This document shows positions 1 through 64,000 of a stretch of DNA of 64,000 bases, piece after piece (position 1 is the stretch's first letter; each line of letters starts with the position of its first letter). Made by a program: the position numbers and the translations under genes. The DNA is from Solirubrobacter pauli (GTDB lineage: Bacteria > Actinomycetota > Thermoleophilia > Solirubrobacterales > Solirubrobacteraceae): the NCBI RefSeq assembly GCF_003633755.1, contig NZ_RBIL01000001.1, forward strand, positions 3,271,426 through 3,335,425. The letters run 5' to 3'. The notes under the pieces are model-generated. The model saw only the letters and a program-made list of their open reading frames with translations, did no database searches and was not told the DNA's origin.

Positions 1-423
1 GCGCGCGAGCGCGGCGGCCCGGCGATCGCGCGCCAGATCCTCCTGATGCCGATGCTCGACGACCGCACGACCACGCCCGACCCACACGTCGAGCCGTTCG
101 CGCTGTGGAGCTACGACGACAGCCGGACGGCCTGGCCGGCGCTGCTCGGCGACGCGGCCGGGGGCCCGGACGTGCCGGTCACGGCCGCGCCCGGCCGGCT
201 CGCCGACGCGACCGGCCTGCCGCCCGCGTACATCGAGGTCGGCCAGCTGGACGTCTTCCGCGACGAGTCCCTCGCGTACGCGACGACGCTCAGTCATGGC
301 GGCGTGGACGTCGAGCTGCACCTGCACCCGGGGGTGCCGCACGAGTTCGACTCGATCGCCTTCGGCTCCGACGTCGCGCGGCGCGCCATCGCCGACCGCG
401 TCCGGGTGCTGCGGTCGATCTGA
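1..423 (+). CDS. alpha/beta hydrolase fold-3 family protein, C-terminal part
   Basis: Only the last ~140 codons are in the window; the frame is open from base 1, so the start lies upstream. The visible part has the tail of an Aes/HSL-like alpha/beta hydrolase: a LLMPMLDDR segment, then the GQLDVFRDE motif that carries the acid residue (Asp) of the catalytic triad, and HPGVPHEFD with the catalytic His. The nucleophile-elbow Ser is outside the window. Such enzymes hydrolyse short acyl esters or related substrates in the cytoplasm. Substrate cannot be told. The stop lies 21 bp before rarA on the same strand, so the two may be co-transcribed. Confidence 0.85.
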   Translation, partial: ARERGGPAIARQILLMPMLDDRTTTPDPHVEPFALWSYDDSRTAWPALLGDAAGGPDVPVTAAPGRLADATGLPPAYIEVGQLDVFRDESLAYATTLSHGGVDVELHLHPGVPHEFDSIAFGSDVARRAIADRVRVLRSI

Positions 424-444
424 GCGTCCGCGGCGCGTCCTAAC

Positions 445-1710
445 GTGGCGCGGAGCGTGATGCTCTTCGACGACACCGAGCGTGCAGGCCGCTTCGCTCC
501 GCTGGCGGAGCGGATGCGGCCGCGTTCGCTCGAGGAGGTCGTCGGCCAGCGCGAGCTGACCGATCCGCGCGGCACGCTCCGGCGCGCGCTGGCCGAGGGC
601 GTGCCGCACTCGATGATCCTCTGGGGGCCGCCGGGCTGCGGGAAGACGACGATCGCGAAGGCGATCGCCAGCGAGAGCGCCGCGGCCTTCGAGTCGCTCA
701 ACGCGGTCACCGACGGCATCGGCGAGCTGCGCAAGATCGTCGCCCGCGCGTCCGAGCGCCGGAACCTCGGGCAGCGGACGCTGCTGTTCATCGACGAGAT
801 CGCGCGCTGGTCGAAGTCGCAGCAGGACGCGCTGCTGCCACACGTCGAGGACGGGACGATCACGCTGATCGGCGCGACCACCGAGCATCCCGGGCACGAG
901 ATCGTGCGCGCGCTGCGGTCGCGCCTGAAGATCTATCCGCTCACGCCGCTGTCCGACGACGACCTGCGCGAGGTGATCGCCCGGGCGCTGGCCGACCGCG
1001 AGCGTGGCCTCGCCGGCTCGTACACCCTGTCCGAGCCGGCGGTCGCCCGCCTGCTCCTGCACGCGGACGGCGACGCGCGCTCGCTGCTCAACGCGCTGCA
1101 GGACGCCGCCACCACCATGCCGGACGGCGGCGAGATCGACGAGCCGCACCTGGTCGGCGCGCTGGGCAGCCGCCCCGGCACGTACAGCGCCAAGGACGAG
1201 TACTACGCGATCATCAGCGCGCTGATCAAGAGCATCCGCGGGTCGGACACCGACGCGTCGCTGTACTGGCTCGCACGGCTCAAGCACGGTGGCGCCGACC
1301 CGAAGGTCGTCGCGCGGCGCCTGATCGTCGCCGCCGGGGAGGAGATCGGCACCGCCGCCCCCGGGGCGATCGCGGTCGCGAACTCGGCGTTCGACGCGGT
1401 CGAGCGCGTCGGCGCGCCGGAGTGCTGGATCCCGCTCGCCGCGGTCACGAGCTACCTCGCGCAGTCGCCCAAGAGCTGGGCGGCCTACCACGGCCTCAAG
1501 GCGGCGGAGGCGCTGGTGGAGTCCACGCCCGCGTATCCCGTTCCAGCGCAGCTACGTAACGCGTCAACGACCGTGGACGCGCAGCTCGGCCATGGTCAGG
1601 GGTATGTCCACGCGTCCCAGCCGGGAGGCGACCGGATCACGTTCATGCCTGACGCGTTGCGCGGGACCCGGTTGTACCGGCCGTCCGGCTCAGGCCGCGA
1701 TCTCGCCTGA
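445..1710 (+). CDS. rarA: replication-associated recombination protein A (RarA/MgsA, AAA+ ATPase)
   Basis: A clamp-loader-like AAA+ ATPase that acts at stalled replication forks. Visible: N-terminal PLAERMRPRSLEEVVGQ, Walker A GPPGCGKTT, Walker B LLFIDEI, sensor-1 ATTEHP, an SRL arginine-finger region, then the C-terminal tetramerisation/MgsA domain (KSIRGSDTDASLYWLARL, DPKVVARRL). The length of 421 aa is usual for the family. I take GTG at 445; an in-frame ATG at 460 (MLFDD) is a credible alternative, as many RarA proteins begin just before this segment. One oddity: the usual HRFNK after Walker B reads ARWSK here. Confidence 0.95.
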   Translation: MARSVMLFDDTERAGRFAPLAERMRPRSLEEVVGQRELTDPRGTLRRALAEGVPHSMILWGPPGCGKTTIAKAIASESAAAFESLNAVTDGIGELRKIVARASERRNLGQRTLLFIDEIARWSKSQQDALLPHVEDGTITLIGATTEHPGHEIVRALRSRLKIYPLTPLSDDDLREVIARALADRERGLAGSYTLSEPAVARLLLHADGDARSLLNALQDAATTMPDGGEIDEPHLVGALGSRPGTYSAKDEYYAIISALIKSIRGSDTDASLYWLARLKHGGADPKVVARRLIVAAGEEIGTAAPGAIAVANSAFDAVERVGAPECWIPLAAVTSYLAQSPKSWAAYHGLKAAEALVESTPAYPVPAQLRNASTTVDAQLGHGQGYVHASQPGGDRITFMPDALRGTRLYRPSGSGRDLA

Positions 1711-1901
1711 TTTCCGTACGTTTCGGTCCGTATTTCGGGTTGTGGCTGGTTTCGATCGAAGCCAACCTACTCAGACGTAGGGTCCTGGGACTTGTAACCG
1801 ATTCCGATACAGAAGCTTGCGTAACTCCCGTCGAATCGCATAGAGTTCCGTGTGGGCCCTTGCGAAAAGTCCAGCCGGGCCCGTATGACGAGAGGGGAAG
1901 C

Positions 1902-1940
1902 ATGCCGGAATACCGGAAGGTGAGCGTGCGGCTGCGGTAG
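1902..1940 (+). CDS. possible 12-aa leader peptide (MPEYRKVSVRLR)
   Basis: A 12-codon ORF preceded by a good Shine-Dalgarno run (agaggggaag at 1891-1900). The peptide is strongly basic (4 Arg, 1 Lys). It sits 147 bp before the giant gene start and is followed by GC-rich inverted repeats, the layout of a translational attenuator or upstream ORF. I see no repeated regulatory codon type other than Arg. Function is unknown and the ORF could be chance. Confidence 0.3.
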   Translation: MPEYRKVSVRLR

Positions 1941-1991
1941 CCGCGGCTCTGCCGCCCGCGGGTGCGCGGGAAGACGGACCACTTGCAGCAG

Positions 1992-2009
1992 CGCGGCGAC
2001 GTCGCCGCG
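1992..2009. promoter_or_regulatory. 18-bp perfect palindrome in the leader of the giant gene
   Basis: cgcggcgac followed directly by gtcgccgcg. It could be a dimeric regulator site or, in RNA, part of a leader hairpin between the small leader ORF and the 2041-2068 hairpin. Confidence 0.4.
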
Positions 2010-2040
2010 GCTCATGACCTTCAGTGCAAATGGATTTGTT

Positions 2041-2068
2041 CGGACGCTGACGGGGGTGTCAGCGTCCG
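2041..2068 (+). promoter_or_regulatory. 10-bp hairpin abutting the ribosome binding site of the giant gene
   Basis: Perfect arms cggacgctga (2041-2050) and tcagcgtccg (2059-2068) around an 8-nt loop, followed within a few bases by the purine-rich ribosome binding site (agaggagaggga) and ATG at 2088. The position suggests mRNA structure that affects translation or stability. There is no U-run, so it is not a classical terminator. Confidence 0.5.
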
Positions 2069-2087
2069 CGAGAGGAGAGGGACGAGG

Positions 2088-5000
2088 ATGCTGGGACACC
2101 GGAAGGTGTGGAGGGCCGTCGCGGCCGCGCTGACTACGAGCGCGCTGCTGATGACCCCGGGAGCCGCGGACGCGCAGAGAGCGTCGTCGATGGGTGAAGG
2201 TGCACCCGTCGGCCAGAGCGGCATTCAGCTGTACAACTTCAGGGATTACCTGAGCAGCGGCTCCGGCGAGATCGTGTGTCCGGCGTCGCCGGCGCCCGCG
2301 ACGCCGTACTGCACGCCGACGCTGCCGGCCAACAACGTGCTGGCGCGCATGGAGCGGCTGTTCGCCTTCCTGAAGGCGAACGACATCAAGAACGTCGAGC
2401 TTTATGGGTACCCGGGCAATCCGTTCCCGAGTGACTCGAGCCCGCAGGGCAACCTGCAGGGCACCATGGACCTGCGGGCCCTGGGCGACAAGTACGGGAT
2501 CCGCTTCCCGGGTCGTCACGGCAGCCTGAACGAGAGCCGCTGGGACGCCGAGATCGCGCACGCGAAGATCCTCGGTCAGGACCACATCGGCGAGGGCAGC
2601 TCCGGCGGCGCGGGCGGTCTGGGCAGCTACACCCAGACGCTGGCCACCGCCACCCAGCTCAACAAGCTGGGCAAGCGCTCGGTCGAGGCCGGCCTCGGGC
2701 CGGCGTACTTCCACAACCACGCCGGCGAGTTCTCCACGCGGTTCATCGACGCCCAGGGCGACGGAACCAACAAGAGCGCGTGGGAGATCGTCATGGAGCG
2801 CACCGACCCGCGCTGGGTCGTCGCGCAGATCGACATCGGCTGGGCCGTCTGCGGCGCCTCGGGCCACGCGACCCCGGTCGATCCGGGCGTCGGCGCGAGC
2901 TACGTCAACCAGATGATCCAGAAGTTCGGTCGCCGGGTCGTCTCCTTCCATGTCAAGGACATGGCGGCGGGCGGCATCAGCCCGAGCTGCGGTGACAACG
3001 ACCAGCGCGTGCTGGGCCAGGGCGCCATCAACTTCGCGCCGATGTTCAGCTCCGCCAAGAACAAGACGCGCTACTACTTCTCCGAGCGCGACCCGGTCGC
3101 CCTCGGCGGCGCCACGAACTTCAACCCGTTCACCAACGCTGGTGATGGCGCGAAGGCCATGCGTGGCGATCCCAAGCCGTCGCTGAAGGCGAGCCCGAAG
3201 CTCTTCCCGTCGGTCGCCAAGGGCACCCCGGCCGCGGCCAACCAGGCACCGATCAAGGTGACCAACGACGGCGACGCGCCGCTCGTGATCGCGTCGGGCT
3301 CAGGCGCGCTCAAGATCGAGGCCGACGACGCCGACGGCGGTTCCACGACGGCCGGCGACTTCGCCGTCGTCAGCGACGACTGCGCCGGCAAGACGCTCGC
3401 CCCGAACGCGAGCTGCACGGTCAACGTCGGCTTCAAGCCGACCCGCACCAACTACACGTCGGTCGCGCGCCTCGTGATCGACTCCAACAGCGACGACGGC
3501 GTCGAGCGCATCCTCATCGCCGGCGCGCAGACGCCGCCGAAGGTGCTCGTCTTCCGTGGCGCGACCGACGCGGTCAACACCGCCGGCCTCGACGCCATCA
3601 AGGCGCTCGGCACCGCGAACGACTTCCTCGTCCAGGACACGTCGGACGCGACCGCGTTCAACGCGACCAACCTCGCCAACTACCGCGCGGTGGTCTTCCT
3701 CGACAACAAGGGCGACCTGCTCAACGCCGGGCAGGAGACGGCGCTGCAGAACTACATCCAGGGCGGCGGCGGCTTCGTCGGCATCGGCGGCGCAGCCGAG
3801 GCCGAGACGGCCAACACGTTCATCACCGGCCTGATCGGCGCGCGTCCGGACTCGGCGAGCCCGACCACGGCCAGCAACCAGGTCCTGGTCGCCGGTGACC
3901 GTGCGCACCCGTCCACCCGTGACCTCCCGCTCGAGTCGACGGTCAGCGACATCTGGTACCGCTGGACCACGCGTCCGACCGGCCAGGTGCACACCGTCGC
4001 GCGCTACCGCGCTCCCGGCGCGGCGGCCGGCGACGGCACGACGACCGGCGGCACGGACTGGCCGATCTCCTGGTGCCGTGACTACCAGGGTGGCCGCTCC
4101 TTCTACACCGGCCTGGGTCGCACCGCGGCCGCGTACGGCCAGGACAACCTGAAGAAGCACCTCCTGGGTGCGATCGAGTGGGCCGGCGGCCTCGTCCGCG
4201 GCGGCTGCAAGGCCACGATCCTGTCCAACTACACGACGCAGCGCGTCGTGGACGCCACCAGCGGCAACCTGAACAACACGGGTGAGTCGCACGGCGTCGC
4301 CCCGGCCTCCAACGGCTGGGTCTTCTACATCGGCCGTGCCGACTGCCGCACCGACGCCGAGCGTGGCGCGATGATCGGCCAGGCCTCGAGCCCCCGCATC
4401 ACCGACTTCGCCAACCGCAACGTCGGCGTGGGCTGCGGCACCGTCCACATCTTCGACCCGAAGGCCGCCACCGGCTCGGTCAACTCCGGCATCACCAAGG
4501 CCGGCGTCATCCCGGTCTACGGCGACCGTGGGTCAGGAGACGAGATCAACGGCAAGATCGAGACCGGTCTGCTGGGCATCGCCCCGTCCCCGGACTTCGC
4601 GACGACGGGTCACATCTACCTGCAGTACTACCCGACGTTCAACCCGGACAACCCGGTGCTGCCGGGCATGCAGGACGGCGACGCCCGTCGCATCACGAAG
4701 ATCGCCCAGGCGCGCATCTCGCGCTTCACGGTGGACCTGAGCACCAAGAAGCTCAAGCTGGACTCCGAGGTCCCGATCTTCAAGTACGACGCGCAGGTCT
4801 ACAGCTGCTGCCATCGCGGCGGCGGCATGGCCTTCGACTCGCAGGGCAACCTCTACGTGACGACGGGTGACTCGAACTCGTCGCAGGGCACGAACGGCTA
4901 CTCGGGCAACAACCAGACCTTCAAGTGTCCGGTCGGCCCCGCGACCGAGGTGTCCAACAACCATTGCGGCACGGCCAACTTCTCGTACCGCGACGCGCGC

Positions 5001-8000
5001 CGCACGGCGGGCAACACGAACGACTACAACGGCAAGATGCTGCGCTTCAACCCGATCGAGCAGATCGCGGACGGGGCGAAGCCGACGGTGGGTCCGGGCA
5101 CGACGTACGCGCTCCCGACCGCCTCGTCGCCGAACGGTCCCAACCTGTTCGACGGCACCGAGGGCGGCGGCGGCAAGGCCAAGCCCGAGATCTACGCCAT
5201 GGGCCTGCGCAACCCGTCGCGCATGTCGATCGACCCCAAGACGGACATCCCGTACGCCGCGTGGGTCGGGCCGGACGCCGGCAACCCGTCGGCGACCCAG
5301 GGCCCGTCGACCTACGAGAGCGCGACGCAGCTCCCGTCCGCCGGCAACTACGGCTGGCCGTACTGCATGGGCAACCAGCAGGCCTACCGCGATCGCACCG
5401 CCGACGGCAACCTGCGCACGACCAACGTCGCCGGCTACGTCAACGGCGGTCCCGCCAGCGCGCCGACCCCCGGTTGGTACGACTGCAAGAACCTCGTCAA
5501 CGACTCGACGAACAACACGGGCCTCACGACGCTGCCGCATCAGACGGGCACGGGCAAGGACGCCGGCACGGCGCGCCCGCACAACGTCTGGTACAGCCGC
5601 GGCAACCCGGGTGGCAACAACGGCTGCCCCGACTTCGCCCGTCCGAACGGCGCCGACACCGCGCCGGACTACGGCGGAACGCCGACGCAGAAGTGCCCGT
5701 ACATCACCGCCTCGGGCGCGACCGTGTTCGACGGCCCGGTCTACCGCTACGACGACAAGGCGACCGACAACTCGGTCCGCTGGCCGGAGTACTGGGACGG
5801 CCGCTGGTTCCTGAACGACTACGGCAACAGCTCGGTCAAGCACGCGCTGCTGCTCGATCCGGCGACGGATCAGGACGGCTCGCAGCCGATCTACGCGGAC
5901 AGCTTCCGCGGCGGTCTGCCGTGGGGCGCCAACTACATGGACTCGAAGTTCGGCCCGGACGGCGCCCTCTACGTGCAGGTCTACGAGGGCTTCTTCTCGA
6001 CCGGCAACAACGCGGGTCTGTACAAGATCAGCTACACGGGCGGCAACGACTCGCCCGGCGCCGATCCGCAGTGGAAGTCCACGACCACCCCGCGTGAGGC
6101 CGAGTTCTCGGTCGGCGCGTCCGGTGGCGTCGCGTACGAGTGGGACTTCGGCGACAACACGCCGACGTCCGCCGCGCCGAACCCGCGTCACACGTACGCG
6201 GAGACCGGCACCTACACGGCCAAGCTGACCGTGACCTACGCCGACGGCGAGAAGCAGTCGAAGTCGATCACCGTCACGGTGGGCGCGGACTCGACGGCTC
6301 CGACCCTGACCGCGCTGATCAACGGCCAGACCCCCACGACCCGTTACACGAGCTCGCCGGTGGACTTCACCGTGCGCGCGAGCGACGGCGGCACCGGCTC
6401 GACCGGCGTCGAGTGGATCGAGCGCCGCATCGACGGCGGCGGCTGGACGCGTGCCGACAACACCGGCAACGCCGAGCCGTTCGAGACAAAGTTCCAGGTC
6501 AGCGGCGGCGGCTCGCACACGGTCGAGTACCGCGCGCGTGACCGGGCCGGCAACGTCTCCGAGCCGGTCGGCTCGACGACGTTCACGATCGACCTGCCGA
6601 CGAGCGGCGGCGGCTGCCTCCCGCAGTCCGACGAGTTCACCGGCAGCGCGCTGGACTCCAAGTGGAGCGTGCTCCGCTCGGCCGGCGGTGGCCCGACGGT
6701 GGCCAACGGCAGCCTGAGCCTGCCGATCCTCCAGGGCGACCTGATCGCCGGTGACCCGCTCGCCTCGAACGTCGTCCTCCAGGACGCGCCGAGCGGCGAG
6801 TGGAGCGCGACCGCGAAGCTCGACACCAGCGGCCTCAACGCCAACGGCGAGCAGGCCGGCATCGTGATCTGGAAGGCGGAGAACCCGAACTCGTTCTCCA
6901 AGCTGGTCGCGATCCAGTCCGGCAACGGCACGCACCAGTTCGAGCACATCGTCACGCAGTCCGGGTCCGTGAACCCGCCGATCGCGTCGAGCATCACGCC
7001 GGCCCCGGGTGGCACCCTGCCCGCCCAGGTCCTCCTGCGTGCCCGCTACGACGGCACCAAGGTCATCGGTGAGTTCTCGGCCGACGACGGCGCGAACTGG
7101 ACCAAGGTCGGCAACGCCGAGCACTCGGCGCCGTTCACCGGCAGCCTGCGCGTGGGCGTGGTCGCCTTCCGCGGCTCCAACGGCGGCGGCAACGCCACGT
7201 TCGACTGGTTCCGCGTGAAGTCCGGCTCGTCCGAGACGGCGCCGGTCACCTGCGCCGCGGGCTGCTCGCCGCAGTCGGATCAGTTCAACGGCACGTCCGT
7301 CGATCCGAAGTGGCAGCTGATCAACCCGGTCGCGGGCAAGGAGCCCACCGTCGGCAACGGCCATCTCACGATGCCGATCATCCGCGGTGACCTCTACGAG
7401 GGCCAGGGCACCGCCCAGACCCTTCTGCAGTCCGTGCCCTCGGGCTCGTGGGTCGCGACGGCGAAGATCGCCCACGCGAACATCAGCCAGAACGGCGAGG
7501 CTGCCGGCCTGGCGCTGATCAACACGCTCAACCCGAACAACCTGCTCAAGACGACGATCCAGTACAAGGACGACGTCGACCCGAACACGTCCGGCAACCA
7601 GCCGGGCAAGTGGGCCGAGCGGGTCCTGACGTCCAACAACGCCGCGATCACGTTGCCCCCGGCGACGGTGCCGTGGCCGAACTCGGGCGGGCTGAACCTG
7701 TCCAACCCGTACGTGTACGTCCGCTTCGTCTACGACGACGCGAAGAAGGAAGTCACCACCTGGAGCTCGGCCAACGGCACGACGTTCACGTCGTTCGGCG
7801 CGCCGATCTCGGTGACGCAGTACCTGTCCGGGGCCGGTGGCCTCCGGGTGGGCGTGTTCGCAAAGCACGACGGCTCGGCCGATGACACGGTCCAGTTCGA
7901 CGCGTTCAACGTCGTCTCGGGCAACGACCCGCAGACGAGCGGCGACGACTGCGGCGGTGCCGCGGGCTGCCCGCAGACGGACGAGTTCAACGGCACCACG

Positions 8001-10976
8001 ATCGACCCCAAGTGGTCGCTCGTGAACCCGATCTCGGGCGCCGCCCCGACGGTGGCCAACGGCCGCCTGGTGGTGCCGCTGCGTCAGGCCGACCTGTACG
8101 CGGCCACGGGCAACGCTCAGCTCCTGCTGCAGGACGCGCCGGCCGGCTCGTGGACCGCGACCGCCAAGGTCGTCCACGGCGGGCTGACCGCCGACGGCGA
8201 GGCACTCGGGCTGGGGCTGATCAACAGCTTCAACCCCAACTACTTCGTCAAGGCGACGCTGCAGTACAAGAACGACACCAACCCGAACGTCTCGGGAGCC
8301 CAGCCGGGCAAGTGGGCCGAGCGGGTGCTGACCTCCAACGGCCAGGCGATCACGCTGGCGCCGGCGACCGTGCCGTACCCGAACTCGGGCGCGCTCACGT
8401 TGCCCGGTGACTTCGCGTACGTCCGGCTCGCGTACGACGACGTGACCAAGACGCTCACCACGTCCACGTCGACGGACGGCACCACGTTCACCACGTTCGG
8501 CGCGCCGATCTCGACGACGCAGTACCTGAACCAGCCGGGCGGCTTCCGCGTCGGCGTGTTCGGCAAGCGCGACGCGAGCTCGCAGAACAAGACGGTCGAG
8601 CTCGAGTCGTTCACGATCGAGTCCGACGGCTGCGGCACCGGTGGCGACACCGCCGCTCCGCGTACCACCCACACGCTCGATCCGGCCACGGCCGACGGGT
8701 CCGCCGGTTGGTACAAGGGCAACGTGAAGGTCACGCTCGCCGCGACCGACAACGAGGGCGGCACGGGCGTCGACTACACCGAGTACCGCAAGCAGGGCAC
8801 CACGGCGTGGACGCGCTACAGCGCTCCGTTCACGATCGAGGACGCCGGCAGCACCACGATCGAGTACCGCTCGGTTGACAAGAAGGGCAACGTCGAGTCC
8901 ACTCGCACGGTGTCGTTCAAGATCGACAAGGCGGCCCCGACGACGAGCGCGAAGCTCAACGGCGAGGCGCCGAAGGCCCAGTACGACGGTCCCGTCGCGG
9001 TCGACCTCGATGCCACCGATGGCTCGGGCTCGGGCGTGGCGAAGACCGAGGTCCGCGTCGACGGCGGCGAGTGGAAGCCGTACGTGGAGGAGGAGACGAT
9101 CCTCAACTCCGCGGCCGACCTCGCCAAGTGGGCGCAGACCGGCGCCGGCGGCCTGAACTGGGTCGACGACGCGAGCGGCGGGTACGCCCGCACGTTCTCG
9201 GGCTTCGGCATGCCGTGGTACCCGGTCAAGGAGTACGGCGACTTCGTCGTCAAGCTCCAGTGGCGTGACTCGAGCACCGGCACGAGCGGCAACGGCGGCG
9301 TCTTCGTGCGCTTCCCGGACCCGGTCGAGGCGGCAGCCCGTCCGGCGGCACAGCGTCACGCCTGCCAGGTGGGTTCGGGTCAGACCGATCCGACGTGGGT
9401 CGCGATCTTCTGCGGCCACGAGATCCAGATCAACGACAACCAGCCGTCCGAGCCGCAGAAGACGGGCTCCGTGTACAACTTCTCGGCGCTCGACTCGACG
9501 CAGGCGAAGGTCCAGCCGCGTGGCACGTGGGTCGACTACGAGATCAAGGTCGTCGGCCAGACGTACACGATCACCCGCAACGGTGAGGTGCTGCAGACGT
9601 TCCAGAACACCCCGGGCAAGACGTCCTCGCGCTCGGGTGACCCGTCGACGACGGACCGTCAGTTCACGAAGGGCTTCATCGGCCTCCAGAACCACGGCTC
9701 GAGCGACATCATCGACTACCGCAACATCCGCGTGGAGCCGCTGGACTCGGGCTCCGTCAAGAGCGGGTTCCAGGTCACCGGCAACGGCGACCACAAGGTC
9801 GAGTTCCGCTCGACGGACCTCGCCGGCAACGTGGAGACGACCAAGTCGGTCGACTTCAAGATCGGCAGCCAGCCGGCGGGCGAGAAGACCCCGCCGGTCA
9901 CGACGGGCAGCCTGAACCCGGCCACGCCGGGCGCGGGTGGCACGTACAACGGCCCGGTCGACGTGACGCTGTCCGCGACCGACCCGGCTGAGCAGGGCAC
10001 GGGCGGCGGCGGCACGCCGAAGACGCTCGACGTGAGCGCCTTCCCGGATCACTGGGAGCCCGACGCGCTGACCGCCACGGTCGGTGACACGGTGCGCTGG
10101 AACTTCCCGGCCGCCACGGCGGGCTCGGTGCATGACCTGTGGCTGATCAAGCCGAGCGACCCGCAGGGCTACACCGGCACGCGTCTCAGCAACAACAACG
10201 GCGGCATCGTGCTGCCGGGCGACCCGCCGATCAGCCAGACGGTCGCCGAGGCCGGCACCTACCAGTTCCTGTGCAAGATCCACGCGAACATGAAGGGCAC
10301 GATCACGGTCACCGCCGGTGGCGGCGGCACCGTGCCGGGCTCGGGTGTCGACTACACCGAGTACCGCGTCAACGGCGGTGAGTGGACGAAGAAGAGCAAC
10401 ACGTCCAACGCCTCGCCGTTCGTGACGACGTTCAAGGCGGAAGCCGAGGGCGCGTACGCGATCGAGTACCGCTCGGCGGACAAGGCCGGCAACGTCGAGG
10501 CCACGAAGTCCCTCAGCTTCAACATCACGAAGCCGTCGGACTCGACCTCGGTGGACGCCGACCTGAACGCGCAGGTGCCGCGGGCCATGGGCATCTCGCT
10601 CGCCGGCTCGGTGACGTTCGGGGCGATCGTCCCGGGCATCGCGAAGGACTACGACGCGGGCACGACCGTCCGCGCCACGTCCAGCGTCGCGTCGTCGAAG
10701 CTGACGATCTCCGATCCCAGCTCGACGGCCACCGGCCACCTGGTCAACGGCGCGTTCGCGATGCCGCAGGCCGTCAAGGTCGGCGTCGGCGCCACCCCGG
10801 CGTTCGCTCCGCTCGGCGGCGCGTCCAGCCCGACGGTGCTCGCCACGTGGGCGCATCCGCTGGCCAACGAAGCGGTTGACCTGAAGTTCCGGCAGTCTGT
10901 CGCCGAGGGCGACCGCCTGCTGGAGGGCAACTACAGCAAGCGCGTGACGCTGACTCTGTCGGCGACCACGCCGTAG
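2088..10976 (+). CDS. giant secreted multidomain protein: sugar isomerase-like / ThuA / sugar dehydrogenase / PKD / 3-keto-hydrolase / cupredoxin
   Basis: 2962 aa. Start at 2088 is set by the strong gaggagaggga site and an immediate signal peptide (MLGHRKVWRAVAAAL, Ala-rich core, cleavage near ADAQ). Domains in order, approximate residues: AP-endonuclease-2-type TIM barrel 45-345 (YFHNHAGEF, IDIGW, SFHVKD, FSERDP as metal-site motifs); choice-of-anchor/ASPM-like 361-481; ThuA 484-710; PQQ-type glucose/sorbosone dehydrogenase propeller 710-1318 with His909 (CHRGGGM) and Arg1041 (GLRNP); PKD 1323-1401; Ig/OmpL47-like repeats; three concanavalin-like domains 1510-2181; DUF1080 3-keto-disaccharide hydrolase 2334-2555; cupredoxin 2643-2745 (His2682, Cys2729, His2732, Met2735); C-terminal domain 2822-2962. 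TIM barrel, ThuA and DUF1080 families are all known from 3-keto-glycoside metabolism. The combined role is inferred. Confidence 0.9.
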   Translation: MLGHRKVWRAVAAALTTSALLMTPGAADAQRASSMGEGAPVGQSGIQLYNFRDYLSSGSGEIVCPASPAPATPYCTPTLPANNVLARMERLFAFLKANDIKNVELYGYPGNPFPSDSSPQGNLQGTMDLRALGDKYGIRFPGRHGSLNESRWDAEIAHAKILGQDHIGEGSSGGAGGLGSYTQTLATATQLNKLGKRSVEAGLGPAYFHNHAGEFSTRFIDAQGDGTNKSAWEIVMERTDPRWVVAQIDIGWAVCGASGHATPVDPGVGASYVNQMIQKFGRRVVSFHVKDMAAGGISPSCGDNDQRVLGQGAINFAPMFSSAKNKTRYYFSERDPVALGGATNFNPFTNAGDGAKAMRGDPKPSLKASPKLFPSVAKGTPAAANQAPIKVTNDGDAPLVIASGSGALKIEADDADGGSTTAGDFAVVSDDCAGKTLAPNASCTVNVGFKPTRTNYTSVARLVIDSNSDDGVERILIAGAQTPPKVLVFRGATDAVNTAGLDAIKALGTANDFLVQDTSDATAFNATNLANYRAVVFLDNKGDLLNAGQETALQNYIQGGGGFVGIGGAAEAETANTFITGLIGARPDSASPTTASNQVLVAGDRAHPSTRDLPLESTVSDIWYRWTTRPTGQVHTVARYRAPGAAAGDGTTTGGTDWPISWCRDYQGGRSFYTGLGRTAAAYGQDNLKKHLLGAIEWAGGLVRGGCKATILSNYTTQRVVDATSGNLNNTGESHGVAPASNGWVFYIGRADCRTDAERGAMIGQASSPRITDFANRNVGVGCGTVHIFDPKAATGSVNSGITKAGVIPVYGDRGSGDEINGKIETGLLGIAPSPDFATTGHIYLQYYPTFNPDNPVLPGMQDGDARRITKIAQARISRFTVDLSTKKLKLDSEVPIFKYDAQVYSCCHRGGGMAFDSQGNLYVTTGDSNSSQGTNGYSGNNQTFKCPVGPATEVSNNHCGTANFSYRDARRTAGNTNDYNGKMLRFNPIEQIADGAKPTVGPGTTYALPTASSPNGPNLFDGTEGGGGKAKPEIYAMGLRNPSRMSIDPKTDIPYAAWVGPDAGNPSATQGPSTYESATQLPSAGNYGWPYCMGNQQAYRDRTADGNLRTTNVAGYVNGGPASAPTPGWYDCKNLVNDSTNNTGLTTLPHQTGTGKDAGTARPHNVWYSRGNPGGNNGCPDFARPNGADTAPDYGGTPTQKCPYITASGATVFDGPVYRYDDKATDNSVRWPEYWDGRWFLNDYGNSSVKHALLLDPATDQDGSQPIYADSFRGGLPWGANYMDSKFGPDGALYVQVYEGFFSTGNNAGLYKISYTGGNDSPGADPQWKSTTTPREAEFSVGASGGVAYEWDFGDNTPTSAAPNPRHTYAETGTYTAKLTVTYADGEKQSKSITVTVGADSTAPTLTALINGQTPTTRYTSSPVDFTVRASDGGTGSTGVEWIERRIDGGGWTRADNTGNAEPFETKFQVSGGGSHTVEYRARDRAGNVSEPVGSTTFTIDLPTSGGGCLPQSDEFTGSALDSKWSVLRSAGGGPTVANGSLSLPILQGDLIAGDPLASNVVLQDAPSGEWSATAKLDTSGLNANGEQAGIVIWKAENPNSFSKLVAIQSGNGTHQFEHIVTQSGSVNPPIASSITPAPGGTLPAQVLLRARYDGTKVIGEFSADDGANWTKVGNAEHSAPFTGSLRVGVVAFRGSNGGGNATFDWFRVKSGSSETAPVTCAAGCSPQSDQFNGTSVDPKWQLINPVAGKEPTVGNGHLTMPIIRGDLYEGQGTAQTLLQSVPSGSWVATAKIAHANISQNGEAAGLALINTLNPNNLLKTTIQYKDDVDPNTSGNQPGKWAERVLTSNNAAITLPPATVPWPNSGGLNLSNPYVYVRFVYDDAKKEVTTWSSANGTTFTSFGAPISVTQYLSGAGGLRVGVFAKHDGSADDTVQFDAFNVVSGNDPQTSGDDCGGAAGCPQTDEFNGTTIDPKWSLVNPISGAAPTVANGRLVVPLRQADLYAATGNAQLLLQDAPAGSWTATAKVVHGGLTADGEALGLGLINSFNPNYFVKATLQYKNDTNPNVSGAQPGKWAERVLTSNGQAITLAPATVPYPNSGALTLPGDFAYVRLAYDDVTKTLTTSTSTDGTTFTTFGAPISTTQYLNQPGGFRVGVFGKRDASSQNKTVELESFTIESDGCGTGGDTAAPRTTHTLDPATADGSAGWYKGNVKVTLAATDNEGGTGVDYTEYRKQGTTAWTRYSAPFTIEDAGSTTIEYRSVDKKGNVESTRTVSFKIDKAAPTTSAKLNGEAPKAQYDGPVAVDLDATDGSGSGVAKTEVRVDGGEWKPYVEEETILNSAADLAKWAQTGAGGLNWVDDASGGYARTFSGFGMPWYPVKEYGDFVVKLQWRDSSTGTSGNGGVFVRFPDPVEAAARPAAQRHACQVGSGQTDPTWVAIFCGHEIQINDNQPSEPQKTGSVYNFSALDSTQAKVQPRGTWVDYEIKVVGQTYTITRNGEVLQTFQNTPGKTSSRSGDPSTTDRQFTKGFIGLQNHGSSDIIDYRNIRVEPLDSGSVKSGFQVTGNGDHKVEFRSTDLAGNVETTKSVDFKIGSQPAGEKTPPVTTGSLNPATPGAGGTYNGPVDVTLSATDPAEQGTGGGGTPKTLDVSAFPDHWEPDALTATVGDTVRWNFPAATAGSVHDLWLIKPSDPQGYTGTRLSNNNGGIVLPGDPPISQTVAEAGTYQFLCKIHANMKGTITVTAGGGGTVPGSGVDYTEYRVNGGEWTKKSNTSNASPFVTTFKAEAEGAYAIEYRSADKAGNVEATKSLSFNITKPSDSTSVDADLNAQVPRAMGISLAGSVTFGAIVPGIAKDYDAGTTVRATSSVASSKLTISDPSSTATGHLVNGAFAMPQAVKVGVGATPAFAPLGGASSPTVLATWAHPLANEAVDLKFRQSVAEGDRLLEGNYSKRVTLTLSATTP
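7261..8630 (+). repeat. tandem duplication of a ~220-residue concanavalin-like domain inside the giant gene
   Basis: Segments 7261-7925 and 7966-8630 encode two closely similar beta-sandwich domains: both begin Cys-Pro-Gln-(S/T)-Asp-(Q/E)-FNGT, share QPGKWAERVLTSN and end with a GLRVGVF / GFRVGVF strand. A third, more divergent and shorter copy precedes them (6616-7250, starting CLPQSDEFTGS). These resemble the C-terminal carbohydrate-binding-like domain of family-43 glycosidases (DUF1349 type). They are probably glycan- or surface-binding modules. Confidence 0.75.
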
Positions 10977-10988
10977 CACGCAGTTCGT

Positions 10989-11023
10989 CCCCGCCCCCCG
11001 CGGCACTGCCGCGGGGGGCGGGG
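10989..11023 (+). terminator. strong hairpin between the giant gene and its paralogue
   Basis: Perfect 15-bp GC stem (10989-11003 with 11009-11023) and 5-nt loop cactg, 12 bp past the giant gene stop. A T6 run occurs only 17 nt further on (11041-11046), so this is not a textbook intrinsic terminator. It may act as a partial terminator or mRNA 3' stabiliser that separates expression of the giant protein from the four genes behind it. Confidence 0.6.
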
Positions 11024-11064
11024 ATCTCGTCTTCTCAACCTTTTTTGGACCGACTCACCCAGCC

Positions 11065-14000
11065 ATGACCGACGCTCTGCAACACAGAGGCACCCGGCGC
11101 CGCCGGATACGCCGCGCGCTCTACGGCGCGGTGACGGCGAGCCTGATCGCGGCCGCACCGGCCAGCGCCGACGCGGGCAGGGTGCTCGTGTTCACCGGCA
11201 CCGCCGGCAGCGCCAACCCCAGCACGCCGGCGGCGGTGTCCGCCGTGCAGGCGCTCGGGGCGGCGAACGACTTCACCGTCGACGTCACGGCTGAGGCGAG
11301 TGCCATCAGCGTCACCAACCTCGCGCGGTACCGCGCGGTGGCGTTCGTCCACAGCGCCGGAGACGTGCTCGACACGGGCCAGCAGGCCACGCTCGAGTCC
11401 TACGTCACCGGCGGCGGCGGCTTCGTCGGCATCGGCGAGACCGCCAAGCTCGAGGAGGGCCAGACCTTCTTCGACACGCTCATCGGCCTGACCGGCAGCA
11501 GCCGCACGACCGGCGCGGCGACCACGCCGCAGGACGTCGAGTTCCTCGACCGCGTGCACCCCGCCTCCCGCGCGAACCCGCTCGTCTGGAAGCGCCACAC
11601 GGACACGTACTACAAGTGGACCGCGAACCCGACCGGCAAGGTGCACACCGTCGCTCGCGTGCGCTTCGGCGCGCTGCCCAACGGCACGTCGATCACGAAC
11701 GACACGGTCACGCAGCACGCCGGCACGGGCGACCGCATGCAGAGCCAGCAGGAGCGCGCGCTGTCATGGTGCCGCGACGTCGGGCAGGGGCGGTCCTTCT
11801 ACACCGCGCTCGGCGGCACCGCGGCCGCGTACGACGAGACCGAGGTCAAGCGCCAGCTGCTCGGCGCGCTCCAGTGGGCCGGCGGCATGGTCCGCGGCAA
11901 CTGCAAGGCCGCGATCGACGCGAACTACACCGCCACCCGGCTCGCGCAGAGCCCGGACGTGGTCGCGCTGACGACGGCGGACGACGGCCGCGTCTTCTCC
12001 GCCACCCGCGACGCGCTCCACGTCGGGGACGTCAAGGTCGCCGACTTCAAGGTCACGGGCGCGCACGGCGTGCTCGGCCTCGCGCTCGACCCCGCCTTCA
12101 TGCAGGGCCGGCCGTACGTCTACGTGCAGTACTTCCCGTCCGGCAAGGGCGAGCTCGGCGCGACCACGACGGACCCCGCCAAGCAGCTCGGCCCCGGCCG
12201 CGACCTGATCACGCAGATGGGCGAGCGCCGCGTGTCGCGCTTCACGTACGACCAGGCCGCCAAGACGCTCGTGACCGGCTCCGAGCGCGTGATCTTCCAC
12301 TGGATGACGCCGGTCTACCGCGAGGGCCGCGTCGGCGGCGCCATGGACTTCGACTCCGCGGGCAACCTCTACTTCGCGTCGGGCGACACGATCGACGGCG
12401 CCGCCAACGCGTACCGCGGCGGCTACACCAACGCGCACGAGGAGCACACGCTCCCGGGCAGCGGCGGCGAGATCTCCTTCGGCGACGCGCGCGGGACCGC
12501 GGCCAACACCAACGCCTACGAGGGCAAGCTGCTGCGGATCAAGCCGCTCGCCGACCCGGGCTCCGTGCCCGGCGTCGGGCGCACCTACTCGATCCCGGGT
12601 GAGAGCGCGCCGAACGGCCCGAACCTGTTCCCCGCGTCGGGCCTGGCGAAGCCCGAGGTGTTCGCGATGGGCTTCTCGGACGTGCGGTCGATCGACATCG
12701 ACGCCAAGACCGACACGATCTCCGCCGCCTGGTCGGGCACCGGGCAGACCGCGAACGCGGTCACGTGGGGCCCCGCCAAGACGGAGAGCGCCGCGCGCAT
12801 CAAGGCCGCCGGCAACTATGGCTGGCCGTACTGCGGCGCCGGCAACCGCTTCGGCTACCGCGCGACGCTGCCCGCCATCGGTGGCGGCGGGGCGGCCAAC
12901 CTCGGCTGGCCCGACACGCCGCGCGGCACGGTCGGCGGCGGCGCGGACGGTGACGCGGGCGCGTTCTGGGACTGCTCGAAGGCGCTCCCGAACGACTCGC
13001 CGTTCAACACCGGCATGAAGGACATCCCCGCGCCCAAGCCGGCCAACGTCTGGTACGGCCCGCAGGGTGGCTGCTACGACTTCCCGCGCAACGCCAACGG
13101 CGTCGCGCTCTACAACGACACGAACACGTCGACGGGCACGGACACGACCCGCACGTGCCCGTGGGCGCTCGGCGGGGAGCAGTCCGTCGTCACCGGCGGC
13201 ACCTACCGGCGCCCCGCCCAGCCGACGGCCGACGCCTGGCCCGCGTACTGGGACGGTCGCTGGCTCGTGGCTGACGCCGGCGCCGCGAGCGTGCACCACG
13301 CGCTGCTGATGGACCCGGCCACCGAGGCCGACGGCGGCCAGCCCGTCGCGGTCGACTCGCTCGCCGCGATCCTACCCGAGCACCTGCGCACGCTCGAGCT
13401 CGGCCGGGACGGCACGCTCTACACGGCCACGGACACCGGCGTGTGGCGCGTCGCCTACACCGGCGGCGACGACACGCCCGGCCCCGACCCGCGCTACGTG
13501 GTCCACGAGGGCACGACGGTCGTCGACTTCGACGCCGGCCGCTCCGGCGGCGTCCGCTACGAGTGGACGTTCTCCGGCGGTGGCACCGCGACCGGCGCCA
13601 CCGTGACGCACGCGTTCGGCGCCGACGGCGCCCAGCAGGCGACGCTCACCGTCATCTACGCCGACGGCGAGCGCGTCAGCCGGACGATCACCGTGCAGAT
13701 CCCGCCGGTGCCCGCCGCGCAGGCCAACGTCGAGCTGACCGCGGTCGTCCCGCGCACGCTCGGCCTCACGCTCGGCGCGCCGGCCACGTTCCCGGCGATC
13801 ATCCCGGGTGTCGGCGCGACCTACACGGCGACGACCACCGTGACCGTGCTGTCGACCGCGTACACGTCCACGCTGCGCGTCTCCGACCGCAGCTCGGTCG
13901 CACCCGGGCACCTCGTCAACGGCGCGACGGCGATGCCGCAGGCGGTGCGCGTGCGGGTGGAGGACCAACCCTTCGCCCCGCTCTCCGCAACACCCTTGAC

Positions 14001-14139
14001 CCTACGAACCTGGACGGACCCGGTGGCAGCGCAGACGCTGACCGTCGGCTTCCAGCAGCCGGTCGCCGACACGGACCGGCTGCTCGAAGGCCGATACGCG
14101 AAGACCCTGACCTTCGAGCTGGGGGCGACGACGCCATGA
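11065..14139 (+). CDS. secreted ThuA / sugar-dehydrogenase-propeller / PKD protein (paralogue of the giant protein)
   Basis: 1024 aa with an Arg-rich signal peptide (RRRRIRRALYGAVTASL, cleavage near ASADA). Domains, approximate residues: ThuA 40-284, glucose/sorbosone dehydrogenase-like beta-propeller 285-801, PKD 810-883, then a ~135-aa C-terminal domain (888-1024) homologous to the giant protein's end (GHLVNG, AMPQAV, DRLLEG). It parallels the middle of the giant protein. By my alignment the propeller has lost the conserved His (GRVGGAM instead of CHRGGGM) and the GLRNP arginine (GFSDV here), so it may bind sugar or be inactive as a dehydrogenase. No clear Shine-Dalgarno is seen before ATG 11065. 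The stop overlaps the next start by 4 bp (ATGA). Confidence 0.88.
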   Translation: MTDALQHRGTRRRRIRRALYGAVTASLIAAAPASADAGRVLVFTGTAGSANPSTPAAVSAVQALGAANDFTVDVTAEASAISVTNLARYRAVAFVHSAGDVLDTGQQATLESYVTGGGGFVGIGETAKLEEGQTFFDTLIGLTGSSRTTGAATTPQDVEFLDRVHPASRANPLVWKRHTDTYYKWTANPTGKVHTVARVRFGALPNGTSITNDTVTQHAGTGDRMQSQQERALSWCRDVGQGRSFYTALGGTAAAYDETEVKRQLLGALQWAGGMVRGNCKAAIDANYTATRLAQSPDVVALTTADDGRVFSATRDALHVGDVKVADFKVTGAHGVLGLALDPAFMQGRPYVYVQYFPSGKGELGATTTDPAKQLGPGRDLITQMGERRVSRFTYDQAAKTLVTGSERVIFHWMTPVYREGRVGGAMDFDSAGNLYFASGDTIDGAANAYRGGYTNAHEEHTLPGSGGEISFGDARGTAANTNAYEGKLLRIKPLADPGSVPGVGRTYSIPGESAPNGPNLFPASGLAKPEVFAMGFSDVRSIDIDAKTDTISAAWSGTGQTANAVTWGPAKTESAARIKAAGNYGWPYCGAGNRFGYRATLPAIGGGGAANLGWPDTPRGTVGGGADGDAGAFWDCSKALPNDSPFNTGMKDIPAPKPANVWYGPQGGCYDFPRNANGVALYNDTNTSTGTDTTRTCPWALGGEQSVVTGGTYRRPAQPTADAWPAYWDGRWLVADAGAASVHHALLMDPATEADGGQPVAVDSLAAILPEHLRTLELGRDGTLYTATDTGVWRVAYTGGDDTPGPDPRYVVHEGTTVVDFDAGRSGGVRYEWTFSGGGTATGATVTHAFGADGAQQATLTVIYADGERVSRTITVQIPPVPAAQANVELTAVVPRTLGLTLGAPATFPAIIPGVGATYTATTTVTVLSTAYTSTLRVSDRSSVAPGHLVNGATAMPQAVRVRVEDQPFAPLSATPLTLRTWTDPVAAQTLTVGFQQPVADTDRLLEGRYAKTLTFELGATTP

Positions 14140-15920
14140 AGCGCTCACTGCCCTGGATCGTCTGCGCGATGATCGCGCTCGTCTGCGCCCCCGCGTTCGC
14201 GGTCGGGTCCCAGGAGGACCCGGTGCCGGTCGCGAACGTCGTCGTCTCCGACAGCGGGTTCCACGACGCCGCCGCGACCGATCCCGAGGACCGCACGGTC
14301 GACGTCGTGGCCGGTGGCCGGGTGAACTTCAGCTACCCGTCCGGCACCGGCGAGTACAACGTCGTGTGGGACCGCGGGAGCCTCGTGCCCGCGTCCTGCG
14401 AGCAGACCGCCGGCCCCGACTGGGGCGTCGGCACCACGCTGCCGTGGTGGACGCAGGGTCCCGGCTGGGCCGGCTTCTGCACGTTCACCGTGCCGGGGAC
14501 GTACACGTACCACTCCGGCATCAACCCGGACGGCTTCAAGGGCACCGTCGTGGTGCACGCGACGGGCACGCCCACCGCGACCCCGACGGCCACCCCGACC
14601 GTCACGGCGACGCCCACGGCGACCGCCACCGCCACCGCCACCGCGACGCCGCCGACCAGCGCCCGCATCAGCGCGCACGACAACTGGTTCCAGGACGCCG
14701 CCGGCTCCGGCACCAGCGACAGCACGGTGACGATCCAGGCGGGTGGGAAGGTCACGTTCGACTACCCGGTCGGCGCGAACTACCACAACGTCGACTTCCG
14801 GACGGCGGCCAAGCCGGGCAGCTGCGTGAAGACCAAGCAGTCGCCGACGCTGCCGCTCGCCGACTCCGACACGCTGCCGCCGATGCCCGACTTCGCCCAG
14901 CCGCCCGGCTGGGAGGGCGAGTGCACGTTCGCGACGCCCGGCACCTACACGTTCGTGTGCAGCACGCACCCGACGGAGATGTCCGGCACCGTGATCGTCG
15001 AGCAGGGCGGCGGCGAGCCGACCCCGACGCCGACGGCCACGCCGACCGTCACGCCGACGGCGACCCCCACGGCCACGCCGACGCAGACCGCGTCGCCGCA
15101 GCCGACGGTGGCGCCCGGACGCCCCGCGATCCAGGCGCACGACCGGACGTCCCCGACGGCCAAGAACTGGTTCCAGGACGCGTCGAGCACCGACGAGTCC
15201 GACGCGACGGTGAACATCGCCCCGGGCGGCACGGTCGACTTCAGCTACCCGGCGGGCACGAGCGTGCACAACGTCGTGTTCGTCGACCAGCCGACGTCGT
15301 GCGTGCAGAAGACCGGCGTCGCCATCACCCCGGCCCCGCCGCTGCCGCAGTACTCGCAGCCGCCGGGCTGGTCGGGCGAGTGCACGTTCGCGAACCCGGG
15401 CGTCTACACGTTCGTCTGCCAGGCGCACCCGGCGGAGATGGAGGGCAAGGTCGTCGTCGGTGACGTCGGCGAGCCGACCCCGACCCCGACGCCGACCGCC
15501 ACGCCGGAGCCGCCGCGGGACATCGTCCCGGCGAAGGTCCCGAAGCCGTGGGCGGCGATCGACAAGCCCAAGACGTCCCAGATGACCGTGGCCAAGTTCC
15601 TCGCGAAGAAGCTCACGATCAACTCCCGCTGCGTCTCGGCGGGCACGGGCACGATGACCATGACGATCGGCAACCAGCTCGCCGCGCGGCGCCTCAAGCT
15701 CAAGAAGCGCCAGGGCGCGGTGGTGCTGGCGACGGCCGACGCGACCTGCAACCAGTACGGCCGGTTCACGGTCAAGCTGAAACCGACCAAGAAGGCGCGT
15801 GACGCGCTCGAAGACTATGCCCGCTCGGTCCCGGTGACGTTGACGCTGACGCTCGCCGGCCCGATCGGGACGACCACCGCAGTGCGAACGATCACGCTGA
15901 AGGGCAAGGGGCGCCGTTAG
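14136..15920 (+). CDS. secreted protein with three cupredoxin-like domains on Thr-Pro linkers
   Basis: 594 aa; the ATG at 14136 overlaps the upstream stop as ATGA. Signal peptide MKRSLPWIVCAMIALVC, cleavage near AFA. Three plastocyanin-like domains follow. The second has a full type-1 copper set (His217, Cys275, His278, Met282), as does the third (His378, Cys428, His431, Met435). The first lacks all four (Tyr, Ser, Asn, Phe at those places) and cannot form such a site. Domains are joined by TPTATPT-type linkers, plausible O-glycosylation targets. A C-terminal beta-domain rich in Lys (RRLKLKKRQG) ends the protein. Likely an extracellular electron shuttle or copper carrier for the adjacent multicopper oxidase; this role is inferred from context. 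Confidence 0.85.
   Translation: MKRSLPWIVCAMIALVCAPAFAVGSQEDPVPVANVVVSDSGFHDAAATDPEDRTVDVVAGGRVNFSYPSGTGEYNVVWDRGSLVPASCEQTAGPDWGVGTTLPWWTQGPGWAGFCTFTVPGTYTYHSGINPDGFKGTVVVHATGTPTATPTATPTVTATPTATATATATATPPTSARISAHDNWFQDAAGSGTSDSTVTIQAGGKVTFDYPVGANYHNVDFRTAAKPGSCVKTKQSPTLPLADSDTLPPMPDFAQPPGWEGECTFATPGTYTFVCSTHPTEMSGTVIVEQGGGEPTPTPTATPTVTPTATPTATPTQTASPQPTVAPGRPAIQAHDRTSPTAKNWFQDASSTDESDATVNIAPGGTVDFSYPAGTSVHNVVFVDQPTSCVQKTGVAITPAPPLPQYSQPPGWSGECTFANPGVYTFVCQAHPAEMEGKVVVGDVGEPTPTPTPTATPEPPRDIVPAKVPKPWAAIDKPKTSQMTVAKFLAKKLTINSRCVSAGTGTMTMTIGNQLAARRLKLKKRQGAVVLATADATCNQYGRFTVKLKPTKKARDALEDYARSVPVTLTLTLAGPIGTTTAVRTITLKGKGRR
14571..14656 (+). repeat. short tandem repeats encoding a Thr-Pro/Ala linker
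   Basis: Hexanucleotide-like repeats of ccgacg/ccaccg (including several consecutive ccaccg units at about 14624-14645) encode alternating Thr-Pro and Thr-Ala. Similar degenerate stretches lie at 15021-15090 and 15477-15507 in the same gene, each after a cupredoxin domain. They may be prone to slippage and length variation. Confidence 0.7.
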
Positions 15921-17396
15921 ATGGACTGGGAACACGACGGCATGACGCGGCGCTCGGCGCTGTACTACGGCGTCTCGAGCCTCGCGCTGGTGTGCTCGTT
16001 CGACTTCGACAAGCGCGCGCGGGCCTCGCGCGGCAAGACGAGCGCGGCCGTGCGCTCGCAGGCCTCGAGCGCGTTCGAGCCGTTCCAGCGCGACCTCCCG
16101 CTGCCCCCGGTGGCGCGGCCGGTGCGCGCGAGCAAGCAGCTCGAGGAGTACGTGATGGACATGAAGCCCGGGACGGCGGAGATCCTGCCCGGGCTCGAGA
16201 CGCCGATCCTCGGCTACAACGGCTCGTTCCCCGGCCCGACGATCCGCGCGCGGCGCGGGCGGCCGGTGCACGTCACCCAGCGCAACCAGAGCGGGCGTGA
16301 GCTGAACGTGCACCTGCACGGCGGCGTCACGCCGCCCGAGTACGACGGGCACCCGCACGACTCGATCCCCGACGGCGCCGAGCGGCTCTACAAGTACCCG
16401 AACGTCGCCCACTCGGCGACGCTCTGGTACCACGACCATGCGCACGGCGAGACGCACAAGACGCTGTTCGCCGGGCTGGCCGCGTTCTACCTGCTCGACG
16501 ATCCCGACGACAAGCACCTGGACCTGCCGCAGGGCGACTACGACGTCCCGCTGATGATCATGGACCGGTCGTTCAACAAGGACGGCTCGTTCCGCTATCG
16601 CTACGACCTCGACCGCGGCTTCCGCGGCGACACGATCCTCGTCAACGGCGCGGTCGCGCCGCGGATGAAGGTCGAGCGGCGGCTGTACCGCCTGCGGTTC
16701 CTGAACGCCTCCAACGCACGCGCCTACACGCTCAAGCTCGGCAACGGGCGCGACATGATCCAGATCGGCTCCGACGGCGGCCTGCTGCCGACCGCGGTGC
16801 GGCGCAAGGAGATCCCGATGGAGCCGGCGGAGCGCGTCGACGTGATCGTCGACTTCCGCCAGTTCGGCGTCGGGTCGAAGGTCATCCTCCACAACGAGGG
16901 CGGGGAGCCGTCGACGAGCGCGGTCATGCGCTTCGACGTGGTCAAGGCCACCGGCGCCGAGGAAGCGCGCATCCCCAAGCTCCTGCGCGAGGAGGAGGAG
17001 ATCCCGGAGGTCAACGCCGAGCGCTCCTGGCCGCTGACGTTCCAGGGCCTCGCGGGCGGCGCGTCGATGTGGCAGATCGGCGGTGGCGGGTTCAACGAGA
17101 TGCGGATCGACTGCCGTCCGCGGCTCGGCTCGACCGAGCTGTGGACGTGGCGCAACCTGTCCCAGCGCACGCACCCGATGCACACGCACGGCTACCACTT
17201 CCGGGTGGTCAGCGTGAACGGCAAGCAACCGCATCCGGGCGACCGCGGGTGGAAGGACACGGTCGCGGTCTATCCCAACGAGACCGTGGTCGTGCGGCCG
17301 TACTTCGACTACTACGCCGGCCTGTACGTGTTCCACTGCCACGCGGCCGAGCACGGCGACATGTCGATGATGGGCCAGATGGAGGTGGTCGCATGA
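15921..17396 (+). CDS. multicopper oxidase (CotA/bilirubin-oxidase-like)
   Basis: 491 aa, starting at the base after the previous stop with an aagggg ribosome site 9 nt upstream. An ATG at 15942 is a possible alternative and begins MTRRSALYYG, a twin-arginine-like export signal, so Tat export of the folded enzyme is plausible. All four copper-binding segments are present: HLHGG (~res 131), WYHDHAHG (~170), HPMHTHGYH (~417) and HCHAAEHGDM (~472), giving the type-1 Cys/His/Met site and the trinuclear cluster. The family couples one-electron oxidation of substrates or cupredoxins to reduction of O2 to water. Flanked on both sides by cupredoxin genes; the stop overlaps the next start (ATGA). Confidence 0.92.
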   Translation: MDWEHDGMTRRSALYYGVSSLALVCSFDFDKRARASRGKTSAAVRSQASSAFEPFQRDLPLPPVARPVRASKQLEEYVMDMKPGTAEILPGLETPILGYNGSFPGPTIRARRGRPVHVTQRNQSGRELNVHLHGGVTPPEYDGHPHDSIPDGAERLYKYPNVAHSATLWYHDHAHGETHKTLFAGLAAFYLLDDPDDKHLDLPQGDYDVPLMIMDRSFNKDGSFRYRYDLDRGFRGDTILVNGAVAPRMKVERRLYRLRFLNASNARAYTLKLGNGRDMIQIGSDGGLLPTAVRRKEIPMEPAERVDVIVDFRQFGVGSKVILHNEGGEPSTSAVMRFDVVKATGAEEARIPKLLREEEEIPEVNAERSWPLTFQGLAGGASMWQIGGGGFNEMRIDCRPRLGSTELWTWRNLSQRTHPMHTHGYHFRVVSVNGKQPHPGDRGWKDTVAVYPNETVVVRPYFDYYAGLYVFHCHAAEHGDMSMMGQMEVVA

Positions 17397-18169
17397 AACG
17401 TGCGCTCCTCGCGGCTCTGGCCGTGCTGGCCCTCGCGCCGGCGACGGCCGACGCCGCGGTCACGCGCTTCGTGCAGGCCTACGACACGCCGACGTTCAAG
17501 ACCGTCTGGTGGCCGTCGTCGCTGTCGGCGCAGACGGGCGACACGGTCACGTGGCGGCTGACGCAGCCCGGCAACACGAACGCGGCCGTGCACGACATCT
17601 GGCTCGTCCCGCCCGGCAGCACGACCGGTACCCGCCTCGGCGCCTCCTACGAGGTGGCCACCGCCAGTGCGGTCCTCGACACGGCGGGCGCGTACCAGTT
17701 CTACTGCTCGATCCACGGCGGCCTCACGCCGGGCGGCATGAACGGCGTGGTCAACGTCGGCGCCGCCGACCCGGGCGCGCCGGTCGACCCCGGCAAGCCG
17801 TGGGAGACCGGCGAGGAGCCAGCCGACCCGAACGCGCTGCCCAACGACACGAAGGCGCCGACGGTGTTCGAGGAGGGCGACAACATCGCGCCCACCCTCA
17901 CGCTGCTGAAGGCCACGCCGACCGACAAGGGCGCCAAGGCCCGCGTCGAGGTCGCCGAGCCGGTGACCGTGACCGTGCGCCTGAAGAAGGGCAAGAAGAT
18001 CGTGGCCACCAAGCAGGCGGCGGTCGAGCCGGGCAAGGTCAACGTGTCGGTCGCGCTGCCCAAGCGCCTGCGCGACACCGCCGCGCGCTACCGGCTCCAG
18101 GTCTGGGCGACCGACGGAGTCGACCTCGACTCGCCGATCGCCGCGGCCTGGGTCGAGTTCAAGCCCTAG
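17393..18169 (+). CDS. secreted plastocyanin-like copper protein
   Basis: 258 aa; signal peptide MKRALLAALAVLALAP cleaved near ADA. One cupredoxin domain with a type-1 copper set His67, Cys105, His108, Met116. It is closely related to the cupredoxin nested in the giant protein (both have VHD(I/L)WL and TGTRL). An acidic/Pro linker (~120-160) leads to a C-terminal beta-sandwich with a Lys-rich strand (RLKKGKKIV). Last gene of the copper operon, overlapping the oxidase by 4 bp. Probably an electron donor or acceptor for the multicopper oxidase (inference). Its stop overlaps the convergent DUF899 gene's stop. Confidence 0.88.
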   Translation: MKRALLAALAVLALAPATADAAVTRFVQAYDTPTFKTVWWPSSLSAQTGDTVTWRLTQPGNTNAAVHDIWLVPPGSTTGTRLGASYEVATASAVLDTAGAYQFYCSIHGGLTPGGMNGVVNVGAADPGAPVDPGKPWETGEEPADPNALPNDTKAPTVFEEGDNIAPTLTLLKATPTDKGAKARVEVAEPVTVTVRLKKGKKIVATKQAAVEPGKVNVSVALPKRLRDTAARYRLQVWATDGVDLDSPIAAAWVEFKP

Positions 18170-18906
18170 CTCTCGGAGTGGTCGAACGCGGCGACGCCGC
18201 GTTCGACCTGCTCCAGCCACTCGGCGGTCGGCTGGGCGGCGTCCTCGTAGGCGTCGTGCCAGTTCTGCCAGACGTAGGGCGGGGTCTGCGGATAGCCCTC
18301 GGGTGAGTCCTCCCACGTCTCCTGCCGGCCGAGCGCGGTGATGTCGAGGTAGCTCCACGTGCCGCCCATCGCCTCATCACCGCGGTTGTCGACCAGGTAG
18401 GTGCGGAACACGCGCTCGTCGTCGCGGATGAAGGCGTTCGTGCCGTGCCACTCGTCGACGCCGAGGTCGGCGTCGAAGTCGTCGGTGAGCGTGAACCACG
18501 GGATGTGCTCCCAGCCCATCCGCGCCTTCAGGCGCGCGATCGCCGCCTGCGGAGCGCGCGAGACGAACACGAGCGTGGTGTCGCGCGCGTTCAGGTGCGC
18601 CGGGTGGGCGACCTGGTCGGCCACGTTCGAGCAGCCGACGCACGCGTGGTCGGGCCACCCGTGCACGCCGGGCTCGAAGAACGCGCGGTACACGATCAGC
18701 TGCCGGCGGCCCGCGAACAGGTCGAGCAGGCCCGCCGGGCCGTCCGGACCCTCGAAGCGGTAGCGCTGCTCGATCTCCACCCACGGCATGCGCCGGCGCT
18801 TGGCGGCCAGCGCGTCACGGGCGCGGGTGAGGCGCTTCTCCTCCACCAGAAGCTCGAGGCGCGCGGCCTCCCACTCCTGGGGCGTCACGATCGGGGGCGT
18901 CTTCAT
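18166..18906 (-). CDS. DUF899 family thioredoxin-like protein
   Basis: 246 aa. Start at 18906 is fixed by an aggaggt ribosome site 5 nt upstream; the 20 codons in frame before it cross the operators and are unlikely to be translated. Typical DUF899 features: N-terminal TPQEWEAAR helix, thioredoxin-like core with the segment FEPGVHGWPDHACVGCS, later WEHIPWFTL and HGTNAFIRD, and a conserved C-terminal QTPPYVWQNWHD. Cytoplasmic. The family's biochemical function is not established; the Cys-Val-Gly-Cys pair sits where thioredoxins carry redox cysteines. Two GTAACC operators lie just upstream. Its 3' end overlaps the convergent cupredoxin gene by 4 bp. Confidence 0.88.
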   Translation of the reverse strand: MKTPPIVTPQEWEAARLELLVEEKRLTRARDALAAKRRRMPWVEIEQRYRFEGPDGPAGLLDLFAGRRQLIVYRAFFEPGVHGWPDHACVGCSNVADQVAHPAHLNARDTTLVFVSRAPQAAIARLKARMGWEHIPWFTLTDDFDADLGVDEWHGTNAFIRDDERVFRTYLVDNRGDEAMGGTWSYLDITALGRQETWEDSPEGYPQTPPYVWQNWHDAYEDAAQPTAEWLEQVERGVAAFDHSES

Positions 18907-18929
18907 CGGGAACCTCCTGACGTCTTTGC

Positions 18930-18978
18930 GTAACCAAAGGGTTACACAAAGCGACGCGAGGTGCAACCTCAGGGTTAC
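18930..18978 (-). promoter_or_regulatory. two tandem GTAACC-type operators upstream of the DUF899 gene
   Basis: On the minus strand gtaaccctttggttac (18945-18930, a perfect 6-4-6 inverted repeat) and gtaaccctgaggttgc (18978-18963, one mismatch pair) are spaced 33 bp centre to centre, on the same face of the helix (about 3 turns). The proximal copy ends 23 bp before the start codon. They are probably sites for a dimeric repressor not encoded next door. Confidence 0.6.
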
Positions 18979-19002
18979 TCCTCGCGTCGCTGCGCGGCGG
19001 CG

Positions 19003-20037
<1,035 letters not shown>

Positions 20038-20050
20038 CTACGCTCGAATC

Positions 20051-20629
20051 GTGCCCACGACGGTCACACCGAAGGAGCGGGTCATCGCCGCGGCGCTGGA
20101 CGAGTTCGCCCAGCACGGCGTGGCCGGCGCGCGCGTGGACCGGATCGCGCGGGCGGCGAAGACGAGCAAGGAGCGCGTCTACGCGTACTTCCGCTCCAAG
20201 GAGGAGCTGTACGCGGCGGTGGCGGCCGACCAGCTCCAGGAGGTCATGGACAGCACGGTGCTCGACCCGGCCGACCTGCCCGGCTACGTCGGCGAGCTGT
20301 TCGACTTCTACACGCGCCACCCGGAGATGCTCCGCATGGTGGGCTGGAGCCGGCTGGAGCCCAACGACGCGATCGTCGGCTTCGGCGACGCCGGCATCGC
20401 GTCCATGCGGGCCAAGCTCGAGGCGATCGAGCGCGGGCAGGCCGACGGCGTGCTCGACGACGCCTTCGCGCCGATCGACGTCCTCCAGCTGCTCATCCAG
20501 CTGAGCATGGGCTGGCCGATGGCGACCGAGTTCCGCGCGCTCGAGGACGCCGACGACCCGGCCGTGCTCGCACGCCGGCGCGCCGCGGCCGTGCTCGCCG
20601 CGACGCGCCTGTTCCCGCGGCGGAGCTAG
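20051..20629 (+). CDS. TetR/AcrR family transcriptional regulator
   Basis: 192 aa from GTG 20051. N-terminal helix-turn-helix: RVIAAALDEFAQHGVAGA then VDRIARAAKTSKERVYAYF with the typical KEELYAAV after it; the ligand-binding C-terminal part is all-helical. The next in-frame starts upstream would read through the operator, which favours 20051. Divergent from the aldo/keto reductase, its probable target along with itself. Its stop overlaps the convergent GGDEF/HD-GYP gene by 4 bp (CTAG). Confidence 0.9.
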   Translation: MPTTVTPKERVIAAALDEFAQHGVAGARVDRIARAAKTSKERVYAYFRSKEELYAAVAADQLQEVMDSTVLDPADLPGYVGELFDFYTRHPEMLRMVGWSRLEPNDAIVGFGDAGIASMRAKLEAIERGQADGVLDDAFAPIDVLQLLIQLSMGWPMATEFRALEDADDPAVLARRRAAAVLAATRLFPRRS

Positions 20630-22611
20630 ACCGCCGTCGGGAAGCGCGCGGCCGGGATGGTCGTCGCGAACGCCTCGACCACGGCCGGGTCGAACTGCGT
20701 GCCGGAGTGCCGGCGCAGCTCGGCGATCGCCTCGTCGTGTGGCAGCGCACGCCGGTAGCTGCGGTCGGAGGTCATCGCGTCGTAGGCGTCGCACACCGCG
20801 ACGATGCGCGCGCCGAGCGGGATCTCCGCCGCGGCCACGCCGTCGGGGTAGCCAGCGCCGTCCCAGCGCTCGTGGCTGGCGCGGACGAGCGCGGCGACGG
20901 GCGCGAGGGCCGGGGCGGCGAGGAGGATGCGCTCGCCGATGATCGTGTGCTCGCGCATCAGGTTCCACTCGGCGTCGTCGAGCGGTCCGGGCTTGTCGAG
21001 GATCGACTCCGGGATCGCCAGCTTGCCGATGTCGTGCAGCTCGGCGGCGCGGGCCACCTCGTCCACCGCCTCGCCCACGAGGCCGAGCCGGCGCGCGGTC
21101 GCGGCGGCGTGCGCGGCCACCTGGTCGGTGTGCCGGCGCAGGTCGGGCTCACGCTCGCCGAGCACCTGCATCAGCAGGTCGCGGGTCTGGCGCTTGGCCG
21201 AGGCGCGGCCGGCGTCCTTGTTCGCGTACATCCGCTCGTCGGCGAGCTGCAGCGCGCGCGCCGCCTGGTCGGCGTCGTCCGGGAGGCTCACGAGCCCGAG
21301 CGACGCGCCGATCCGGAAGCCGTTGCCGCACTCGCGCAGCGCGGCGGCCGCGGCCTGGACGGCCGGGGCGTCGAGGCCGATGGCGCCGGGCAGCAGGACG
21401 CAGAACTCGTCGCCGCCGAGCCGGTAGGCCGTGCCCGTGCCGGCCGTCGCGGCACGCAGCGCGGACGCCAGCCGGTGCAGGAGCGCGTCGCCGGCGTTGT
21501 GGCCGAAGGCGTCGTTGTAGCCCTTGAAGCCGTCGAGGTCGAAGAAGGCGAGCGTCGACGGCCGGCCCGCGCGCGCCTCGGCCAGCGTGGCCTCGAGGTC
21601 CCGGGTCATCTGCCGGCGGTTGCCGAGCCCGGTGAGCGCGTCGGTGAGCGCCTCCTGCCGCGTGTGGCGCAGGAGCTGGAGGTTCTCGCGGTAGGTCAGG
21701 GCACCGCGGGCGGCGACCGCGATGAGCGCGGCGAGCGCGAGGATCACCGCCGGGTCCGTGACCGTCTTCCAGTGCGCGGCACCGAGGACGGCGAGCGCCA
21801 CGGCGGCGAACAGCACCGGCATCGCGGCGCCCGCGAGGCTGGTGCGGTCGAGGCTCGTGGGCCGCTGCGGCTGCCAGGCGGCGAACGCCAGCGCGACGAG
21901 CCCGGCGGGCCACAGCGTCGACAGCACGGAGCCCGCCGCGTAGTTGCCGGTCGCCTCCTGGTAGGAGTAGATCGCGTCGATCACCGCGGCCGAGCTGAGC
22001 GACAGCCCGATCAGCGCCCACGAGCGGCCGGGCTTCCAACCGCTCAAGCCCGCGGCCAGTCCGACGAAGCACAGCAGCAGCACGTCGGCGATCACATAGC
22101 CGACGTTGATCACGAGCTCGCCCGCCTCGCTCGAGGAAGCCAGCACCGGCGTCAGCACCACCGCCGCGGTCAGCGACGCCAGGGTGAGCGCGCCGACGAG
22201 GCCGTCCAGCCACAGCGCGGGTGTGAACCAGCGCGCGCGGCCGCGCAGCAGCAGGACCACGCCGGCGTACGCCAGCGGGTAGGCGGCGTAGTAGAGGACA
22301 TCCGGTAGGCCGCCGGCGTCGAGCTCGCCGTTCACGGCCAGGGCGGACCACGTCAGGTCGGCGGCGGTCGTCGTCGCCGCGTACCCGGCGAGCAGGGCCC
22401 ACACGAGGCGCTGACGCCGCACCAGCACCACACGCGCGACCAACGCGGCCACGGCCAGCAGCTCGACGCCGTTGTACACCCAGGCGGCGAACAGCGGCAA
22501 CTCTCCGTAGCCGGCGAGACCGGCCACCAGGTGCACCGCCAGCGCGCTCAACATGAGCGCGAACGCGATCCGGACGGGCTGCGGCGCCGTCCGTCCCAAC
22601 ATGAAGCTCAT
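20626..22611 (-). CDS. membrane GGDEF + HD-GYP protein (c-di-GMP turnover)
   Basis: 661 aa from ATG 22611 (ATG 22602 is an alternative). About nine hydrophobic segments span residues 14-305 (membrane sensor region), followed by a short helical linker, a GGDEF domain (motif YRLGGDEF, residues 399-403 = GGDEF) and an HD-GYP domain (ELHDIGKLAIP, SHERWDGAGYP, VCDAYDAMTSDR). The GGDEF active-site motif is intact, suggesting c-di-GMP synthesis; HD-GYP domains hydrolyse c-di-GMP. The usual HHE of the GYP motif reads SHE, so phosphodiesterase activity is uncertain. Divergent from the exported M28 peptidase. Confidence 0.9.
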   Translation of the reverse strand: MSFMLGRTAPQPVRIAFALMLSALAVHLVAGLAGYGELPLFAAWVYNGVELLAVAALVARVVLVRRQRLVWALLAGYAATTTAADLTWSALAVNGELDAGGLPDVLYYAAYPLAYAGVVLLLRGRARWFTPALWLDGLVGALTLASLTAAVVLTPVLASSSEAGELVINVGYVIADVLLLCFVGLAAGLSGWKPGRSWALIGLSLSSAAVIDAIYSYQEATGNYAAGSVLSTLWPAGLVALAFAAWQPQRPTSLDRTSLAGAAMPVLFAAVALAVLGAAHWKTVTDPAVILALAALIAVAARGALTYRENLQLLRHTRQEALTDALTGLGNRRQMTRDLEATLAEARAGRPSTLAFFDLDGFKGYNDAFGHNAGDALLHRLASALRAATAGTGTAYRLGGDEFCVLLPGAIGLDAPAVQAAAAALRECGNGFRIGASLGLVSLPDDADQAARALQLADERMYANKDAGRASAKRQTRDLLMQVLGEREPDLRRHTDQVAAHAAATARRLGLVGEAVDEVARAAELHDIGKLAIPESILDKPGPLDDAEWNLMREHTIIGERILLAAPALAPVAALVRASHERWDGAGYPDGVAAAEIPLGARIVAVCDAYDAMTSDRSYRRALPHDEAIAELRRHSGTQFDPAVVEAFATTIPAARFPTAV

Positions 22612-22737
22612 GGCCCGGGAGTCGGCGCGGGCCTCGACGACTACCAACGCCGCGTCAGAGAAGCTACGGCGAAAGCTCGCGGGAGCTCCGGGAACCTCGC
22701 CCGGAATGACGGGACCGCGCGGTACGTCAGGCGGGAC

Positions 22738-24558
22738 ATGAACTTCTCCAGGATCGGGCGCCTGACGGCGCTCGCGGCCGTGCTGGCGCTGCCGGCCACC
22801 GCGGCGCGGGCGAGCGCGCCGGACATCGCGGTCGACCAGATGCGGGCGTGCGCGCAGCTCGGGGCCAAGCCACCCGGGAGCGCCGCGGGGCGCGAGCAGG
22901 CACGCCGGCTCGAGCGCGCGTTCCGCGACGCCGGGTTCACCGCGACGCGCGAGGACTTCCACGTGCCGCTGTTCCGGGAGGCCGGGACGCGGCTGACCGT
23001 CGGCGGCGAGGACGTGCCCGCCGAGAGCTTCGCCTACGGCGGCACCGGGCAGGTGCGGGCGGGCGTGGTCGACGTCGGTGTCGGGCGCCCGGCCGACTAC
23101 GCCGGCAAGGACGTGACGGGCAAGGTCGTGCTGGTCAGCCGTGACGAGGTCTTCCACCGCAGCTCGCAGCTCGCCCAGGTGATCGCCCGGGGTGGTGCGG
23201 CGATGCTGTACGTCTCCGGCTCGCCGGACAACCTGGTCCAGGAGGGCGCGGTGCGGTTCGCGCAGTACGCCCCCGCGCCGATCCCGACCGTGTCGGTCGG
23301 CGCGCGGGACGGGGCGGCGGTGCGCGCGGCGCTCGCGGCCGCGAGCGGGCTGGAGGCGACGCTGGAGGTCGCCGCGACGCGTGAGGACGCGGTCGCGCGC
23401 AACGTGATCGGCGTGCGCCGCGGCACCACGCATCCCGACAAGGTGATCGTGGTCGGCGCGCACTACGACTCGTGGCACGCGGGTGCGATCGACAACTGCA
23501 CCGGGATCGGCTCGCTCCTGGCGATCGCCGACGCGGTGCGCGGCGTCCCGCTCGCCTACACCGTCGTGCTGGCGGGCTGGGACGCGGAGGAGGTCGGCCT
23601 CACGGGCTCCTACGACTGGGTCGCCCGCCATGCGGACCGCCTCGGCGACGTCGTCGCGAACGTCAACCTCGAGATGACCGCGGCGGAGGCGGGCGCGCCC
23701 GCGATCCGCTTCGGCACGGGCGGCGCGAAGCTCAACGCGCTTGTCCAGCAGGCGGCGGCCGCGAACGGCTACGTCGCGACCGACCTGCCCGCCGCCGTGG
23801 TGCGTCAGATCAGCGGTGGCATCCTGCCCACGGACATCCAGCCGTTCTACAGCGCGGGCGTCCAGGGCTTCTCCACGTTCACGTCGACGCCCTACTACCA
23901 CACGCCCCAGGACGTGCCCGAGCGGGTCGACCCCGAGTCGCTGCGGCGGGTCAGCGCGTACCTGCGCGATGCGCTGCTCGCGTTGCAGCAGGCCACCCCC
24001 GAGGAGCTCGCGGTGCGCGAGATCCCGAACGTGGCCGTCCACGCGCCGGAGCGGGTGGAGGCGGGCGCGGCGGTCACCGTCGAGGTGGAGGTGCGCGATC
24101 CGGCGGGGGCGCCGGTCGTCGGCGCGCCGGTCCGCGTCCTGGTCAATCAGAACGACCACTGGGCACGTCACGAGGGGGTCGCGACGGAGGTCGGTGGCGG
24201 GCGCTATCGCTACACGATCCCGGCCGGCGAGACGGACGCCGGCATGCTGTCGATCACCGCGACCGCGGACACCGTGGCGTTCATGGCCGAGGGCTACGCG
24301 TCCGTGCGGCTGAGCGGCGGGGCGTTGCTGCGCGGCCCGGTGCCGTGCGACGGCGCGCGCTGGTTCGTGGAGCCGGTCCGCGGGCGCGTGCTCGACGCGA
24401 CGGTGAGCGCGGGACGCGCGCACGTCGTCGCCGGCCGCGTCGTCGTGGTCGACGCGCGTGCCGCGGGGCGGGCTCCGGTCGTGCTGCACGTCCGGGCGCG
24501 GACGGCCGACGGGCGCGTCGTCGCTCAGAGCCGGGAGTACCGCGTATGCGCGCCGTGA
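22738..24558 (+). CDS. exported M28 family zinc aminopeptidase with PA domain
   Basis: 606 aa; start ATG 22738 gives a signal peptide directly (MNFSRIGRLTALAAVLALP, cleavage near ARA). A protease-associated domain (~res 120-205) is followed by the M28 catalytic domain with expected zinc-site segments: GAHYDSW (His), AIDNCTG (Asp), GWDAEEVG (catalytic and ligand Glu), NLEMTA, and YYHTPQD (His). The C-terminal ~100 aa are an Ig-like beta domain. Probably releases N-terminal residues from peptides outside the cell. The next gene overlaps its end by 13 bp, so the two are probably translated from one mRNA. Confidence 0.9.
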   Translation: MNFSRIGRLTALAAVLALPATAARASAPDIAVDQMRACAQLGAKPPGSAAGREQARRLERAFRDAGFTATREDFHVPLFREAGTRLTVGGEDVPAESFAYGGTGQVRAGVVDVGVGRPADYAGKDVTGKVVLVSRDEVFHRSSQLAQVIARGGAAMLYVSGSPDNLVQEGAVRFAQYAPAPIPTVSVGARDGAAVRAALAAASGLEATLEVAATREDAVARNVIGVRRGTTHPDKVIVVGAHYDSWHAGAIDNCTGIGSLLAIADAVRGVPLAYTVVLAGWDAEEVGLTGSYDWVARHADRLGDVVANVNLEMTAAEAGAPAIRFGTGGAKLNALVQQAAAANGYVATDLPAAVVRQISGGILPTDIQPFYSAGVQGFSTFTSTPYYHTPQDVPERVDPESLRRVSAYLRDALLALQQATPEELAVREIPNVAVHAPERVEAGAAVTVEVEVRDPAGAPVVGAPVRVLVNQNDHWARHEGVATEVGGGRYRYTIPAGETDAGMLSITATADTVAFMAEGYASVRLSGGALLRGPVPCDGARWFVEPVRGRVLDATVSAGRAHVVAGRVVVVDARAAGRAPVVLHVRARTADGRVVAQSREYRVCAP

Positions 24559-25943
24559 GCACGACGTCCGTGGTGATCGTCGGCGCCGGTCCCGCGGGGC
24601 TGGCGGCGGCGATCACCCTGGCGCGGCTCGAGGTCCCGTGCCTGGTCGTCGATCGCCTGCGCGAGCGGTCGACCGCGGCGCGGGGCACCGCGGTCAGCAC
24701 CGGCGCGATGGAGCGGCTGCGGCGCTGGGGCGTGCACGGGCAGGCCGAGGCGTTGGCGCTGGACGTCGAGATGAGCGGTTGGCGTGCTCCGGCGCTGACG
24801 CGGCTCGCGGAAGGCGCGGCGTTCCCGGTCGGCATGCTCACGCGCGAGCAGGCGCGGATCGTCAGCCCGGCGCGTCCGACGTGCCTCAGCCAGGAGCAGC
24901 TGGAACCGATCCTGGAAGCGCACCTGCGGACGCTGCCCGCCGCGCACGTGCTGCCCGGGAGCGAGTTCGTCGGGCTGCGGCAGGACCCGGACGGCGTGAC
25001 GGTCACGCTCGCCGACGCGGGCGGCGAGCGGACGGTGCGGGCCGCCTACGTGATCGGCGCCGACGGCGTGCGCAGCGCCGTGCGGAGCGCCGCGGGGATC
25101 GGGGTCGACGCGTCCGGGCCGTTGAGCGACTCGGTGGGCGCGCAGGTCCGCGCGCCGCTGTGGCCGCTCGTGCCGCCCGCGCGCCGGCACGGCATCTACG
25201 CCATCACCGACGCGGCGGCGGGTGGGGCGCTGATCCCGGTCGGCGGTGATCGCTGGGTCTACGCGACCGAGCGGCGGCCGGGCGTGGAGGCCACCGCGGA
25301 CGGGCTGGCGCGGCTGGTGCGCGGCGCGGCCGGCGCTCCGGGGCTGCCGGTGGTGGTCGACCGCGTGATCGAGCTCCGCTACGCGACCGCGCTGGCGGAC
25401 ACGTTCCGCGCGGGCCGCGTGTTCGTGGCCGGTGACGCCGCCCACCGGGTCACGCCGCGCGGCGCGACCGGCCTGAGCCTGGCGATGCTCGGCGGGGAGG
25501 CGGTCGCCTGGCGGCTGGCCTGGGTGCTGCGCGGCTGGGCGCCGCACGGCCTGCTCGACGACTACGAGCGCGAGCGCCGCCCGGTCGCCGCCCACAACAT
25601 CGCCCGCTCCGCTGAGCCGAACGGCTCCGAACGGGCGGCCGAGGACGAGTGGCGCGTCGACGTCGGCGGCCGCATCGCCCACGCCTGGACCGGTCCGGGC
25701 ACGTCGACCGTGGACCTCGTCGGCGGTGGCCGCACGTTGTTCACGGGACCGGAGCCGAGCGCGTGGGCCGCGGCCGCACGGCGCGCGGTGGGGGCGCCGG
25801 TGCGCGTCCACGCGCTGCCGGTGGCGGCGGCGCGTGCGGTCGGCCTGTCGGGCCGCGGCGCGCTGATGACCCGCCCGGACGGCGTGCCGATCGGGCTGTG
25901 GCCGAGCGACGAGCGCGCGGAGGCCGCGTTGCTCGCAGCCTGA
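24546..25943 (+). CDS. FAD-dependent monooxygenase (PHBH/RdmE-like)
   Basis: 465 aa. ATG 24546 has a gggag ribosome site 8 nt upstream; a GTG at 24555 (GTGA overlap) lacks one. The Rossmann FAD motif VVIVGAGPAGLAAAI is at the N-terminus, DG motif GADGVRSAVR in the middle, and GDAAHRVTPRGATGLSLAM is the third FAD-contact (GD) motif. Class A flavoprotein hydroxylases use NAD(P)H and O2 to hydroxylate aromatic or polyketide-like substrates. A C-terminal thioredoxin-like region (~370-465) ends without conserved cysteines, as in the RdmE/MhpA group. Substrate unknown. Confidence 0.9.
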   Translation: MRAVSTTSVVIVGAGPAGLAAAITLARLEVPCLVVDRLRERSTAARGTAVSTGAMERLRRWGVHGQAEALALDVEMSGWRAPALTRLAEGAAFPVGMLTREQARIVSPARPTCLSQEQLEPILEAHLRTLPAAHVLPGSEFVGLRQDPDGVTVTLADAGGERTVRAAYVIGADGVRSAVRSAAGIGVDASGPLSDSVGAQVRAPLWPLVPPARRHGIYAITDAAAGGALIPVGGDRWVYATERRPGVEATADGLARLVRGAAGAPGLPVVVDRVIELRYATALADTFRAGRVFVAGDAAHRVTPRGATGLSLAMLGGEAVAWRLAWVLRGWAPHGLLDDYERERRPVAAHNIARSAEPNGSERAAEDEWRVDVGGRIAHAWTGPGTSTVDLVGGGRTLFTGPEPSAWAAAARRAVGAPVRVHALPVAAARAVGLSGRGALMTRPDGVPIGLWPSDERAEAALLAA

Positions 25944-25958
25944 CCGCACGGCCGCAAC

Positions 25959-25985
25959 GGCACGCGCACGCAGCGTGCGCGTGCC
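25959..25985. terminator. bidirectional hairpin between convergent genes
   Basis: Perfect 11-bp arms ggcacgcgcac / gtgcgcgtgcc around gcagc (whose outer G-C can also pair), in the 46-bp gap between the monooxygenase stop and the convergent secreted-protein stop. No T-run. It is the only convergent junction in the window with an obvious dedicated hairpin. Confidence 0.6.
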
Positions 25986-25989
25986 GGCG

Positions 25990-26499
25990 CTACCGGAGCG
26001 TCACCCGCGCCACGACGTCGATGTCGTTGTGCGCGAGCTCGGTCGGCGGTGCCTGCCGGACCTCCTTCGCGCTGACCACGCGGCCGGTCGCGCCCGCGAA
26101 CCGTCCCGTGCCGAGCGTGACCCGCGGCGGCGTCCCCTCGATCACCAGCATCGACCGGCCGAGCGTCGCGTGGCTGACGCACCGCGGGGGACCGCCCGCG
26201 AGGAACTCGCAGCGCAGGTGGTCGCTGCCGAGCCGCGTCCGGTCGTGCCTGGCGTGGTTCCCCTCGAAGAGGTCGAACACGATGTCCAGCACGTCGCCCG
26301 GCTGCGGCTCGGACTCGGCGATCGGAAGTTGCGTGAGCACGCGGCCGTCAGCCTTGGTGAGCTGGATCGACCGGGTCTTCTCGAAGATCCGGAGGGTCTC
26401 CGTCTTCGGGGCGGCGGCGTTGCCGGCGGGGGCGAGGGCGGCCACGGCGGCGATGCCCGTGAGCACCGTCGCCGCGACCGTACGTGATGTCGATGGCAT
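25990..26499 (-). CDS. secreted dirigent / allene-oxide-cyclase barrel-like protein
   Basis: 169 aa. Signal peptide MPSTSRTVAATVLTGIAAVAA with cleavage near NAA. The mature part has the pattern of small actinobacterial allene-oxide-cyclase/dirigent-like eight-stranded barrels: PQPGDVLDIVFDLFEGN, a two-cysteine stretch (LRCEF...RCVSH), then GTGRFAGATGRV, the most characteristic motif. Function in bacteria is not established; extracellular lipocalin-like binding is one possibility. Divergent from rpiA with 68 bp between starts. Confidence 0.75.
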   Translation of the reverse strand: MPSTSRTVAATVLTGIAAVAALAPAGNAAAPKTETLRIFEKTRSIQLTKADGRVLTQLPIAESEPQPGDVLDIVFDLFEGNHARHDRTRLGSDHLRCEFLAGGPPRCVSHATLGRSMLVIEGTPPRVTLGTGRFAGATGRVVSAKEVRQAPPTELAHNDIDVVARVTLR

Positions 26500-26552
26500 G
26501 CCCGTCCAGACGTCGAGGACCCGCCCGCTCTTCCCGGCGCACGTCCCGGGTG

Positions 26553-26558
26553 CTATAT
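26553..26558 (+). promoter_or_regulatory. -10 box of rpiA, probable leaderless transcript
   Basis: ctatat (extended as tgctatat) lies 9 nt before GTG 26568, which would place the transcription start at or next to the start codon. No Shine-Dalgarno is visible between them. Confidence 0.45.
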
Positions 26559-26567
26559 CCCGGCACG

Positions 26568-27251
26568 GTGACCCTCGAAGGCGAGAAGCGCGCGGCGGCG
26601 GAGTACGCCGCGGGGCTGGTCGAGGACGGGATGCGGGTCGGGCTCGGAACGGGCACGACCGTCGCTCCCCTGATCCCGGCCCTGGCGGCGCGGGGGCTGC
26701 GCCTGCGCTGCGTCGCGACCTCCGAGGCGACGGCCCGCGCGGCCGAGGCCGCCGGGCTCACGCTGGACACGCTGGACGGGGTGGGCGAGCTGGACATCGC
26801 CATCGACGGTGCCGACCAGATCGCGCCCGGCCCGTGGCTGATCAAGGGCGGCGGCCGTGCGCACACGCGTGAGAAGCTGGTCGCGGCCGCCGCGGCGCGG
26901 TTCGTGGTGATCGCCTCGCACGACAAGCCGGTGCCGCGGCTCACCCCGCCCGTGCCGCTCGAGCTGCTCGCGTTCGGGCTGGAAGCGACGCTGCGCCGCC
27001 TCGAGCACGCGGTGCTCCGCGGCGGCGCGAAGAGCCCCGACGGAGGCGTCATCGCCGACTGGACGGGCCCGATCGACGATCCCGCCCAGCTCGCGCGCCG
27101 CCTGGAGGGCGAGCCGGGCGTCGTCGACCACGGGCTCTTCGCGCCCACGCTCGTCACCGACGTCGTGGTCGCGACCGGCGAGGCCATCGACCACACGCGC
27201 CACTGGATCAGCCCAGGCTCGCCTCCGCGACGAGCGCCGGGTCGGGCTTGA
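26568..27251 (+). CDS. rpiA: ribose-5-phosphate isomerase A
   Basis: 227 aa from GTG 26568. Interconverts ribose 5-phosphate and ribulose 5-phosphate in the pentose phosphate pathway. Family motifs: VGLGTGTTV (phosphate loop), ATSEATARAA, IDGADQI (usual DGADE, carrying catalytic Asp) and KGGGRAHTREKLVA (usual KGGGGALLREK, catalytic Glu in REK). The Gly-Ala-Leu to Arg-Ala-His change is unusual, so this may be a divergent or secondary RpiA. The last ~15 residues (SPGSPPRRAPGRA) are atypical and read antisense to the mfs gene end: the two genes overlap tail-to-tail by 44 bp. Confidence 0.88.
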   Translation: MTLEGEKRAAAEYAAGLVEDGMRVGLGTGTTVAPLIPALAARGLRLRCVATSEATARAAEAAGLTLDTLDGVGELDIAIDGADQIAPGPWLIKGGGRAHTREKLVAAAAARFVVIASHDKPVPRLTPPVPLELLAFGLEATLRRLEHAVLRGGAKSPDGGVIADWTGPIDDPAQLARRLEGEPGVVDHGLFAPTLVTDVVVATGEAIDHTRHWISPGSPPRRAPGRA

Positions 27252-28656
27252 TCCGCGGCGCACGGACCGCGCCGATCAGCAGGTTCGCGACCGCGAGCCC
27301 CGCGGCGATCAGCAGGCCGCGCTCGAAGCCGGCGGCCAGCGCGTCGGCCTGCGCGGCGCCGGCGGCCAGCGCGTCGCCCGTGCGCGTCGTCGCCGTCGTC
27401 GAGATCAGCGCGAGGCCGAGCGCGCCGCCGACCTGGAAGGCGGTGGTGATGACGCCGGAGGCGGCGCCCGCGTCCTCGTGCGGGACCTCCGCGACCGCCG
27501 CGATCTGGTTGGCGACGCCGACCAGCGGCAGCCCGAGGCCGAACACGATCAGCCCGGGCAGCAGCCCACCGGCGAAGCTCGAGTCGGCGCCCGCTTGGCT
27601 GAGCAGGAGCAGGCCGACGGCACCGACCGCGCTCCCGCCGAGGTAGGCGGCACGCGTGCCGAAGCGCGTGACGAGCTGCGCGCCGACGACGGCCGACAGG
27701 ATCGCCGCGCCGCCCATCGGCAGGAAGTGCACGCCGGCGTCCAGCGCGCTGTCGCCGTGCACCTGCTGCAGGAACAGCGCGGTCAGGAAGAACATGCCGA
27801 GGAACGCGCCGCCGTTGAGCGCGAGGGCGAGTGCGGACACGCTCAGGCCGCGCGTGCGGAACAGCCGCAGCGGCACCAGCGGGTCCTTCGCACGCGCTTC
27901 GACCACCAGGAAGGCGGCGATCAGGATGATCGCGGTGCCGAACAGCGCCAGCACCTGCGCGGAGCCCCAGCCCGCGGCCTCGGTGCGGATCACGCCGCCG
28001 ACGAGCGCGAACAGACCCGCCGTGCCGAGCACCGCGCCCGCGACGTCGAAGCTCGCCTCGCCCGAGTGCTCCCGCCGGCTCTCGGCGATGAACGCGGGCG
28101 CCGCGGCGATCGCGAGCGCCGCGAACGGGACGTTCACGAAGAAGATCCACTCCCAGCCCAGGCCGTCGACGAGCACGCCGCCCGCGACCACCCCGAGGGT
28201 GCCGCCGATCCCGGCGAGCGCGCCCCAGACGCCGAGCGCGACGTTGCGCTCACGCCCTGCCGGGAAGGTGACGGTGAGCAGGGCGAGCGCCGCCGGGGAC
28301 AGCAGCGCGGCGCCGATGCCCTGGATCGCGCGGGCGGCGATCAGCGTCGCCTCCGAGCCGGCGAAGCCGCCCGCCAGCGAGGCGGCGGTGAACAACCCGA
28401 GGCCGATCAGGAACAGCCGCCGGCGGCCGAGGATGTCGCTCATCCGTCCACCGAGCAGGAGCAGGCCGCCGAACGTCAGCGTGTAGCCGTTGACCACCCA
28501 CTGCAGGCCTTCGGCGCTGAAGCCGAGGTCGGTCTGGATGGCCGGGAGCGCGACGTTCACGATCGTGACGTCGAGGACGACCATGAACTGCGCCAGGGCG
28601 AGCACCGCGAGTGCCAGCCATTTCGATCGAGAATCATTCACGCCATGAACGGTCAT
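27208..28656 (-). CDS. MFS drug exporter, DHA2 (EmrB/QacA) family
   Basis: 482 aa with 14 predicted membrane segments. Diagnostic motifs: LDVTIVNVALPAI in helix 1 (motif D1), GGRMSDILGRRR (motif A) and ARAIQGIGAALLSPAAL (motif B/C region). A proton-coupled efflux pump for hydrophobic compounds. Divergent from a MarR regulator; the 75-bp intergenic region contains three copies of TGAATGATTC or its complement, strongly suggesting local repression by that MarR and induction by a pump substrate. Confidence 0.92.
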   Translation of the reverse strand: MTVHGVNDSRSKWLALAVLALAQFMVVLDVTIVNVALPAIQTDLGFSAEGLQWVVNGYTLTFGGLLLLGGRMSDILGRRRLFLIGLGLFTAASLAGGFAGSEATLIAARAIQGIGAALLSPAALALLTVTFPAGRERNVALGVWGALAGIGGTLGVVAGGVLVDGLGWEWIFFVNVPFAALAIAAAPAFIAESRREHSGEASFDVAGAVLGTAGLFALVGGVIRTEAAGWGSAQVLALFGTAIILIAAFLVVEARAKDPLVPLRLFRTRGLSVSALALALNGGAFLGMFFLTALFLQQVHGDSALDAGVHFLPMGGAAILSAVVGAQLVTRFGTRAAYLGGSAVGAVGLLLLSQAGADSSFAGGLLPGLIVFGLGLPLVGVANQIAAVAEVPHEDAGAASGVITTAFQVGGALGLALISTTATTRTGDALAAGAAQADALAAGFERGLLIAAGLAVANLLIGAVRAPRIKPDPALVAEASLG

Positions 28657-28706
28657 GGCGCTGAGCGTACATACTCGCTATGAATGATTCAAGACATGAA
28701 TGATTC
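28631..28706. promoter_or_regulatory. MarR operator array between drug exporter and MarR genes
   Basis: tgaatgattc occurs at 28681-28690 and 28697-28706, and its complement gaatcattca at 28631-28640. The two forward copies create a perfect palindrome ATTCA-N5-TGAAT at 28687-28701. The distal copy lies at the exporter start, the paired copies before the marR start. Confidence 0.7.
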
Positions 28707-28731
28707 TTGCTTGCCCCTATCCTCGGACACG

Positions 28732-29133
28732 ATGCTGCCCCGAGGAGCGTTCGCCCGCCCGGCCCTGCTGCTGGTCAAGCTCGGCAACGACATCGCCGCA
28801 CGCGCCGAGGACCCGCTCGCCGAGATCGGCCTGAGCGGACGTCAGTACATGGTCCTGGCGGTGCTCAGCGCGGACACGCCGCCCTCGCAGCAGGAGCTCG
28901 CCGGACTCTGCGGCCTGCTTCCGGCCCAGGTCGTGCTCGCGGTGGACGAGCTCGAGCGGCGCGGCCTGGTCGCCCGGCAGCGCTCGGAGGCGGATCGGCG
29001 GCGGTCGGTCGTCACGCTCACGGACGACGGCGCCGAGGTGCTCGCTCGAGCGGACACGCTCGGCGAGCGGCTGGTCGCGGACCTCGAGCCCGAGGTCCGT
29101 CAGGCGGCGGTCGCCGCGCTCGGCGACGGCTGA
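28732..29133 (+). CDS. MarR family transcriptional regulator
   Basis: 133 aa from ATG 28732 (MLPRGAFARPALL). An upstream in-frame ATG at 28684 would place the operators inside the coding sequence, so I prefer 28732. Winged-helix DNA-binding core: QYMVLAVLSADTPPSQQELAGLCGL, recognition helix AQVVLAVDELERRGLV, wing RQRSEADRRRSVVTLTDDG. Probably represses itself and the divergent DHA2 exporter, released by small phenolic or drug-like ligands as in other MarR-exporter pairs. Confidence 0.88.
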   Translation: MLPRGAFARPALLLVKLGNDIAARAEDPLAEIGLSGRQYMVLAVLSADTPPSQQELAGLCGLLPAQVVLAVDELERRGLVARQRSEADRRRSVVTLTDDGAEVLARADTLGERLVADLEPEVRQAAVAALGDG

Positions 29134-29134
29134 A

Positions 29135-29473
29135 TCAGAGTCCGCGCACCCAGGAGAACCGGCCGCGCATCCCGGTCAGCTTCAGCAGCCGCGACAGCGC
29201 CGGCGAGCCGTCGACGAGCGTGAGCGCCCAGCCCTCCGTCCGGGCGGTGTCCGTGGTGGCGAGCAACCAGCCGAGGCCGGTCGAGCCGATCACCTCTACG
29301 CCGCGCAGGTCGAGCGCGAGCTCCTGCCAGCCGACCGCGCGCAGCTCGTCGACCGCCGTGTCCAGGTCGTCGACCGTGGCCAGGTCGACCTCGCCGCTGA
29401 CGGCGAGGATCACGCGATCGCGGTCCGGTCGGACCCTGATGGCGAGCGTCGGCGCTCGCAGGGTGGTGGACAT
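29135..29473 (-). CDS. STAS domain protein (anti-anti-sigma factor-like)
   Basis: 112 aa, a single STAS domain: VILAVSGEVDLATVDDL, ELALDLRGVEVIGSTGLGWLL, then a C-terminal GMRGRFSWV. In SpoIIAA/RsbV the motif is DSSG with the second Ser phosphorylated; here it reads GSTG, so the acceptor would be Thr. No anti-sigma kinase or sigma factor is adjacent, so it acts with partners elsewhere or has diverged. It follows marR tail-to-tail with a 1-bp gap. Confidence 0.85.
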   Translation of the reverse strand: MSTTLRAPTLAIRVRPDRDRVILAVSGEVDLATVDDLDTAVDELRAVGWQELALDLRGVEVIGSTGLGWLLATTDTARTEGWALTLVDGSPALSRLLKLTGMRGRFSWVRGL

Positions 29474-29598
29474 CGTGCTCCAATCGGTGTGAACCAGGGT
29501 GGAGCGACCACAGGGTCAGGGGAACCGCTCATGCCGAACGGTAGGTCGCGCGCGTGCGCAGCGCGATCCGTGGTTCAGAGCTCTGACCGTGAGCTGCG

Positions 29599-30381
29599 TC
29601 AGCGCACCGTCTTGCGCTCGTACAGGTACCGCGCCCAACCCCAGCCGGCCAGGCTGATGGCGACGATCCAGGCGAGGCTGAGCCAGCCGTCGCGGCCGAG
29701 CTCGGTGTCGAACAGCAGCGCGCGGAGCGTCTCGATGAACGGCGTGAACGGCTGGTAGGAGGCGAACCACTGCAGCCAGCCGGGCATCGACTCGGTCGGC
29801 ACGAACCCGCTGCCGAGGAACGGCAGGAGCATCAGCGGCATCGGCAGGTTGCTCGCGCTCTCGACGCCCTTCGCGAACACGCCGAACGCCGCGCCGAGCC
29901 AGCAGAGCGCGTAGCCGATGGCGGCCAGCAGGCCGGCGGCGCCGAGCCAGCCGAGCACGCCCGCCGGCGCTCGGAAGCCCATCAGCAGCGCGATCGCGAG
30001 CACGACGGCGACCGCGAGCAGCACCTGGATCAGGTTGCCGACGACGTGGCCGGTGAGCACCGCCGAGCGTGAGATGTCCATCGTGCGGAAGCGGGCGATG
30101 ATGCCCTCGGTCAGGTCCTTGGACACCGACAGGGCGGGGGCGGTGACGCCGCCGGTGACGGTGAGCAGCAGCACGCCGGGCACGACGTAGTCGAGGTAGG
30201 CGCCGGTGCCCGTGCCGCCGATCCCCGTCCCGAGCGTGGAGCCGAACACGTAGACGAACAGCAGCAGGAAGATCACCGGCGTGGCGATCAGGTAGGTGAT
30301 GATCGGATAGCGGACGGCGTGGCGGAGGTTGCGGCGCAGCATCGTCCGCGAGTCCGACACGGTGTGGGCGAGCGTGCTCAT
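29599..30381 (-). CDS. ABC-2 type transporter permease (DrrB-like)
   Basis: 260 aa, six membrane segments; typical ABC-2 membrane protein (PIITYLIATPVIFLLLFVYVFGS, later SNLPMPLMLLPFLGSGFVPTESMP, the conserved patch before the last helices). Partner of the ATPase encoded immediately upstream (4-bp overlap). Probably exports a hydrophobic drug or lipid. Last gene of a four-gene operon that begins at 32656. Confidence 0.92.
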   Translation of the reverse strand: MSTLAHTVSDSRTMLRRNLRHAVRYPIITYLIATPVIFLLLFVYVFGSTLGTGIGGTGTGAYLDYVVPGVLLLTVTGGVTAPALSVSKDLTEGIIARFRTMDISRSAVLTGHVVGNLIQVLLAVAVVLAIALLMGFRAPAGVLGWLGAAGLLAAIGYALCWLGAAFGVFAKGVESASNLPMPLMLLPFLGSGFVPTESMPGWLQWFASYQPFTPFIETLRALLFDTELGRDGWLSLAWIVAISLAGWGWARYLYERKTVR

Positions 30382-31319
30382 CGGGCGGTCTCCTTCGTGG
30401 CCTCGTGCCCGGTCAGCGCGAAGAACACGTCGTCCAGGTCCGGGGTGTGGATGGTCAGGTTGCGGGGCTCGAGGCGGCGGGCGTCGAGGCGGTCCATGAC
30501 GGTGCGGATGGCGTCGAAGTCGCCGTCCGAGGGGATGTCGAGCGTCAGCGCGGCGTCGTCGCGGCTGGAGCCGGGTAGGGCCGCCGCGGCGCCGGTGAGC
30601 GTCGGGATGTCCTCGAACTCGAGGCGGATGCGCCCGCCGGGGACGCGGCGCTTGAGCTCGGCCGGCGTGCCGTCGGCGACGATCGCGCCGTGGTCGAGCA
30701 CCGCGACGCGGTCCGCGAGCTGGTCGGCCTCCTCCAGGTACTGCGTGGTGAGGAAGATCGTGGTGCCGGCGGCGACGAGCTCACGCACGATCTCCCACAT
30801 CTCCGCGCGGCTGCGCGGATCCAGGCCGGTCGTGGGCTCGTCGAGGAAGACGATCCGCGGTCGCGAGACGAGCGTCATCGCCAGGTCGAGCCGGCGGCGC
30901 ATGCCGCCCGAGTACGTGGAGAGCGGCTTGCGCGCGGCGTCCGTCAGGTCAAAACGCTCGAGCAGCTCGCGCGTCCGGCGCGTGCCCTCCGTGCGGCCGA
31001 GGTGCCGCAGGTCGGCCATCAGCCGCAGGTTCTCCTCGCCCGTGAGCAGGTCGTCGACGGCCGAGAACTGGCCGGTGACGCCGATCAGCGCGCGGACGGC
31101 CGCCGGCTCGGCGACGACGTCGTGGCCGCCCACGCGGGCACGGCCGGCGTCCGGGCGCAGCAGCGTCGAGAGGATGTGGACGAGCGTCGTCTTGCCGGCG
31201 CCGTTGGGCCCGAGCAGGGCGAACACGCCGGCGGGGGCGATCTCGAGGTCGAGCTCTGCGAGCACGACGGCTTCGCCGAAGGCCTTCGAGAGGCCTTCGA
31301 GCTGGATGGCGGGGGTCAT
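30378..31319 (-). CDS. ABC transporter ATPase (DrrA-like)
   Basis: 313 aa. Walker A GPNGAGKTT, Q-loop region GVTGQFSAVDDLLTGEENL, signature YSGGMRRRLDLAMTL, Walker B IVFLDEPTTGLD, H-loop FLTTQYLEEADQLAD. The C-terminal extension with LEPRNLTIHTPDLDDVFFALTGHE is typical of DrrA/NodI-type exporters. Couples ATP hydrolysis to the adjacent permease. The DUF4097 gene ends 9 bp upstream. Confidence 0.94.
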   Translation of the reverse strand: MTPAIQLEGLSKAFGEAVVLAELDLEIAPAGVFALLGPNGAGKTTLVHILSTLLRPDAGRARVGGHDVVAEPAAVRALIGVTGQFSAVDDLLTGEENLRLMADLRHLGRTEGTRRTRELLERFDLTDAARKPLSTYSGGMRRRLDLAMTLVSRPRIVFLDEPTTGLDPRSRAEMWEIVRELVAAGTTIFLTTQYLEEADQLADRVAVLDHGAIVADGTPAELKRRVPGGRIRLEFEDIPTLTGAAAALPGSSRDDAALTLDIPSDGDFDAIRTVMDRLDARRLEPRNLTIHTPDLDDVFFALTGHEATKETAR

Positions 31320-31328
31320 GGCGGGTCC

Positions 31329-32174
31329 TTAGGTGGAGGAGCGGTGGACGGCGATCGAGCCGTAGCCGGTGCGGACGTGCAGCTCGAGCGTCTCCTCGCC
31401 CGTGCCGGGGCCGGAGTCCGCCGCGAGGTCCGTGCGCACGACGCCGTGCTGGGAGGTCGCGTCGAGCCAGACGGCGGTGCCGGCGCGGACGCCGACGTCG
31501 ACGTTGCCGTAGGCGCCGTCGATGCGGATGACACCACGCAGGGCGTCACGCACGCGCACGGGCCCGTAGGCCGAGCGGATGGTCGCGCCGGCGCCGGCCG
31601 TGCCCAGCTCCAGGGGGCCGGTCGAGGTCTTCAGGTCGGCGGGGCCGTCGGTGCGGTCGACCATGATCGGGCCGTCGCCGGAGAGCTGCAAGCGGCCGCC
31701 GACGTGGCCGACACGGGTCGAGCCCCACTTGAAGCGAACGTCGGCGTCACCCGTCACGGTCGTGACCCGGTAGTCGCCGTGCCCGCCCTTGAGCTCGAGC
31801 CGCTCGGCCGTGTCCAGCGAGAGCTGGCCGAACGGCAGCTCGACGCTGACGGCGCCGAAGCGCCCCGCGAGCCGCGCAGAGCCGTACCGGACGAGCGCCG
31901 TGACGGCGGAGGTCTCCGGCAGCTCGACGACGAGGTCCACGGCGTCCTTGCCCGGGCCGAGCAGGCGGCGCTTCTGCGGCCCGCGGACGACGATCTCGTC
32001 GCCGACCCGGTCCACGCGCACGGCGTCGGCGGCCGCGCGGTCACCGCTGCGACCCGGGTTGCTCGGGGATGCGGTGATCGTGACGTCCGGGCGGTCGGTG
32101 GCGACCACGTCGAGCTTGCCGACTTCCAGCTCGATCCGCAGGGACGCCGGCCCGTCGACGGGCACGACGGTCAT
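31329..32174 (-). CDS. DUF4097 beta-helix protein
   Basis: 281 aa from ATG 32174, which overlaps the upstream gene's stop as ATGA (ATG 32183 is another option). No signal peptide or membrane segment. Repeated short strands with regularly spaced Gly/Asp (LRIELEVGKLDVVATDR, RSAYGPVRVRD, RIDGAYGNVDVGV, VRTGYGSIAVHRS) form the beta-helix/solenoid of the DUF4097 (adhesin-like) family. These are often found beside ABC exporters and small regulators; their function is unknown. Here it is the second gene of the RHH-DUF4097-ABC operon. Confidence 0.82.
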   Translation of the reverse strand: MTVVPVDGPASLRIELEVGKLDVVATDRPDVTITASPSNPGRSGDRAAADAVRVDRVGDEIVVRGPQKRRLLGPGKDAVDLVVELPETSAVTALVRYGSARLAGRFGAVSVELPFGQLSLDTAERLELKGGHGDYRVTTVTGDADVRFKWGSTRVGHVGGRLQLSGDGPIMVDRTDGPADLKTSTGPLELGTAGAGATIRSAYGPVRVRDALRGVIRIDGAYGNVDVGVRAGTAVWLDATSQHGVVRTDLAADSGPGTGEETLELHVRTGYGSIAVHRSST

Positions 32175-32656
32175 CGCACCCACCCCGTGTAGGAGCTGCC
32201 GTGCGACTGCTGGGGTGCGCGGCGCGGCTCCAGCGCCGCGCCGACCGCGCGCACGAACCAGGTGTTCAGCGAGACGCCCTCCGCGGCGGCGGCAGCCTCG
32301 GCGCGTGCCTTCAGCGAGTCGGGCAGGCGCAGCGTGGTGCGGCTGGTCGGCCCGTCGTCGGCGTCATCGGGCTCTTCGCGCGGCGCCGACGCCGATGACA
32401 CCACCGGATCCGTCGCCGGGGTGGCGACGACGAACTCGACGTCGCGCCCGCGCAGCCGCACGTCGACGGAGCCGGGGGCGAGCTCACGAGTGATCTCGCC
32501 CGCCGCCTCCGACAACGCCTCGAGCATGACGAGACGGGCCGCCGCGTCGAGTGCGGCGGCCAGTCGCTCGGCGATCTCCTGCGCCTCCGAACCTCCCGCC
32601 GCGGCCGCGTTGAGCAGCTGCCGCTGGAGCTCTTCGACGTAGTTCGTGATCTGCAT
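32171..32656 (-). CDS. ribbon-helix-helix (Arc/CopG/HicB-like) regulator
   Basis: 161 aa from ATG 32656, chosen because the codons upstream run through a perfect operator palindrome. N-terminal ~70 aa helical (QITNYVEELQRQLLNAAA), middle acidic/Ser-rich linker, then a C-terminal RHH: strand TTLRLPDSLKARAEAAAA with SLNTWFVRAVGAAL as the second helix. The tail is short and basic. Dimers of such proteins bind inverted repeats, and one lies directly upstream of this gene, so autorepression of the whole four-gene operon is likely. Confidence 0.8.
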   Translation of the reverse strand: MQITNYVEELQRQLLNAAAAGGSEAQEIAERLAAALDAAARLVMLEALSEAAGEITRELAPGSVDVRLRGRDVEFVVATPATDPVVSSASAPREEPDDADDGPTSRTTLRLPDSLKARAEAAAAAEGVSLNTWFVRAVGAALEPRRAPQQSHGSSYTGWVR

Positions 32657-32658
32657 GG

Positions 32659-32682
32659 CACCAGTGTGACACCACACTGGTG
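32659..32682 (-). promoter_or_regulatory. perfect 10-4-10 operator at the head of the RHH/ABC operon
   Basis: caccagtgtg (32659-32668), spacer acac, cacactggtg (32673-32682); it ends 2 bp before the start codon. On the minus strand a consensus -35 TTGACA (32686-32681) overlaps its edge. Bound repressor would occlude both polymerase and the start. Confidence 0.75.
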
Positions 32683-32704
32683 TCAAGTCAACCCCGGCGT
32701 GATG

Positions 32705-34840
32705 TCACGCGGTGACCGGCTCTGGCGCACGCCGCAGCGCCGTGCCCTCGATGTCGACGGAGGGCAGGAGGCGGTCCAGCCAGCGCGGCAGCCACCAGGC
32801 GCGCTCGCCGAGCAGCGCCATCACCGCGGGGATGAGCGTCATGCGGACGAGGAACGCGTCGACGAGGATCCCGAAGGCGAGCGCGAACCCGACCGACTTG
32901 ATGATCTCGTCGCTCTCGAGGATGAAGCCGGAGAAGACCGCGCCCATGATCAGCGCCGCCGCGGTGACGACGCGCGCGCCGTGGCGGAAGCCCTCGGTCA
33001 CCGATCGCGTCGAGTCCGCTCCGTGCACGTGCTCCTCGCGCATGCGGGACACCAGGAACACCTGGTAGTCCATCGCCAGGCCGAAGAGGATGCCGATCAC
33101 GAGGATCGGCAGCAGCGACGTGATCGGCGCGGCCTGGCCCACGCCGATCAGGTCGGCCCCGAACCCCTTCTGGAAGACCGTGACGAGGGCGCCGAGGGTC
33201 GCGCCGATCGTCAGCAGGAACCCGCCGATCGCGGTCAGGGGCACGAGCACGGACCGGAAGGCGATCGCCAGCAGCACGAACGCGATCCCCACGACCACGG
33301 CCAGGAACGGGATCAGCGCGCCGGCGAGCCGGTCGGAGACGTCGATGTTGACGGCGGTCTGGCCGGTCACCAGCACGTCGGCGCCGAGCTGGTGCTCGAG
33401 CTCCGGCGCGCGGTCGCGGATCGCCTTCACCAGGTCCTTGGTCTGCGCCGTGGACGGTCCGGTCGTGGCGATCAGCGACAGGATCGCGGTGTCTCCGGCC
33501 GCGTTGAGCGTCGGCTCGCCCAGGCTCGCGACGCCCGGTTGGGTGCGCAGCGCGCGGGCGACGCCGGCGGCGGCGCGTCCCGCGTCCTCGCCGTCGACGA
33601 CGATCATCAGTGGCCCGCCGGAGCCGGGGCCGAAACCCGCGCTCAGGAGGTCGTAGGCCTTGCGGTTCGTGGTCTCGGGCGCGGCGGTGGAGTCATCCCC
33701 CATGCCGAGCCGCATGTCGAGCATCGGCAGTGCGCACGCGCCGAGCGCGACGACGGTGAGCGCGAGGGCCGGCACGCGGTGCCGGGTGACGAGGCCCGCC
33801 CAGCGCGAGCCGGCGGTCGGCCGCGTCGCGCGCGGGCCGGTCTCGAAGTTCTTGCCCTTCGCCAGCCGCGTCCCGGCGAAGCCGAACAGCGCGGGCACGA
33901 GCGTGAGCGCGACGAGCACCGCGACCGTGACCGTCGCGGCCGCGGCGAGCCCCATCGCGGTCAGGAACGGGATGCCGACGACCGAGAGCGCGGCCAGGGC
34001 GATCACGACCGTCGCGCCCGCGAACACGACCGCGCTGCCCGCCGTGCCGACCGCACGGCCCGCCGACTCCTCCGGGTCCAGCCCCTGAAAGAGCTGGGTG
34101 CGGTGGCGGGAGAGGATGAACAGCGCGTAGTCGATGCCGACGGCGAGGCCGAGCATCAGCGCGAGCGTGGGAACGGCGTCGCTCAGGTCGACGAAGCCGG
34201 TGGCCGCGGTGATGCCGGCGAGCCCGATGCCCACGCCCAGCGCCGCGGTGAGCAGCGGCAGCCCGGCGGCGAGCAGCGTGCCGAACGTGAACGCGAGCAC
34301 GAGCGCGGCGACGCCGAACCCGAGGAACTCGCCGACGCCCGACTCGTTCGCGGCGATCACGGCGTCACCGCCGAACTCGACCTGCACGCCGGCCCGCTCG
34401 GCCTGCTCGGCGGCGTGCTGGACCGCTGCGCGCGAGGTGTCGGGCAGGTCGTCGGCGCTCGCGTCGAAGCTCACCTGCGCGAGCCCGACGCGGCCGTCCT
34501 CGGACAGCTCCGGAGCGCTCGCCTCGGCCACGTCGGGCGCCCGCCCGACCTGCGCGAGCGCGGCGTCGACGGCGGCTCGGCGCTCGCCGGTCAGCGCCTC
34601 GCCCTCGGGTGCGGCGAACACGATCCGGCCGGACGCGCCGTTGGCCTCCGGGAAGCGCTGGTCGAGCAGGTCGATCGCGGCCTGCGAGTCCGTGCCGGGG
34701 ATGGTGAACGAGCCTTCGGTGGGACCGCTGAGGGTCGCGGCGCCGACGAACATGGCCCCGAAGAGGGCGATCCAGACGGCGAGGACGAGTCGCCGCCGGC
34801 GGTAGGCGGTACGGCCGAGTCTGTAGAGCGCTGATGCCAT
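32705..34840 (-). CDS. MMPL/RND-family membrane transporter
   Basis: 711 aa from ATG 34840 (MASALYRLGRTAYRRRR). Twelve membrane segments in two halves, each beginning with one helix then a large extracytoplasmic domain; the family patches PTLALMLGLAVGIDYALFILSRHR and PILVIGILFGLAMDYQVFLVSRMREE carry the transmembrane Asp-Tyr residues of the proton relay. MmpL-type pumps export lipids, siderophores or drugs. Divergent from a two-component system (108 bp apart), a natural candidate regulator. Located just downstream of the RHH operon promoter on the same strand's opposite side (48 bp gap). Confidence 0.92.
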   Translation of the reverse strand: MASALYRLGRTAYRRRRLVLAVWIALFGAMFVGAATLSGPTEGSFTIPGTDSQAAIDLLDQRFPEANGASGRIVFAAPEGEALTGERRAAVDAALAQVGRAPDVAEASAPELSEDGRVGLAQVSFDASADDLPDTSRAAVQHAAEQAERAGVQVEFGGDAVIAANESGVGEFLGFGVAALVLAFTFGTLLAAGLPLLTAALGVGIGLAGITAATGFVDLSDAVPTLALMLGLAVGIDYALFILSRHRTQLFQGLDPEESAGRAVGTAGSAVVFAGATVVIALAALSVVGIPFLTAMGLAAAATVTVAVLVALTLVPALFGFAGTRLAKGKNFETGPRATRPTAGSRWAGLVTRHRVPALALTVVALGACALPMLDMRLGMGDDSTAAPETTNRKAYDLLSAGFGPGSGGPLMIVVDGEDAGRAAAGVARALRTQPGVASLGEPTLNAAGDTAILSLIATTGPSTAQTKDLVKAIRDRAPELEHQLGADVLVTGQTAVNIDVSDRLAGALIPFLAVVVGIAFVLLAIAFRSVLVPLTAIGGFLLTIGATLGALVTVFQKGFGADLIGVGQAAPITSLLPILVIGILFGLAMDYQVFLVSRMREEHVHGADSTRSVTEGFRHGARVVTAAALIMGAVFSGFILESDEIIKSVGFALAFGILVDAFLVRMTLIPAVMALLGERAWWLPRWLDRLLPSVDIEGTALRRAPEPVTA

Positions 34841-34948
34841 GGGAGCAGCGTCGGGTCTCGAGCACGGCACGACGAGCACCCCAGGACGTGATCCACCTGC
34901 TCCTTTCGGAGCAGGTCGCGGAGTCCACGGCTACCTAACCTTCGCCTC

Positions 34949-36085
34949 ATGCCCCGGCACCGGCCGACCGCAGGCGACGTCGTCGCCACCGTCCTCGCCC
35001 TGGCGGTCTGCATCGGCTTCACGCTCGTGGTGCGCGGCGACGTGGAGGAGGTCGACCGCGACTTCGACGGGCTCGCCGTCGCCCTCATCCTCCTCGGCTT
35101 CGCGCCGATCGTGCTCTGGCGCACGCAGCCGCTCATCCCCGCGGGCTGCGCGCTCGCGACCGTGCTCGTCGGCATGGCGCTCGGCTACACGTTCATCGGC
35201 CCGATCGTCTTCGCCATCGGGCTGGTGGGCTGGGCGGCCTCCCGCGCGGAGACGTCCACGACCCGGACGCTCGGGCTGTGCTCCGGCCTCACGTTCGCGA
35301 TCGTGGTGTCCGTCAAGGCGGACGAGCAGACGGTGCTGGCCGCGATCGGCGGGTTCGCGATCGGCATGGTCCCGGCGTTGATCGGCGAGCAGCTCCGCGC
35401 CGAGCGGGAGCGTGCGCGGGCCGCGCACGAGCTGGCGCGCCGGGTCGAGGAGCTGCGCGACCACGACGTGCAGCGCGCGGTCGCGGAGGAGCGGTTGCGG
35501 ATCGCGCGCGACGTGCACGACATCACCGGACACCATCTCAGCGCGATCGCCCTGCAGTCGGCGGGCGCGGGCCGGACGACCCGGGACCCCGTCGCGCGTG
35601 CCGCCTTCGAGCGCATCCACGGCCTCACCGCGGAGGCGCTGGGGGAGACGCGGCGGTCGCTCGGCGTGCTGCGGGCGTCCGAGCCCGCGGAGCTCGCGCC
35701 GCCGCCGCGGTTGGAGCACCTCGAGCAGCTGCTCGTCCCGGTGCGCGCCGCCGGGCTCGACGTGCGGCTCCGCGTCGAGGGCGACGTGCGCGAGCTGTCG
35801 GAAACGGCGGAGATGTCCGCCTACCGGGTCGTCCAGGAGTCGATCACGAACGTCATCCGCCACGCGCAGGCGGAGACGGTGGAGATCGTCGTCGCCTACG
35901 GCGCGCAGGCCGTGACGCTGACGGTCCGCGACGACGGGCGGGGCGGCGCGGACGCGCGCGCCGGCAGCGGCATCGAGGGCATGCGCGAGCGGACGGCGCT
36001 CGTCGGGGGATCGCTGTCCGCGGGCGCGGTCGACGGGCACGGCTGGGCGGTGCGAGCGACGCTCCCGCTGGAGGAGCGCGCGTGA
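34949..36085 (+). CDS. NarL-family sensor histidine kinase
   Basis: 378 aa. Four to five membrane helices (res 10-145), then a coiled helix (AERERARAAHELARRVEEL) and the HisKA_3 dimerisation/phosphoacceptor segment ERLRIARDVHDITGHHL with His190. The ATPase domain shows the N box (ESITNVIRHAQAE), G1 DDGRGG and GIEGMRERTALVGG. No large extracellular sensor domain, so it probably senses a membrane signal. GTGA overlap with its response regulator; divergent from the MMPL exporter. Confidence 0.92.
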   Translation: MPRHRPTAGDVVATVLALAVCIGFTLVVRGDVEEVDRDFDGLAVALILLGFAPIVLWRTQPLIPAGCALATVLVGMALGYTFIGPIVFAIGLVGWAASRAETSTTRTLGLCSGLTFAIVVSVKADEQTVLAAIGGFAIGMVPALIGEQLRAERERARAAHELARRVEELRDHDVQRAVAEERLRIARDVHDITGHHLSAIALQSAGAGRTTRDPVARAAFERIHGLTAEALGETRRSLGVLRASEPAELAPPPRLEHLEQLLVPVRAAGLDVRLRVEGDVRELSETAEMSAYRVVQESITNVIRHAQAETVEIVVAYGAQAVTLTVRDDGRGGADARAGSGIEGMRERTALVGGSLSAGAVDGHGWAVRATLPLEERA

Positions 36086-36762
36086 GCATCCGCGTCGTGA
36101 TCGCCGACGACCAAGCGATCTCGCGCCACGGGCTGCGGATGATCCTCGAGAGCGAGCCGGGCATCGAGGTGGTGGGCGAGGCGATCGACGGCCTCGACGC
36201 GGTCGGCCAGGTCGGGCGGCGCACGCCCGACGTGGTGCTGATGGACATCCGGATGCCACGGATGGACGGGCTGGAGGCGACGCGCCGGCTGCGCGACGTG
36301 CCGGACGTCGAGGTGATCATCATCACGACGTTCGACCTCGACGAGTACGTGCTCGAGGCGCTGCGCGCGGGTGCGGTCGGCTTCCTCGTCAAGGACTCGC
36401 CGCCGGAGCGGATCATCGACGCCGTCCGCTCGGTCGCGCGCGGCGACGCGCTGATCGCGCCGGAGGTCACGCGGCGGCTGCTCGGCCGGTTCGTGTCGAC
36501 GATGCCGGCCCGGGCGGGCGACCCGCGCCTCGCCGCGCTCACCCCGCGCGAGCACGACGTGCTGCTGGAGATCGCCGGCGGGCACAGCAACGCCGACATC
36601 GCCGCGCGGCTGCACCTGGAGGAGAGCACGGTCAAGGGGCACGTGCGGCGGCTGCTGGCCAAGCTCGGGCTCGCGAGCCGCGTGCAGGCCGTGATCTTCG
36701 CCTACGAGACGGGGCTCGTGGCGCCGGGGTCAGTGCAAGGGGCAGAGGAGCTGCGGGACTGA
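36082..36762 (+). CDS. NarL/FixJ-family response regulator
   Basis: 226 aa from GTG 36082, overlapping the kinase stop by 4 bp. Receiver domain with acidic pocket (IADDQ), phosphoacceptor Asp55 (VLMDIRMP), Thr (IITTF) and Lys (FLVKDS). C-terminal LuxR-type HTH: LTPREHDVLLEIAGGHSNAD then LEESTVKGHVRRLLAKLGL. Transcription factor for the kinase upstream. Its 3' end overlaps the convergent small membrane protein gene by 33 bp. Confidence 0.94.
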   Translation: MSIRVVIADDQAISRHGLRMILESEPGIEVVGEAIDGLDAVGQVGRRTPDVVLMDIRMPRMDGLEATRRLRDVPDVEVIIITTFDLDEYVLEALRAGAVGFLVKDSPPERIIDAVRSVARGDALIAPEVTRRLLGRFVSTMPARAGDPRLAALTPREHDVLLEIAGGHSNADIAARLHLEESTVKGHVRRLLAKLGLASRVQAVIFAYETGLVAPGSVQGAEELRD

Positions 36763-36873
36763 GCCGTCGGCATCCTCGGCCATCGCCTCGTTGACCTGGT
36801 AGAGCACGCCGAGGAACGTGACGCCGGTGATCAGCAGTCCGACCAGCAGGTAGATCACGCTCTGCCGGGTCAT
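36730..36873 (-). CDS. 47-aa single-span membrane protein coupled to an MFS gene
   Basis: MTRQSVIYLLVGLL then one hydrophobic helix to about residue 24, followed by an acidic tail (EAMAEDADG) ending in QLLCPLH. Its ATG overlaps the stop of the upstream MFS transporter as ATGA, a strong sign of translational coupling. Small enough to be missed by annotation pipelines. It could be an accessory subunit of the transporter; no family is recognised. Its last 33 bp overlap the response regulator gene on the other strand. Confidence 0.6.
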   Translation of the reverse strand: MTRQSVIYLLVGLLITGVTFLGVLYQVNEAMAEDADGSVPQLLCPLH

Positions 36874-38090
36874 GCCGCGCTCGGGGCCACCGCGGCGGCG
36901 CTGCGCTCGCGGATCGGCAGGTGGACGAGCGCGGCCGCGACGCTCAGCGCGATGCACAGCACCCACATCAGGTCGTAGCTGCCCGTGGCCTCGTAGACCG
37001 TGCCGCCGAGCAGCGCGCCCACGAACGCGCCGACCTGGTGCGAGAGGAAGACCACGCCGAACAGCATGCCCACGTGCCGCGTCCCGAACATCAGCGCGAC
37101 GAGCCCGGAGGTGAGCGGCACGGTCGAGAGCCACAGCAGCCCGATCAGCGCCGAGAAGACGAGCACGCTGCCGACAGTCACCGGGAGCAGCAGGAAGATC
37201 AGGAACGCGGCGGCGCGGCCGAGGTAGATGCCGCTCAGCAGCAGCCGGCGCGGGTGGCGGCCGCCGAGGATGCCCGACGAGTACGCCCCGATCACGTTGA
37301 ACAGGCCGATCAGCGACAGCGACCACGCGGCGAGGCCCTTGCTCAGCCCCTGGTCGGTCAGGTACGGCGGCAGGTGCGTCGTGATGAACGCGATGTGGAA
37401 GCCGCAGACGAAGAAGCCGCTCGTCAGCAGCAGGTAGCTCGGGTGGTGCACGGCCGCGCGCAGCGCCTCACGTGCGGACAGCTGGTCGCCGTCCGCCTCG
37501 TCGGCGTGGTCGCCCTTGCCGGAGAGCGAGCGCGCGAGCAGCGGCACCAGCAGCAGCGTGGCCGAGAGCAGGATCAGGGCGGTCTCGGCGCCGTACGCGT
37601 CGATGAACCCCTGGCCGAGCGGGGCGAACAGGAACTGGCCCATCGAGCCCGCCGCGGTCGCGAGGCCCATCGCCCACGAGCGCTTGGCCGGCTCCACCAG
37701 CCGCGCGAAGGCGGCGATCACGATCGTGAACGAGCCGCCCGCGACGCCGAGGCCGACGATCACGCCGCCGGTGAGCGTGAGCACGCCGGGCGAGCTGGTG
37801 ACCGACATCAACGCCACGCCCGCCGCGTACACGAAGCCGCCGACGGCCAGCACGCGCCCGGCGCCGTAGCGATCGGCGACCGCGCCCGCGAACGGCTGCC
37901 CGAGGCCCCACAGCAGGTTCTGGACCGCGATGGCGAGCGCGAACGCCTCGCGGTCCCAGCCGCGCAGGTCGGTCAGCGGCGCGGTGAACAGGCCGAACGT
38001 CGTCCGCACGCCGAACGTGATGATCGCGATCAGGCAGCCCGCGACGACGATCACCGTCGGGCTGCGCCACCAGGGCCGGCTCGCAGACAT
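36870..38090 (-). CDS. MFS transporter (oxalate/formate antiporter / monocarboxylate-like)
   Basis: 406 aa, 12 membrane segments. N-terminal TFGVRTTFGLFTAPL and WDREAFALAIAVQNLLWG match the OFA/MCT-like MFS group; motif A reads AVADRYGAGRVL. A central cytoplasmic loop (SGKGDHADEADGDQLSAREAL) joins the halves. Probable organic-anion or small-acid transporter, substrate unknown. Divergent from an HxlR regulator with nested inverted repeats between them. A 47-aa membrane protein is translationally coupled behind it. Confidence 0.9.
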   Translation of the reverse strand: MSASRPWWRSPTVIVVAGCLIAIITFGVRTTFGLFTAPLTDLRGWDREAFALAIAVQNLLWGLGQPFAGAVADRYGAGRVLAVGGFVYAAGVALMSVTSSPGVLTLTGGVIVGLGVAGGSFTIVIAAFARLVEPAKRSWAMGLATAAGSMGQFLFAPLGQGFIDAYGAETALILLSATLLLVPLLARSLSGKGDHADEADGDQLSAREALRAAVHHPSYLLLTSGFFVCGFHIAFITTHLPPYLTDQGLSKGLAAWSLSLIGLFNVIGAYSSGILGGRHPRRLLLSGIYLGRAAAFLIFLLLPVTVGSVLVFSALIGLLWLSTVPLTSGLVALMFGTRHVGMLFGVVFLSHQVGAFVGALLGGTVYEATGSYDLMWVLCIALSVAAALVHLPIRERSAAAVAPSAA

Positions 38091-38101
38091 GGCCGCGGAC
38101 G

Positions 38102-38140
38102 GTACCAGACTTAGTTCAGTCAGTGAACCGACTCTGGTAC
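38102..38140. promoter_or_regulatory. nested inverted repeats between the MFS and HxlR genes
   Basis: Outer arms gtaccaga (38102-38109) and tctggtac (38133-38140) enclose an inner repeat gttca-N5-tgaac (38114-38128). Placed in the 62-bp gap between divergent starts; the likely binding site for the HxlR regulator. Confidence 0.65.
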
Positions 38141-38152
38141 GGTGGTCCGCGT

Positions 38153-38674
38153 ATGGCGCTGCCTCGCGAGTACGAGACCCAAGCCTGCGCGCTGGCCCGC
38201 GCGCTCGAGGTGGTCGGCGAGCGCTGGACGCTGCTGATCGTGCGCGACCTGTTCTTCGGCGTCACGCGCTTCACCGACCTGCAGACGCACCTCGACGTCC
38301 CCCGCGCCGTGCTCTCCGCCCGGCTCGCGCTGCTGGTCGAGGCGGGCATCGTCGAGCGCCGCCCGTACGCGCCCGGCCGCTTCGAGCACATCCTGACCGC
38401 CGCCGGGCTCGAGCTGTGGCCGATCGTGCACCAGCTGATGGGCTGGGGCGAGCGGCACCTGGTCGCGTCGGGGCCGGTCCGCCTGTTCGCGCACGCGACG
38501 TGCGGCACGGACCTCGCCGTGGACGGCGCCTGCCCGGCGTGCGCGGTCACGCCCGCGCCCGCCGACGTCGAGACCCGCCCCGGCCCGGGCGCGCCGAGCG
38601 TGCGCCGGACGGACCCGGTCAGCGTCGCGCTGCGCCGGCCGCACCGGCTGCTCGAGCCGGTCGTGGCCGCGTAA
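38153..38674 (+). CDS. HxlR family winged-helix regulator
   Basis: 173 aa from ATG 38153. The HxlR signature is clear: CALARALEVVGERWTLLIVRDLFFGVTRF..., with DVPRAVLSARLALLVEAGIVERRPY as recognition helix and wing, and a C-terminal dimer helix (LELWPIVHQLMGWGERH). A ~60-aa tail contains CGTDLAVDGACPACAV, four-cysteine-type spacing that might bind a metal, followed by an Arg/Pro-rich end. Probably controls the divergent MFS gene and itself. Confidence 0.9.
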   Translation: MALPREYETQACALARALEVVGERWTLLIVRDLFFGVTRFTDLQTHLDVPRAVLSARLALLVEAGIVERRPYAPGRFEHILTAAGLELWPIVHQLMGWGERHLVASGPVRLFAHATCGTDLAVDGACPACAVTPAPADVETRPGPGAPSVRRTDPVSVALRRPHRLLEPVVAA

Positions 38675-38675
38675 A

Positions 38676-38709
38676 CCGCAAAGCATCGTTTGCAAAGAGA
38701 CCTTTGCGG
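38676..38709. promoter_or_regulatory. operator upstream of the ArsR/MFS gene pair
   Basis: Inverted repeat ccgcaaag (38676-38683) and ctttgcgg (38702-38709), with a further gtttgcaaag palindrome (38688-38697) between. Three GCAAAG units in 32 bp, ending 15 bp before the start of the ArsR-like gene. Likely an autoregulatory site. Confidence 0.65.
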
Positions 38710-38724
38710 TCATACGGTCCATAC

Positions 38725-39315
38725 GTGGACGACCGCTCGATCACTCCCAGCCCGCAGCAGCTCCGGGCGCTGACGCACCCGGTGCGCCTGCGGATGCTCG
38801 GCCTCCTCCGCGCCGAGGGGCCGAGCACGGCGACGGCGCTGGCGGCTCGGCTCGGGCTCAACACCGGCGCGACGAGCTACCACCTGCGGCAGCTCGCGAC
38901 GCACGGGTTCATCCACGACGACCCGTCGCTGGGGACGGGGCGGGAGCGGTGGTGGCGAGCGGTGCACGCGTCGACGCGCACGGGGTGGGAGCCCCCGCAC
39001 CCGGCACCGGCCGACAAGGAGGCGCTGGACGCGTACCTGCAGTCGGTCGTCGTGGTCTACACGCAGATGCTCCAGCAGATGGTCGAGGAGCGCGCCACCC
39101 TGTCGCAGGAGTGGCGCACAGCGTCGACGGTGTCGGACTGGCGGTGCCGGTTGGACCCCGAGCAGGCGCGGCGGCTGATCGAGCAGGTCGGGCAGGTCAT
39201 CGAGGCGTTCGTCGCGGCCGAGGAGCGGCCGGAGTCGGACCCGGAGGCGGCGCCCTACGCGATCCTGTTCCACGGGTTCCCCCGGCCGGGAGGTGCGCGG
39301 GAAGGCTCGGCGTGA
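38725..39315 (+). CDS. ArsR-like winged-helix regulator
   Basis: 196 aa from GTG 38725. Classic ArsR/HTH_20 N-terminus: LRALTHPVRLRMLGLLR, GPSTATALAARLGLNTGATSYHLRQLATHGF, wing LGTGRERWWRA. The C-terminal ~110 aa are helical without the metal-binding cysteines of classical ArsR sensors, so this belongs to the large group of non-metal ArsR-type regulators often coupled to MFS pumps. The downstream MFS gene starts inside its stop codon (GTGA). Confidence 0.9.
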   Translation: MDDRSITPSPQQLRALTHPVRLRMLGLLRAEGPSTATALAARLGLNTGATSYHLRQLATHGFIHDDPSLGTGRERWWRAVHASTRTGWEPPHPAPADKEALDAYLQSVVVVYTQMLQQMVEERATLSQEWRTASTVSDWRCRLDPEQARRLIEQVGQVIEAFVAAEERPESDPEAAPYAILFHGFPRPGGAREGSA

Positions 39316-40652
39316 GCGCGCGCGGGCCCCGGCGGTCGCTGTACGGCTGGCTCGCGGCGGACGGCGTCTCCCTCGTCGGCACGCGGGTCTCGATGGTGGC
39401 GCTGCCGCTGTTCGTGCTGACGACGACCGGCAGCCCGCAGAAGACCGGGCTCGTGGCCGTCGCCGAGCTGGTGCCGCTCGTGCTGCTGAAGGTGCTGGGG
39501 GGTCCGGTGATCGACCGGGCCGGCGCGCGGGCGGTGGCCTTGACCTGCGACGGCGCGTCCGTGCTGGTGGTCGGCGCGATGCCGCTGCTGCACGACGCCG
39601 GCGTCCTCTCCTTCCCGGCCTTCCTGGCCCTCGTCGCGGTGGCCGGCGGGCTGCGCGGGCCGGGTGATGCGGCCAAGCACGCCCTGATCCCGACGCTCTC
39701 GGCGGCGGCGGCCGTGCCGATGGAGCGCGTCACCGGGCTCAGCGCCACGGTCGAGCGCACCGCCTCGATGCTCGGCGCCGCGCTCGCGGGCGTCCTCGTC
39801 GCCGTCGCCGGCCCGGCGAACGCGCTGCTCGTCGACGCGGCGTCGTTCGGCGGGTCCGCGCTGGTGCTGGCCTGGGCCGTGCCGGCGGGCACGCGCGGCC
39901 CGCGGGAGGCGCAGGAGGAGGGCGCGCCGTACGGCGAGCGGCTGCGGGCCGGATGGCGGTTCCTGCGCGGCGACCGGGTGCTGGTCGGGATCACGGCGAT
40001 GGTGGCGCTGACCAACCTGCTCGACGTGGCCTGGTCCGCGGTCCTGGTGCCGGTGTGGGGCGTCGAGCGGGCCGGCGGTGCCGGCGCGGTCGGGGCCCTG
40101 TTCGCGACGTCCGCGGGCGCGGCGGCGATCGGTGCGCTGCTGGCGGCGGCGTACGCGGAGCGGCTGCCGCGCCACCTGACGTACCTCGTGTGCTTCCTGG
40201 TCGCGGGGCTGCCGCGCTTCGCCGTCGTGGCCTTCGACGCGCCGCTCGGATGGGTGCTCGCGGTCGCGGGCGTGGCCGGCTTCGCGGCGGGGTTCCTCAA
40301 CCCGATCCTCGGCGCGGTGATCTACGAGCGGGTGCCTGCGCACCTGGTCGGCCGGGTAAGCTCGCTCTCGACCGCGACGTGCTTCGCGCTGATGCCGCTG
40401 GGCGGGCTGATCGGCGGGTTCCTCGTCGCGAGCGCGGGGCTGGGCACGGCCCTGCTGATCTGCGGGCTGGCCTACCTCGTGGTCACGCTGTTGCCCGCGG
40501 TCGACCCGCGCTGGCGCGAGCTGGACGCTACGCCGTCTGGAAGGCCGAGATCGTCAGCGCGGCGAAGCGCCGCGACGCGGCGAGGCGGGCTTCGGCCGAG
40601 CCGGCCCGCAGGCCGCGGTGGGCGAGCATCACGAGGACGAGGTCGTTCATGA
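39312..40652 (+). CDS. MFS transporter (DHA3 / macrolide-efflux-like)
   Basis: 446 aa from GTG 39312, overlapping the ArsR stop by 4 bp. About 12 membrane segments: SLVGTRVSMVALPLFVLTT, LLKVLGGPVIDRAGARAV, FAAGFLNPILGAVIYERVP (the conserved DHA3 patch), then RVSSLSTATCFALMPLGGL. The membrane domain ends near VDPRWRELD (about nt 40527). The remaining ~41 residues are a low-complexity Arg/Ser/Pro tail that reads antisense across the end of the TetR gene, an overlap of 125 bp. Likely a drug exporter controlled by the co-transcribed ArsR. Confidence 0.88.
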   Translation: MSARGPRRSLYGWLAADGVSLVGTRVSMVALPLFVLTTTGSPQKTGLVAVAELVPLVLLKVLGGPVIDRAGARAVALTCDGASVLVVGAMPLLHDAGVLSFPAFLALVAVAGGLRGPGDAAKHALIPTLSAAAAVPMERVTGLSATVERTASMLGAALAGVLVAVAGPANALLVDAASFGGSALVLAWAVPAGTRGPREAQEEGAPYGERLRAGWRFLRGDRVLVGITAMVALTNLLDVAWSAVLVPVWGVERAGGAGAVGALFATSAGAAAIGALLAAAYAERLPRHLTYLVCFLVAGLPRFAVVAFDAPLGWVLAVAGVAGFAAGFLNPILGAVIYERVPAHLVGRVSSLSTATCFALMPLGGLIGGFLVASAGLGTALLICGLAYLVVTLLPAVDPRWRELDATPSGRPRSSARRSAATRRGGLRPSRPAGRGGRASRGRGRS

Positions 40653-41100
40653 CGAAGTCGCGGCGCAGCTTGCCGGTGGCCTTGGCGCGGCGCGCGAGCT
40701 CCGCGACGGCGGTCAGCGAGGCGTCGCGGTCGGCGGCGAAGTCCAGCGCGTCCGGGAATGCCGACTTGAACGTGATCGGGAACCCGTGGTCGCGCGCGTG
40801 CAGGTCGAACACCTGCTCGATCACGCGCTGGAAGCCGTGCCAGGGGTCGGGGTCCGCCAGGCCTTCGTGCACGATCGCCTGGCACGTCCGCGACTGGTCC
40901 ACGTAGACCGCGTGCGCGAGGTCCGTCTTGCTCGGGAAGTGGCGGTATACCGTCGCCGGGCTCACGCCCGCCCGGCGCGCGATCTCCCGCACCGGCGCCT
41001 GCAAGCCCTCGGTGGCGAACACCGCGCGGGCGGCGTCGAGGATGCGCTCGCGGTTGTCCTGCGCGTCGGCCCGGAGCTTCTGAGGCAAACGCGCGGTCAC
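40528..41100 (-). CDS. TetR/AcrR family transcriptional regulator
   Basis: 190 aa from GTG 41100; a TAAAGT -10 box on the minus strand (41113-41108) ends 7 nt before it, consistent with a leaderless mRNA. HTH: RERILDAARAVFATEGLQAPVREIARRAG then VSPATVYRHFPSKTDLAHAV. The C-terminal domain follows the TetR_C_33-like pattern (helical, LARRAKATGKLRRDFVMNDLVLVMLA). Divergent from the quinone-reductase-like gene with a palindrome between them, its probable target. Confidence 0.9.
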   Translation of the reverse strand: MTARLPQKLRADAQDNRERILDAARAVFATEGLQAPVREIARRAGVSPATVYRHFPSKTDLAHAVYVDQSRTCQAIVHEGLADPDPWHGFQRVIEQVFDLHARDHGFPITFKSAFPDALDFAADRDASLTAVAELARRAKATGKLRRDFVMNDLVLVMLAHRGLRAGSAEARLAASRRFAALTISAFQTA

Positions 41101-41113
41101 CGCTCTCACTTTA

Positions 41114-41127
41114 GTTGTGCGCACGAC
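41114..41127. promoter_or_regulatory. palindrome between TetR and quinone-reductase genes
   Basis: gttgtgcgcacgac: central perfect GTGCGCAC with one mismatched pair further out. It overlaps the TetR -10 region, so it probably serves as the TetR operator for both divergent genes. Confidence 0.5.
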
Positions 41128-41149
41128 GATGTGGGTCACCGTCGTCGCC

Positions 41150-42091
41150 ATGAAGGCGATTGCGATCAAGGCGTTCGGCGGTCCGGAGGGACTCGCGACG
41201 GTGGAGCTCCCGGACCCGGTGCCGGGTGAAGGGCAGGTGCTGATCGAGACGGAGGCGATCGGCGTGGGCGGCGTCGACGCGCTGATCCGCAGCGGCGTGC
41301 TGGGCGCCTTCCGGAGCTTCGCCACGGGGCACGTCCTCGGCAGCGAGGTGGCCGGCACCGTGGCGGCGGTCGGGGCGGGCGTCGACGTGTCCTGGGTGGG
41401 GCGGCGCGTGTGGGCGTTCGTCCTGCAGGGCGGCTACGCCGAGCGAGCGGTCGCGCCCGTCAGCGCGCTCGCGCCGCTTCCCGACGGGCGGTCGGCGGTC
41501 GACGCGGTCACCATCGGCAGCTCGGCGGCGGTCGCGCACTTCGCGCTCCGGAACGCCCACTTCGCGCCGGGCGAGTCGGTGCTCGTGCGCGGCGCGGCGG
41601 GTGGCCTCGGCACGCCGACGGTCCAGCTCGCGGCGCGCGCGGGAGCGAGCGCGATCGCGGTCACGACGTCGTCGCCCGCGCGCGGCGAGCGCCTGCGGGC
41701 GCTCGGCGCCACGCACGTCCTGGACCGCTCCGGCGCGGGGGAGGACGGCTTCGACGTGATCGTCGACGTCGTCGCCGGTCCGGAGCTGCCCGCGTTCCTG
41801 GACAAGCTCAACCCGAACGGCCGCCTCGTGACGATCGGGCTGCTCGGCGGCCCGCCCCCCGCCGACTTCGGCACGGCGCTCTTCGCCGCCTTCCAGCAGT
41901 CACGCTCGTTCGGGGTCTTCAGCCTCGACTCCGTACCCGACGCGGACCGCTACGCGGCGATCGCCGAGTGGCTCGCGAGCGACCTCGAACCGGTCGTGCA
42001 CGACGTGCTGGCGCTCGAGCAGGCGGTCCTCGCGCATCAGCAGCTCGACGCCGGCGAGGTCTTCGGGCGGATCGCCCTCACGCCGCGGTAG
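41150..42091 (+). CDS. NADP-dependent zinc-less alcohol dehydrogenase / quinone oxidoreductase
   Basis: 313 aa from ATG 41150 (MKAIAIKAFGGPEGL). MDR-superfamily fold: GroES-like N-half, GHVLGSEVAGTVAAVGAGV, then the Rossmann nucleotide loop VLVRGAAGGLGTPTVQLA. Cysteine and histidine zinc ligands of classical ADHs are absent, as in quinone oxidoreductases (Qor/zeta-crystallin). Expected to reduce quinones or enones with NADPH. Divergent from a TetR regulator. Confidence 0.92.
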   Translation: MKAIAIKAFGGPEGLATVELPDPVPGEGQVLIETEAIGVGGVDALIRSGVLGAFRSFATGHVLGSEVAGTVAAVGAGVDVSWVGRRVWAFVLQGGYAERAVAPVSALAPLPDGRSAVDAVTIGSSAAVAHFALRNAHFAPGESVLVRGAAGGLGTPTVQLAARAGASAIAVTTSSPARGERLRALGATHVLDRSGAGEDGFDVIVDVVAGPELPAFLDKLNPNGRLVTIGLLGGPPPADFGTALFAAFQQSRSFGVFSLDSVPDADRYAAIAEWLASDLEPVVHDVLALEQAVLAHQQLDAGEVFGRIALTPR

Positions 42092-42110
42092 GACCTGCCA
42101 CGATCGGCGG

Positions 42111-42524
42111 ATGGACGGAACCCTTGACCGCTTCGTCGAGGCGCAGGACGGCGTATACGACCAGGCCCTCGCGGAGCTGCGCGCCGGCCGCAAGACGTCC
42201 CATTGGATGTGGTTCGTGTTTCCGCAGATCGCGGGTCTCGGGCGCAGCGCCATGGCCCAGCGGTACGCGATCGCCTCGCTGGACGAGGCGCGCGCGTACC
42301 TCGCGCACCCGGTCCTCGGCCCGCGCCTCGCCGAGTGCGCGGAGGTGTTGACCGCGCTCGACGGGACCAGCGCCGAAGCCGTCTTCGGCGGCATTGACGC
42401 GATCAAGCTCCGGTCCTCGATGACGCTCTTCGCGCGCGCGGCACCCGACGAGCCGGTCTTCAGCGCCGTGCTGGAGCGGTACTTCGACGGCGCCGAGGAT
42501 CCGGCGACCCTGGACCGCCTCTAA
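42111..42524 (+). CDS. DUF1810 family protein
   Basis: 137 aa. Characteristic start LDRFVEAQDGVYDQALAELRAG followed by KTSHWMWFVFPQIAGLG, YAIASLDEARAYLAHPVLGPRL and GGIDAIKLRSSMTLFA, the signature blocks of DUF1810. Cytoplasmic, helical; the family resembles NADAR-like folds and its function is unknown. Ends tail-to-tail with a MarR gene, overlapping by 4 bp (CTAA). Confidence 0.92.
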   Translation: MDGTLDRFVEAQDGVYDQALAELRAGRKTSHWMWFVFPQIAGLGRSAMAQRYAIASLDEARAYLAHPVLGPRLAECAEVLTALDGTSAEAVFGGIDAIKLRSSMTLFARAAPDEPVFSAVLERYFDGAEDPATLDRL

Positions 42525-42925
42525 GCGAGCCGCGGGAGCACCGCGAGCAGGGTCTCCCGCTCGCGCGTGCTCAGCTCGGCCAGCACCTCGGCCTCCATCG
42601 CACGGATGTCGGCCTGGACGGCGGCGAGCTTCGCCCGGCCCTCGGCAGTCAGGTCGACCACCTTCGCGCGGCGGTCCGTCGCGTCGGGGCGGCGGGTGAT
42701 CAGGCCCTCGGCCTCCAGGTCGTCGAGGATCTTGATCAGGCGCGACTTGTCGTAGCCCATCGCCTCGGCGAGCGCGAGCTGCGTGGGCGCCGACCCGCGG
42801 GCGAGCAGGCTCAGCGCCGCGTACGCCCACATGGTCACCCCATGGGCATCGAGCAACGGCCGCTCGGCCTCGAAGATGCGCCGCGCGGCGCGGGCGAGCA
42901 GCGCGCCGAGGTCCTCGCGTTCCAC
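42521..42925 (-). CDS. MarR family transcriptional regulator
   Basis: 134 aa from GTG 42925; a TATCAT -10 on the minus strand ends 7 nt upstream, again suggesting a leaderless mRNA. Winged helix: VTMWAYAALSLLARGSAPTQ, LALAEAMGYDKSRLIKILDDLEAEGLI, wing RRPDATDRRAKVVDLTAEG. The long in-frame extension upstream has no sense and crosses the operator. Divergent from the SRPBCC gene and likely its regulator. Confidence 0.9.
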   Translation of the reverse strand: MEREDLGALLARAARRIFEAERPLLDAHGVTMWAYAALSLLARGSAPTQLALAEAMGYDKSRLIKILDDLEAEGLITRRPDATDRRAKVVDLTAEGRAKLAAVQADIRAMEAEVLAELSTRERETLLAVLPRLA

Positions 42926-42942
42926 GGGGCGGATGATACGAG

Positions 42943-42975
42943 TGGACAAATCGTAAGCATTTGCATACGATATGC
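42943..42975 (+). promoter_or_regulatory. promoter and operator of the SRPBCC gene
   Basis: -35 TGGACA (42943-42948), 17-bp spacer, -10 TACGAT (42966-42971), start codon 6 nt further. The -10 lies inside a perfect palindrome gcata-cga-tatgc (42963-42975), and gcatacga recurs at 42980-42987. A repressor, most simply the divergent MarR, would block the -10. Confidence 0.65.
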
Positions 42976-42977
42976 GA

Positions 42978-43370
42978 ATGCATACGAATCGTTCGGTCAC
43001 CCGGTCGGTCTCGATCCGGGCCACGCCCGAGGCCGTGCTCGACCTCGTCGGCGACGCGCAGGCACTGCCGCGGTGGGCGCCGGGGTTCGCCCGCTCCGTG
43101 CGCGCCGCTGGCGAGCACTGGGCGGTGGAGACCTCGGCGGGCGAGGCGCTCGTCGACGTGCGCGTCTCACGCGAGCACGGCACGGTCGACATCGTCTCGG
43201 TCGAGCAGCCGACGCGGGGCGTGTTCACCCGGGTGCTCGCCAACGGCGAGGGCTGCGAGTACCTGTTCACGCAGTTCTTCCCCGCCTCGGCCGGCGAGGC
43301 GGACGTGCGTGCGCAGGTCGAGGTGGTCGACGGCGAGCTCGAGACGGTGCGGCGGCTCGCGGAGCGGTGA
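42978..43370 (+). CDS. SRPBCC (START-like) family protein
   Basis: 130 aa from ATG 42978 (MHTNRSVTRSV); an ATG two codons earlier is possible, but the -10 spacing favours a leaderless start here. Polyketide-cyclase/START-like fold pattern: TRSVSIRATPEAVLDLVGDAQALPRWAPGFARSV, then strands ending in the long C-terminal helix (VDGELETVRRLAER). Such proteins bind hydrophobic ligands. Probably controlled by the divergent MarR. Confidence 0.85.
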   Translation: MHTNRSVTRSVSIRATPEAVLDLVGDAQALPRWAPGFARSVRAAGEHWAVETSAGEALVDVRVSREHGTVDIVSVEQPTRGVFTRVLANGEGCEYLFTQFFPASAGEADVRAQVEVVDGELETVRRLAER

Positions 43371-43395
43371 GCGCCCGGTCATTGAACGGACATCG

Positions 43396-43428
43396 TTCCG
43401 TTACGGAATCGCGCCCGGGGGCGATTCC
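43396..43428 (+). promoter_or_regulatory. two mutually exclusive hairpins upstream of the GGDEF-EAL gene
   Basis: ttccg-tta-cggaa (43396-43408) and ggaatcg...cgattcc (43405-43411 with 43422-43428) share the bases ggaa, so only one can form at a time. The second sits right before the TTG start at 43438, where a ribosome would bind. Confidence 0.4.
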
Positions 43429-43437
43429 CACTCGGCG

Positions 43438-45519
43438 TTGACCATCGACCACGCCGCGCTGTTCACAGCCGTTCCCACGCCCTGCATGATCCTCGGCGTG
43501 GACCTCTGCATCCGCGAGGCGAACCCCGCGTATGTGGCGGCCATCGGGCGCGGGCGGGAGGAGCTGATCGGCCGCAACGTCTTCGATGTGTTCCCGGACG
43601 CGCCGGGGGCGACGGGCAGCCGCGCGCTGCGCGCCTCGCTGGAGAAGGTGCTGCACACGGGACAGCCCGACACGATGGCGTTGCTGCACTACGACATCGA
43701 GGTCGACGGCACGTTCGAGGAGCGCTGGTGGCTGCCGGTCAACACGCCGATCGTCGACGCGCAGGGTCGGACGGCGATGATCCTGAACTCGGTCGAGGAC
43801 GTCACGGCGGCGCAGCGCGCGCGGCTGGCGCTCGAGCGCAGCGAGCGGCGCTTCCGGTCGCTGGTGGAGCACGCGGAGGACGCGATCCTGGTGATCGGGC
43901 CTGAGCGGCAGATCACGTACGCGAGCCCCGCGACGCGGCGGTTCATCGGACGTCGGCTCGGCGGGCTCGAGGAGCACCCGTGGACCGCGTTCGTGCACCC
44001 CGACGACGTGGTGGCCGCGATCGCCCTGCTGGATCTGGCGCAGGAGATGGGGCCCGGCGAGTCCGTCTCGGGGCGCCTGCGCGTGACGCGGCTCGACGGC
44101 GAGCTGCGCCACGTCGACGTCCACGCCACCGACCACCGCGACGACGACGCGATCAACGGCATGGTCATCAACGTGCGCGACGTGACCGACCAGCATCTGG
44201 TCGAGGTCACGCTGCAGCAGCAGGCGCTCGAGGACGCGCTCACCGGGGCGCCCAACCGGCGCTGGTTCCTCGAGGCGGCCAAGGCCGCGACCGCGCGGTC
44301 GGCGCGCACCGGCAGCCCGGTCGGCGTCGTGCTGATCGACGTCGACCACTTCAAGCTCGTCAACGACACGATGGGGCACCCCGCGGGCGACCGGCTGCTG
44401 GTCGATCTCGCGCGGCGGATGGCGGACGCGCTGCGGCCCAGCGACACGGTCGCGCGGCTCGGCGGCGACGAGTTCGCGATCCTCAGCGAGGACCTGCGCA
44501 GCGAGCGGGACGCGTGGCTGATCGCGCAGCGGATCGCCACGGCCGCCACCGGCCTATACGACCTCGGGCACGGGCTCGAGGCGCGGGTCACGCTGTCGAT
44601 CGGCGTCAGCACCGACGTCGGCGGCGCGGACGCCGACACGCTGCTCGCCCACGCCGACGCCGCGCTCTACAAGGCCAAGCGCCAGGGCCGCAACCGGATC
44701 GAGGTGTTCGACCCCGAGCTGCGGCGCGCGCTGATCCACCGCCTGCAGATGGAGAACGAGCTGCGCCGGGCGGTGGAGCACGACGAGCTCGTCCTGCACT
44801 GGCAGCCGATCATCCGCACGCGTGACCACGCCGTCATCGGCGCGGAGGCGCTGCTGCGCTGGCAGCATCCGAAGCGCGGGCTGCTCGCGCCCGGGAGCTT
44901 CCTGCCGGTCGCCGAGGAGGCCGGGCTGATGCCGCGCATCGGCGCCTGGGCGATCGACCGCGCGTTCGCCCAGGCGGCGGTCTGGCAGCGCGACGGGGCC
45001 GGACCGCGCGTGTTCGTCAACCTCGCCGCGGAGCAGATCCGCGTGCCGACGCTGCCGGAGGAGGTCGCCCGGCTCGCCGCCACGCACGGCGTGCACACGA
45101 GCGAGATCTGCTTCGAGGTCAGCGAGCGCATGCTCGACGCCGACATCGCCGCGGTGCGCGACCAGCTGATCCGCCTGCGCGGGCTCGGCTTCGGGCTCGC
45201 CCTCGACGACTTCGGCGCCGGCAACACCGCGCTCTCCTGGCTGCAGCAGCTCCCGCTCGACGTCCTCAAGCTCGACCGGCGCTTCACCGCGACCGTCGAG
45301 GACACGACGGCGCAGGCGATCATCCGCGCGATCGTCGACCTCGGCCCGACGCTGGGCATGACGAGCATCGCCGAAGGCGTCGAGACGCCCGGGCAGCTCG
45401 AGACGCTGCGCCGGCTCGGGTGCGACTTCGCGCAGGGCTACGAGATCGCCGCGCCGCAGACCGCGCGCAGCGTCGCCCGAAGGTTCCGGCGTGACGCCGA
45501 GGTCGACGCGCCGCGCTGA
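43438..45519 (+). CDS. PAS-PAS-GGDEF-EAL protein (c-di-GMP synthesis/breakdown)
   Basis: About 693 aa. The start is uncertain: TTG 43438 is the best in-frame start; the first ATG (43486) would cut into the first PAS domain. PAS 1 (res ~5-120), PAS 2 (~130-250), GGDEF (~255-420) with intact LGGDEF at ~342, EAL (~435-690) with GAEALLRWQHP, DDFGAGNTAL and EGVET, the catalytic metal residues of active phosphodiesterases. No membrane segments: a cytosolic, probably ligand- or redox-sensing bifunctional enzyme. Confidence 0.9.
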   Translation: MTIDHAALFTAVPTPCMILGVDLCIREANPAYVAAIGRGREELIGRNVFDVFPDAPGATGSRALRASLEKVLHTGQPDTMALLHYDIEVDGTFEERWWLPVNTPIVDAQGRTAMILNSVEDVTAAQRARLALERSERRFRSLVEHAEDAILVIGPERQITYASPATRRFIGRRLGGLEEHPWTAFVHPDDVVAAIALLDLAQEMGPGESVSGRLRVTRLDGELRHVDVHATDHRDDDAINGMVINVRDVTDQHLVEVTLQQQALEDALTGAPNRRWFLEAAKAATARSARTGSPVGVVLIDVDHFKLVNDTMGHPAGDRLLVDLARRMADALRPSDTVARLGGDEFAILSEDLRSERDAWLIAQRIATAATGLYDLGHGLEARVTLSIGVSTDVGGADADTLLAHADAALYKAKRQGRNRIEVFDPELRRALIHRLQMENELRRAVEHDELVLHWQPIIRTRDHAVIGAEALLRWQHPKRGLLAPGSFLPVAEEAGLMPRIGAWAIDRAFAQAAVWQRDGAGPRVFVNLAAEQIRVPTLPEEVARLAATHGVHTSEICFEVSERMLDADIAAVRDQLIRLRGLGFGLALDDFGAGNTALSWLQQLPLDVLKLDRRFTATVEDTTAQAIIRAIVDLGPTLGMTSIAEGVETPGQLETLRRLGCDFAQGYEIAAPQTARSVARRFRRDAEVDAPR

Positions 45520-45541
45520 CCCGTCGGTAAAGATCCCGGCG

Positions 45542-47200
45542 ATGAGCGATCACGCGGACGTCATCGTCGTCGGAGGCGGGCTGGCCGGTCTCGTCGCCAC
45601 CGCCGAGCTGGCCGACGCGGGCCGGCGGGTGCTGCTGCTCGACCAGGAGCCGGAAGGAGCCCTCGGCGGCCAGGCGTTCTGGTCGTTCGGTGGCCTGTTC
45701 CTCGTCGACAGCCCCGAGCAGCGGCGGCTGCGCATCAAGGACTCGTACGACCTCGCCTGGCAGGACTGGCTCGGCACGGCCGGCTTCGACCGCCCGGAGG
45801 ATGAATGGCCGCGCAAGTGGGCCGAGGCCTACGTCGCCTTCGCCGCCGGAGAGAAGCGCGCCTGGCTCGCCGGGCAGGGCGTGAAGTTCATCCCGAACGT
45901 GGGCTGGGCCGAGCGCGGCGGCTACGGCGCGATCGGGCACGGCAACTCGGTCCCGCGCTTCCACGTCACGTGGGGGACCGGGCCGGGCGTGATCGAGCCG
46001 TTCGTGCGGCGCGTCCGGGCCGCCGTGGCCGCCGGCCGCGTGGAGCTGCGCTTCCGCCATCGCGTCGACGCCCTGACGCGCTCGGGCCGCGCCGTCGACG
46101 GCGTGCGCGGCACCGTCCTCGCGCCGGACGCGTGCGTGCGCGGCGCGTCCTCGAACCGCGACGCGGCCGGCGACTTCGAGCTGCGCGCCGCCGCCGTGGT
46201 GATCGCCAGCGGCGGCATCGGCGGCGACCATGACCTCGTGCGCCGCAACTGGCCCGAGCGGCTGGGCGCACCGCCGAAGCGCATGATCAGCGGCGTGCCC
46301 GCGCACGTGGACGGCCGCGGGATCGAGCTCGCGCAGCAGGCCGGCGGCGCGGTCATCAACCCGGACCGGATGTGGCACTACACCGAGGGCATCCAGAACT
46401 GGGACCCGATCTGGCCCATGCACGGCATCCGGATCCTGCCCGGGCCGTCCTCGCTGTGGCTCGACGCCACGGGCCGGCGGCTGCCGGTCCCGCTCTTCCC
46501 GGGCTTCGACACGCTCGGCACGCTCGCGCACATCATGGGCACCGGCCACGAGCACACGTGGTTCGTGCTGACGCAGAAGATCATCGAGAAGGAGTTCGCG
46601 CTCTCGGGCTCCGAGCAGAACCCCGACATCACGGGCAAGTCGGTGCGCGAGCTGCTCAAGACGCGCGTCGCCTCAGGTGCGCCCGGCCCGGTCGAGGCGT
46701 TCAAGCGCCGCGGCGCCGACTTCGTCGTGGAGGCGAACCTGCGCGCGCTGGTCGACGGCATGAACCGGCTCACGGACACGCCGCTGCTCGCCTTCGACCA
46801 GGTCGAGCGGGAGGTCGTCGCGCGTGACCGCGAGCTCGACAACCCGTTCACCAAGGACTCGCAGATCACCGCCATCCACGGCGCGCGCCGCTACCTCGCC
46901 GACCGCATCACGCGCGTCGCGGCGCCGCACAAGCTGCTCGACCCCGCGGCCGGCCCGCTGATCGCCGTCAAGCTGCACATCCTCACGCGCAAGACGCTCG
47001 GCGGGCTGCACACGGACCTGAGCGCGCGCGTGCTCGGCGCGGACGGCGAGCCGCTGGCCGGCCTGTACGCGGCGGGTGAGGCGGCCGGGTTCGGCGGCGG
47101 TGGCATGCACGGCTACCGCTCGCTCGAGGGCACGTTCCTCGGCGGCTGCCTGTTCAGCGGCCGCACCGCGGGCCGGGCGATCGCGGCGGAGCTACGGTGA
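45542..47200 (+). CDS. FAD-binding dehydrogenase (3-ketosteroid dehydrogenase/fumarate-reductase-like)
   Basis: 552 aa from ATG 45542. FAD Rossmann motif VIVVGGGLAGLVATAELA, LGGQAFWSFGGLFLVDSPEQ, a second FAD contact VVIASGGIGGDHDLVR, and C-terminal GLYAAGEAAGFGGGGMHGYRSLEG. Matches the conserved 'putative FAD-binding dehydrogenase' group (about 550 aa) related to KsdD and fumarate reductase flavoproteins. Substrate unknown; context (acyl-CoA and semialdehyde dehydrogenases next door) suggests carbon catabolism. Overlaps the convergent acyl-CoA dehydrogenase by 9 bp. Confidence 0.9.
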   Translation: MSDHADVIVVGGGLAGLVATAELADAGRRVLLLDQEPEGALGGQAFWSFGGLFLVDSPEQRRLRIKDSYDLAWQDWLGTAGFDRPEDEWPRKWAEAYVAFAAGEKRAWLAGQGVKFIPNVGWAERGGYGAIGHGNSVPRFHVTWGTGPGVIEPFVRRVRAAVAAGRVELRFRHRVDALTRSGRAVDGVRGTVLAPDACVRGASSNRDAAGDFELRAAAVVIASGGIGGDHDLVRRNWPERLGAPPKRMISGVPAHVDGRGIELAQQAGGAVINPDRMWHYTEGIQNWDPIWPMHGIRILPGPSSLWLDATGRRLPVPLFPGFDTLGTLAHIMGTGHEHTWFVLTQKIIEKEFALSGSEQNPDITGKSVRELLKTRVASGAPGPVEAFKRRGADFVVEANLRALVDGMNRLTDTPLLAFDQVEREVVARDRELDNPFTKDSQITAIHGARRYLADRITRVAAPHKLLDPAAGPLIAVKLHILTRKTLGGLHTDLSARVLGADGEPLAGLYAAGEAAGFGGGGMHGYRSLEGTFLGGCLFSGRTAGRAIAAELR

Positions 47201-48343
47201 GCGGCGCTTGATCACGGCCTTGCCGGCGGCGATCAGCAGCGCGTCGTTGGCGCCCTCGCCGATCTGGGTCTGCGGCGCGTCGCGGCGCAGGCGCGTGAGC
47301 TCGGCGTCGCCCGTGTAGGAGCGGCTGGCCGCGAGGCGGGCGGCCTGCTCGACCGCCCACACCGCGCTCTCGGACGCCATCGTCTTGGCGGCGGTGGCGC
47401 GCTCGGCCGCGTCCGCCGCGCCCGCGTCGACGGCGTCCGCGGCGGCGCGGATCGCGGCCTCGATCACGAGCTGGCGACTGCGCAGCTCGCCGATCCGCAG
47501 CTGCGTGTGGCTGTGGTCGCCGAGCAGCCCCGGCCCGATCGGCCGCTCGGTCGCCTCGACCAGCGCGCACTCGATCGCGCGGTCGATCACGCCCAGCGCC
47601 CGGCAGGCGACGTTCACACGGCCGACCGCGAGCACGTCGAGCATCTGGCGCGCGCCCTGGCCTTCGCCGGCCTCACCGCCGAGGATCTCCGCGCCGGGCG
47701 CGAAGTGGCCGTCGAACGCCCACGTCGCCGACTCCACGCCGCGGTAGCCGAGCTTGTCCAGCGGCCCGGTCGTCCACGTCGCGCTGCCGCGTCCCTCGGC
47801 CGGCAGCAGCACGCACGACGGCCGCGACTGGCCTTCGAGCGTCGCCAGCACGCACGCGAGCGGGAACGAGAAGCCCCCCGCGATCCAGCGTTTGCGACCG
47901 GTCAGCACGAGCCCGCCGTCGGCGCGCGCGACCGACATCTCCAGCCGGCGCAGATCGCTGCCCGCCTGCGGCTCGGTGATCGAGAACGACGACCAGACGT
48001 CGCCCGTCGCGATCCCCGGTAGCCAGCGCTCGCGCTGCGCCTCGGTGCCGTAGCGCACGAGCAGCCGTGTGGCCAGCGCGGTGGTGTTGACCGCGCCGGT
48101 CAGCGAGATCCAGCCCTGGGCCAGCGTGCGCCAGACGTCGACCATCGCGCGCACGGGCAGCTCACGCCCGCCGTAGCGCGCCGGGACGAGCGCGCCGGGG
48201 ACGCCGAGCGCCCCCAGCTGGTCGAGGATCTCCCGCGGCAGGACGTCCTCCCGATCCCACCGCTCGACGTTCGGCAGGACGGTCTCGTCCACGAGCCGGC
48301 GCACCGCGTCGGCCATGGCCTGGTTCTCGGACATCTCAGGCAT
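47192..48343 (-). CDS. acyl-CoA dehydrogenase
   Basis: 383 aa from ATG 48343 (ATG 48334, MSENQAM, is a close alternative). Family features: N-terminal helical domain, FSITEPQAGSDLRRLEM (FAD/substrate motif), TGRKRWIAGG, and C-terminal QTQIGEGANDALLIAAG, where Glu in GEG corresponds to the catalytic base position of the family. Flavoenzyme that introduces a 2,3-double bond into acyl-CoA thioesters. Substrate chain not predictable. Divergent from the semialdehyde dehydrogenase with 43 bp between starts. Confidence 0.92.
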   Translation of the reverse strand: MPEMSENQAMADAVRRLVDETVLPNVERWDREDVLPREILDQLGALGVPGALVPARYGGRELPVRAMVDVWRTLAQGWISLTGAVNTTALATRLLVRYGTEAQRERWLPGIATGDVWSSFSITEPQAGSDLRRLEMSVARADGGLVLTGRKRWIAGGFSFPLACVLATLEGQSRPSCVLLPAEGRGSATWTTGPLDKLGYRGVESATWAFDGHFAPGAEILGGEAGEGQGARQMLDVLAVGRVNVACRALGVIDRAIECALVEATERPIGPGLLGDHSHTQLRIGELRSRQLVIEAAIRAAADAVDAGAADAAERATAAKTMASESAVWAVEQAARLAASRSYTGDAELTRLRRDAPQTQIGEGANDALLIAAGKAVIKRRSP

Positions 48344-48386
48344 GATGGGTAAAGAGGATTGCTGAAAAGCACAACCCGAGGAGACC

Positions 48387-49760
48387 ATGAGCGCCACCAC
48401 CTACGCGGTCGTCAACCCCGCCACGGGCGAGACGGTCAAGACGTACGAGACGATCAGCGACGACGCCCTCAAGGCCGCGATCGGGCGGGCCCATGACGCG
48501 CACGAGGGCTGGGGTCGCGGCACGAGCGTCGAGGAGCGCGCCAAGATCATCGCCCGCGTCGCCGAGCTGCACACCGAGCGCCAGGACGAGCTGGCCGAGA
48601 TCATCGTGCGCGAGATGGGCAAGCCGATCGAGCAGGCCCGCGGCGAGGTCGAGTTCAGCGCGGCGATCTACCAGTACTACGCCGACAACGGCGCGAAGCT
48701 GATGGCCGACGAGCCGATCGAGCTGCTGGAGGGCGAGGGCTCCGCCTTCATCCGCCGTTCGTCGGTCGGCCTGCTGCTCGGGATCATGCCGTGGAACTAC
48801 CCCTACTACCAGGTGGCCCGCTTCGCCGGCCCGAACCTGGTGACCGGCAACACGATCCTGCTCAAGCACGCGCCCCAGTGCCCGGAGTCGGCGGCTGTGA
48901 TGGAGGAGATCTTCCACGCGGCGGGCGTGCCCAAGGACGCCTACATCAACATCTACGCCACCAACGAGCAGATCGAGTGGGTCATCGGCGACCGGCGCGT
49001 GCAGGGCGTCTCGCTCACCGGCTCCGGCCGCGCGGGCGCCGCGGTGGCGGAGATCGCCGGCCGCAACCTCAAGAAGGTCGTGCTCGAGCTCGGCGGCTCG
49101 GACCCGTTCATCGTGCTCAAGGCCGACGACCTCGACGCCGTCGTCGAGCAGGCGGTCGGCGGGCGGCTGGAGAACAGCGGCCAGGCCTGCAACGCCGCCA
49201 AGCGCTTCATCGTGCTCGACGACCTCTACGACGACTTCGTCGAGAAGTTCAAGACCGCGCTGACCGGCGTGCAGCCCGGTGACCCGACGTCCACGGACAC
49301 GACGGTCGGCCCGCTGTCCTCGACCGCGGCGGCGGACCGGCTCGAGGCGCAGGTCAAGGAGGCGCTCGACAATGGCGCCGAGCTGCTCGCCGGCGGCGGC
49401 CGCGAGGGCAACTTCTTCAAGACCGCCATCCTCACCGGGATCACGAAGGACAACCCGGCCTACACCGAGGAGTTCTTCGGCCCCGTCGCCCAGGTCTACA
49501 AGGTCGGCTCGGAGGCCGAGGCGATCGCGCTGGCCAACGACACGCCGTACGGCCTCGGCTCGTACGTGTTCACCACCGACAACGACCAGGCGCTGCGCGT
49601 CGCCGACCAGATCGAGGCCGGCATGGTCTTCATCAACGCGGTCGGCGCCGAGGGCGTCGAGCTGCCGTTCGGCGGCGTGAAGGCGTCCGGCTTCGGACGC
49701 GAGCTCGGCCGCTTCGGCGCGGACGAGTTCGTCAACAAGAAGATGATCCGCGTCGGCTGA
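48387..49760 (+). CDS. NAD(P)-dependent (succinate-semialdehyde) aldehyde dehydrogenase
   Basis: 457 aa; cccgaggaga ribosome site. ALDH superfamily: IMPWNYPYYQVARF, VSLTGSGRAG (cofactor), LELGGSDPF with the catalytic Glu, NSGQACNAAKRF with the nucleophile Cys, and EEFFGPVAQVY. The short N-terminus and NSGQAC match the GabD/YneI (Sad) subgroup that oxidises succinate semialdehyde to succinate. Followed 55 bp on by a second, related dehydrogenase behind its own operator. Confidence 0.92.
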   Translation: MSATTYAVVNPATGETVKTYETISDDALKAAIGRAHDAHEGWGRGTSVEERAKIIARVAELHTERQDELAEIIVREMGKPIEQARGEVEFSAAIYQYYADNGAKLMADEPIELLEGEGSAFIRRSSVGLLLGIMPWNYPYYQVARFAGPNLVTGNTILLKHAPQCPESAAVMEEIFHAAGVPKDAYINIYATNEQIEWVIGDRRVQGVSLTGSGRAGAAVAEIAGRNLKKVVLELGGSDPFIVLKADDLDAVVEQAVGGRLENSGQACNAAKRFIVLDDLYDDFVEKFKTALTGVQPGDPTSTDTTVGPLSSTAAADRLEAQVKEALDNGAELLAGGGREGNFFKTAILTGITKDNPAYTEEFFGPVAQVYKVGSEAEAIALANDTPYGLGSYVFTTDNDQALRVADQIEAGMVFINAVGAEGVELPFGGVKASGFGRELGRFGADEFVNKKMIRVG

Positions 49761-49785
49761 TCACGCACGGTCGGTAGGCTCCTCT

Positions 49786-49799
49786 GGCAAACGTTTGCC
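49786..49799. promoter_or_regulatory. LacI/GalR-type operator
   Basis: Perfect 14-bp palindrome ggcaaacgtttgcc centred on AACGTT, the classic LacI-family site, 16 bp before the second dehydrogenase's start. No LacI-family gene is present in the window, so the regulator is encoded elsewhere. Confidence 0.7.
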
Positions 49800-49815
49800 G
49801 TTGCTGGAGGAGCCC

Positions 49816-51210
49816 ATGACCGTCGAGACGTCCACCGTCACCGTCGTCGATCCCGCCACCGGGGAGGAGCGCGGCTCCTATCCCGAGCACGGGCCGGCGC
49901 AGATCGAGGCCGCGCTGGCGGCCGCGGATGCGGCCTTCCGCGACTGGCGCCGGTGGCCGGTGGCCGAGCGCGCCGCGCTGCTGAGCGGGGTCGCGCGGGT
50001 GCTGCGCGAGCGCGCCGACGACCTCGCGCAGCTGATCACGACCGAGATGGGCAAGCCGCTGTCCGAGTCGCGCTTCGAGGTGGAGAAGTGCGCGTCCGCG
50101 TGCGAGCACTTCGCCGAGGCGGGCCCGGCGACCCTCGCCGACGAGACGATCGACGCCGCGCCCGGCCGGTCGATCGTCACCTACGAGCCGATCGGCGTGA
50201 TCTACGCCGTGATGCCGTGGAACTTCCCGCTCTGGCAGGTGACCCGCTTCGCCGGCCCCGCGCTCCTGGCGGGCAACACCGCGCTGCTCAAGCACGCGCC
50301 GAACGTGTCCGGGACGGCGCTCGCGCTCGCGGACGTGTTCACCGCGGCGGGCGCGCCCGAGGGCGTGTTCACGAGCCTGATCGTCGCGCCGCCGAACGTC
50401 CCGCAGGTGTCCGCCGACCTGATCGCGGACCCGCGCGTGGCCGCCGTGACGCTGACGGGGTCCGAGCGGGCGGGGGCGTTCGTCGCCGCCGAAGCGGGGC
50501 GCGCGCTCAAGAAGAGCGTGCTCGAGCTCGGCGGCTCGGACCCGTTCGTGGTGCTGGCCGACGCCGACCTCGACGTCGCGGTCCAACACGCGGTCAAGGG
50601 GCGGCTGATGTGCGCCGGCCAGACGTGCATCGCGCCCAAGCGCTTCCTGATCGACGCGACGGTCGTCGACGAGTTCGAGCGCCGGCTCGTGGACGCGCTC
50701 GAGGCGGTGCGGATCGGTGACGGGCGCGAGGAGGGCACGCAGCTCGGCCCGCTCGCCCGCCTGGACATCCTCGAGACGCTCGAGCGTCAGGTCGCCGCGA
50801 CCGTCGAGGAGGGCGCGCAGCTCAAGACCGGCGGCCGCCGCCTGGACCGTCCCGGCTTCTTCTTCCCGCCGACCGTGCTCAGCGGCGTCAAGCCCGGCAT
50901 GACCGCGTTCACCGACGAGACGTTCGGCCCGGTCGTCGCGATCACGCCGTTCGCCGACGAGGAGGAGGCGATCGAGCTGGCCAACGACACGCGCTACGGG
51001 CTCGGCGCGACCGTCTGGAGCACGGACACCGAGCGCGCGCACGCGGTCGCGCGGCGGATCGAGTCGGGCGCGGTGTCGGTGAACACGCTCGTCGCGTCGG
51101 ACCCGCGGCTGCCGTTCGGCGGGATCAAGCGCTCGGGCTACGGGCGCGAGCTCGCGGCGGTCGGCGCGCGCGAGTTCACCAACATCCGCACCTACAAGAT
51201 CGCTGACTGA
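49816..51210 (+). CDS. NAD(P)-dependent aldehyde dehydrogenase (succinate-semialdehyde type)
   Basis: 464 aa from ATG 49816 with ggaggag 5 nt upstream. ALDH motifs: VMPWNFPLWQVTRF, VTLTGSERAGAF, LELGGSDPFVVL (catalytic Glu), CAGQTCIAPKRF (nucleophile Cys), DETFGPVVAITPF, LPFGGIKRSGYGREL. Paralogue of the preceding gene, with which it shares order and subgroup. The LacI-type operator in the gap implies that it can be induced separately, probably by a carbon source. Overlaps the convergent TetR gene by 19 bp. Confidence 0.92.
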   Translation: MTVETSTVTVVDPATGEERGSYPEHGPAQIEAALAAADAAFRDWRRWPVAERAALLSGVARVLRERADDLAQLITTEMGKPLSESRFEVEKCASACEHFAEAGPATLADETIDAAPGRSIVTYEPIGVIYAVMPWNFPLWQVTRFAGPALLAGNTALLKHAPNVSGTALALADVFTAAGAPEGVFTSLIVAPPNVPQVSADLIADPRVAAVTLTGSERAGAFVAAEAGRALKKSVLELGGSDPFVVLADADLDVAVQHAVKGRLMCAGQTCIAPKRFLIDATVVDEFERRLVDALEAVRIGDGREEGTQLGPLARLDILETLERQVAATVEEGAQLKTGGRRLDRPGFFFPPTVLSGVKPGMTAFTDETFGPVVAITPFADEEEAIELANDTRYGLGATVWSTDTERAHAVARRIESGAVSVNTLVASDPRLPFGGIKRSGYGRELAAVGAREFTNIRTYKIAD

Positions 51211-51773
51211 TCGCGTGGGCTGAGCCCCGTCACGGTCAGCCGGAAGAGCCGCTCCGCCGCGGCGGCGGGGTCGGCGTGCTGCTCCGTGGCGAGGACGATG
51301 CCCACCATCAACGCCACCAGGTCCGTGAACGTCACGTCGCCTGCGACCGCGCCGTCCTCGGCGGCGCGGCGCAGCAGCGGGGTGCCCGCGGCTTCCAGCG
51401 CCGTCGCGCACGAGTTCTCGTAGACGTCCTCCGGCGGCGCGCCCTCGTAGGCCAGCGCGGCGGCCAGGCCACGGGAGCGCGTCGAGGAGGCGATCACCTC
51501 GCCGAGCCAGTCCAGCAGCGCGGTCCGGCTGTCGTGCTCGCCCGCGAGCACCTCGGCGCGGGCGCACAGCGCCTCGATCCGCTCCTTGGCGACCGCGTCC
51601 AGCAGCGCCCGGCGCGTCGGGAAGTGCCGGCGCACCGTCGCGGAGCCGACCCCGGCCACGCGCGCGATCTGCTCGAGCGAGGCGGCGGCGCCGTGCACGG
51701 CGACCTCCTCCTCGGCGACGGCGAGGATGCGGGCGTAGTTGCGGCGCGCGTCGGCGCGCTGTCGCGGGGACAT
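51192..51773 (-). CDS. TetR/AcrR family transcriptional regulator
   Basis: 193 aa from ATG 51773 (MSPRQRADARRN). HTH: NYARILAVAEEEVAVHGAAAS, LEQIARVAGVGSATVRRHFPTRRALLDAV. The C-terminal part follows the TetR_C_29-like pattern (HDSRTALLDWLGEVIASSTRSRGLA). Divergent from an NmrA-family oxidoreductase; two near-identical palindromes lie between them. Probably represses both. Confidence 0.9.
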   Translation of the reverse strand: MSPRQRADARRNYARILAVAEEEVAVHGAAASLEQIARVAGVGSATVRRHFPTRRALLDAVAKERIEALCARAEVLAGEHDSRTALLDWLGEVIASSTRSRGLAAALAYEGAPPEDVYENSCATALEAAGTPLLRRAAEDGAVAGDVTFTDLVALMVGIVLATEQHADPAAAAERLFRLTVTGLSPRDQSAIL

Positions 51774-51796
51774 CTGGGCGAGAGCGGGAGCTAAGT

Positions 51797-51844
51797 GGCG
51801 GGGTCCGCCATATAGTACCGTCGACCGAAGCGGCGGGCCCCGCC
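51797..51844. promoter_or_regulatory. two GGCGG-N3-CCGCC operators flanking a -10 box
   Basis: ggcggggtccgcc (51797-51809) and ggcgggccccgcc (51832-51844) are both 5-3-5 palindromes, 35 bp apart. TATAGT (51811-51816), a good -10 for the rightward NmrA gene, lies directly after the first. Probable TetR operators. Confidence 0.7.
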
Positions 51845-51866
51845 GTTTATTCGACAAGGAGCTCCC

Positions 51867-52772
51867 ATGCCCAGCGATCCCGTACTCGTTACCGGCGCCA
51901 CCGGCCGTCAGGGCGGCGCCGCCGTCCGCGCGTTGGTCGCGGCCGACGTGCCCGTCCGCGCGCTCGTCCGCGACCCGGCCCGTGCCAGGGCGGTCGAGGC
52001 GCTCGGCGCGGAGCTCGTGGTCGGCGACTTCGATGACCGCGACTCGCTCGTCCGGGCCGCCGACGGTGCGCGAGCGCTGTTCTCGGTGCAGATGCCGCGC
52101 TTCACCGGGGAGACGTTCGACTACGAGGGCGAGGTGCGGCAGGCCGTCAACCTCATGGAGGCCGCGGCGGCGGTCGGCGTCCCGCAGTTCATCCAGACGT
52201 CGGCTTCGGGCGTCGGGCAGCACACCGAGCATCCCGAGTGGGCGGAGGATCGCTGGCCGGGCATCGGACCGGCGATGGGCGCCAAGCAGGCGATCGAGGA
52301 GCGGCTGCGCGCGAGCGGGTTCCCGTTCTGGACGCTGCTGAAGCCGAGCTTCTTCATGGAGAACTTCACGCCGTCGATGGCGTTCCTGTTCCCTCGCGGC
52401 GTCGAGGGCGGGCTCGTGAGCCTGCTCAAGCCGACGACGATGATGTCGCTCGTGGCCGCGCACGACGTCGGCGTGGCCGTGGCCGCGGTGGTGGCCGCTC
52501 CCGAGCGGTTCGACCGGGTCGAGCTGGAGCTCGCGAGCGACTATCGCTCGATGACCGAGGTCGCCGCCGTGCTGTCAGATGCGCTCGGCGCGCCGCTCAC
52601 CGCGCCGGACATGACGACCGAGGAGGCGCTCGCGGCCGGCATGCCCGTGATGGGCGCCGGCCACGACTTCCTCAACGCGGGGCAGCCCGCGCGTCCCGGG
52701 TTCGCGCGCGAGCTGGGCATCCCGCTCACGCGGTTCGAGGACTGGGCGCGCGAGCACCTACGAGCGGCCTGA
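51867..52772 (+). CDS. NmrA-family NAD(P)-binding protein
   Basis: 301 aa; acaaggagctccc ribosome site. Rossmann motif VTGATGRQGGAAVRAL, RALVRDPARARAVEALGAELVVGDFDD, then FIQTSASGVGQH and GAKQAIEERLRASG. The atypical-SDR fold without the YxxxK catalytic pair suggests either NADPH sensing, as in NmrA/HSCARG, or reduction of small quinone-like substrates. Controlled by the divergent TetR according to the paired operators. Ends 8 bp from the convergent secreted-protein gene. Confidence 0.9.
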   Translation: MPSDPVLVTGATGRQGGAAVRALVAADVPVRALVRDPARARAVEALGAELVVGDFDDRDSLVRAADGARALFSVQMPRFTGETFDYEGEVRQAVNLMEAAAAVGVPQFIQTSASGVGQHTEHPEWAEDRWPGIGPAMGAKQAIEERLRASGFPFWTLLKPSFFMENFTPSMAFLFPRGVEGGLVSLLKPTTMMSLVAAHDVGVAVAAVVAAPERFDRVELELASDYRSMTEVAAVLSDALGAPLTAPDMTTEEALAAGMPVMGAGHDFLNAGQPARPGFARELGIPLTRFEDWAREHLRAA

Positions 52773-52780
52773 GCCGGGCG

Positions 52781-53206
52781 TCAGCGGTCGCCGCGGCCCT
52801 GGTCGGCGGTGCCGTCGTCGTCGCCGCTGTGGCGGCTGTCGTCGTCGCGACCGCGCCCACGGTCGTCGCTCGAGTCGTCGTCGGAGCGGTTGCCGTGGCT
52901 GCCGCCGCCACCGGAGCGCTCGACCTCGGTCGCGACCCAGCGGCCGTTCGAGCGGCGGACGGTCGTCTCGATGTGCTTCTGGCCGGCGCGCAGGTCGGAG
53001 AACCCGGAGATGCGCTCGAAGCGCGTGCGGGAGGTCACGCGGACGGTGACCGTCCCGCGCTCGGAGTCCTTGATGCGGAACGTGCGGGCGTCGCGGTCGA
53101 CGGACACGATCGTGCCCTCGTACTCGCGGGTCTGGGCGGAGGCGGCCGGCGCGGCGATCGTGAGCGCGGCGACGGCGATGAGCGCGGTGCGCAACAGCTT
53201 CTTCAT
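52781..53206 (-). CDS. small secreted protein, DUF5666-like
   Basis: 141 aa from ATG 53206 (a GTG at 53215 adds three residues). Signal peptide MKKLLRTALIAVAALTIAAP cleaved near ASA. A single OB/beta-barrel-like domain, EGTIVSVDRDARTFRIKDSERGTVTV with FSDLRAGQKHIETTVRR, matches the pattern of DUF5666. The last ~45 residues are a charged, probably disordered tail (runs of Asp, Arg, Gly, Ser). Extracellular; function unknown. Confidence 0.75.
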   Translation of the reverse strand: MKKLLRTALIAVAALTIAAPAASAQTREYEGTIVSVDRDARTFRIKDSERGTVTVRVTSRTRFERISGFSDLRAGQKHIETTVRRSNGRWVATEVERSGGGGSHGNRSDDDSSDDRGRGRDDDSRHSGDDDGTADQGRGDR

Positions 53207-53266
53207 GGTCGACACTCTGCGCCCGGGGCGGTCCGGGATTCCATGGGACCTTCGTCGCCCCCGGAC

Positions 53267-54085
53267 TCACACCCTCCGCAGGTGCTCGGCGAGCGAGACG
53301 GGCTCGCGGCCGGTCAGCCGGCGCACGGCGTCGGTGGGGCCGTCGAGGCTGCCGTCGCGGATCGCCCAGTAGGAGCTGACCCAGCCGCGCACCTCGAACT
53401 CGGGCGCGCCGAAGCCCGCGCGCGACGCGAACGCCTCCTCGTCGGTCTCGTCGTGGAAGCGGACGCCCAGCTGCTCGGCGGCCTCGTCCAGGCTGAACGC
53501 GCTCGGCCCGGTGAGGTCGTGGGTCTGGCCGTCGTGGCCGTCGGCGGTGAGCACCGCGGCGGCCGCGGCGGCGACGTCGTCGCGCAGGACCGCCGCCACG
53601 CGCCCCGTCCCCGCCGGGCCGCGGATCACGCCGTCCTCGCCGACCATGCTCGGCACGAAGTCCATGTACAGGTTCATCCGCAGGAACGTCCACGGCAAGC
53701 CGGTCGCGCGGATGTGCTGCTCGGTGTGCCAGTGGTCGCGGGCGAGCGTGAACGTCGCGTCGGGCGCGGCGCCGAAGAACGACAGGTAGACGATCCGGCG
53801 CACGCCGGCCGCCACCGCGGCGTCCACCGCGGTCCGGTGCTGCGCCACGCGGTCCGGCGCTTCCGCGGCCGGCATCAGGAACAGCACGTCGGCGCCCTCG
53901 AGCGCCGCGCGCACCGCTTCGCCCGCGCCGTAGCCGGAGGCCTCGCGGACCTCCGCGCCGGCGACTTCGGGCGCGCGCGCCCGGTCGCGGACGACGAGGC
54001 GCTGGTCGGCGCCCGCGGCGGCCAGCCGGGCCACGAGCCGGGTGCCGACCGCGCCGCTGGCACCGGTCACGGCGATCAAGGGCAT
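53267..54085 (-). CDS. NmrA/SDR-a5-type NAD(P)-binding protein
   Basis: 272 aa. ITGASGAVG-like motif AVTGASGAVGTRLVARL, later RIVYLSFFGAAPDATFTLARDHWHTEQHIRATGLPWTFLR; the last stretch matches QorB/NmrA-type quinone oxidoreductases. Probably an NADPH-dependent quinone reductase or redox sensor. It starts 16 bp after the response-regulator stop on the same strand and may belong to that operon. Confidence 0.88.
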   Translation of the reverse strand: MPLIAVTGASGAVGTRLVARLAAAGADQRLVVRDRARAPEVAGAEVREASGYGAGEAVRAALEGADVLFLMPAAEAPDRVAQHRTAVDAAVAAGVRRIVYLSFFGAAPDATFTLARDHWHTEQHIRATGLPWTFLRMNLYMDFVPSMVGEDGVIRGPAGTGRVAAVLRDDVAAAAAAVLTADGHDGQTHDLTGPSAFSLDEAAEQLGVRFHDETDEEAFASRAGFGAPEFEVRGWVSSYWAIRDGSLDGPTDAVRRLTGREPVSLAEHLRRV

Positions 54086-54101
54086 GGCTCGACCGTAGCG
54101 C

Positions 54102-54677
54102 TCACCCCGCGAGCGGAACGCCCTGGCGCAGCGTGCTGAGCACGCGCTGCACGGCGTGGCGCACGTCCTTGACGTCCTGACGCAGCGTGCGGGCGACGTC
54201 GGCCTCGGTCGTGCCGTCGAGGAGCATCCCGATGATCGAGCGGTCCTCGTCCGGGACGCGCGCGAGCGTCTCGCGCAGGACCGCCACCGACGGCTCGCCG
54301 ATCAGCTGCTCGCCCTTCGCGACCCGCCGGATGGTCTCGAACATCTCGCGGGCGCCGATCCCCTTGTGCATCAGGCCGTCGGCACTGGCGAGCCGTGCCG
54401 GGAGCATCAGCTCGGGGCTCGCGTGGGCCGAGAAGATGATCACGCGTGGGGCGGGGATGCGCTGCTTGATCCGGTAGCAGAGCTGCAGGCCGTCCCCGCG
54501 CGGGAGGTGGTAGTCGAGCAGCACCACGTCCGGGTCGACGCGGTTCAGCAGCGGCCACAGGCTCTCCTCGTCACCGCCGCTCTCGCCGGCGTAGACGATG
54601 CCGGGCTCGCTTTCCAGGACGGTCTGCAGCCCCGCGCGCAGGGCGGGGTGGTCATCGACGACGACGACGCGGATCAT
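54102..54677 (-). CDS. NarL-like response regulator
   Basis: 191 aa from ATG 54677, overlapping the kinase stop by 4 bp. Receiver domain: VVVDDHPALRAGL, phosphoacceptor Asp55 (VLLDYHLP), IIFSAHAS and a Lys (LMHKG). The C-terminal output is a divergent HTH: EDRSIIGMLLDGTTEADVAR then QDVKDVRHAVQRVLSTL, which departs from the standard LuxR recognition helix. Works with the kinase encoded just upstream. Confidence 0.9.
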   Translation of the reverse strand: MIRVVVVDDHPALRAGLQTVLESEPGIVYAGESGGDEESLWPLLNRVDPDVVLLDYHLPRGDGLQLCYRIKQRIPAPRVIIFSAHASPELMLPARLASADGLMHKGIGAREMFETIRRVAKGEQLIGEPSVAVLRETLARVPDEDRSIIGMLLDGTTEADVARTLRQDVKDVRHAVQRVLSTLRQGVPLAG

Positions 54678-55837
54678 GGGGTGCCTCCGTTGTGGTCGAG
54701 GGGGACGTCGAGCTCGATCACGGTCCCGGCGTCCGAGGTGGCGAAGGTCAGGCGCGCGCCGATCGTCGCGGCGCGGTTCTCCATGGCGATCAGCCCCGTC
54801 GCGCCGGGGCGGGCCTGCTCGGGCAGGCCGCGGCCGTCGTCGCGGACGGTCACCCGCAGGTCGCCGTCCGCGCGCTCGAGCGCGATCGCGATCGTCGTGG
54901 CGTCGGCGTGGCGGAGGGCGTTCGTCAGCGCCTCGGTCGTGATCCGGTACGCGTGCGCGCCGATCAGCGGCGGCAGCTCCGGCGCCTCGCCGTCGACCAC
55001 GATCCGCGGGCCGTGGTCGCTGGACACCTCCTCCGCGCGGGCACGCAGCGCCTGGTCGAGCCGGCGGCCCTCGAGCGGCGAGCGCAGCTCGGCCAGGCTC
55101 GTGTCCATGTCGGACGCCGCCGACTCGAGCTCGACCGCGGCGCGCGCGATGACGCGCTCGTTGGCCTCCGGCACCCGGCCCTGGAGCGAGGTGACGAGCA
55201 GGTGCGCGGCGTGCAGGCGCTGCTTGGCGGAGTCGTGCAACTCGAAGGCGATCCGCTTGCGCTCGGCCTCGATCGCGAGCCGCTCGCGCGCGGAGCGCTC
55301 CGCGGACAGCCGGCGCAGCGCCTCGGCGGCGTAGGCGAGCGCGACGACGAGCATGAACGGCAGCGACACGTGGATCGCGAGCGTCTCGTTCGACACGAGC
55401 TGCAGCCGCCCCGGCACCGGGCCGCCGATCAGCGCGACGGCGAAGTAGGTGACCGCCGCGGCGGCGCCGACCCAGACCGCCTGCCGCAGCGTCAGCCGCG
55501 TGGCGGGGAGGGCCAGGCTCGCCAGCCACAGCAGGTAGAACGGGCTGCGCCAGTCCTCGGAGACGATCACGAACGCGAGCGTCGCGGTGAAGTCGACCGC
55601 CCAGGCCGCGGGCGAGCGGCGTATGGCGGGGCGTGTGAGGAACACGAGTGTGCTCAGCGGCCCGTAGAGCAGCAGGATCGAGTCCAGCTCGCGGAAGCCC
55701 GCCCAGGCCACCAGCGCGAACCCGATCAGCGTCGCGGCGAGCCGGCCGGCGGCGAACAGGAGCAGCCAGGCGCCGTCGTCGTCGGCGGCGGACGGCCGTG
55801 CGAGGCGCGCGGGATAGAGATCGCGCAGCGCCGTCAT
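54674..55837 (-). CDS. NarL-family sensor histidine kinase
   Basis: 387 aa. Five or six membrane helices (res 24-172), a linker helix (LSAERSARERLAIEAERKR) and the HisKA_3-type segment RIAFELHDSAKQRLHAAHLL with His201. ATPase domain N box ITTEALTNALRHADAT, G1 DDGRGLPEQ, GATGLIAMENRAATIGARL. No extracellular sensor domain. First gene of a kinase / response regulator / NmrA-protein operon. Confidence 0.92.
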   Translation of the reverse strand: MTALRDLYPARLARPSAADDDGAWLLLFAAGRLAATLIGFALVAWAGFRELDSILLLYGPLSTLVFLTRPAIRRSPAAWAVDFTATLAFVIVSEDWRSPFYLLWLASLALPATRLTLRQAVWVGAAAAVTYFAVALIGGPVPGRLQLVSNETLAIHVSLPFMLVVALAYAAEALRRLSAERSARERLAIEAERKRIAFELHDSAKQRLHAAHLLVTSLQGRVPEANERVIARAAVELESAASDMDTSLAELRSPLEGRRLDQALRARAEEVSSDHGPRIVVDGEAPELPPLIGAHAYRITTEALTNALRHADATTIAIALERADGDLRVTVRDDGRGLPEQARPGATGLIAMENRAATIGARLTFATSDAGTVIELDVPLDHNGGTP

Positions 55838-55896
55838 GTCCCTGCTGGCCTCGATCCTTCAACCGTGACCGATGTCGCGCCCGGAGTGACGAGATG

Positions 55897-55938
55897 CATG
55901 ATTCGTCATGTAAATTGCGCTATAGTTGCTGTAGCAAC
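55897..55938. promoter_or_regulatory. promoter region with two palindromes upstream of the luciferase-like monooxygenase
   Basis: catga-ttcg-tcatg (55897-55910) and gttgc-tgta-gcaac (55925-55938) flank and overlap a -10 TATAGT (55921-55926). The second ends 14 bp before the start codon and is a good operator candidate for the MarR protein encoded in the same operon. Confidence 0.6.
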
Positions 55939-55952
55939 CAAAGGCGGACACC

Positions 55953-57143
55953 ATGCAGTTCGGAATCTTCTCGGTCAGCGATATCTCCAAGAACCCGGTC
56001 ACCGGCTACACGCCGAGCGAGGCCGAGCGCATCGATTCAGCGGTGCAGATCGCCAAGCGCGCGGATGAAGTCGGGCTGGACGTGTTCGCCATCGGCGAGC
56101 ACCACAACCCGCCGTTCTTCTCGTCCTCGCCGACCACGCTGCTGGCGAACATCGCCGCGCAGACGCAGGACATCGTGCTCAGCACGGCGATCACGCTGAT
56201 CACCACCAACGACCCGGTGCGGATCGCTGAGGAGTACGCGATGCTCCAGCACCTCGCCAAGGGCCGGATGGACCTGATGCTCGGCCGCGGCAACACCGTG
56301 CCCGTCTATCCCTGGTTCGGCCAGGACATCCACAAGGGCCTCGAGCTCGCGCTGGAGAACTACAACCTGCTCCACCGGCTGTGGCGCGAGGACGTCGTGG
56401 ACTGGGAGGGCAGCTTCCGCACCGCGCTGCAGGGCTTCACGTCGGTCCCGCGCCCGCTGGACGACGTGCCACCGTTCGTCTGGCACGGCGCGATCCGCAC
56501 GCCCGAGATCGCCGAGCAGGCCGCGTACTACGGCAACGGCTACTTCGCCAACAACATCCTCGCCCCGAACTTCCACTTCCGGCCGCTCGTCGAGCTCTAC
56601 CGTCGCCGCTACGCGCACTACGGCCACGGCACGCCCGAGCAGGCGATCGTCGGCCTCGGCGGGCAGGCGTTCATCGCGCGCAACTCGCAGGACGCTGTGC
56701 GCCGCTTCCGCCCGTACTTCGAGGGCTCGCCGCTGTACGGCACGTCGTACCGGCTCGAGGACTTCATGCACGGCACGCCGCTGAGCGTCGGCAGCCCGCA
56801 GGAGGTGATCGAGAAGACCATGACCTTCCAGGCCGGCTTCGGCGACTACCAGCGCCAGCTGTGGGTCGTCGACCACGCCGGCCTGCCCCTGGAGGAGGTG
56901 CTCGAGCAGGTGGAGCTGCTCGGGACCGAGGTCGTCCCGGTGCTGCGGCGCGAGATGGAGTCGCGCCGCGCGCCGGACGTCCCGGACGCGCCGACCCACG
57001 CGAGCCGCGTGCGCGAGAAGTACGGCGACGCCGAGCCGCGCCAGCCGCGCCCGAACGCCAACCGCGGCGACAACGTGACCGGCACCTCGCCCTACCAGGA
57101 CACCGACCCGGAGCTGGTGGCGAACCTGCCACTCGTCGGCTGA
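55953..57143 (+). CDS. LLM-class FMN-dependent monooxygenase (CE1758-like)
   Basis: 396 aa; aaaggcgg ribosome site. Bacterial-luciferase-like TIM barrel: MQFGIFSVSDI, GLDVFAIGEHHNPPFFSSSP, AITLITTNDPVRIAEEYAML, LMLGRGNTVPVYPWFGQD. The ~60-aa hydrophilic C-terminal tail fits the CE1758-like subgroup, whose genes usually sit beside a dedicated FMN reductase, as here (57583). Uses reduced FMN and O2 to oxidise an unknown substrate. The MarR start overlaps its stop (TGATG). Confidence 0.92.
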   Translation: MQFGIFSVSDISKNPVTGYTPSEAERIDSAVQIAKRADEVGLDVFAIGEHHNPPFFSSSPTTLLANIAAQTQDIVLSTAITLITTNDPVRIAEEYAMLQHLAKGRMDLMLGRGNTVPVYPWFGQDIHKGLELALENYNLLHRLWREDVVDWEGSFRTALQGFTSVPRPLDDVPPFVWHGAIRTPEIAEQAAYYGNGYFANNILAPNFHFRPLVELYRRRYAHYGHGTPEQAIVGLGGQAFIARNSQDAVRRFRPYFEGSPLYGTSYRLEDFMHGTPLSVGSPQEVIEKTMTFQAGFGDYQRQLWVVDHAGLPLEEVLEQVELLGTEVVPVLRREMESRRAPDVPDAPTHASRVREKYGDAEPRQPRPNANRGDNVTGTSPYQDTDPELVANLPLVG

Positions 57144-57586
57144 TGTCCCCGAGTCGTACTCGCCTCGCCAACGAGGCCTGGGAGGCGCTGTTCCGCGCGC
57201 AGTCGACGGTGGTGCGCGAGCTCACCGCCGCCGACGTGTGGGACGGCGTCAGCCCGAGCGAGTACGACGTGCTCTACGCGCTCTCCAAGGCACCCGACGG
57301 GCTGCGGATCAGCGAGCTGATGGGCGACATGCTGCTCACGCAGGGCGGCGTGTCGCGGCTCGTCGCCCGGCTCGAGGACCGCGGCCTCGTCGAGCGCGTC
57401 GCCGATCCCGCCGACGGCCGCGCGTCCCGCATCCGCCTCACCGCGGCCGGCGTGGACGCGCAGCGCCGCGTCGGCCTGCGCCACGGCCGCCACGTGGCGC
57501 AGCTCATGACCTCCACCTTCAGCGTCGAGCAGCTCCAGCAGCTGCGGGCGCTCTGCGAAACCCTCACCGAAAGCACCCGAACATGA
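57143..57586 (+). CDS. MarR family transcriptional regulator
   Basis: 147 aa from ATG 57143 in TGATG overlap. Winged helix: VSPSEYDVLYALSKAPDGLR, ISELMGDMLLTQGGVSRLVARLEDRGLVERV, wing ADPADGRASRIRLTAAG. Sits between the monooxygenase and its FMN reductase, so it likely senses the substrate or product of this pair and regulates the operon through the palindromes at 55897-55938. Confidence 0.92.
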   Translation: MSPSRTRLANEAWEALFRAQSTVVRELTAADVWDGVSPSEYDVLYALSKAPDGLRISELMGDMLLTQGGVSRLVARLEDRGLVERVADPADGRASRIRLTAAGVDAQRRVGLRHGRHVAQLMTSTFSVEQLQQLRALCETLTESTRT

Positions 57587-58236
57587 AACGGCTCGTAGTC
57601 ATCAGCGCCGGCACCGGCAACCCGTCCTCGACGCGCCAGCTCACCGACCGGATCGCCCAGAAGGCGCTGGATCGGCTCGAGGACGCGACCGTGAACGTGA
57701 TCGAGCTCGGCCCGCTCGCGATCGACACCGCGCGCGCGGCCGTCGCCGGCTTCCCGGGTGAGGCGCTGCAGGAGGCGATCGACACGCTCGCCGCCGCCGA
57801 CGCCGTGATCGTCGCCACGCCGGTCTACAAGGCCGGCATCAGCGGGCTGCTGAAGACGTTCGTCGACGTGCTCGACAACGACCTGCTGGTGGCCAAGCCC
57901 GTGCTGCTCGCCGCCACCGGCGGCTCGCCGCGGCACGCGCTGGTGATCGACGACCAGCTACGGCCGCTGTTCGCGTTCATGCGCGCCTTCACGCTGCCGA
58001 CCTCGGTCTACGCCGCCCCGGAGGACTGGGGCTCGACCGACCTCGGCAAGCGCATCGACCGCGCCGCGACCGAGCTGGCGGCGCTGGTCCGCGCGGGGGT
58101 CGAGCAGGAGGTCGCCGACGGCGCGTGGGCGGGCTACCAGCACACGTTCGGCGGCAACGCCGCCCGCGCCGAGCGCACCGAGGCGGACGTCGACTTCGAC
58201 TCCCCGCTGATGCGCCTGGCAACCGGCGGTCGTTAG
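57583..58236 (+). CDS. NAD(P)H-dependent FMN reductase (CE1759-like)
   Basis: 217 aa from ATG 57583 (ATGA overlap with MarR). Flavodoxin-like fold: LVVISAGTGNPSSTRQLTDRIA, phosphate-loop region, ADAVIVATPVYKAGISGLLKTFVD (FMN-binding motif of the NADPH-FMN reductase family) and LLAATGGSPRHALVID. Supplies reduced FMN to the luciferase-like monooxygenase of the same operon. The stop overlaps the convergent HD-GYP gene by 4 bp (TTAG). Confidence 0.92.
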   Translation: MKRLVVISAGTGNPSSTRQLTDRIAQKALDRLEDATVNVIELGPLAIDTARAAVAGFPGEALQEAIDTLAAADAVIVATPVYKAGISGLLKTFVDVLDNDLLVAKPVLLAATGGSPRHALVIDDQLRPLFAFMRAFTLPTSVYAAPEDWGSTDLGKRIDRAATELAALVRAGVEQEVADGAWAGYQHTFGGNAARAERTEADVDFDSPLMRLATGGR

Positions 58237-59690
58237 ACCGTCCGCGGCGCGCGCGGGCGCGGCGTGGCCGCCTCGGCGGCGGCGGCGGCGAGCGAGGCGC
58301 GCCAGCTGACCGCGTCCTGCTCGGGCGCGACGACGGCCTTGAGCGCCTTCACGCATTCGCCGTCGAACGCGGTGCCGGTGTCCTCGTCGAGGATCGACAG
58401 CGCGCGCTCCATCGGCCACGCCTCGCGGTACACGCGGTCGGCGGTGAGCGCGTCGTAGACGTCGGCGACGGTGAGGATGCGGACCTCGACCTCGAGCTGC
58501 GCGGCGGGTGCGTGGTTGGGGTAGCCGCGGCCGTCGAGGCGCTCGTGGTGGCTCTCGACGAGGTCGAGCACGAGCGGCGGGAAGCTGCCGAGCTCGGTCA
58601 GCAGCTCGCGGCCGGCCGCCGGGTGGCCCTTGATGACATCGAACTCGGCGTCGGTCAGCTTGCCGGGCTTGTTGAGGATCTCGTCCGGGATCGTCAGCTT
58701 GCCCATGTCGTGCAGGAGGCCGCCGAGCGCCAGCAGGCGCAGGCGGTGCGCGGGCAGGCCGAGCTGCTCGCCGATCTGCACGGCGAGGGTCGCGACGCGG
58801 CGCGTATGGCCCTCGGTCGAGCCGTCCTTGTCGGCCAGGCGCGCGAGCAGGGCGTGCACGCGGCCGCCGAGGAACGCCTCCTCGTCGGCGACGACGTGCT
58901 CGGCGCGCAGGTCGCCCACGAGCGGGCGGGAGGCGGTCGCGTGGCGCAGGTCGAGGGCCGCGGGCACGCCGACGAGGCCGATGCCCGCGACCTCGAGCGC
59001 GTGCGCCGACCACCAGCCGAGGTCCATCATCCCGTAGCGCAGCAGGCCGAACTCGCCGCCCGCGAGCAGCACGACGCCGAACGCGACGAGCGCGTCCGCG
59101 CGGCGGCGGGTGAGCAGGAACGTGCGCGCGGCCCGGTGGGCGAGCAGCGCGAGCATCGGGGCGCTCAGGAGGAAGACGGCGGTGGCGACGGTCGTGCCGG
59201 GGCGCGGGACGGCCGGGATCATGCCGGGCACGACGAGCGCGGTCACGCCGACCAGCGCCATCACGGTCAGCGTCGCGGTCTGCAGGCGCAGCAGCCGGCG
59301 CGCGTTGAGCGGCCGCCGCAGGCCGGGCAGCGCCGAGGCGCACAGGATCAGCCCGCCGATCGGGATGTTCAACGCACCCGCCGCCTGCACCAGGCCGTTG
59401 TCGCCGACCAGCACGCCAGGGGTGGCGAGCGCGTGCAGCACGAGCAGCAGCGCCATCACCGAGAACGCGAAGCCGAGCAGCACGGCCCGGCCGTCGTTGA
59501 GCCGCACGCCGACCACCGACATGGCGACCGCGGCCGCGCCGGCCAACAGGCCCGCGGCCGTGACCACCACGAGGTGGACCGGCATCGGCACGTGGACCAT
59601 CACGCCCGCGCCGGCGAGGTAGACGACGACCGGGACGAGGGCGGCGGCGGCGAGCGCCGCGACGCTCGGCCAGGTGCGACGAAGAGACAT
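58233..59690 (-). CDS. membrane HD-GYP protein (probable c-di-GMP phosphodiesterase)
   Basis: 485 aa. Seven or eight membrane helices fill residues 8-245; the C-terminal HD-GYP domain (~265-450) has the full motif set HTRRVATLAVQIGEQLGL, LLHDMGKLTIPDEIL, ESHHERLDGRGYP and VADVYDALTADRVYREAW. In contrast to the HD-GYP protein at 20626-22611, the HHE triplet is intact, so activity is likely. No GGDEF. An Ala/Pro/Arg-rich tail follows. Probably the end of an operon with peptidase E and the CGNR regulator (20-bp gap). Confidence 0.92.
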   Translation of the reverse strand: MSLRRTWPSVAALAAAALVPVVVYLAGAGVMVHVPMPVHLVVVTAAGLLAGAAAVAMSVVGVRLNDGRAVLLGFAFSVMALLLVLHALATPGVLVGDNGLVQAAGALNIPIGGLILCASALPGLRRPLNARRLLRLQTATLTVMALVGVTALVVPGMIPAVPRPGTTVATAVFLLSAPMLALLAHRAARTFLLTRRRADALVAFGVVLLAGGEFGLLRYGMMDLGWWSAHALEVAGIGLVGVPAALDLRHATASRPLVGDLRAEHVVADEEAFLGGRVHALLARLADKDGSTEGHTRRVATLAVQIGEQLGLPAHRLRLLALGGLLHDMGKLTIPDEILNKPGKLTDAEFDVIKGHPAAGRELLTELGSFPPLVLDLVESHHERLDGRGYPNHAPAAQLEVEVRILTVADVYDALTADRVYREAWPMERALSILDEDTGTAFDGECVKALKAVVAPEQDAVSWRASLAAAAAEAATPRPRAPRTV

Positions 59691-59710
59691 GACCGGGGTG
59701 ATCGACCCGC

Positions 59711-60322
59711 TTACCTCGAGGTTGAGGTGGGTTGGCGCCGCCGCACGCCCACGCCGGACCCGTCCACGACCACGAAGTCGCCGTCGCGCAGCGGGATCGC
59801 CCGCACGCCGGGGTACGCGGCGACGGCTTGCGCGTTCTTGGCGGCGCGGCCGTGGCGGTCGTCGTGCGGGAGCACGAGCACCTCGGTCAGCCCGAGCCCC
59901 GCGAGCTCGAGGTCCGGCGGCGGGGTGAGCGGCGACGTCAGCCGCAGTGGCGCGAGCGTCGGGCCGGCCACCATCGCCCCGGCGCTGTAGCCGACGTACA
60001 CGGCGCCCGCGGCGAGTGCCTCCGCCGTGGCGGCGCCGAACCCGGTCCGGCGGGCCGCGGCGAGCAGGTGGAACGGGTCCCCGCCGGACACGGCGACCAC
60101 GTCGGCCCCGGTGACGGCCGCGCGGACCGCGGTCGCGTCCACCGCTTCGAGGTCGAGCCGGTCCACGCGCAGCCCGGCGCCGACGAGCTCGCGCTCGACC
60201 TCCTCGGCGATGCCCGGGTCACCCAGCGGGTTGGCCGCGGTCGGCACGAGCACGGCGCGCGGACCGCGGGCACGCAGGTGCGAGCGCAGGTCCGGGATGC
60301 CGCGTGAGGCCAGCAGCAGCAC
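59711..60322 (-). CDS. peptidase E-like / S51 family protein
   Basis: 203 aa from GTG 60322. Class I glutamine-amidotransferase-like fold of the S51 dipeptidase family: PTAANPLGDPG, VVAVSGGDPFHLL, nucleophile elbow GYSAGAMVA (Ser) and LPHDDRHGR (His). The family cleaves Asp-X dipeptides (PepE) or cyanophycin; the exact substrate here is unknown. Sits 12 bp downstream of the CGNR gene on the same strand. Confidence 0.88.
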   Translation of the reverse strand: MLLLASRGIPDLRSHLRARGPRAVLVPTAANPLGDPGIAEEVERELVGAGLRVDRLDLEAVDATAVRAAVTGADVVAVSGGDPFHLLAAARRTGFGAATAEALAAGAVYVGYSAGAMVAGPTLAPLRLTSPLTPPPDLELAGLGLTEVLVLPHDDRHGRAAKNAQAVAAYPGVRAIPLRDGDFVVVDGSGVGVRRRQPTSTSR

Positions 60323-60334
60323 GCGCGGGGCTGA

Positions 60335-60877
60335 TTAGCCGGCGCTCTGGCGCCCGCGGGCGCGGTACGCGGCGACCGCGTTGCGGTTCGCGCACGTGGT
60401 GCTGCAGTAGCGCCGGGACCGGTTGCGCGAGAGGTCGAGCACGAGGCACTCGCAGCGGTCGTCGACGCACACCGTGAGCCGGGAGAGCTCGTCCGAGCGG
60501 ATCACGTCGATCATCGCCATCGCGGCCTCCACCGCCACGCGGTGGGCGAGCGGCGCGTCGGACGGCACGGCGTGGATGTGCCAGTCCAAGCCGTCGTGTC
60601 GGCGCAGCTGGGGCACCGCCTGCGCCTCGGCGAGCAGCGCGTTGACGAGCTCCGCGGCGTCGTCGCGCTCGGCCGTGAGCAGCTCGCGCAGCGTGGGTCG
60701 CAGCGCGCGCAGCGCATCCAGCTCGGCCGCGTCGTGGTCACGCCGGCCGGTGAACTCGTGCTCCGCGTACCACGCGTCGAGCTGCTCCATCGTGGTCAGC
60801 GTGTCCGGCTCCTCGCCGCTGTTGACGAGGGCCACCGCCGATCGCAGCGAGCATTCCGTGTCATAGGCAAAAAGCAC
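60335..60877 (-). CDS. CGNR zinc-finger / ABATE domain regulator
   Basis: 180 aa from GTG 60877. N-terminal ABATE-type helical domain (LRSAVALVNSGEEPDTL...) and a C-terminal CGNR zinc finger: CVDDRCECLVLDLSRNRSRR, then YCSTTCANRNAVAAYRAR, giving four cysteines plus the CxNRxxxxxYR signature. Members are putative stress-responsive transcription regulators. Divergent from the EamA exporter with only 37 bp between starts, so it probably controls it. Confidence 0.9.
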   Translation of the reverse strand: MLFAYDTECSLRSAVALVNSGEEPDTLTTMEQLDAWYAEHEFTGRRDHDAAELDALRALRPTLRELLTAERDDAAELVNALLAEAQAVPQLRRHDGLDWHIHAVPSDAPLAHRVAVEAAMAMIDVIRSDELSRLTVCVDDRCECLVLDLSRNRSRRYCSTTCANRNAVAAYRARGRQSAG

Positions 60878-60878
60878 G

Positions 60879-60906
60879 TTGACATCTTACGCGATCTGGG
60901 TATTGT
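60879..60906 (+). promoter_or_regulatory. promoter of the EamA gene
   Basis: Perfect -35 TTGACA (60879-60884), 16-bp spacer, -10 TATTGT (60901-60906), then 8 nt to ATG 60915: a probable leaderless transcript. The -35 almost touches the divergent CGNR start, so both genes share this DNA; a minus-strand TAAGAT -10 lies within it. Confidence 0.65.
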
Positions 60907-60914
60907 CATCACCC

Positions 60915-61904
60915 ATGGCCGCGATGACGAATGACGCACGTGCCGATGTCGGCGTAGGGCTGGCGTTCGCCCTCGCCTCGGCGACGGCGTTCGGGCTCTC
61001 CGGCTCGTTCGCCCGGGGGTTGCTCGACGCCGGCTGGTCGGCGGGCGCGGTGGTGCTCGTGCGCCTCACGCTCGGCGCGCTCGTCGTCCTGCCGCTGGCG
61101 GCCCGGGCGCTGCGCGGTCGCTGGGGTGCGCTGCGCAAGCAGTGGCGGTTCGTGCTCGCGTTCGGCGCGGTCCCCGTCGCCGGCGCGCAGTTCGGTTACT
61201 TCTCGGCCGTCCAGCGGATGGACGTCGGCCCGGCGCTGCTGATCGAGTACACCGCCCCCGCGGCGGTCGTGCTCTGGCTGTGGCTGCGCAACGGCGAGCG
61301 TCCCGGCCGCCTGACGGTCGCCGGCGCGCTGCTGGCCGCCGTCGGCCTCGTCCTCGTCCTCGACCTGCTCTCGGGCGCCGACCTCGCGCCGCTCGGCGTC
61401 TTCTGGGCGCTGTTCGCGATGGTCGGGGCCGCCACCTACTTCGTGCTGGCGGCGAAGCCGCACGCGGACCTGCCCCCGGTCGCCCTGGCCGGGGTCGGGC
61501 TCGCGGCGGGCGCGCTCGTGCTCGCCGTCCTCGGCGTCGTCGGCCTGCTGCCCATGCACGCCAACACCGACTCCCCCGCCTACTCCGGCACCGAGGTCGC
61601 CTGGTGGCTGCCGCTGCTCGGCCTCGGCGTCGTCACGGCGGGCTTCGCCTACTGCACGGGCATCGCCGCGAGTCGCCGCCTCGGCTCGCGCCTGTCCTCG
61701 TTCGTCGCGCTGCTCGAGGTCGTCGCCGGCGTCACGTTCGCCTGGCTGCTGCTGGACCAGCTTCCCGGCCCGCTGCAGCTCGTCGGCGGCGTGCTGATCA
61801 TCGCCGGCGTGGTCGTCGTCAAGCTCGGCGAGCGCCCGCCGGCCGAACGGCCCACGGCGGCGCCGTCCATGAAGCTTCAGCCGCTCGCTCAGGAGTCGGC
61901 GTAG
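60915..61904 (+). CDS. EamA family transporter (DMT superfamily)
   Basis: 329 aa from ATG 60915. Ten membrane segments in two EamA repeats: ALASATAFGLSGSFARGLLD, ALLIEYTAPAAVVLWLWLRNGE (repeat 1 end), and SFVALLEVVAGVTFAWLLLDQ with GGVLIIAGVVVVKL (repeat 2). Drug/metabolite exporter, possibly of amino acids (RhtA-like). Divergent from CGNR; its end overlaps the convergent LysR gene by 16 bp. Confidence 0.92.
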   Translation: MAAMTNDARADVGVGLAFALASATAFGLSGSFARGLLDAGWSAGAVVLVRLTLGALVVLPLAARALRGRWGALRKQWRFVLAFGAVPVAGAQFGYFSAVQRMDVGPALLIEYTAPAAVVLWLWLRNGERPGRLTVAGALLAAVGLVLVLDLLSGADLAPLGVFWALFAMVGAATYFVLAAKPHADLPPVALAGVGLAAGALVLAVLGVVGLLPMHANTDSPAYSGTEVAWWLPLLGLGVVTAGFAYCTGIAASRRLGSRLSSFVALLEVVAGVTFAWLLLDQLPGPLQLVGGVLIIAGVVVVKLGERPPAERPTAAPSMKLQPLAQESA

Positions 61905-62785
61905 GGCGGACGGTGGGACAGCAGCCAGGCCTTGACGGCGGCGGTCTGCGCCGGATGGCGCGGGCGACGTGAGGTGACGACGTAGAACGCGGCGTCGCTG
62001 TCGAGCGACGCGGCGAACGGGTTGACGAGGCGGCCGGCGGCGAGGTCGCGCTCGACGAAGTGGCGGCTGGTGAGCGCGATGCCCTGGCCGCTGAGGGCGG
62101 CGTCGATGGCCAGCGCGGTCTGGTTGAAGCGCGCGCCCTTGGTGGCGCCGGCGGCGGACCCGCCGAGGACGGTCTCGACGAACCGCGGCCACTGGCCGTG
62201 GGAGTCGTGCAGCAGGGTGTGCTGCCTGAGCACGTCGGCGGTGAGCGGGAGCTCCGCGTCCGCGAGGAGGGCGGGGGTGCAGACCGCGATCAGCTCCTCG
62301 TGGAAGAGCAGGTCGGCGACGACGTTGGTGGCCTCGGGGGCACGGCCGAAGCGCACGGCGAGGTCCACGTCGTCGCTGTGGAAGGTGGCGCGCCGGTCGG
62401 TGGCGACGATCCCGAGGTCCAGATCGGGGTGGCGGGCCGTGAAGTCACCGAGCCGTGGCAGCAGCCACTTGGCGGCGAACGTCGGGGTGACGCTGATCTG
62501 CAGTCGCAGCGGCTCGGGCTGCACGGCCGCGGTGGCTTCCACGATCAGCTCGAAGGCGCGCCGGATCGTGCCCGCGTATCGCCGTCCCGGCTCGGTGAGG
62601 GCGAGCGTGCGCGGGAGGCGGTCGAACAGCATCACGCCGAGGTGGTCCTCCAGGCCGCGCACGTGCTGGGCGACCGCGCCCTGGGTCACGCCGAGCTCTT
62701 CGGCGGCGAGCCGGAAGCTCAGGTGGCGGGAGGCGGCCTCGAAGGCGCGGATCGCGTTGAGCGACGGCAGCTGGCTCGTCTTCAT
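61889..62785 (-). CDS. LysR family transcriptional regulator (GcvA-like)
   Basis: 298 aa. N-terminal LysR HTH: LPSLNAIRAFEAASRHLSF, RLAAEELGVTQGAVAQHVRGLEDHLG, LFDRLPRTLALTEPG. The C-terminal periplasmic-binding-like domain begins LRLQISVTPTFAAKWLLPRLGDF, the pattern of the GcvA/AmpR subgroup. Divergent from an SDR gene (76 bp gap), its most likely target. Confidence 0.93.
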   Translation of the reverse strand: MKTSQLPSLNAIRAFEAASRHLSFRLAAEELGVTQGAVAQHVRGLEDHLGVMLFDRLPRTLALTEPGRRYAGTIRRAFELIVEATAAVQPEPLRLQISVTPTFAAKWLLPRLGDFTARHPDLDLGIVATDRRATFHSDDVDLAVRFGRAPEATNVVADLLFHEELIAVCTPALLADAELPLTADVLRQHTLLHDSHGQWPRFVETVLGGSAAGATKGARFNQTALAIDAALSGQGIALTSRHFVERDLAAGRLVNPFAASLDSDAAFYVVTSRRPRHPAQTAAVKAWLLSHRPPYADS

Positions 62786-62861
62786 CCAGTAGTTCTTCTA
62801 CAGCAGATCAGCCCGGAATATGACTGGTCACCGCCGAGTATCGAACGTATCGTCGGAGGCC

Positions 62862-63566
62862 ATGACGGCAGAAAAAGTAGCGATTGTGGTGGCGGGTGGA
62901 AGCGGGATGGGGGCGGCCGCCGCGCGGCGCCTTGCCGGTGACGGCTTCCGGGTGGCGGTGCTGTCCTCGTCGGGCAAAGGCGAAGCCCTGGCGCGTGAGC
63001 TGGGCGGATTCGGCGTCACCGGCTCGAACCGGTCGAACGAGGACCTGCGGCGCCTGGTCGACGGGACGCTGGAGCGCTGGGGGCGCGTGGACGTGCTGGT
63101 CAACAGCGCGGGCCACGGGCCGCGCGCGCCGATCGTCGAGCTCACCGACGAGCAGTGGCAGGCGGGGATGGAGACCTACTTCCTCAACGTCGCCCGCTCG
63201 GTGCGCCTCGTCGCCCCGGTCATGCAGCGCCAGCGTGGTGGCTCGATCGTGAACATCTCGACCGCGTGGGTGATCGAGCCGAGCCACATGTTCCCGACGT
63301 CCGCGGTGTTCCGCGCCGGGCTCGCCGCCTACACGAAGCTCTTCGCCGGGGCGTACGCAGCCGACAACGTGCGCATCAACAACGTGCTGCCGGGCTGGAT
63401 CGACAGCCTCCCGGCGACCGAGGAGCGAGCGCAGAGCGTGCCGATGCAGCGCTATGGCACCAGCGAGGAGGTCGCGGCCGCGATCGCCTTCCTGGCCTCG
63501 GGTGAGTCGTCGTACATCACGGGGCAGAGCCTCCGCGTCGACGGCGGGGTCGTCCGCGCGCTCTGA
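62862..63566 (+). CDS. SDR family oxidoreductase with altered active site
   Basis: 234 aa from ATG 62862 with cggaggc upstream. Rossmann motif VVAGGSGMGAAAAR (usual TGxxxGIG), NSAGHGPRAP (NAG motif), SIVNISTAW with the usual catalytic Ser position. Where classical SDRs have YxxxK this protein has S-A-V-F-R (PTSAVFRAGLAAYTK), so Tyr and Lys are replaced by Ser and Arg. The C-terminal NNVLPGWIDSLPAT...YITGQSLRVDGG is conserved. Either a different mechanism or a non-catalytic NAD(P)-binding role. Divergent from LysR. Confidence 0.88.
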   Translation: MTAEKVAIVVAGGSGMGAAAARRLAGDGFRVAVLSSSGKGEALARELGGFGVTGSNRSNEDLRRLVDGTLERWGRVDVLVNSAGHGPRAPIVELTDEQWQAGMETYFLNVARSVRLVAPVMQRQRGGSIVNISTAWVIEPSHMFPTSAVFRAGLAAYTKLFAGAYAADNVRINNVLPGWIDSLPATEERAQSVPMQRYGTSEEVAAAIAFLASGESSYITGQSLRVDGGVVRAL

Positions 63567-63584
63567 CCGGTCGAGACGAGAAGC

Positions 63585-63621
63585 GGAGAGGCTGTCCGCT
63601 AATCTTGTGGACAGCCTCTCC
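63585..63621 (+). terminator. hairpin after the SDR gene
   Basis: Perfect 13-bp arms ggagaggctgtcc (63585-63597) and ggacagcctctcc (63609-63621) with an 11-nt loop, followed by acttcttcg. It ends 23 bp before the next start, so it probably terminates the SDR transcript and isolates the aldo/keto reductase gene. Confidence 0.7.
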
Positions 63622-63644
63622 ACTTCTTCGTCAGGAGCTTCCCC

Positions 63645-64000
63645 ATGGAGTACCGCCCCCTCGGACGCACCGGCGTCCATGTGAGCCAGCTGTGCCTCGG
63701 CGCGATGATGTTCGGCGCGTTCGGCAACGCGGATCACGACGACTCGATCCGGATCATCCACACGGCGCTGGACGCCGGCATCAACTTCATCGACACCGCC
63801 GACTTCTACTCGGCGGGCGAGTCGGAGGAGATCGTCGCCAAGGCGCTCGCCGGCGGACGGCGCGACGACGTCGTGCTCGCCACCAAGGTCGGGCTGCCGT
63901 TCGGCGAGAACGTGAACCATCGCGGCACGTCGCGGCGGTGGGTCACGGAGTCGGTCGAGCGGTCGCTGCGGCGGCTCGGCACCGACTGGATCGACCTGTA
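63645..64000 (+). CDS. aldo/keto reductase, N-terminal part
   Basis: 118 codons visible, cut by the window end. ATG 63645 with caggagc upstream. MEYRPLGRTGVHVSQLCLGAM start is typical of AKR11/12-type reductases. Asp and Tyr of the catalytic tetrad are in FIDTADFYSAGESE, Lys in ATKVGL; the His lies just past the edge (expected after RLGTDWIDLY). A separate lineage from the aldo/keto reductase at 19003-19989. Substrate unknown. Confidence 0.92.
   Translation, partial: MEYRPLGRTGVHVSQLCLGAMMFGAFGNADHDDSIRIIHTALDAGINFIDTADFYSAGESEEIVAKALAGGRRDDVVLATKVGLPFGENVNHRGTSRRWVTESVERSLRRLGTDWIDL

Follow-up and report, generated by a model that had tools for sequence, protein, structure and literature searches.

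The window analysed here, 64,000 nucleotides from the genome of the soil bacterium Solirubrobacter pauli, encodes a giant protein in which a DUF1080 domain and a cupredoxin domain each appear to lie within an Ig-like repeat. This raises the question of whether neighbouring repeats have been opened to receive whole domains and, if so, whether the repeats are a modular scaffold that accepts cargo at one fixed loop, as a preliminary description of this DNA proposed. Everything is in one frame, a 3004-codon open reading frame (1962-10976, + strand) that opens at a GTG at 1962. The likely start is the ATG at 2088, giving 2962 codons; the purine-rich GAGAGGAGAGGGACGAGG, as read from the sequence, precedes this ATG, and the residue numbers of the preliminary description agree with it. 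The N-terminal sequence MLGHRKVWRAVAAALTTSALLMTPGAADAQ resembles a signal peptide, and the protein looks secreted. A 2157-codon antisense open reading frame (4533-11006) was put down to high G+C. The features of the protein are as follows.

2088-10976 (+), giant secreted protein, start and signal peptide predicted from the nucleotide sequence
2169-3170 (+), xylose-isomerase-like TIM barrel (AP_endonuc_2; PF01261, 34.9 bits, cut-off 31.1)
3540-4184 (+), ThuA domain (PF06283, 163 bits)
4542-4886 (+), best-matching stretch of a GSDH (PQQ-dependent sugar dehydrogenase-like) domain (PF07995, 57.7 bits, two stretches)
6084-6281 (+), PKD domain (PF18911, 50.4 bits)
6291-6590 (+), OmpL47-type repeat R0, uninterrupted (48.8 bits, independent HMM)
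6627-7220 (+), GH43_C2 (concanavalin-like) domain, first copy (PF17851, 76.1 bits, two stretches)
8646-8930 (+), OmpL47-type repeat R1, uninterrupted (59.2 bits, independent HMM)
8931-9083 (+), N-half of R2 (strands A, B, C, C'; profile 3-52), ending in EVRVDGGEWKPY
9084-9764 (+), insert 1, a DUF1080 / 3-keto-disaccharide hydrolase domain with linkers (PF06439; core about 9087-9746)
9765-9887 (+), C-half of R2 (strands E, F, G; profile 56-87), beginning GFQVTGNGDHKVEFRSTD
9888-10001 (+), N-half of R3 (strands A, B; profile 2-33), ending in VTLSATDPAEQGT
10002-10340 (+), insert 2, a cupredoxin with Gly-rich linkers (PF00127)
10341-10544 (+), C-half of R3 (strands C, C', E, F, G; profile 35-87), beginning SGVDYTEYRVNGGEW

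The GSDH domain extends past 4886, its far end being estimated at about 5950, and more GH43_C2-like copies occur up to about 8620, the third recognised by sequence similarity. The TIM barrel has kin in the PDB (8tcs, 8tcd and 8tct).

The OmpL47-type model NF047446 (NCBIfam) matched the giant protein over five stretches with 179.6 bits (cut-off 40). The model of the Leptospira OmpL47 surface protein, NF047441, gave 98.2 bits, below its equivalog cut-off of 250. With an independent HMM built from 274 repeats of other genera only, the N- and C-halves of R2 scored 32.2 and 28.5 bits and the rejoined repeat 63.8 bits (profile 3-87); the halves of R3 scored 9.2 and 34.6 bits and the rejoined repeat 45.7 bits (profile 2-87). 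Both rejoined repeats thus score in the manner of intact ones such as R1. When one half was shuffled, the best of 200 trials reached 45.7 bits for R2 and 40.9 for R3, with means of 33.1 and 35.5; wrong joins of halves gave 27-35 bits and the inserts alone scored below 0. Rejoined halves likewise scored as whole repeats at two further loci (L228 and L220).

In AlphaFold2 models, the two halves of R2, like those of R3, are predicted to show together all the strands that an uninterrupted repeat has, with pLDDT mostly ~87-95 in the halves of R2 and ~82-93 in those of R3, the linkers being weaker. The intact R1 was modelled as an Ig/FN3/PKD-like sandwich (pLDDT 95.3, pTM 0.85), and its nearest solved structures are FN3, PKD and Ig domains with Z of 8.4 or less. 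A fold search with the three-repeat model was filled by DUF1080 and lectin-like folds and was therefore uninformative on the split repeats; the highest-ranked Foldseek matches (mastigonemes, complement) were disregarded as long bead proteins. Both interruptions recur without stops in the orthologues of all six other Solirubrobacter genomes searched, which rules out an assembly artefact or a frameshift. We conclude that R2 and R3 are repeats of the OmpL47 type, probably Ig/FN3-like in fold, each broken by one whole foreign domain, and that the preliminary description was right to place DUF1080 inside one repeat and the cupredoxin inside the next. Complementary halves around a whole second domain, kept across homologues, make this a case of domain insertion (A1-B-A2).

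The two cargoes do not share a loop. The DUF1080 domain is inserted after profile position 54 in the C'-E loop, behind the W..Y of strand C', and the cupredoxin after position 34 in the B-C loop, between ATD and SGVDYTEYR, so that the two sites are ~20 residues apart along the profile. The site is constant for each cargo at every locus seen (~54/52 for nested DUF1080, ~34/33 for nested cupredoxin) in a survey that spans Solirubrobacter, the MAG RSA11 and, for DUF1080 only, another actinobacterial family. In intact repeats, both sites are places where length varies. The idea of one fixed loop for cargo therefore fails; that of a modular scaffold survives insofar as repeats carry or lose whole domains, at two loops rather than one. 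A non-exhaustive survey of the window's genome and 80 GTDB loci revealed no third type of cargo, and no complementary splits were found in further OmpL47 repeat regions taken from the window's genome. A sandwich of FN3-type topology has its B-C and C'-E loops at one common pole. Because of this, "one pole" may apply though "one loop" does not. A bolder version, which we regard as quite unlikely, is that the two loops are dedicated one-pole mounts that keep a copper centre next to a 3-keto-glycoside hydratase in a fixed orientation. If true, a TIM-barrel eliminase, a PQQ dehydrogenase, a hydratase and an electron carrier would be united in a single secreted polypeptide, an extracellular oxidative sugar-cleavage line with a multicopper oxidase at its end.

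The DUF1080 nest also occurs in RSA11 and in another actinobacterial family, where one locus (L228) has two split repeats with DUF1080 in tandem. A paralogue (L085) has R2 without the insert and is placed within the insert-bearing clade at 100/99. By a separate tree of DUF1080 domains, the nested form may have one origin or more; one tip of that tree (L099_N1489) represents a domain from the following open reading frame that is not nested. Two other loci (L059 and L060) have one insert without the other, the repeat then being whole or split identically. The insertions are old and conserved, keep the reading frame and occupy a position specific to each cargo, and both clean loss (L085) and tandem duplication (L228) of the DUF1080 nest are possible. 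Among the genomes searched, no other genus of this family or class showed the nested architecture. Elsewhere in Actinomycetota these modules follow one another within a protein or occupy adjoining genes, suggesting that the nested form probably began in lineages where the modules were already adjacent. In one such arrangement (e.g. L112 and L106), a ThuA-GSDH-PKD-DUF1080 protein adjoins a cupredoxin-(OmpL47)n protein; the module set is as here, but the modules are consecutive, with DUF1080 C-terminal and no nesting. In Micromonospora, DUF1080 is fused behind six repeats, again without nesting.

Repeat proteins often contain partial repeats, and the halves could be independent truncated repeats that flank the two domains by chance. 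This is extremely improbable since in every nested locus the two halves complement each other at a single point, rejoined R2 outscores intact R1 (63.8 against 59.2 bits), the C-half of R2 has a pLDDT of ~90-94 and an insert-less orthologous R2 exists in L085. The contiguity of the C-half of R2 and the N-half of R3 (9765-10001), which together supply strands E, F, G, A and B, would fit a circular permutation or swap in which they form one permuted Ig domain between the inserts. That pair would be without strands C and C' and would leave the N-half of R2 and the C-half of R3 unpaired, and the repeats of L059 and L060, whole or split as usual with a single insert, also speak against it; we give it scarcely any credence. 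A general scaffold that takes any cargo at one fixed loop would account for the presence of unrelated cargoes in two adjacent repeats, for the tandem nests of L228 and for the loss of the insert in L085. It is nevertheless very unlikely, given that the cargoes use different loops without exception in any locus and that neither the window's genome nor the 80 GTDB loci yielded a third cargo. The best explanation overall, to which we assign a probability of about 0.7, is cargo-specific nesting in R2 and R3 together with secreted sugar oxidation that has a copper electron exit.

The second part of this explanation depends on what the inserts do. Insert 1 matched PF06439 with 95.2 bits (cut-off 26.8, residues 2385-2591), and DUF1080 has been described as a 3-keto-sugar hydrolase (PMC9007349). 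In the AlphaFold2 model (residues 149-368) it matched 3s5q with Z 19.2 and 8rr2 and 8tda with Z 17.8. It has a fold in common with the 3-keto-glycoside eliminase/hydratase and 3-keto-2-hydroxy-glucal hydratase structures 8rr2, 9fbe, 8tda and 8v31 (Z 17.8-18.4), whose chains hold the domain alone, whereas here it is nested and has ~20% identity. Insert 2 matched PF00127 (Copper-bind) marginally, with 21.8 bits against a cut-off of 21.2 (residues 2698-2783). It contains a complete type 1 copper ligand set, His2724, Cys2771, His2774 and Met2777 (numbered from 1962), that is kept in orthologues, and it matches plastocyanins (1kdi, E 3.7e-5). Plastocyanin and amicyanin resemble it in sequence and type 1 copper ligands but are soluble carriers, whereas the Solirubrobacter cupredoxin sits nested in an Ig-like loop.

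The nested DUF1080 might instead be a non-catalytic carbohydrate-binding module like CBM66, with the cupredoxin serving a structural role only. CBM66 lectins resemble the fold of the insert with Z 15.7, the annotations of DUF1080 and CBM66 overlap (PMC5673643) and most of the protein consists of binding or bead domains. We consider this unlikely because the 3-keto-glycoside hydratases fit better (Z 17.8-19.2), polar residues including E2487, Q2489, D2492 and H2578 are invariant across nested and free DUF1080, and the copper ligand set is full and conserved.

Under the preferred reading of cargo-specific nesting with secreted sugar oxidation, the arrangement would likely serve to fix a 3-keto-glycoside hydratase/hydrolase and an electron carrier, each at two points, to a secreted protein that oxidises sugars. 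Each insert would be an independently folded domain anchored by both ends, so that the repeats would work as rigid two-point mounts on a bead-string protein. Sugars would be oxidised by the GSDH/PQQ-like domain, the nested DUF1080 would cleave or hydrate 3-keto-glycosides or 3-keto-glycals, by analogy with its solved relatives, and the nested cupredoxin would hand electrons onward. If so, an extracellular pathway for 3-keto-glycosides would be contained in one giant Gram-positive protein and would have its own copper outlet for electrons.

Domain insertion is common, being found by one survey in 20% of multidomain proteins, with the insert smaller than the host in 77% of events (median 115 against 199 residues; PMC13114784). 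As in those cases, R2 and R3 are hosts broken by a whole independent domain. By contrast, the DUF1080 insert (227 aa, linkers included) is ~2.5 times as long as the 92-residue repeat that holds it, the cupredoxin insert (113 aa) is slightly larger than its 106-residue host, and adjacent homologous hosts hold different cargo in different loops. In the literature we found nothing relevant on OmpL47 repeats with inserts, nested bacterial Ig domains or PQQ-cupredoxin fusions, and two-loop nesting in Ig-like repeats is apparently an undescribed variant of this process. A short Ig-like repeat here hosts domains of its own size or larger at two loops; natural gain, clean loss and tandem duplication are all represented, and these loops are therefore evolution-tested, ready-made insertion sites for protein engineering.

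Three genes lie downstream of the giant protein.

11065-14139 (+), ThuA + GSDH + PKD protein, 1024 aa
14136-15920 (+), secreted tandem-cupredoxin protein, 594 aa (PF00127, 59.3 bits; conserved)
15921-17396 (+), CueO-like multicopper oxidase, 491 aa (PF07731, PF07732)

The onward route of electrons would probably lead to the tandem-cupredoxin protein, then to the multicopper oxidase, which scored under the CueO equivalog cut-off, and finally to O2. The first of these genes is conserved in S. phytolaccae with 80% identity. Among the flanks compared, only those of S. phytolaccae contain the full operon, cupredoxin and oxidase genes included. Homologues of the multicopper oxidase adjoin the nested paralogues L060, L081, L083, L084 and L092 and the RSA11 locus L101.

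The reading frame at 1962-10976 (+) runs for 3004 codons without a stop and encodes a giant protein whose gene likely starts at ATG 2088, judging by the purine-rich stretch before it; its N-terminal end resembles a signal peptide. Antisense to this gene, a 2157-codon open frame (4533-11006, minus strand) appears to be a side effect of G+C-rich codon usage. A preliminary description placed a DUF1080 domain within one repeat and a cupredoxin within the next, and its quotations and coordinates match the breakpoints of R2 and R3.

Features of the giant gene and its neighbours
1962-10976, + strand: giant protein; TIM barrel, ThuA, GSDH, PKD, R0, GH43_C2 copies, R1, R2, R3, C-terminal region
R1, within the giant protein: OmpL47-type repeat, uninterrupted
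8931-9083 and 9765-9887, + strand: R2, broken by DUF1080 (..GGEWKPY to 9083; GFQVTGNGD.. from 9765 onward)
9888-10001 and 10341-10544, + strand: R3, broken by cupredoxin (..SATDPAEQGT to 10001; SGVDYTEYR.. from 10341 onward)
11065-17396, + strand: ThuA-GSDH-PKD, tandem-cupredoxin and CueO-like multicopper oxidase genes

The split arrangement of R2 and R3 is more than chance. Using a repeat HMM trained on 274 full repeats, all from genera other than Solirubrobacter, we found that R2 scored 63.8 bits when rejoined (halves, 32.2 and 28.5), while rejoined R3 reached 45.7 bits against 9.2 and 34.6 for its separate halves; the uninterrupted repeats R0 and R1 scored 48.8 and 59.2 bits. With one half shuffled (200 trials) the maximum was 45.7 bits for R2 and 40.9 for R3, and wrong joins of halves gave 27-35 bits. 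Both inserts scored below 0.

AF2 modelling of residues 2228-2864 gave a mean pLDDT of 85.3 and a pTM of 0.55, the latter expected for beads of unsure relative placement. DUF1080 formed a complete domain (model 149-368) matching 3s5q (Z 19.2), 8rr2 and 8tda (both Z 17.8). R1 modelled alone reached a pLDDT of 95.3 and a pTM of 0.85. Among solved structures it comes closest to FN3, PKD and Ig-type sandwiches (all Z ≤8.4); the repeat as modelled thus appears Ig-like, as originally labelled, and "OmpL47-type beta-barrel" seems to be just a name.

The single fixed cargo loop first proposed gave way to two. On the repeat profile, the host of every nested DUF1080 ends at ~54 and restarts at ~52, and that of every nested cupredoxin ends at ~34 and restarts nearby. 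Strand positions in the AF2 models agree: R1 has strands B (28-35), C (43-50) and E (63-65) with short B-to-C and C-to-E gaps; in model numbering, strand C of R2 runs to 139 and its E strand begins at 376, and strand B of R3 runs to 446 and strand C begins at 569. Length variation in 378 intact repeats was concentrated after positions 17, 32-34, 48 and 54, so both domains occupy naturally variable loops. From general FN3 topology, both loops presumably lie at one pole of the sandwich. In the homologous locus L059 (residues 1401-1502) and its homologues, the C-C' loop is a third variable loop, with ~20 extra residues and no domain, in the repeat preceding the cupredoxin repeat.

Orthologues occurred in all six other Solirubrobacter genomes searched (72-88% identity when full-length), with both inserts at the same places wherever the contig was complete. 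Among 80 loci kept from a GTDB scan, nested DUF1080 was confined to Solirubrobacter and the MAG lineage RSA11, which also has repeats broken by cupredoxin (L220, profile 1-34 before and 33-87 after, 57.4 bits rejoined; L222, 1-33 and 34-87). Searching 396 genomes of the phylum yielded one more with the nest, from a different family. In its 894-aa protein (L228 in G434, ORF from 3868), two adjacent OmpL47 repeats come after a free DUF1080, and each is interrupted by its own DUF1080 at the R2 loop. The nested pair share 56% identity (50-52% to the window's DUF1080), and their host repeats reach 49.7 and 52.3 bits once rejoined; this is a duplicated composite module.

The inserts also occur singly among paralogues: L060 and L081-L084 have nested DUF1080 and no cupredoxin, and L059 and L086-L091 have nested cupredoxin after a whole repeat. 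In L085 (ORF from 370, residues 1069-1270) R2 is unbroken (..GGAWTAYTGTFQVTGNG..), R3 is gone along with its cupredoxin and the C-terminal region follows directly. On an R1+R2 tree built with inserts removed, L085 groups within the clade of orthologues that carry the insert (100/99, with 92/96 at the inner fork); its R2 is most simply read as having lost the insert cleanly. Nested DUF1080 may have arisen once or more often (2-3 changes on this tree). In the DUF1080 tree, the nested clades and the C-terminal DUF1080 of ThuA-GSDH-PKD proteins share an unresolved fork.

In various other actinobacteria the same modules are not nested. Amycolatopsis, Nonomuraea, Kibdelosporangium and others encode ThuA-GSDH-PKD-DUF1080 and then, in a second gene, cupredoxin-OmpL47 repeats; Micromonospora and Asanoa have one linear protein, cupredoxin-(OmpL47)6-DUF1080. 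The Solirubrobacter giant is thus the nested form of a familiar set. At L112, L106, L137 and similar loci, cupredoxin-(OmpL47)n proteins, encoded right after a ThuA-GSDH-DUF1080 gene, terminate in a short conserved domain (..DTRxTVVIG..VENxxxGxGCTxxDxI..), which matched no Pfam model here.

Domain insertion is common: it affects 20% of multidomain proteins, and in 77% of events the host is larger than the insert (PMC13114784). Here one insert is ~2.5 times as large as its host, and the other roughly matches its host in size. The literature searched, with partial coverage, yielded no description of OmpL47 repeats as hosts.

DUF1080 relatives are 3-keto-sugar hydrolases (PMC9007349) and, by PDB titles, 3-keto-glycoside eliminase/hydratases. 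The TIM barrel's closest PDB kin are sugar isomerase/epimerase-like; a TIM-barrel Mn2+ enzyme is known that beta-eliminates 3-keto-glycosides (PMC10628242), a class to which the giant's barrel may belong. With the neighbour trio at 11065-17396, an extracellular sugar dehydrogenase may pass its electrons along a copper route. From these kin and neighbours we propose that the giant may be a secreted oxidative sugar-cleavage protein with a copper electron exit, in which Ig-like repeats would hold two working domains, DUF1080 and cupredoxin, each by both ends; every biochemical step is putative. The three neighbour genes are kept in S. phytolaccae (80-91%). Homologous oxidase genes adjoin five nested paralogues as well as RSA11 L101; with the threshold unchanged, none was found beside the non-nested loci of actinobacteria. 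The 14136-15920 protein has three cupredoxin-like units on Thr/Pro-rich linkers; unit 1 lacks the copper-site Cys (..YTYHSGINPDGFKG..) and the other two retain C-x2-H.
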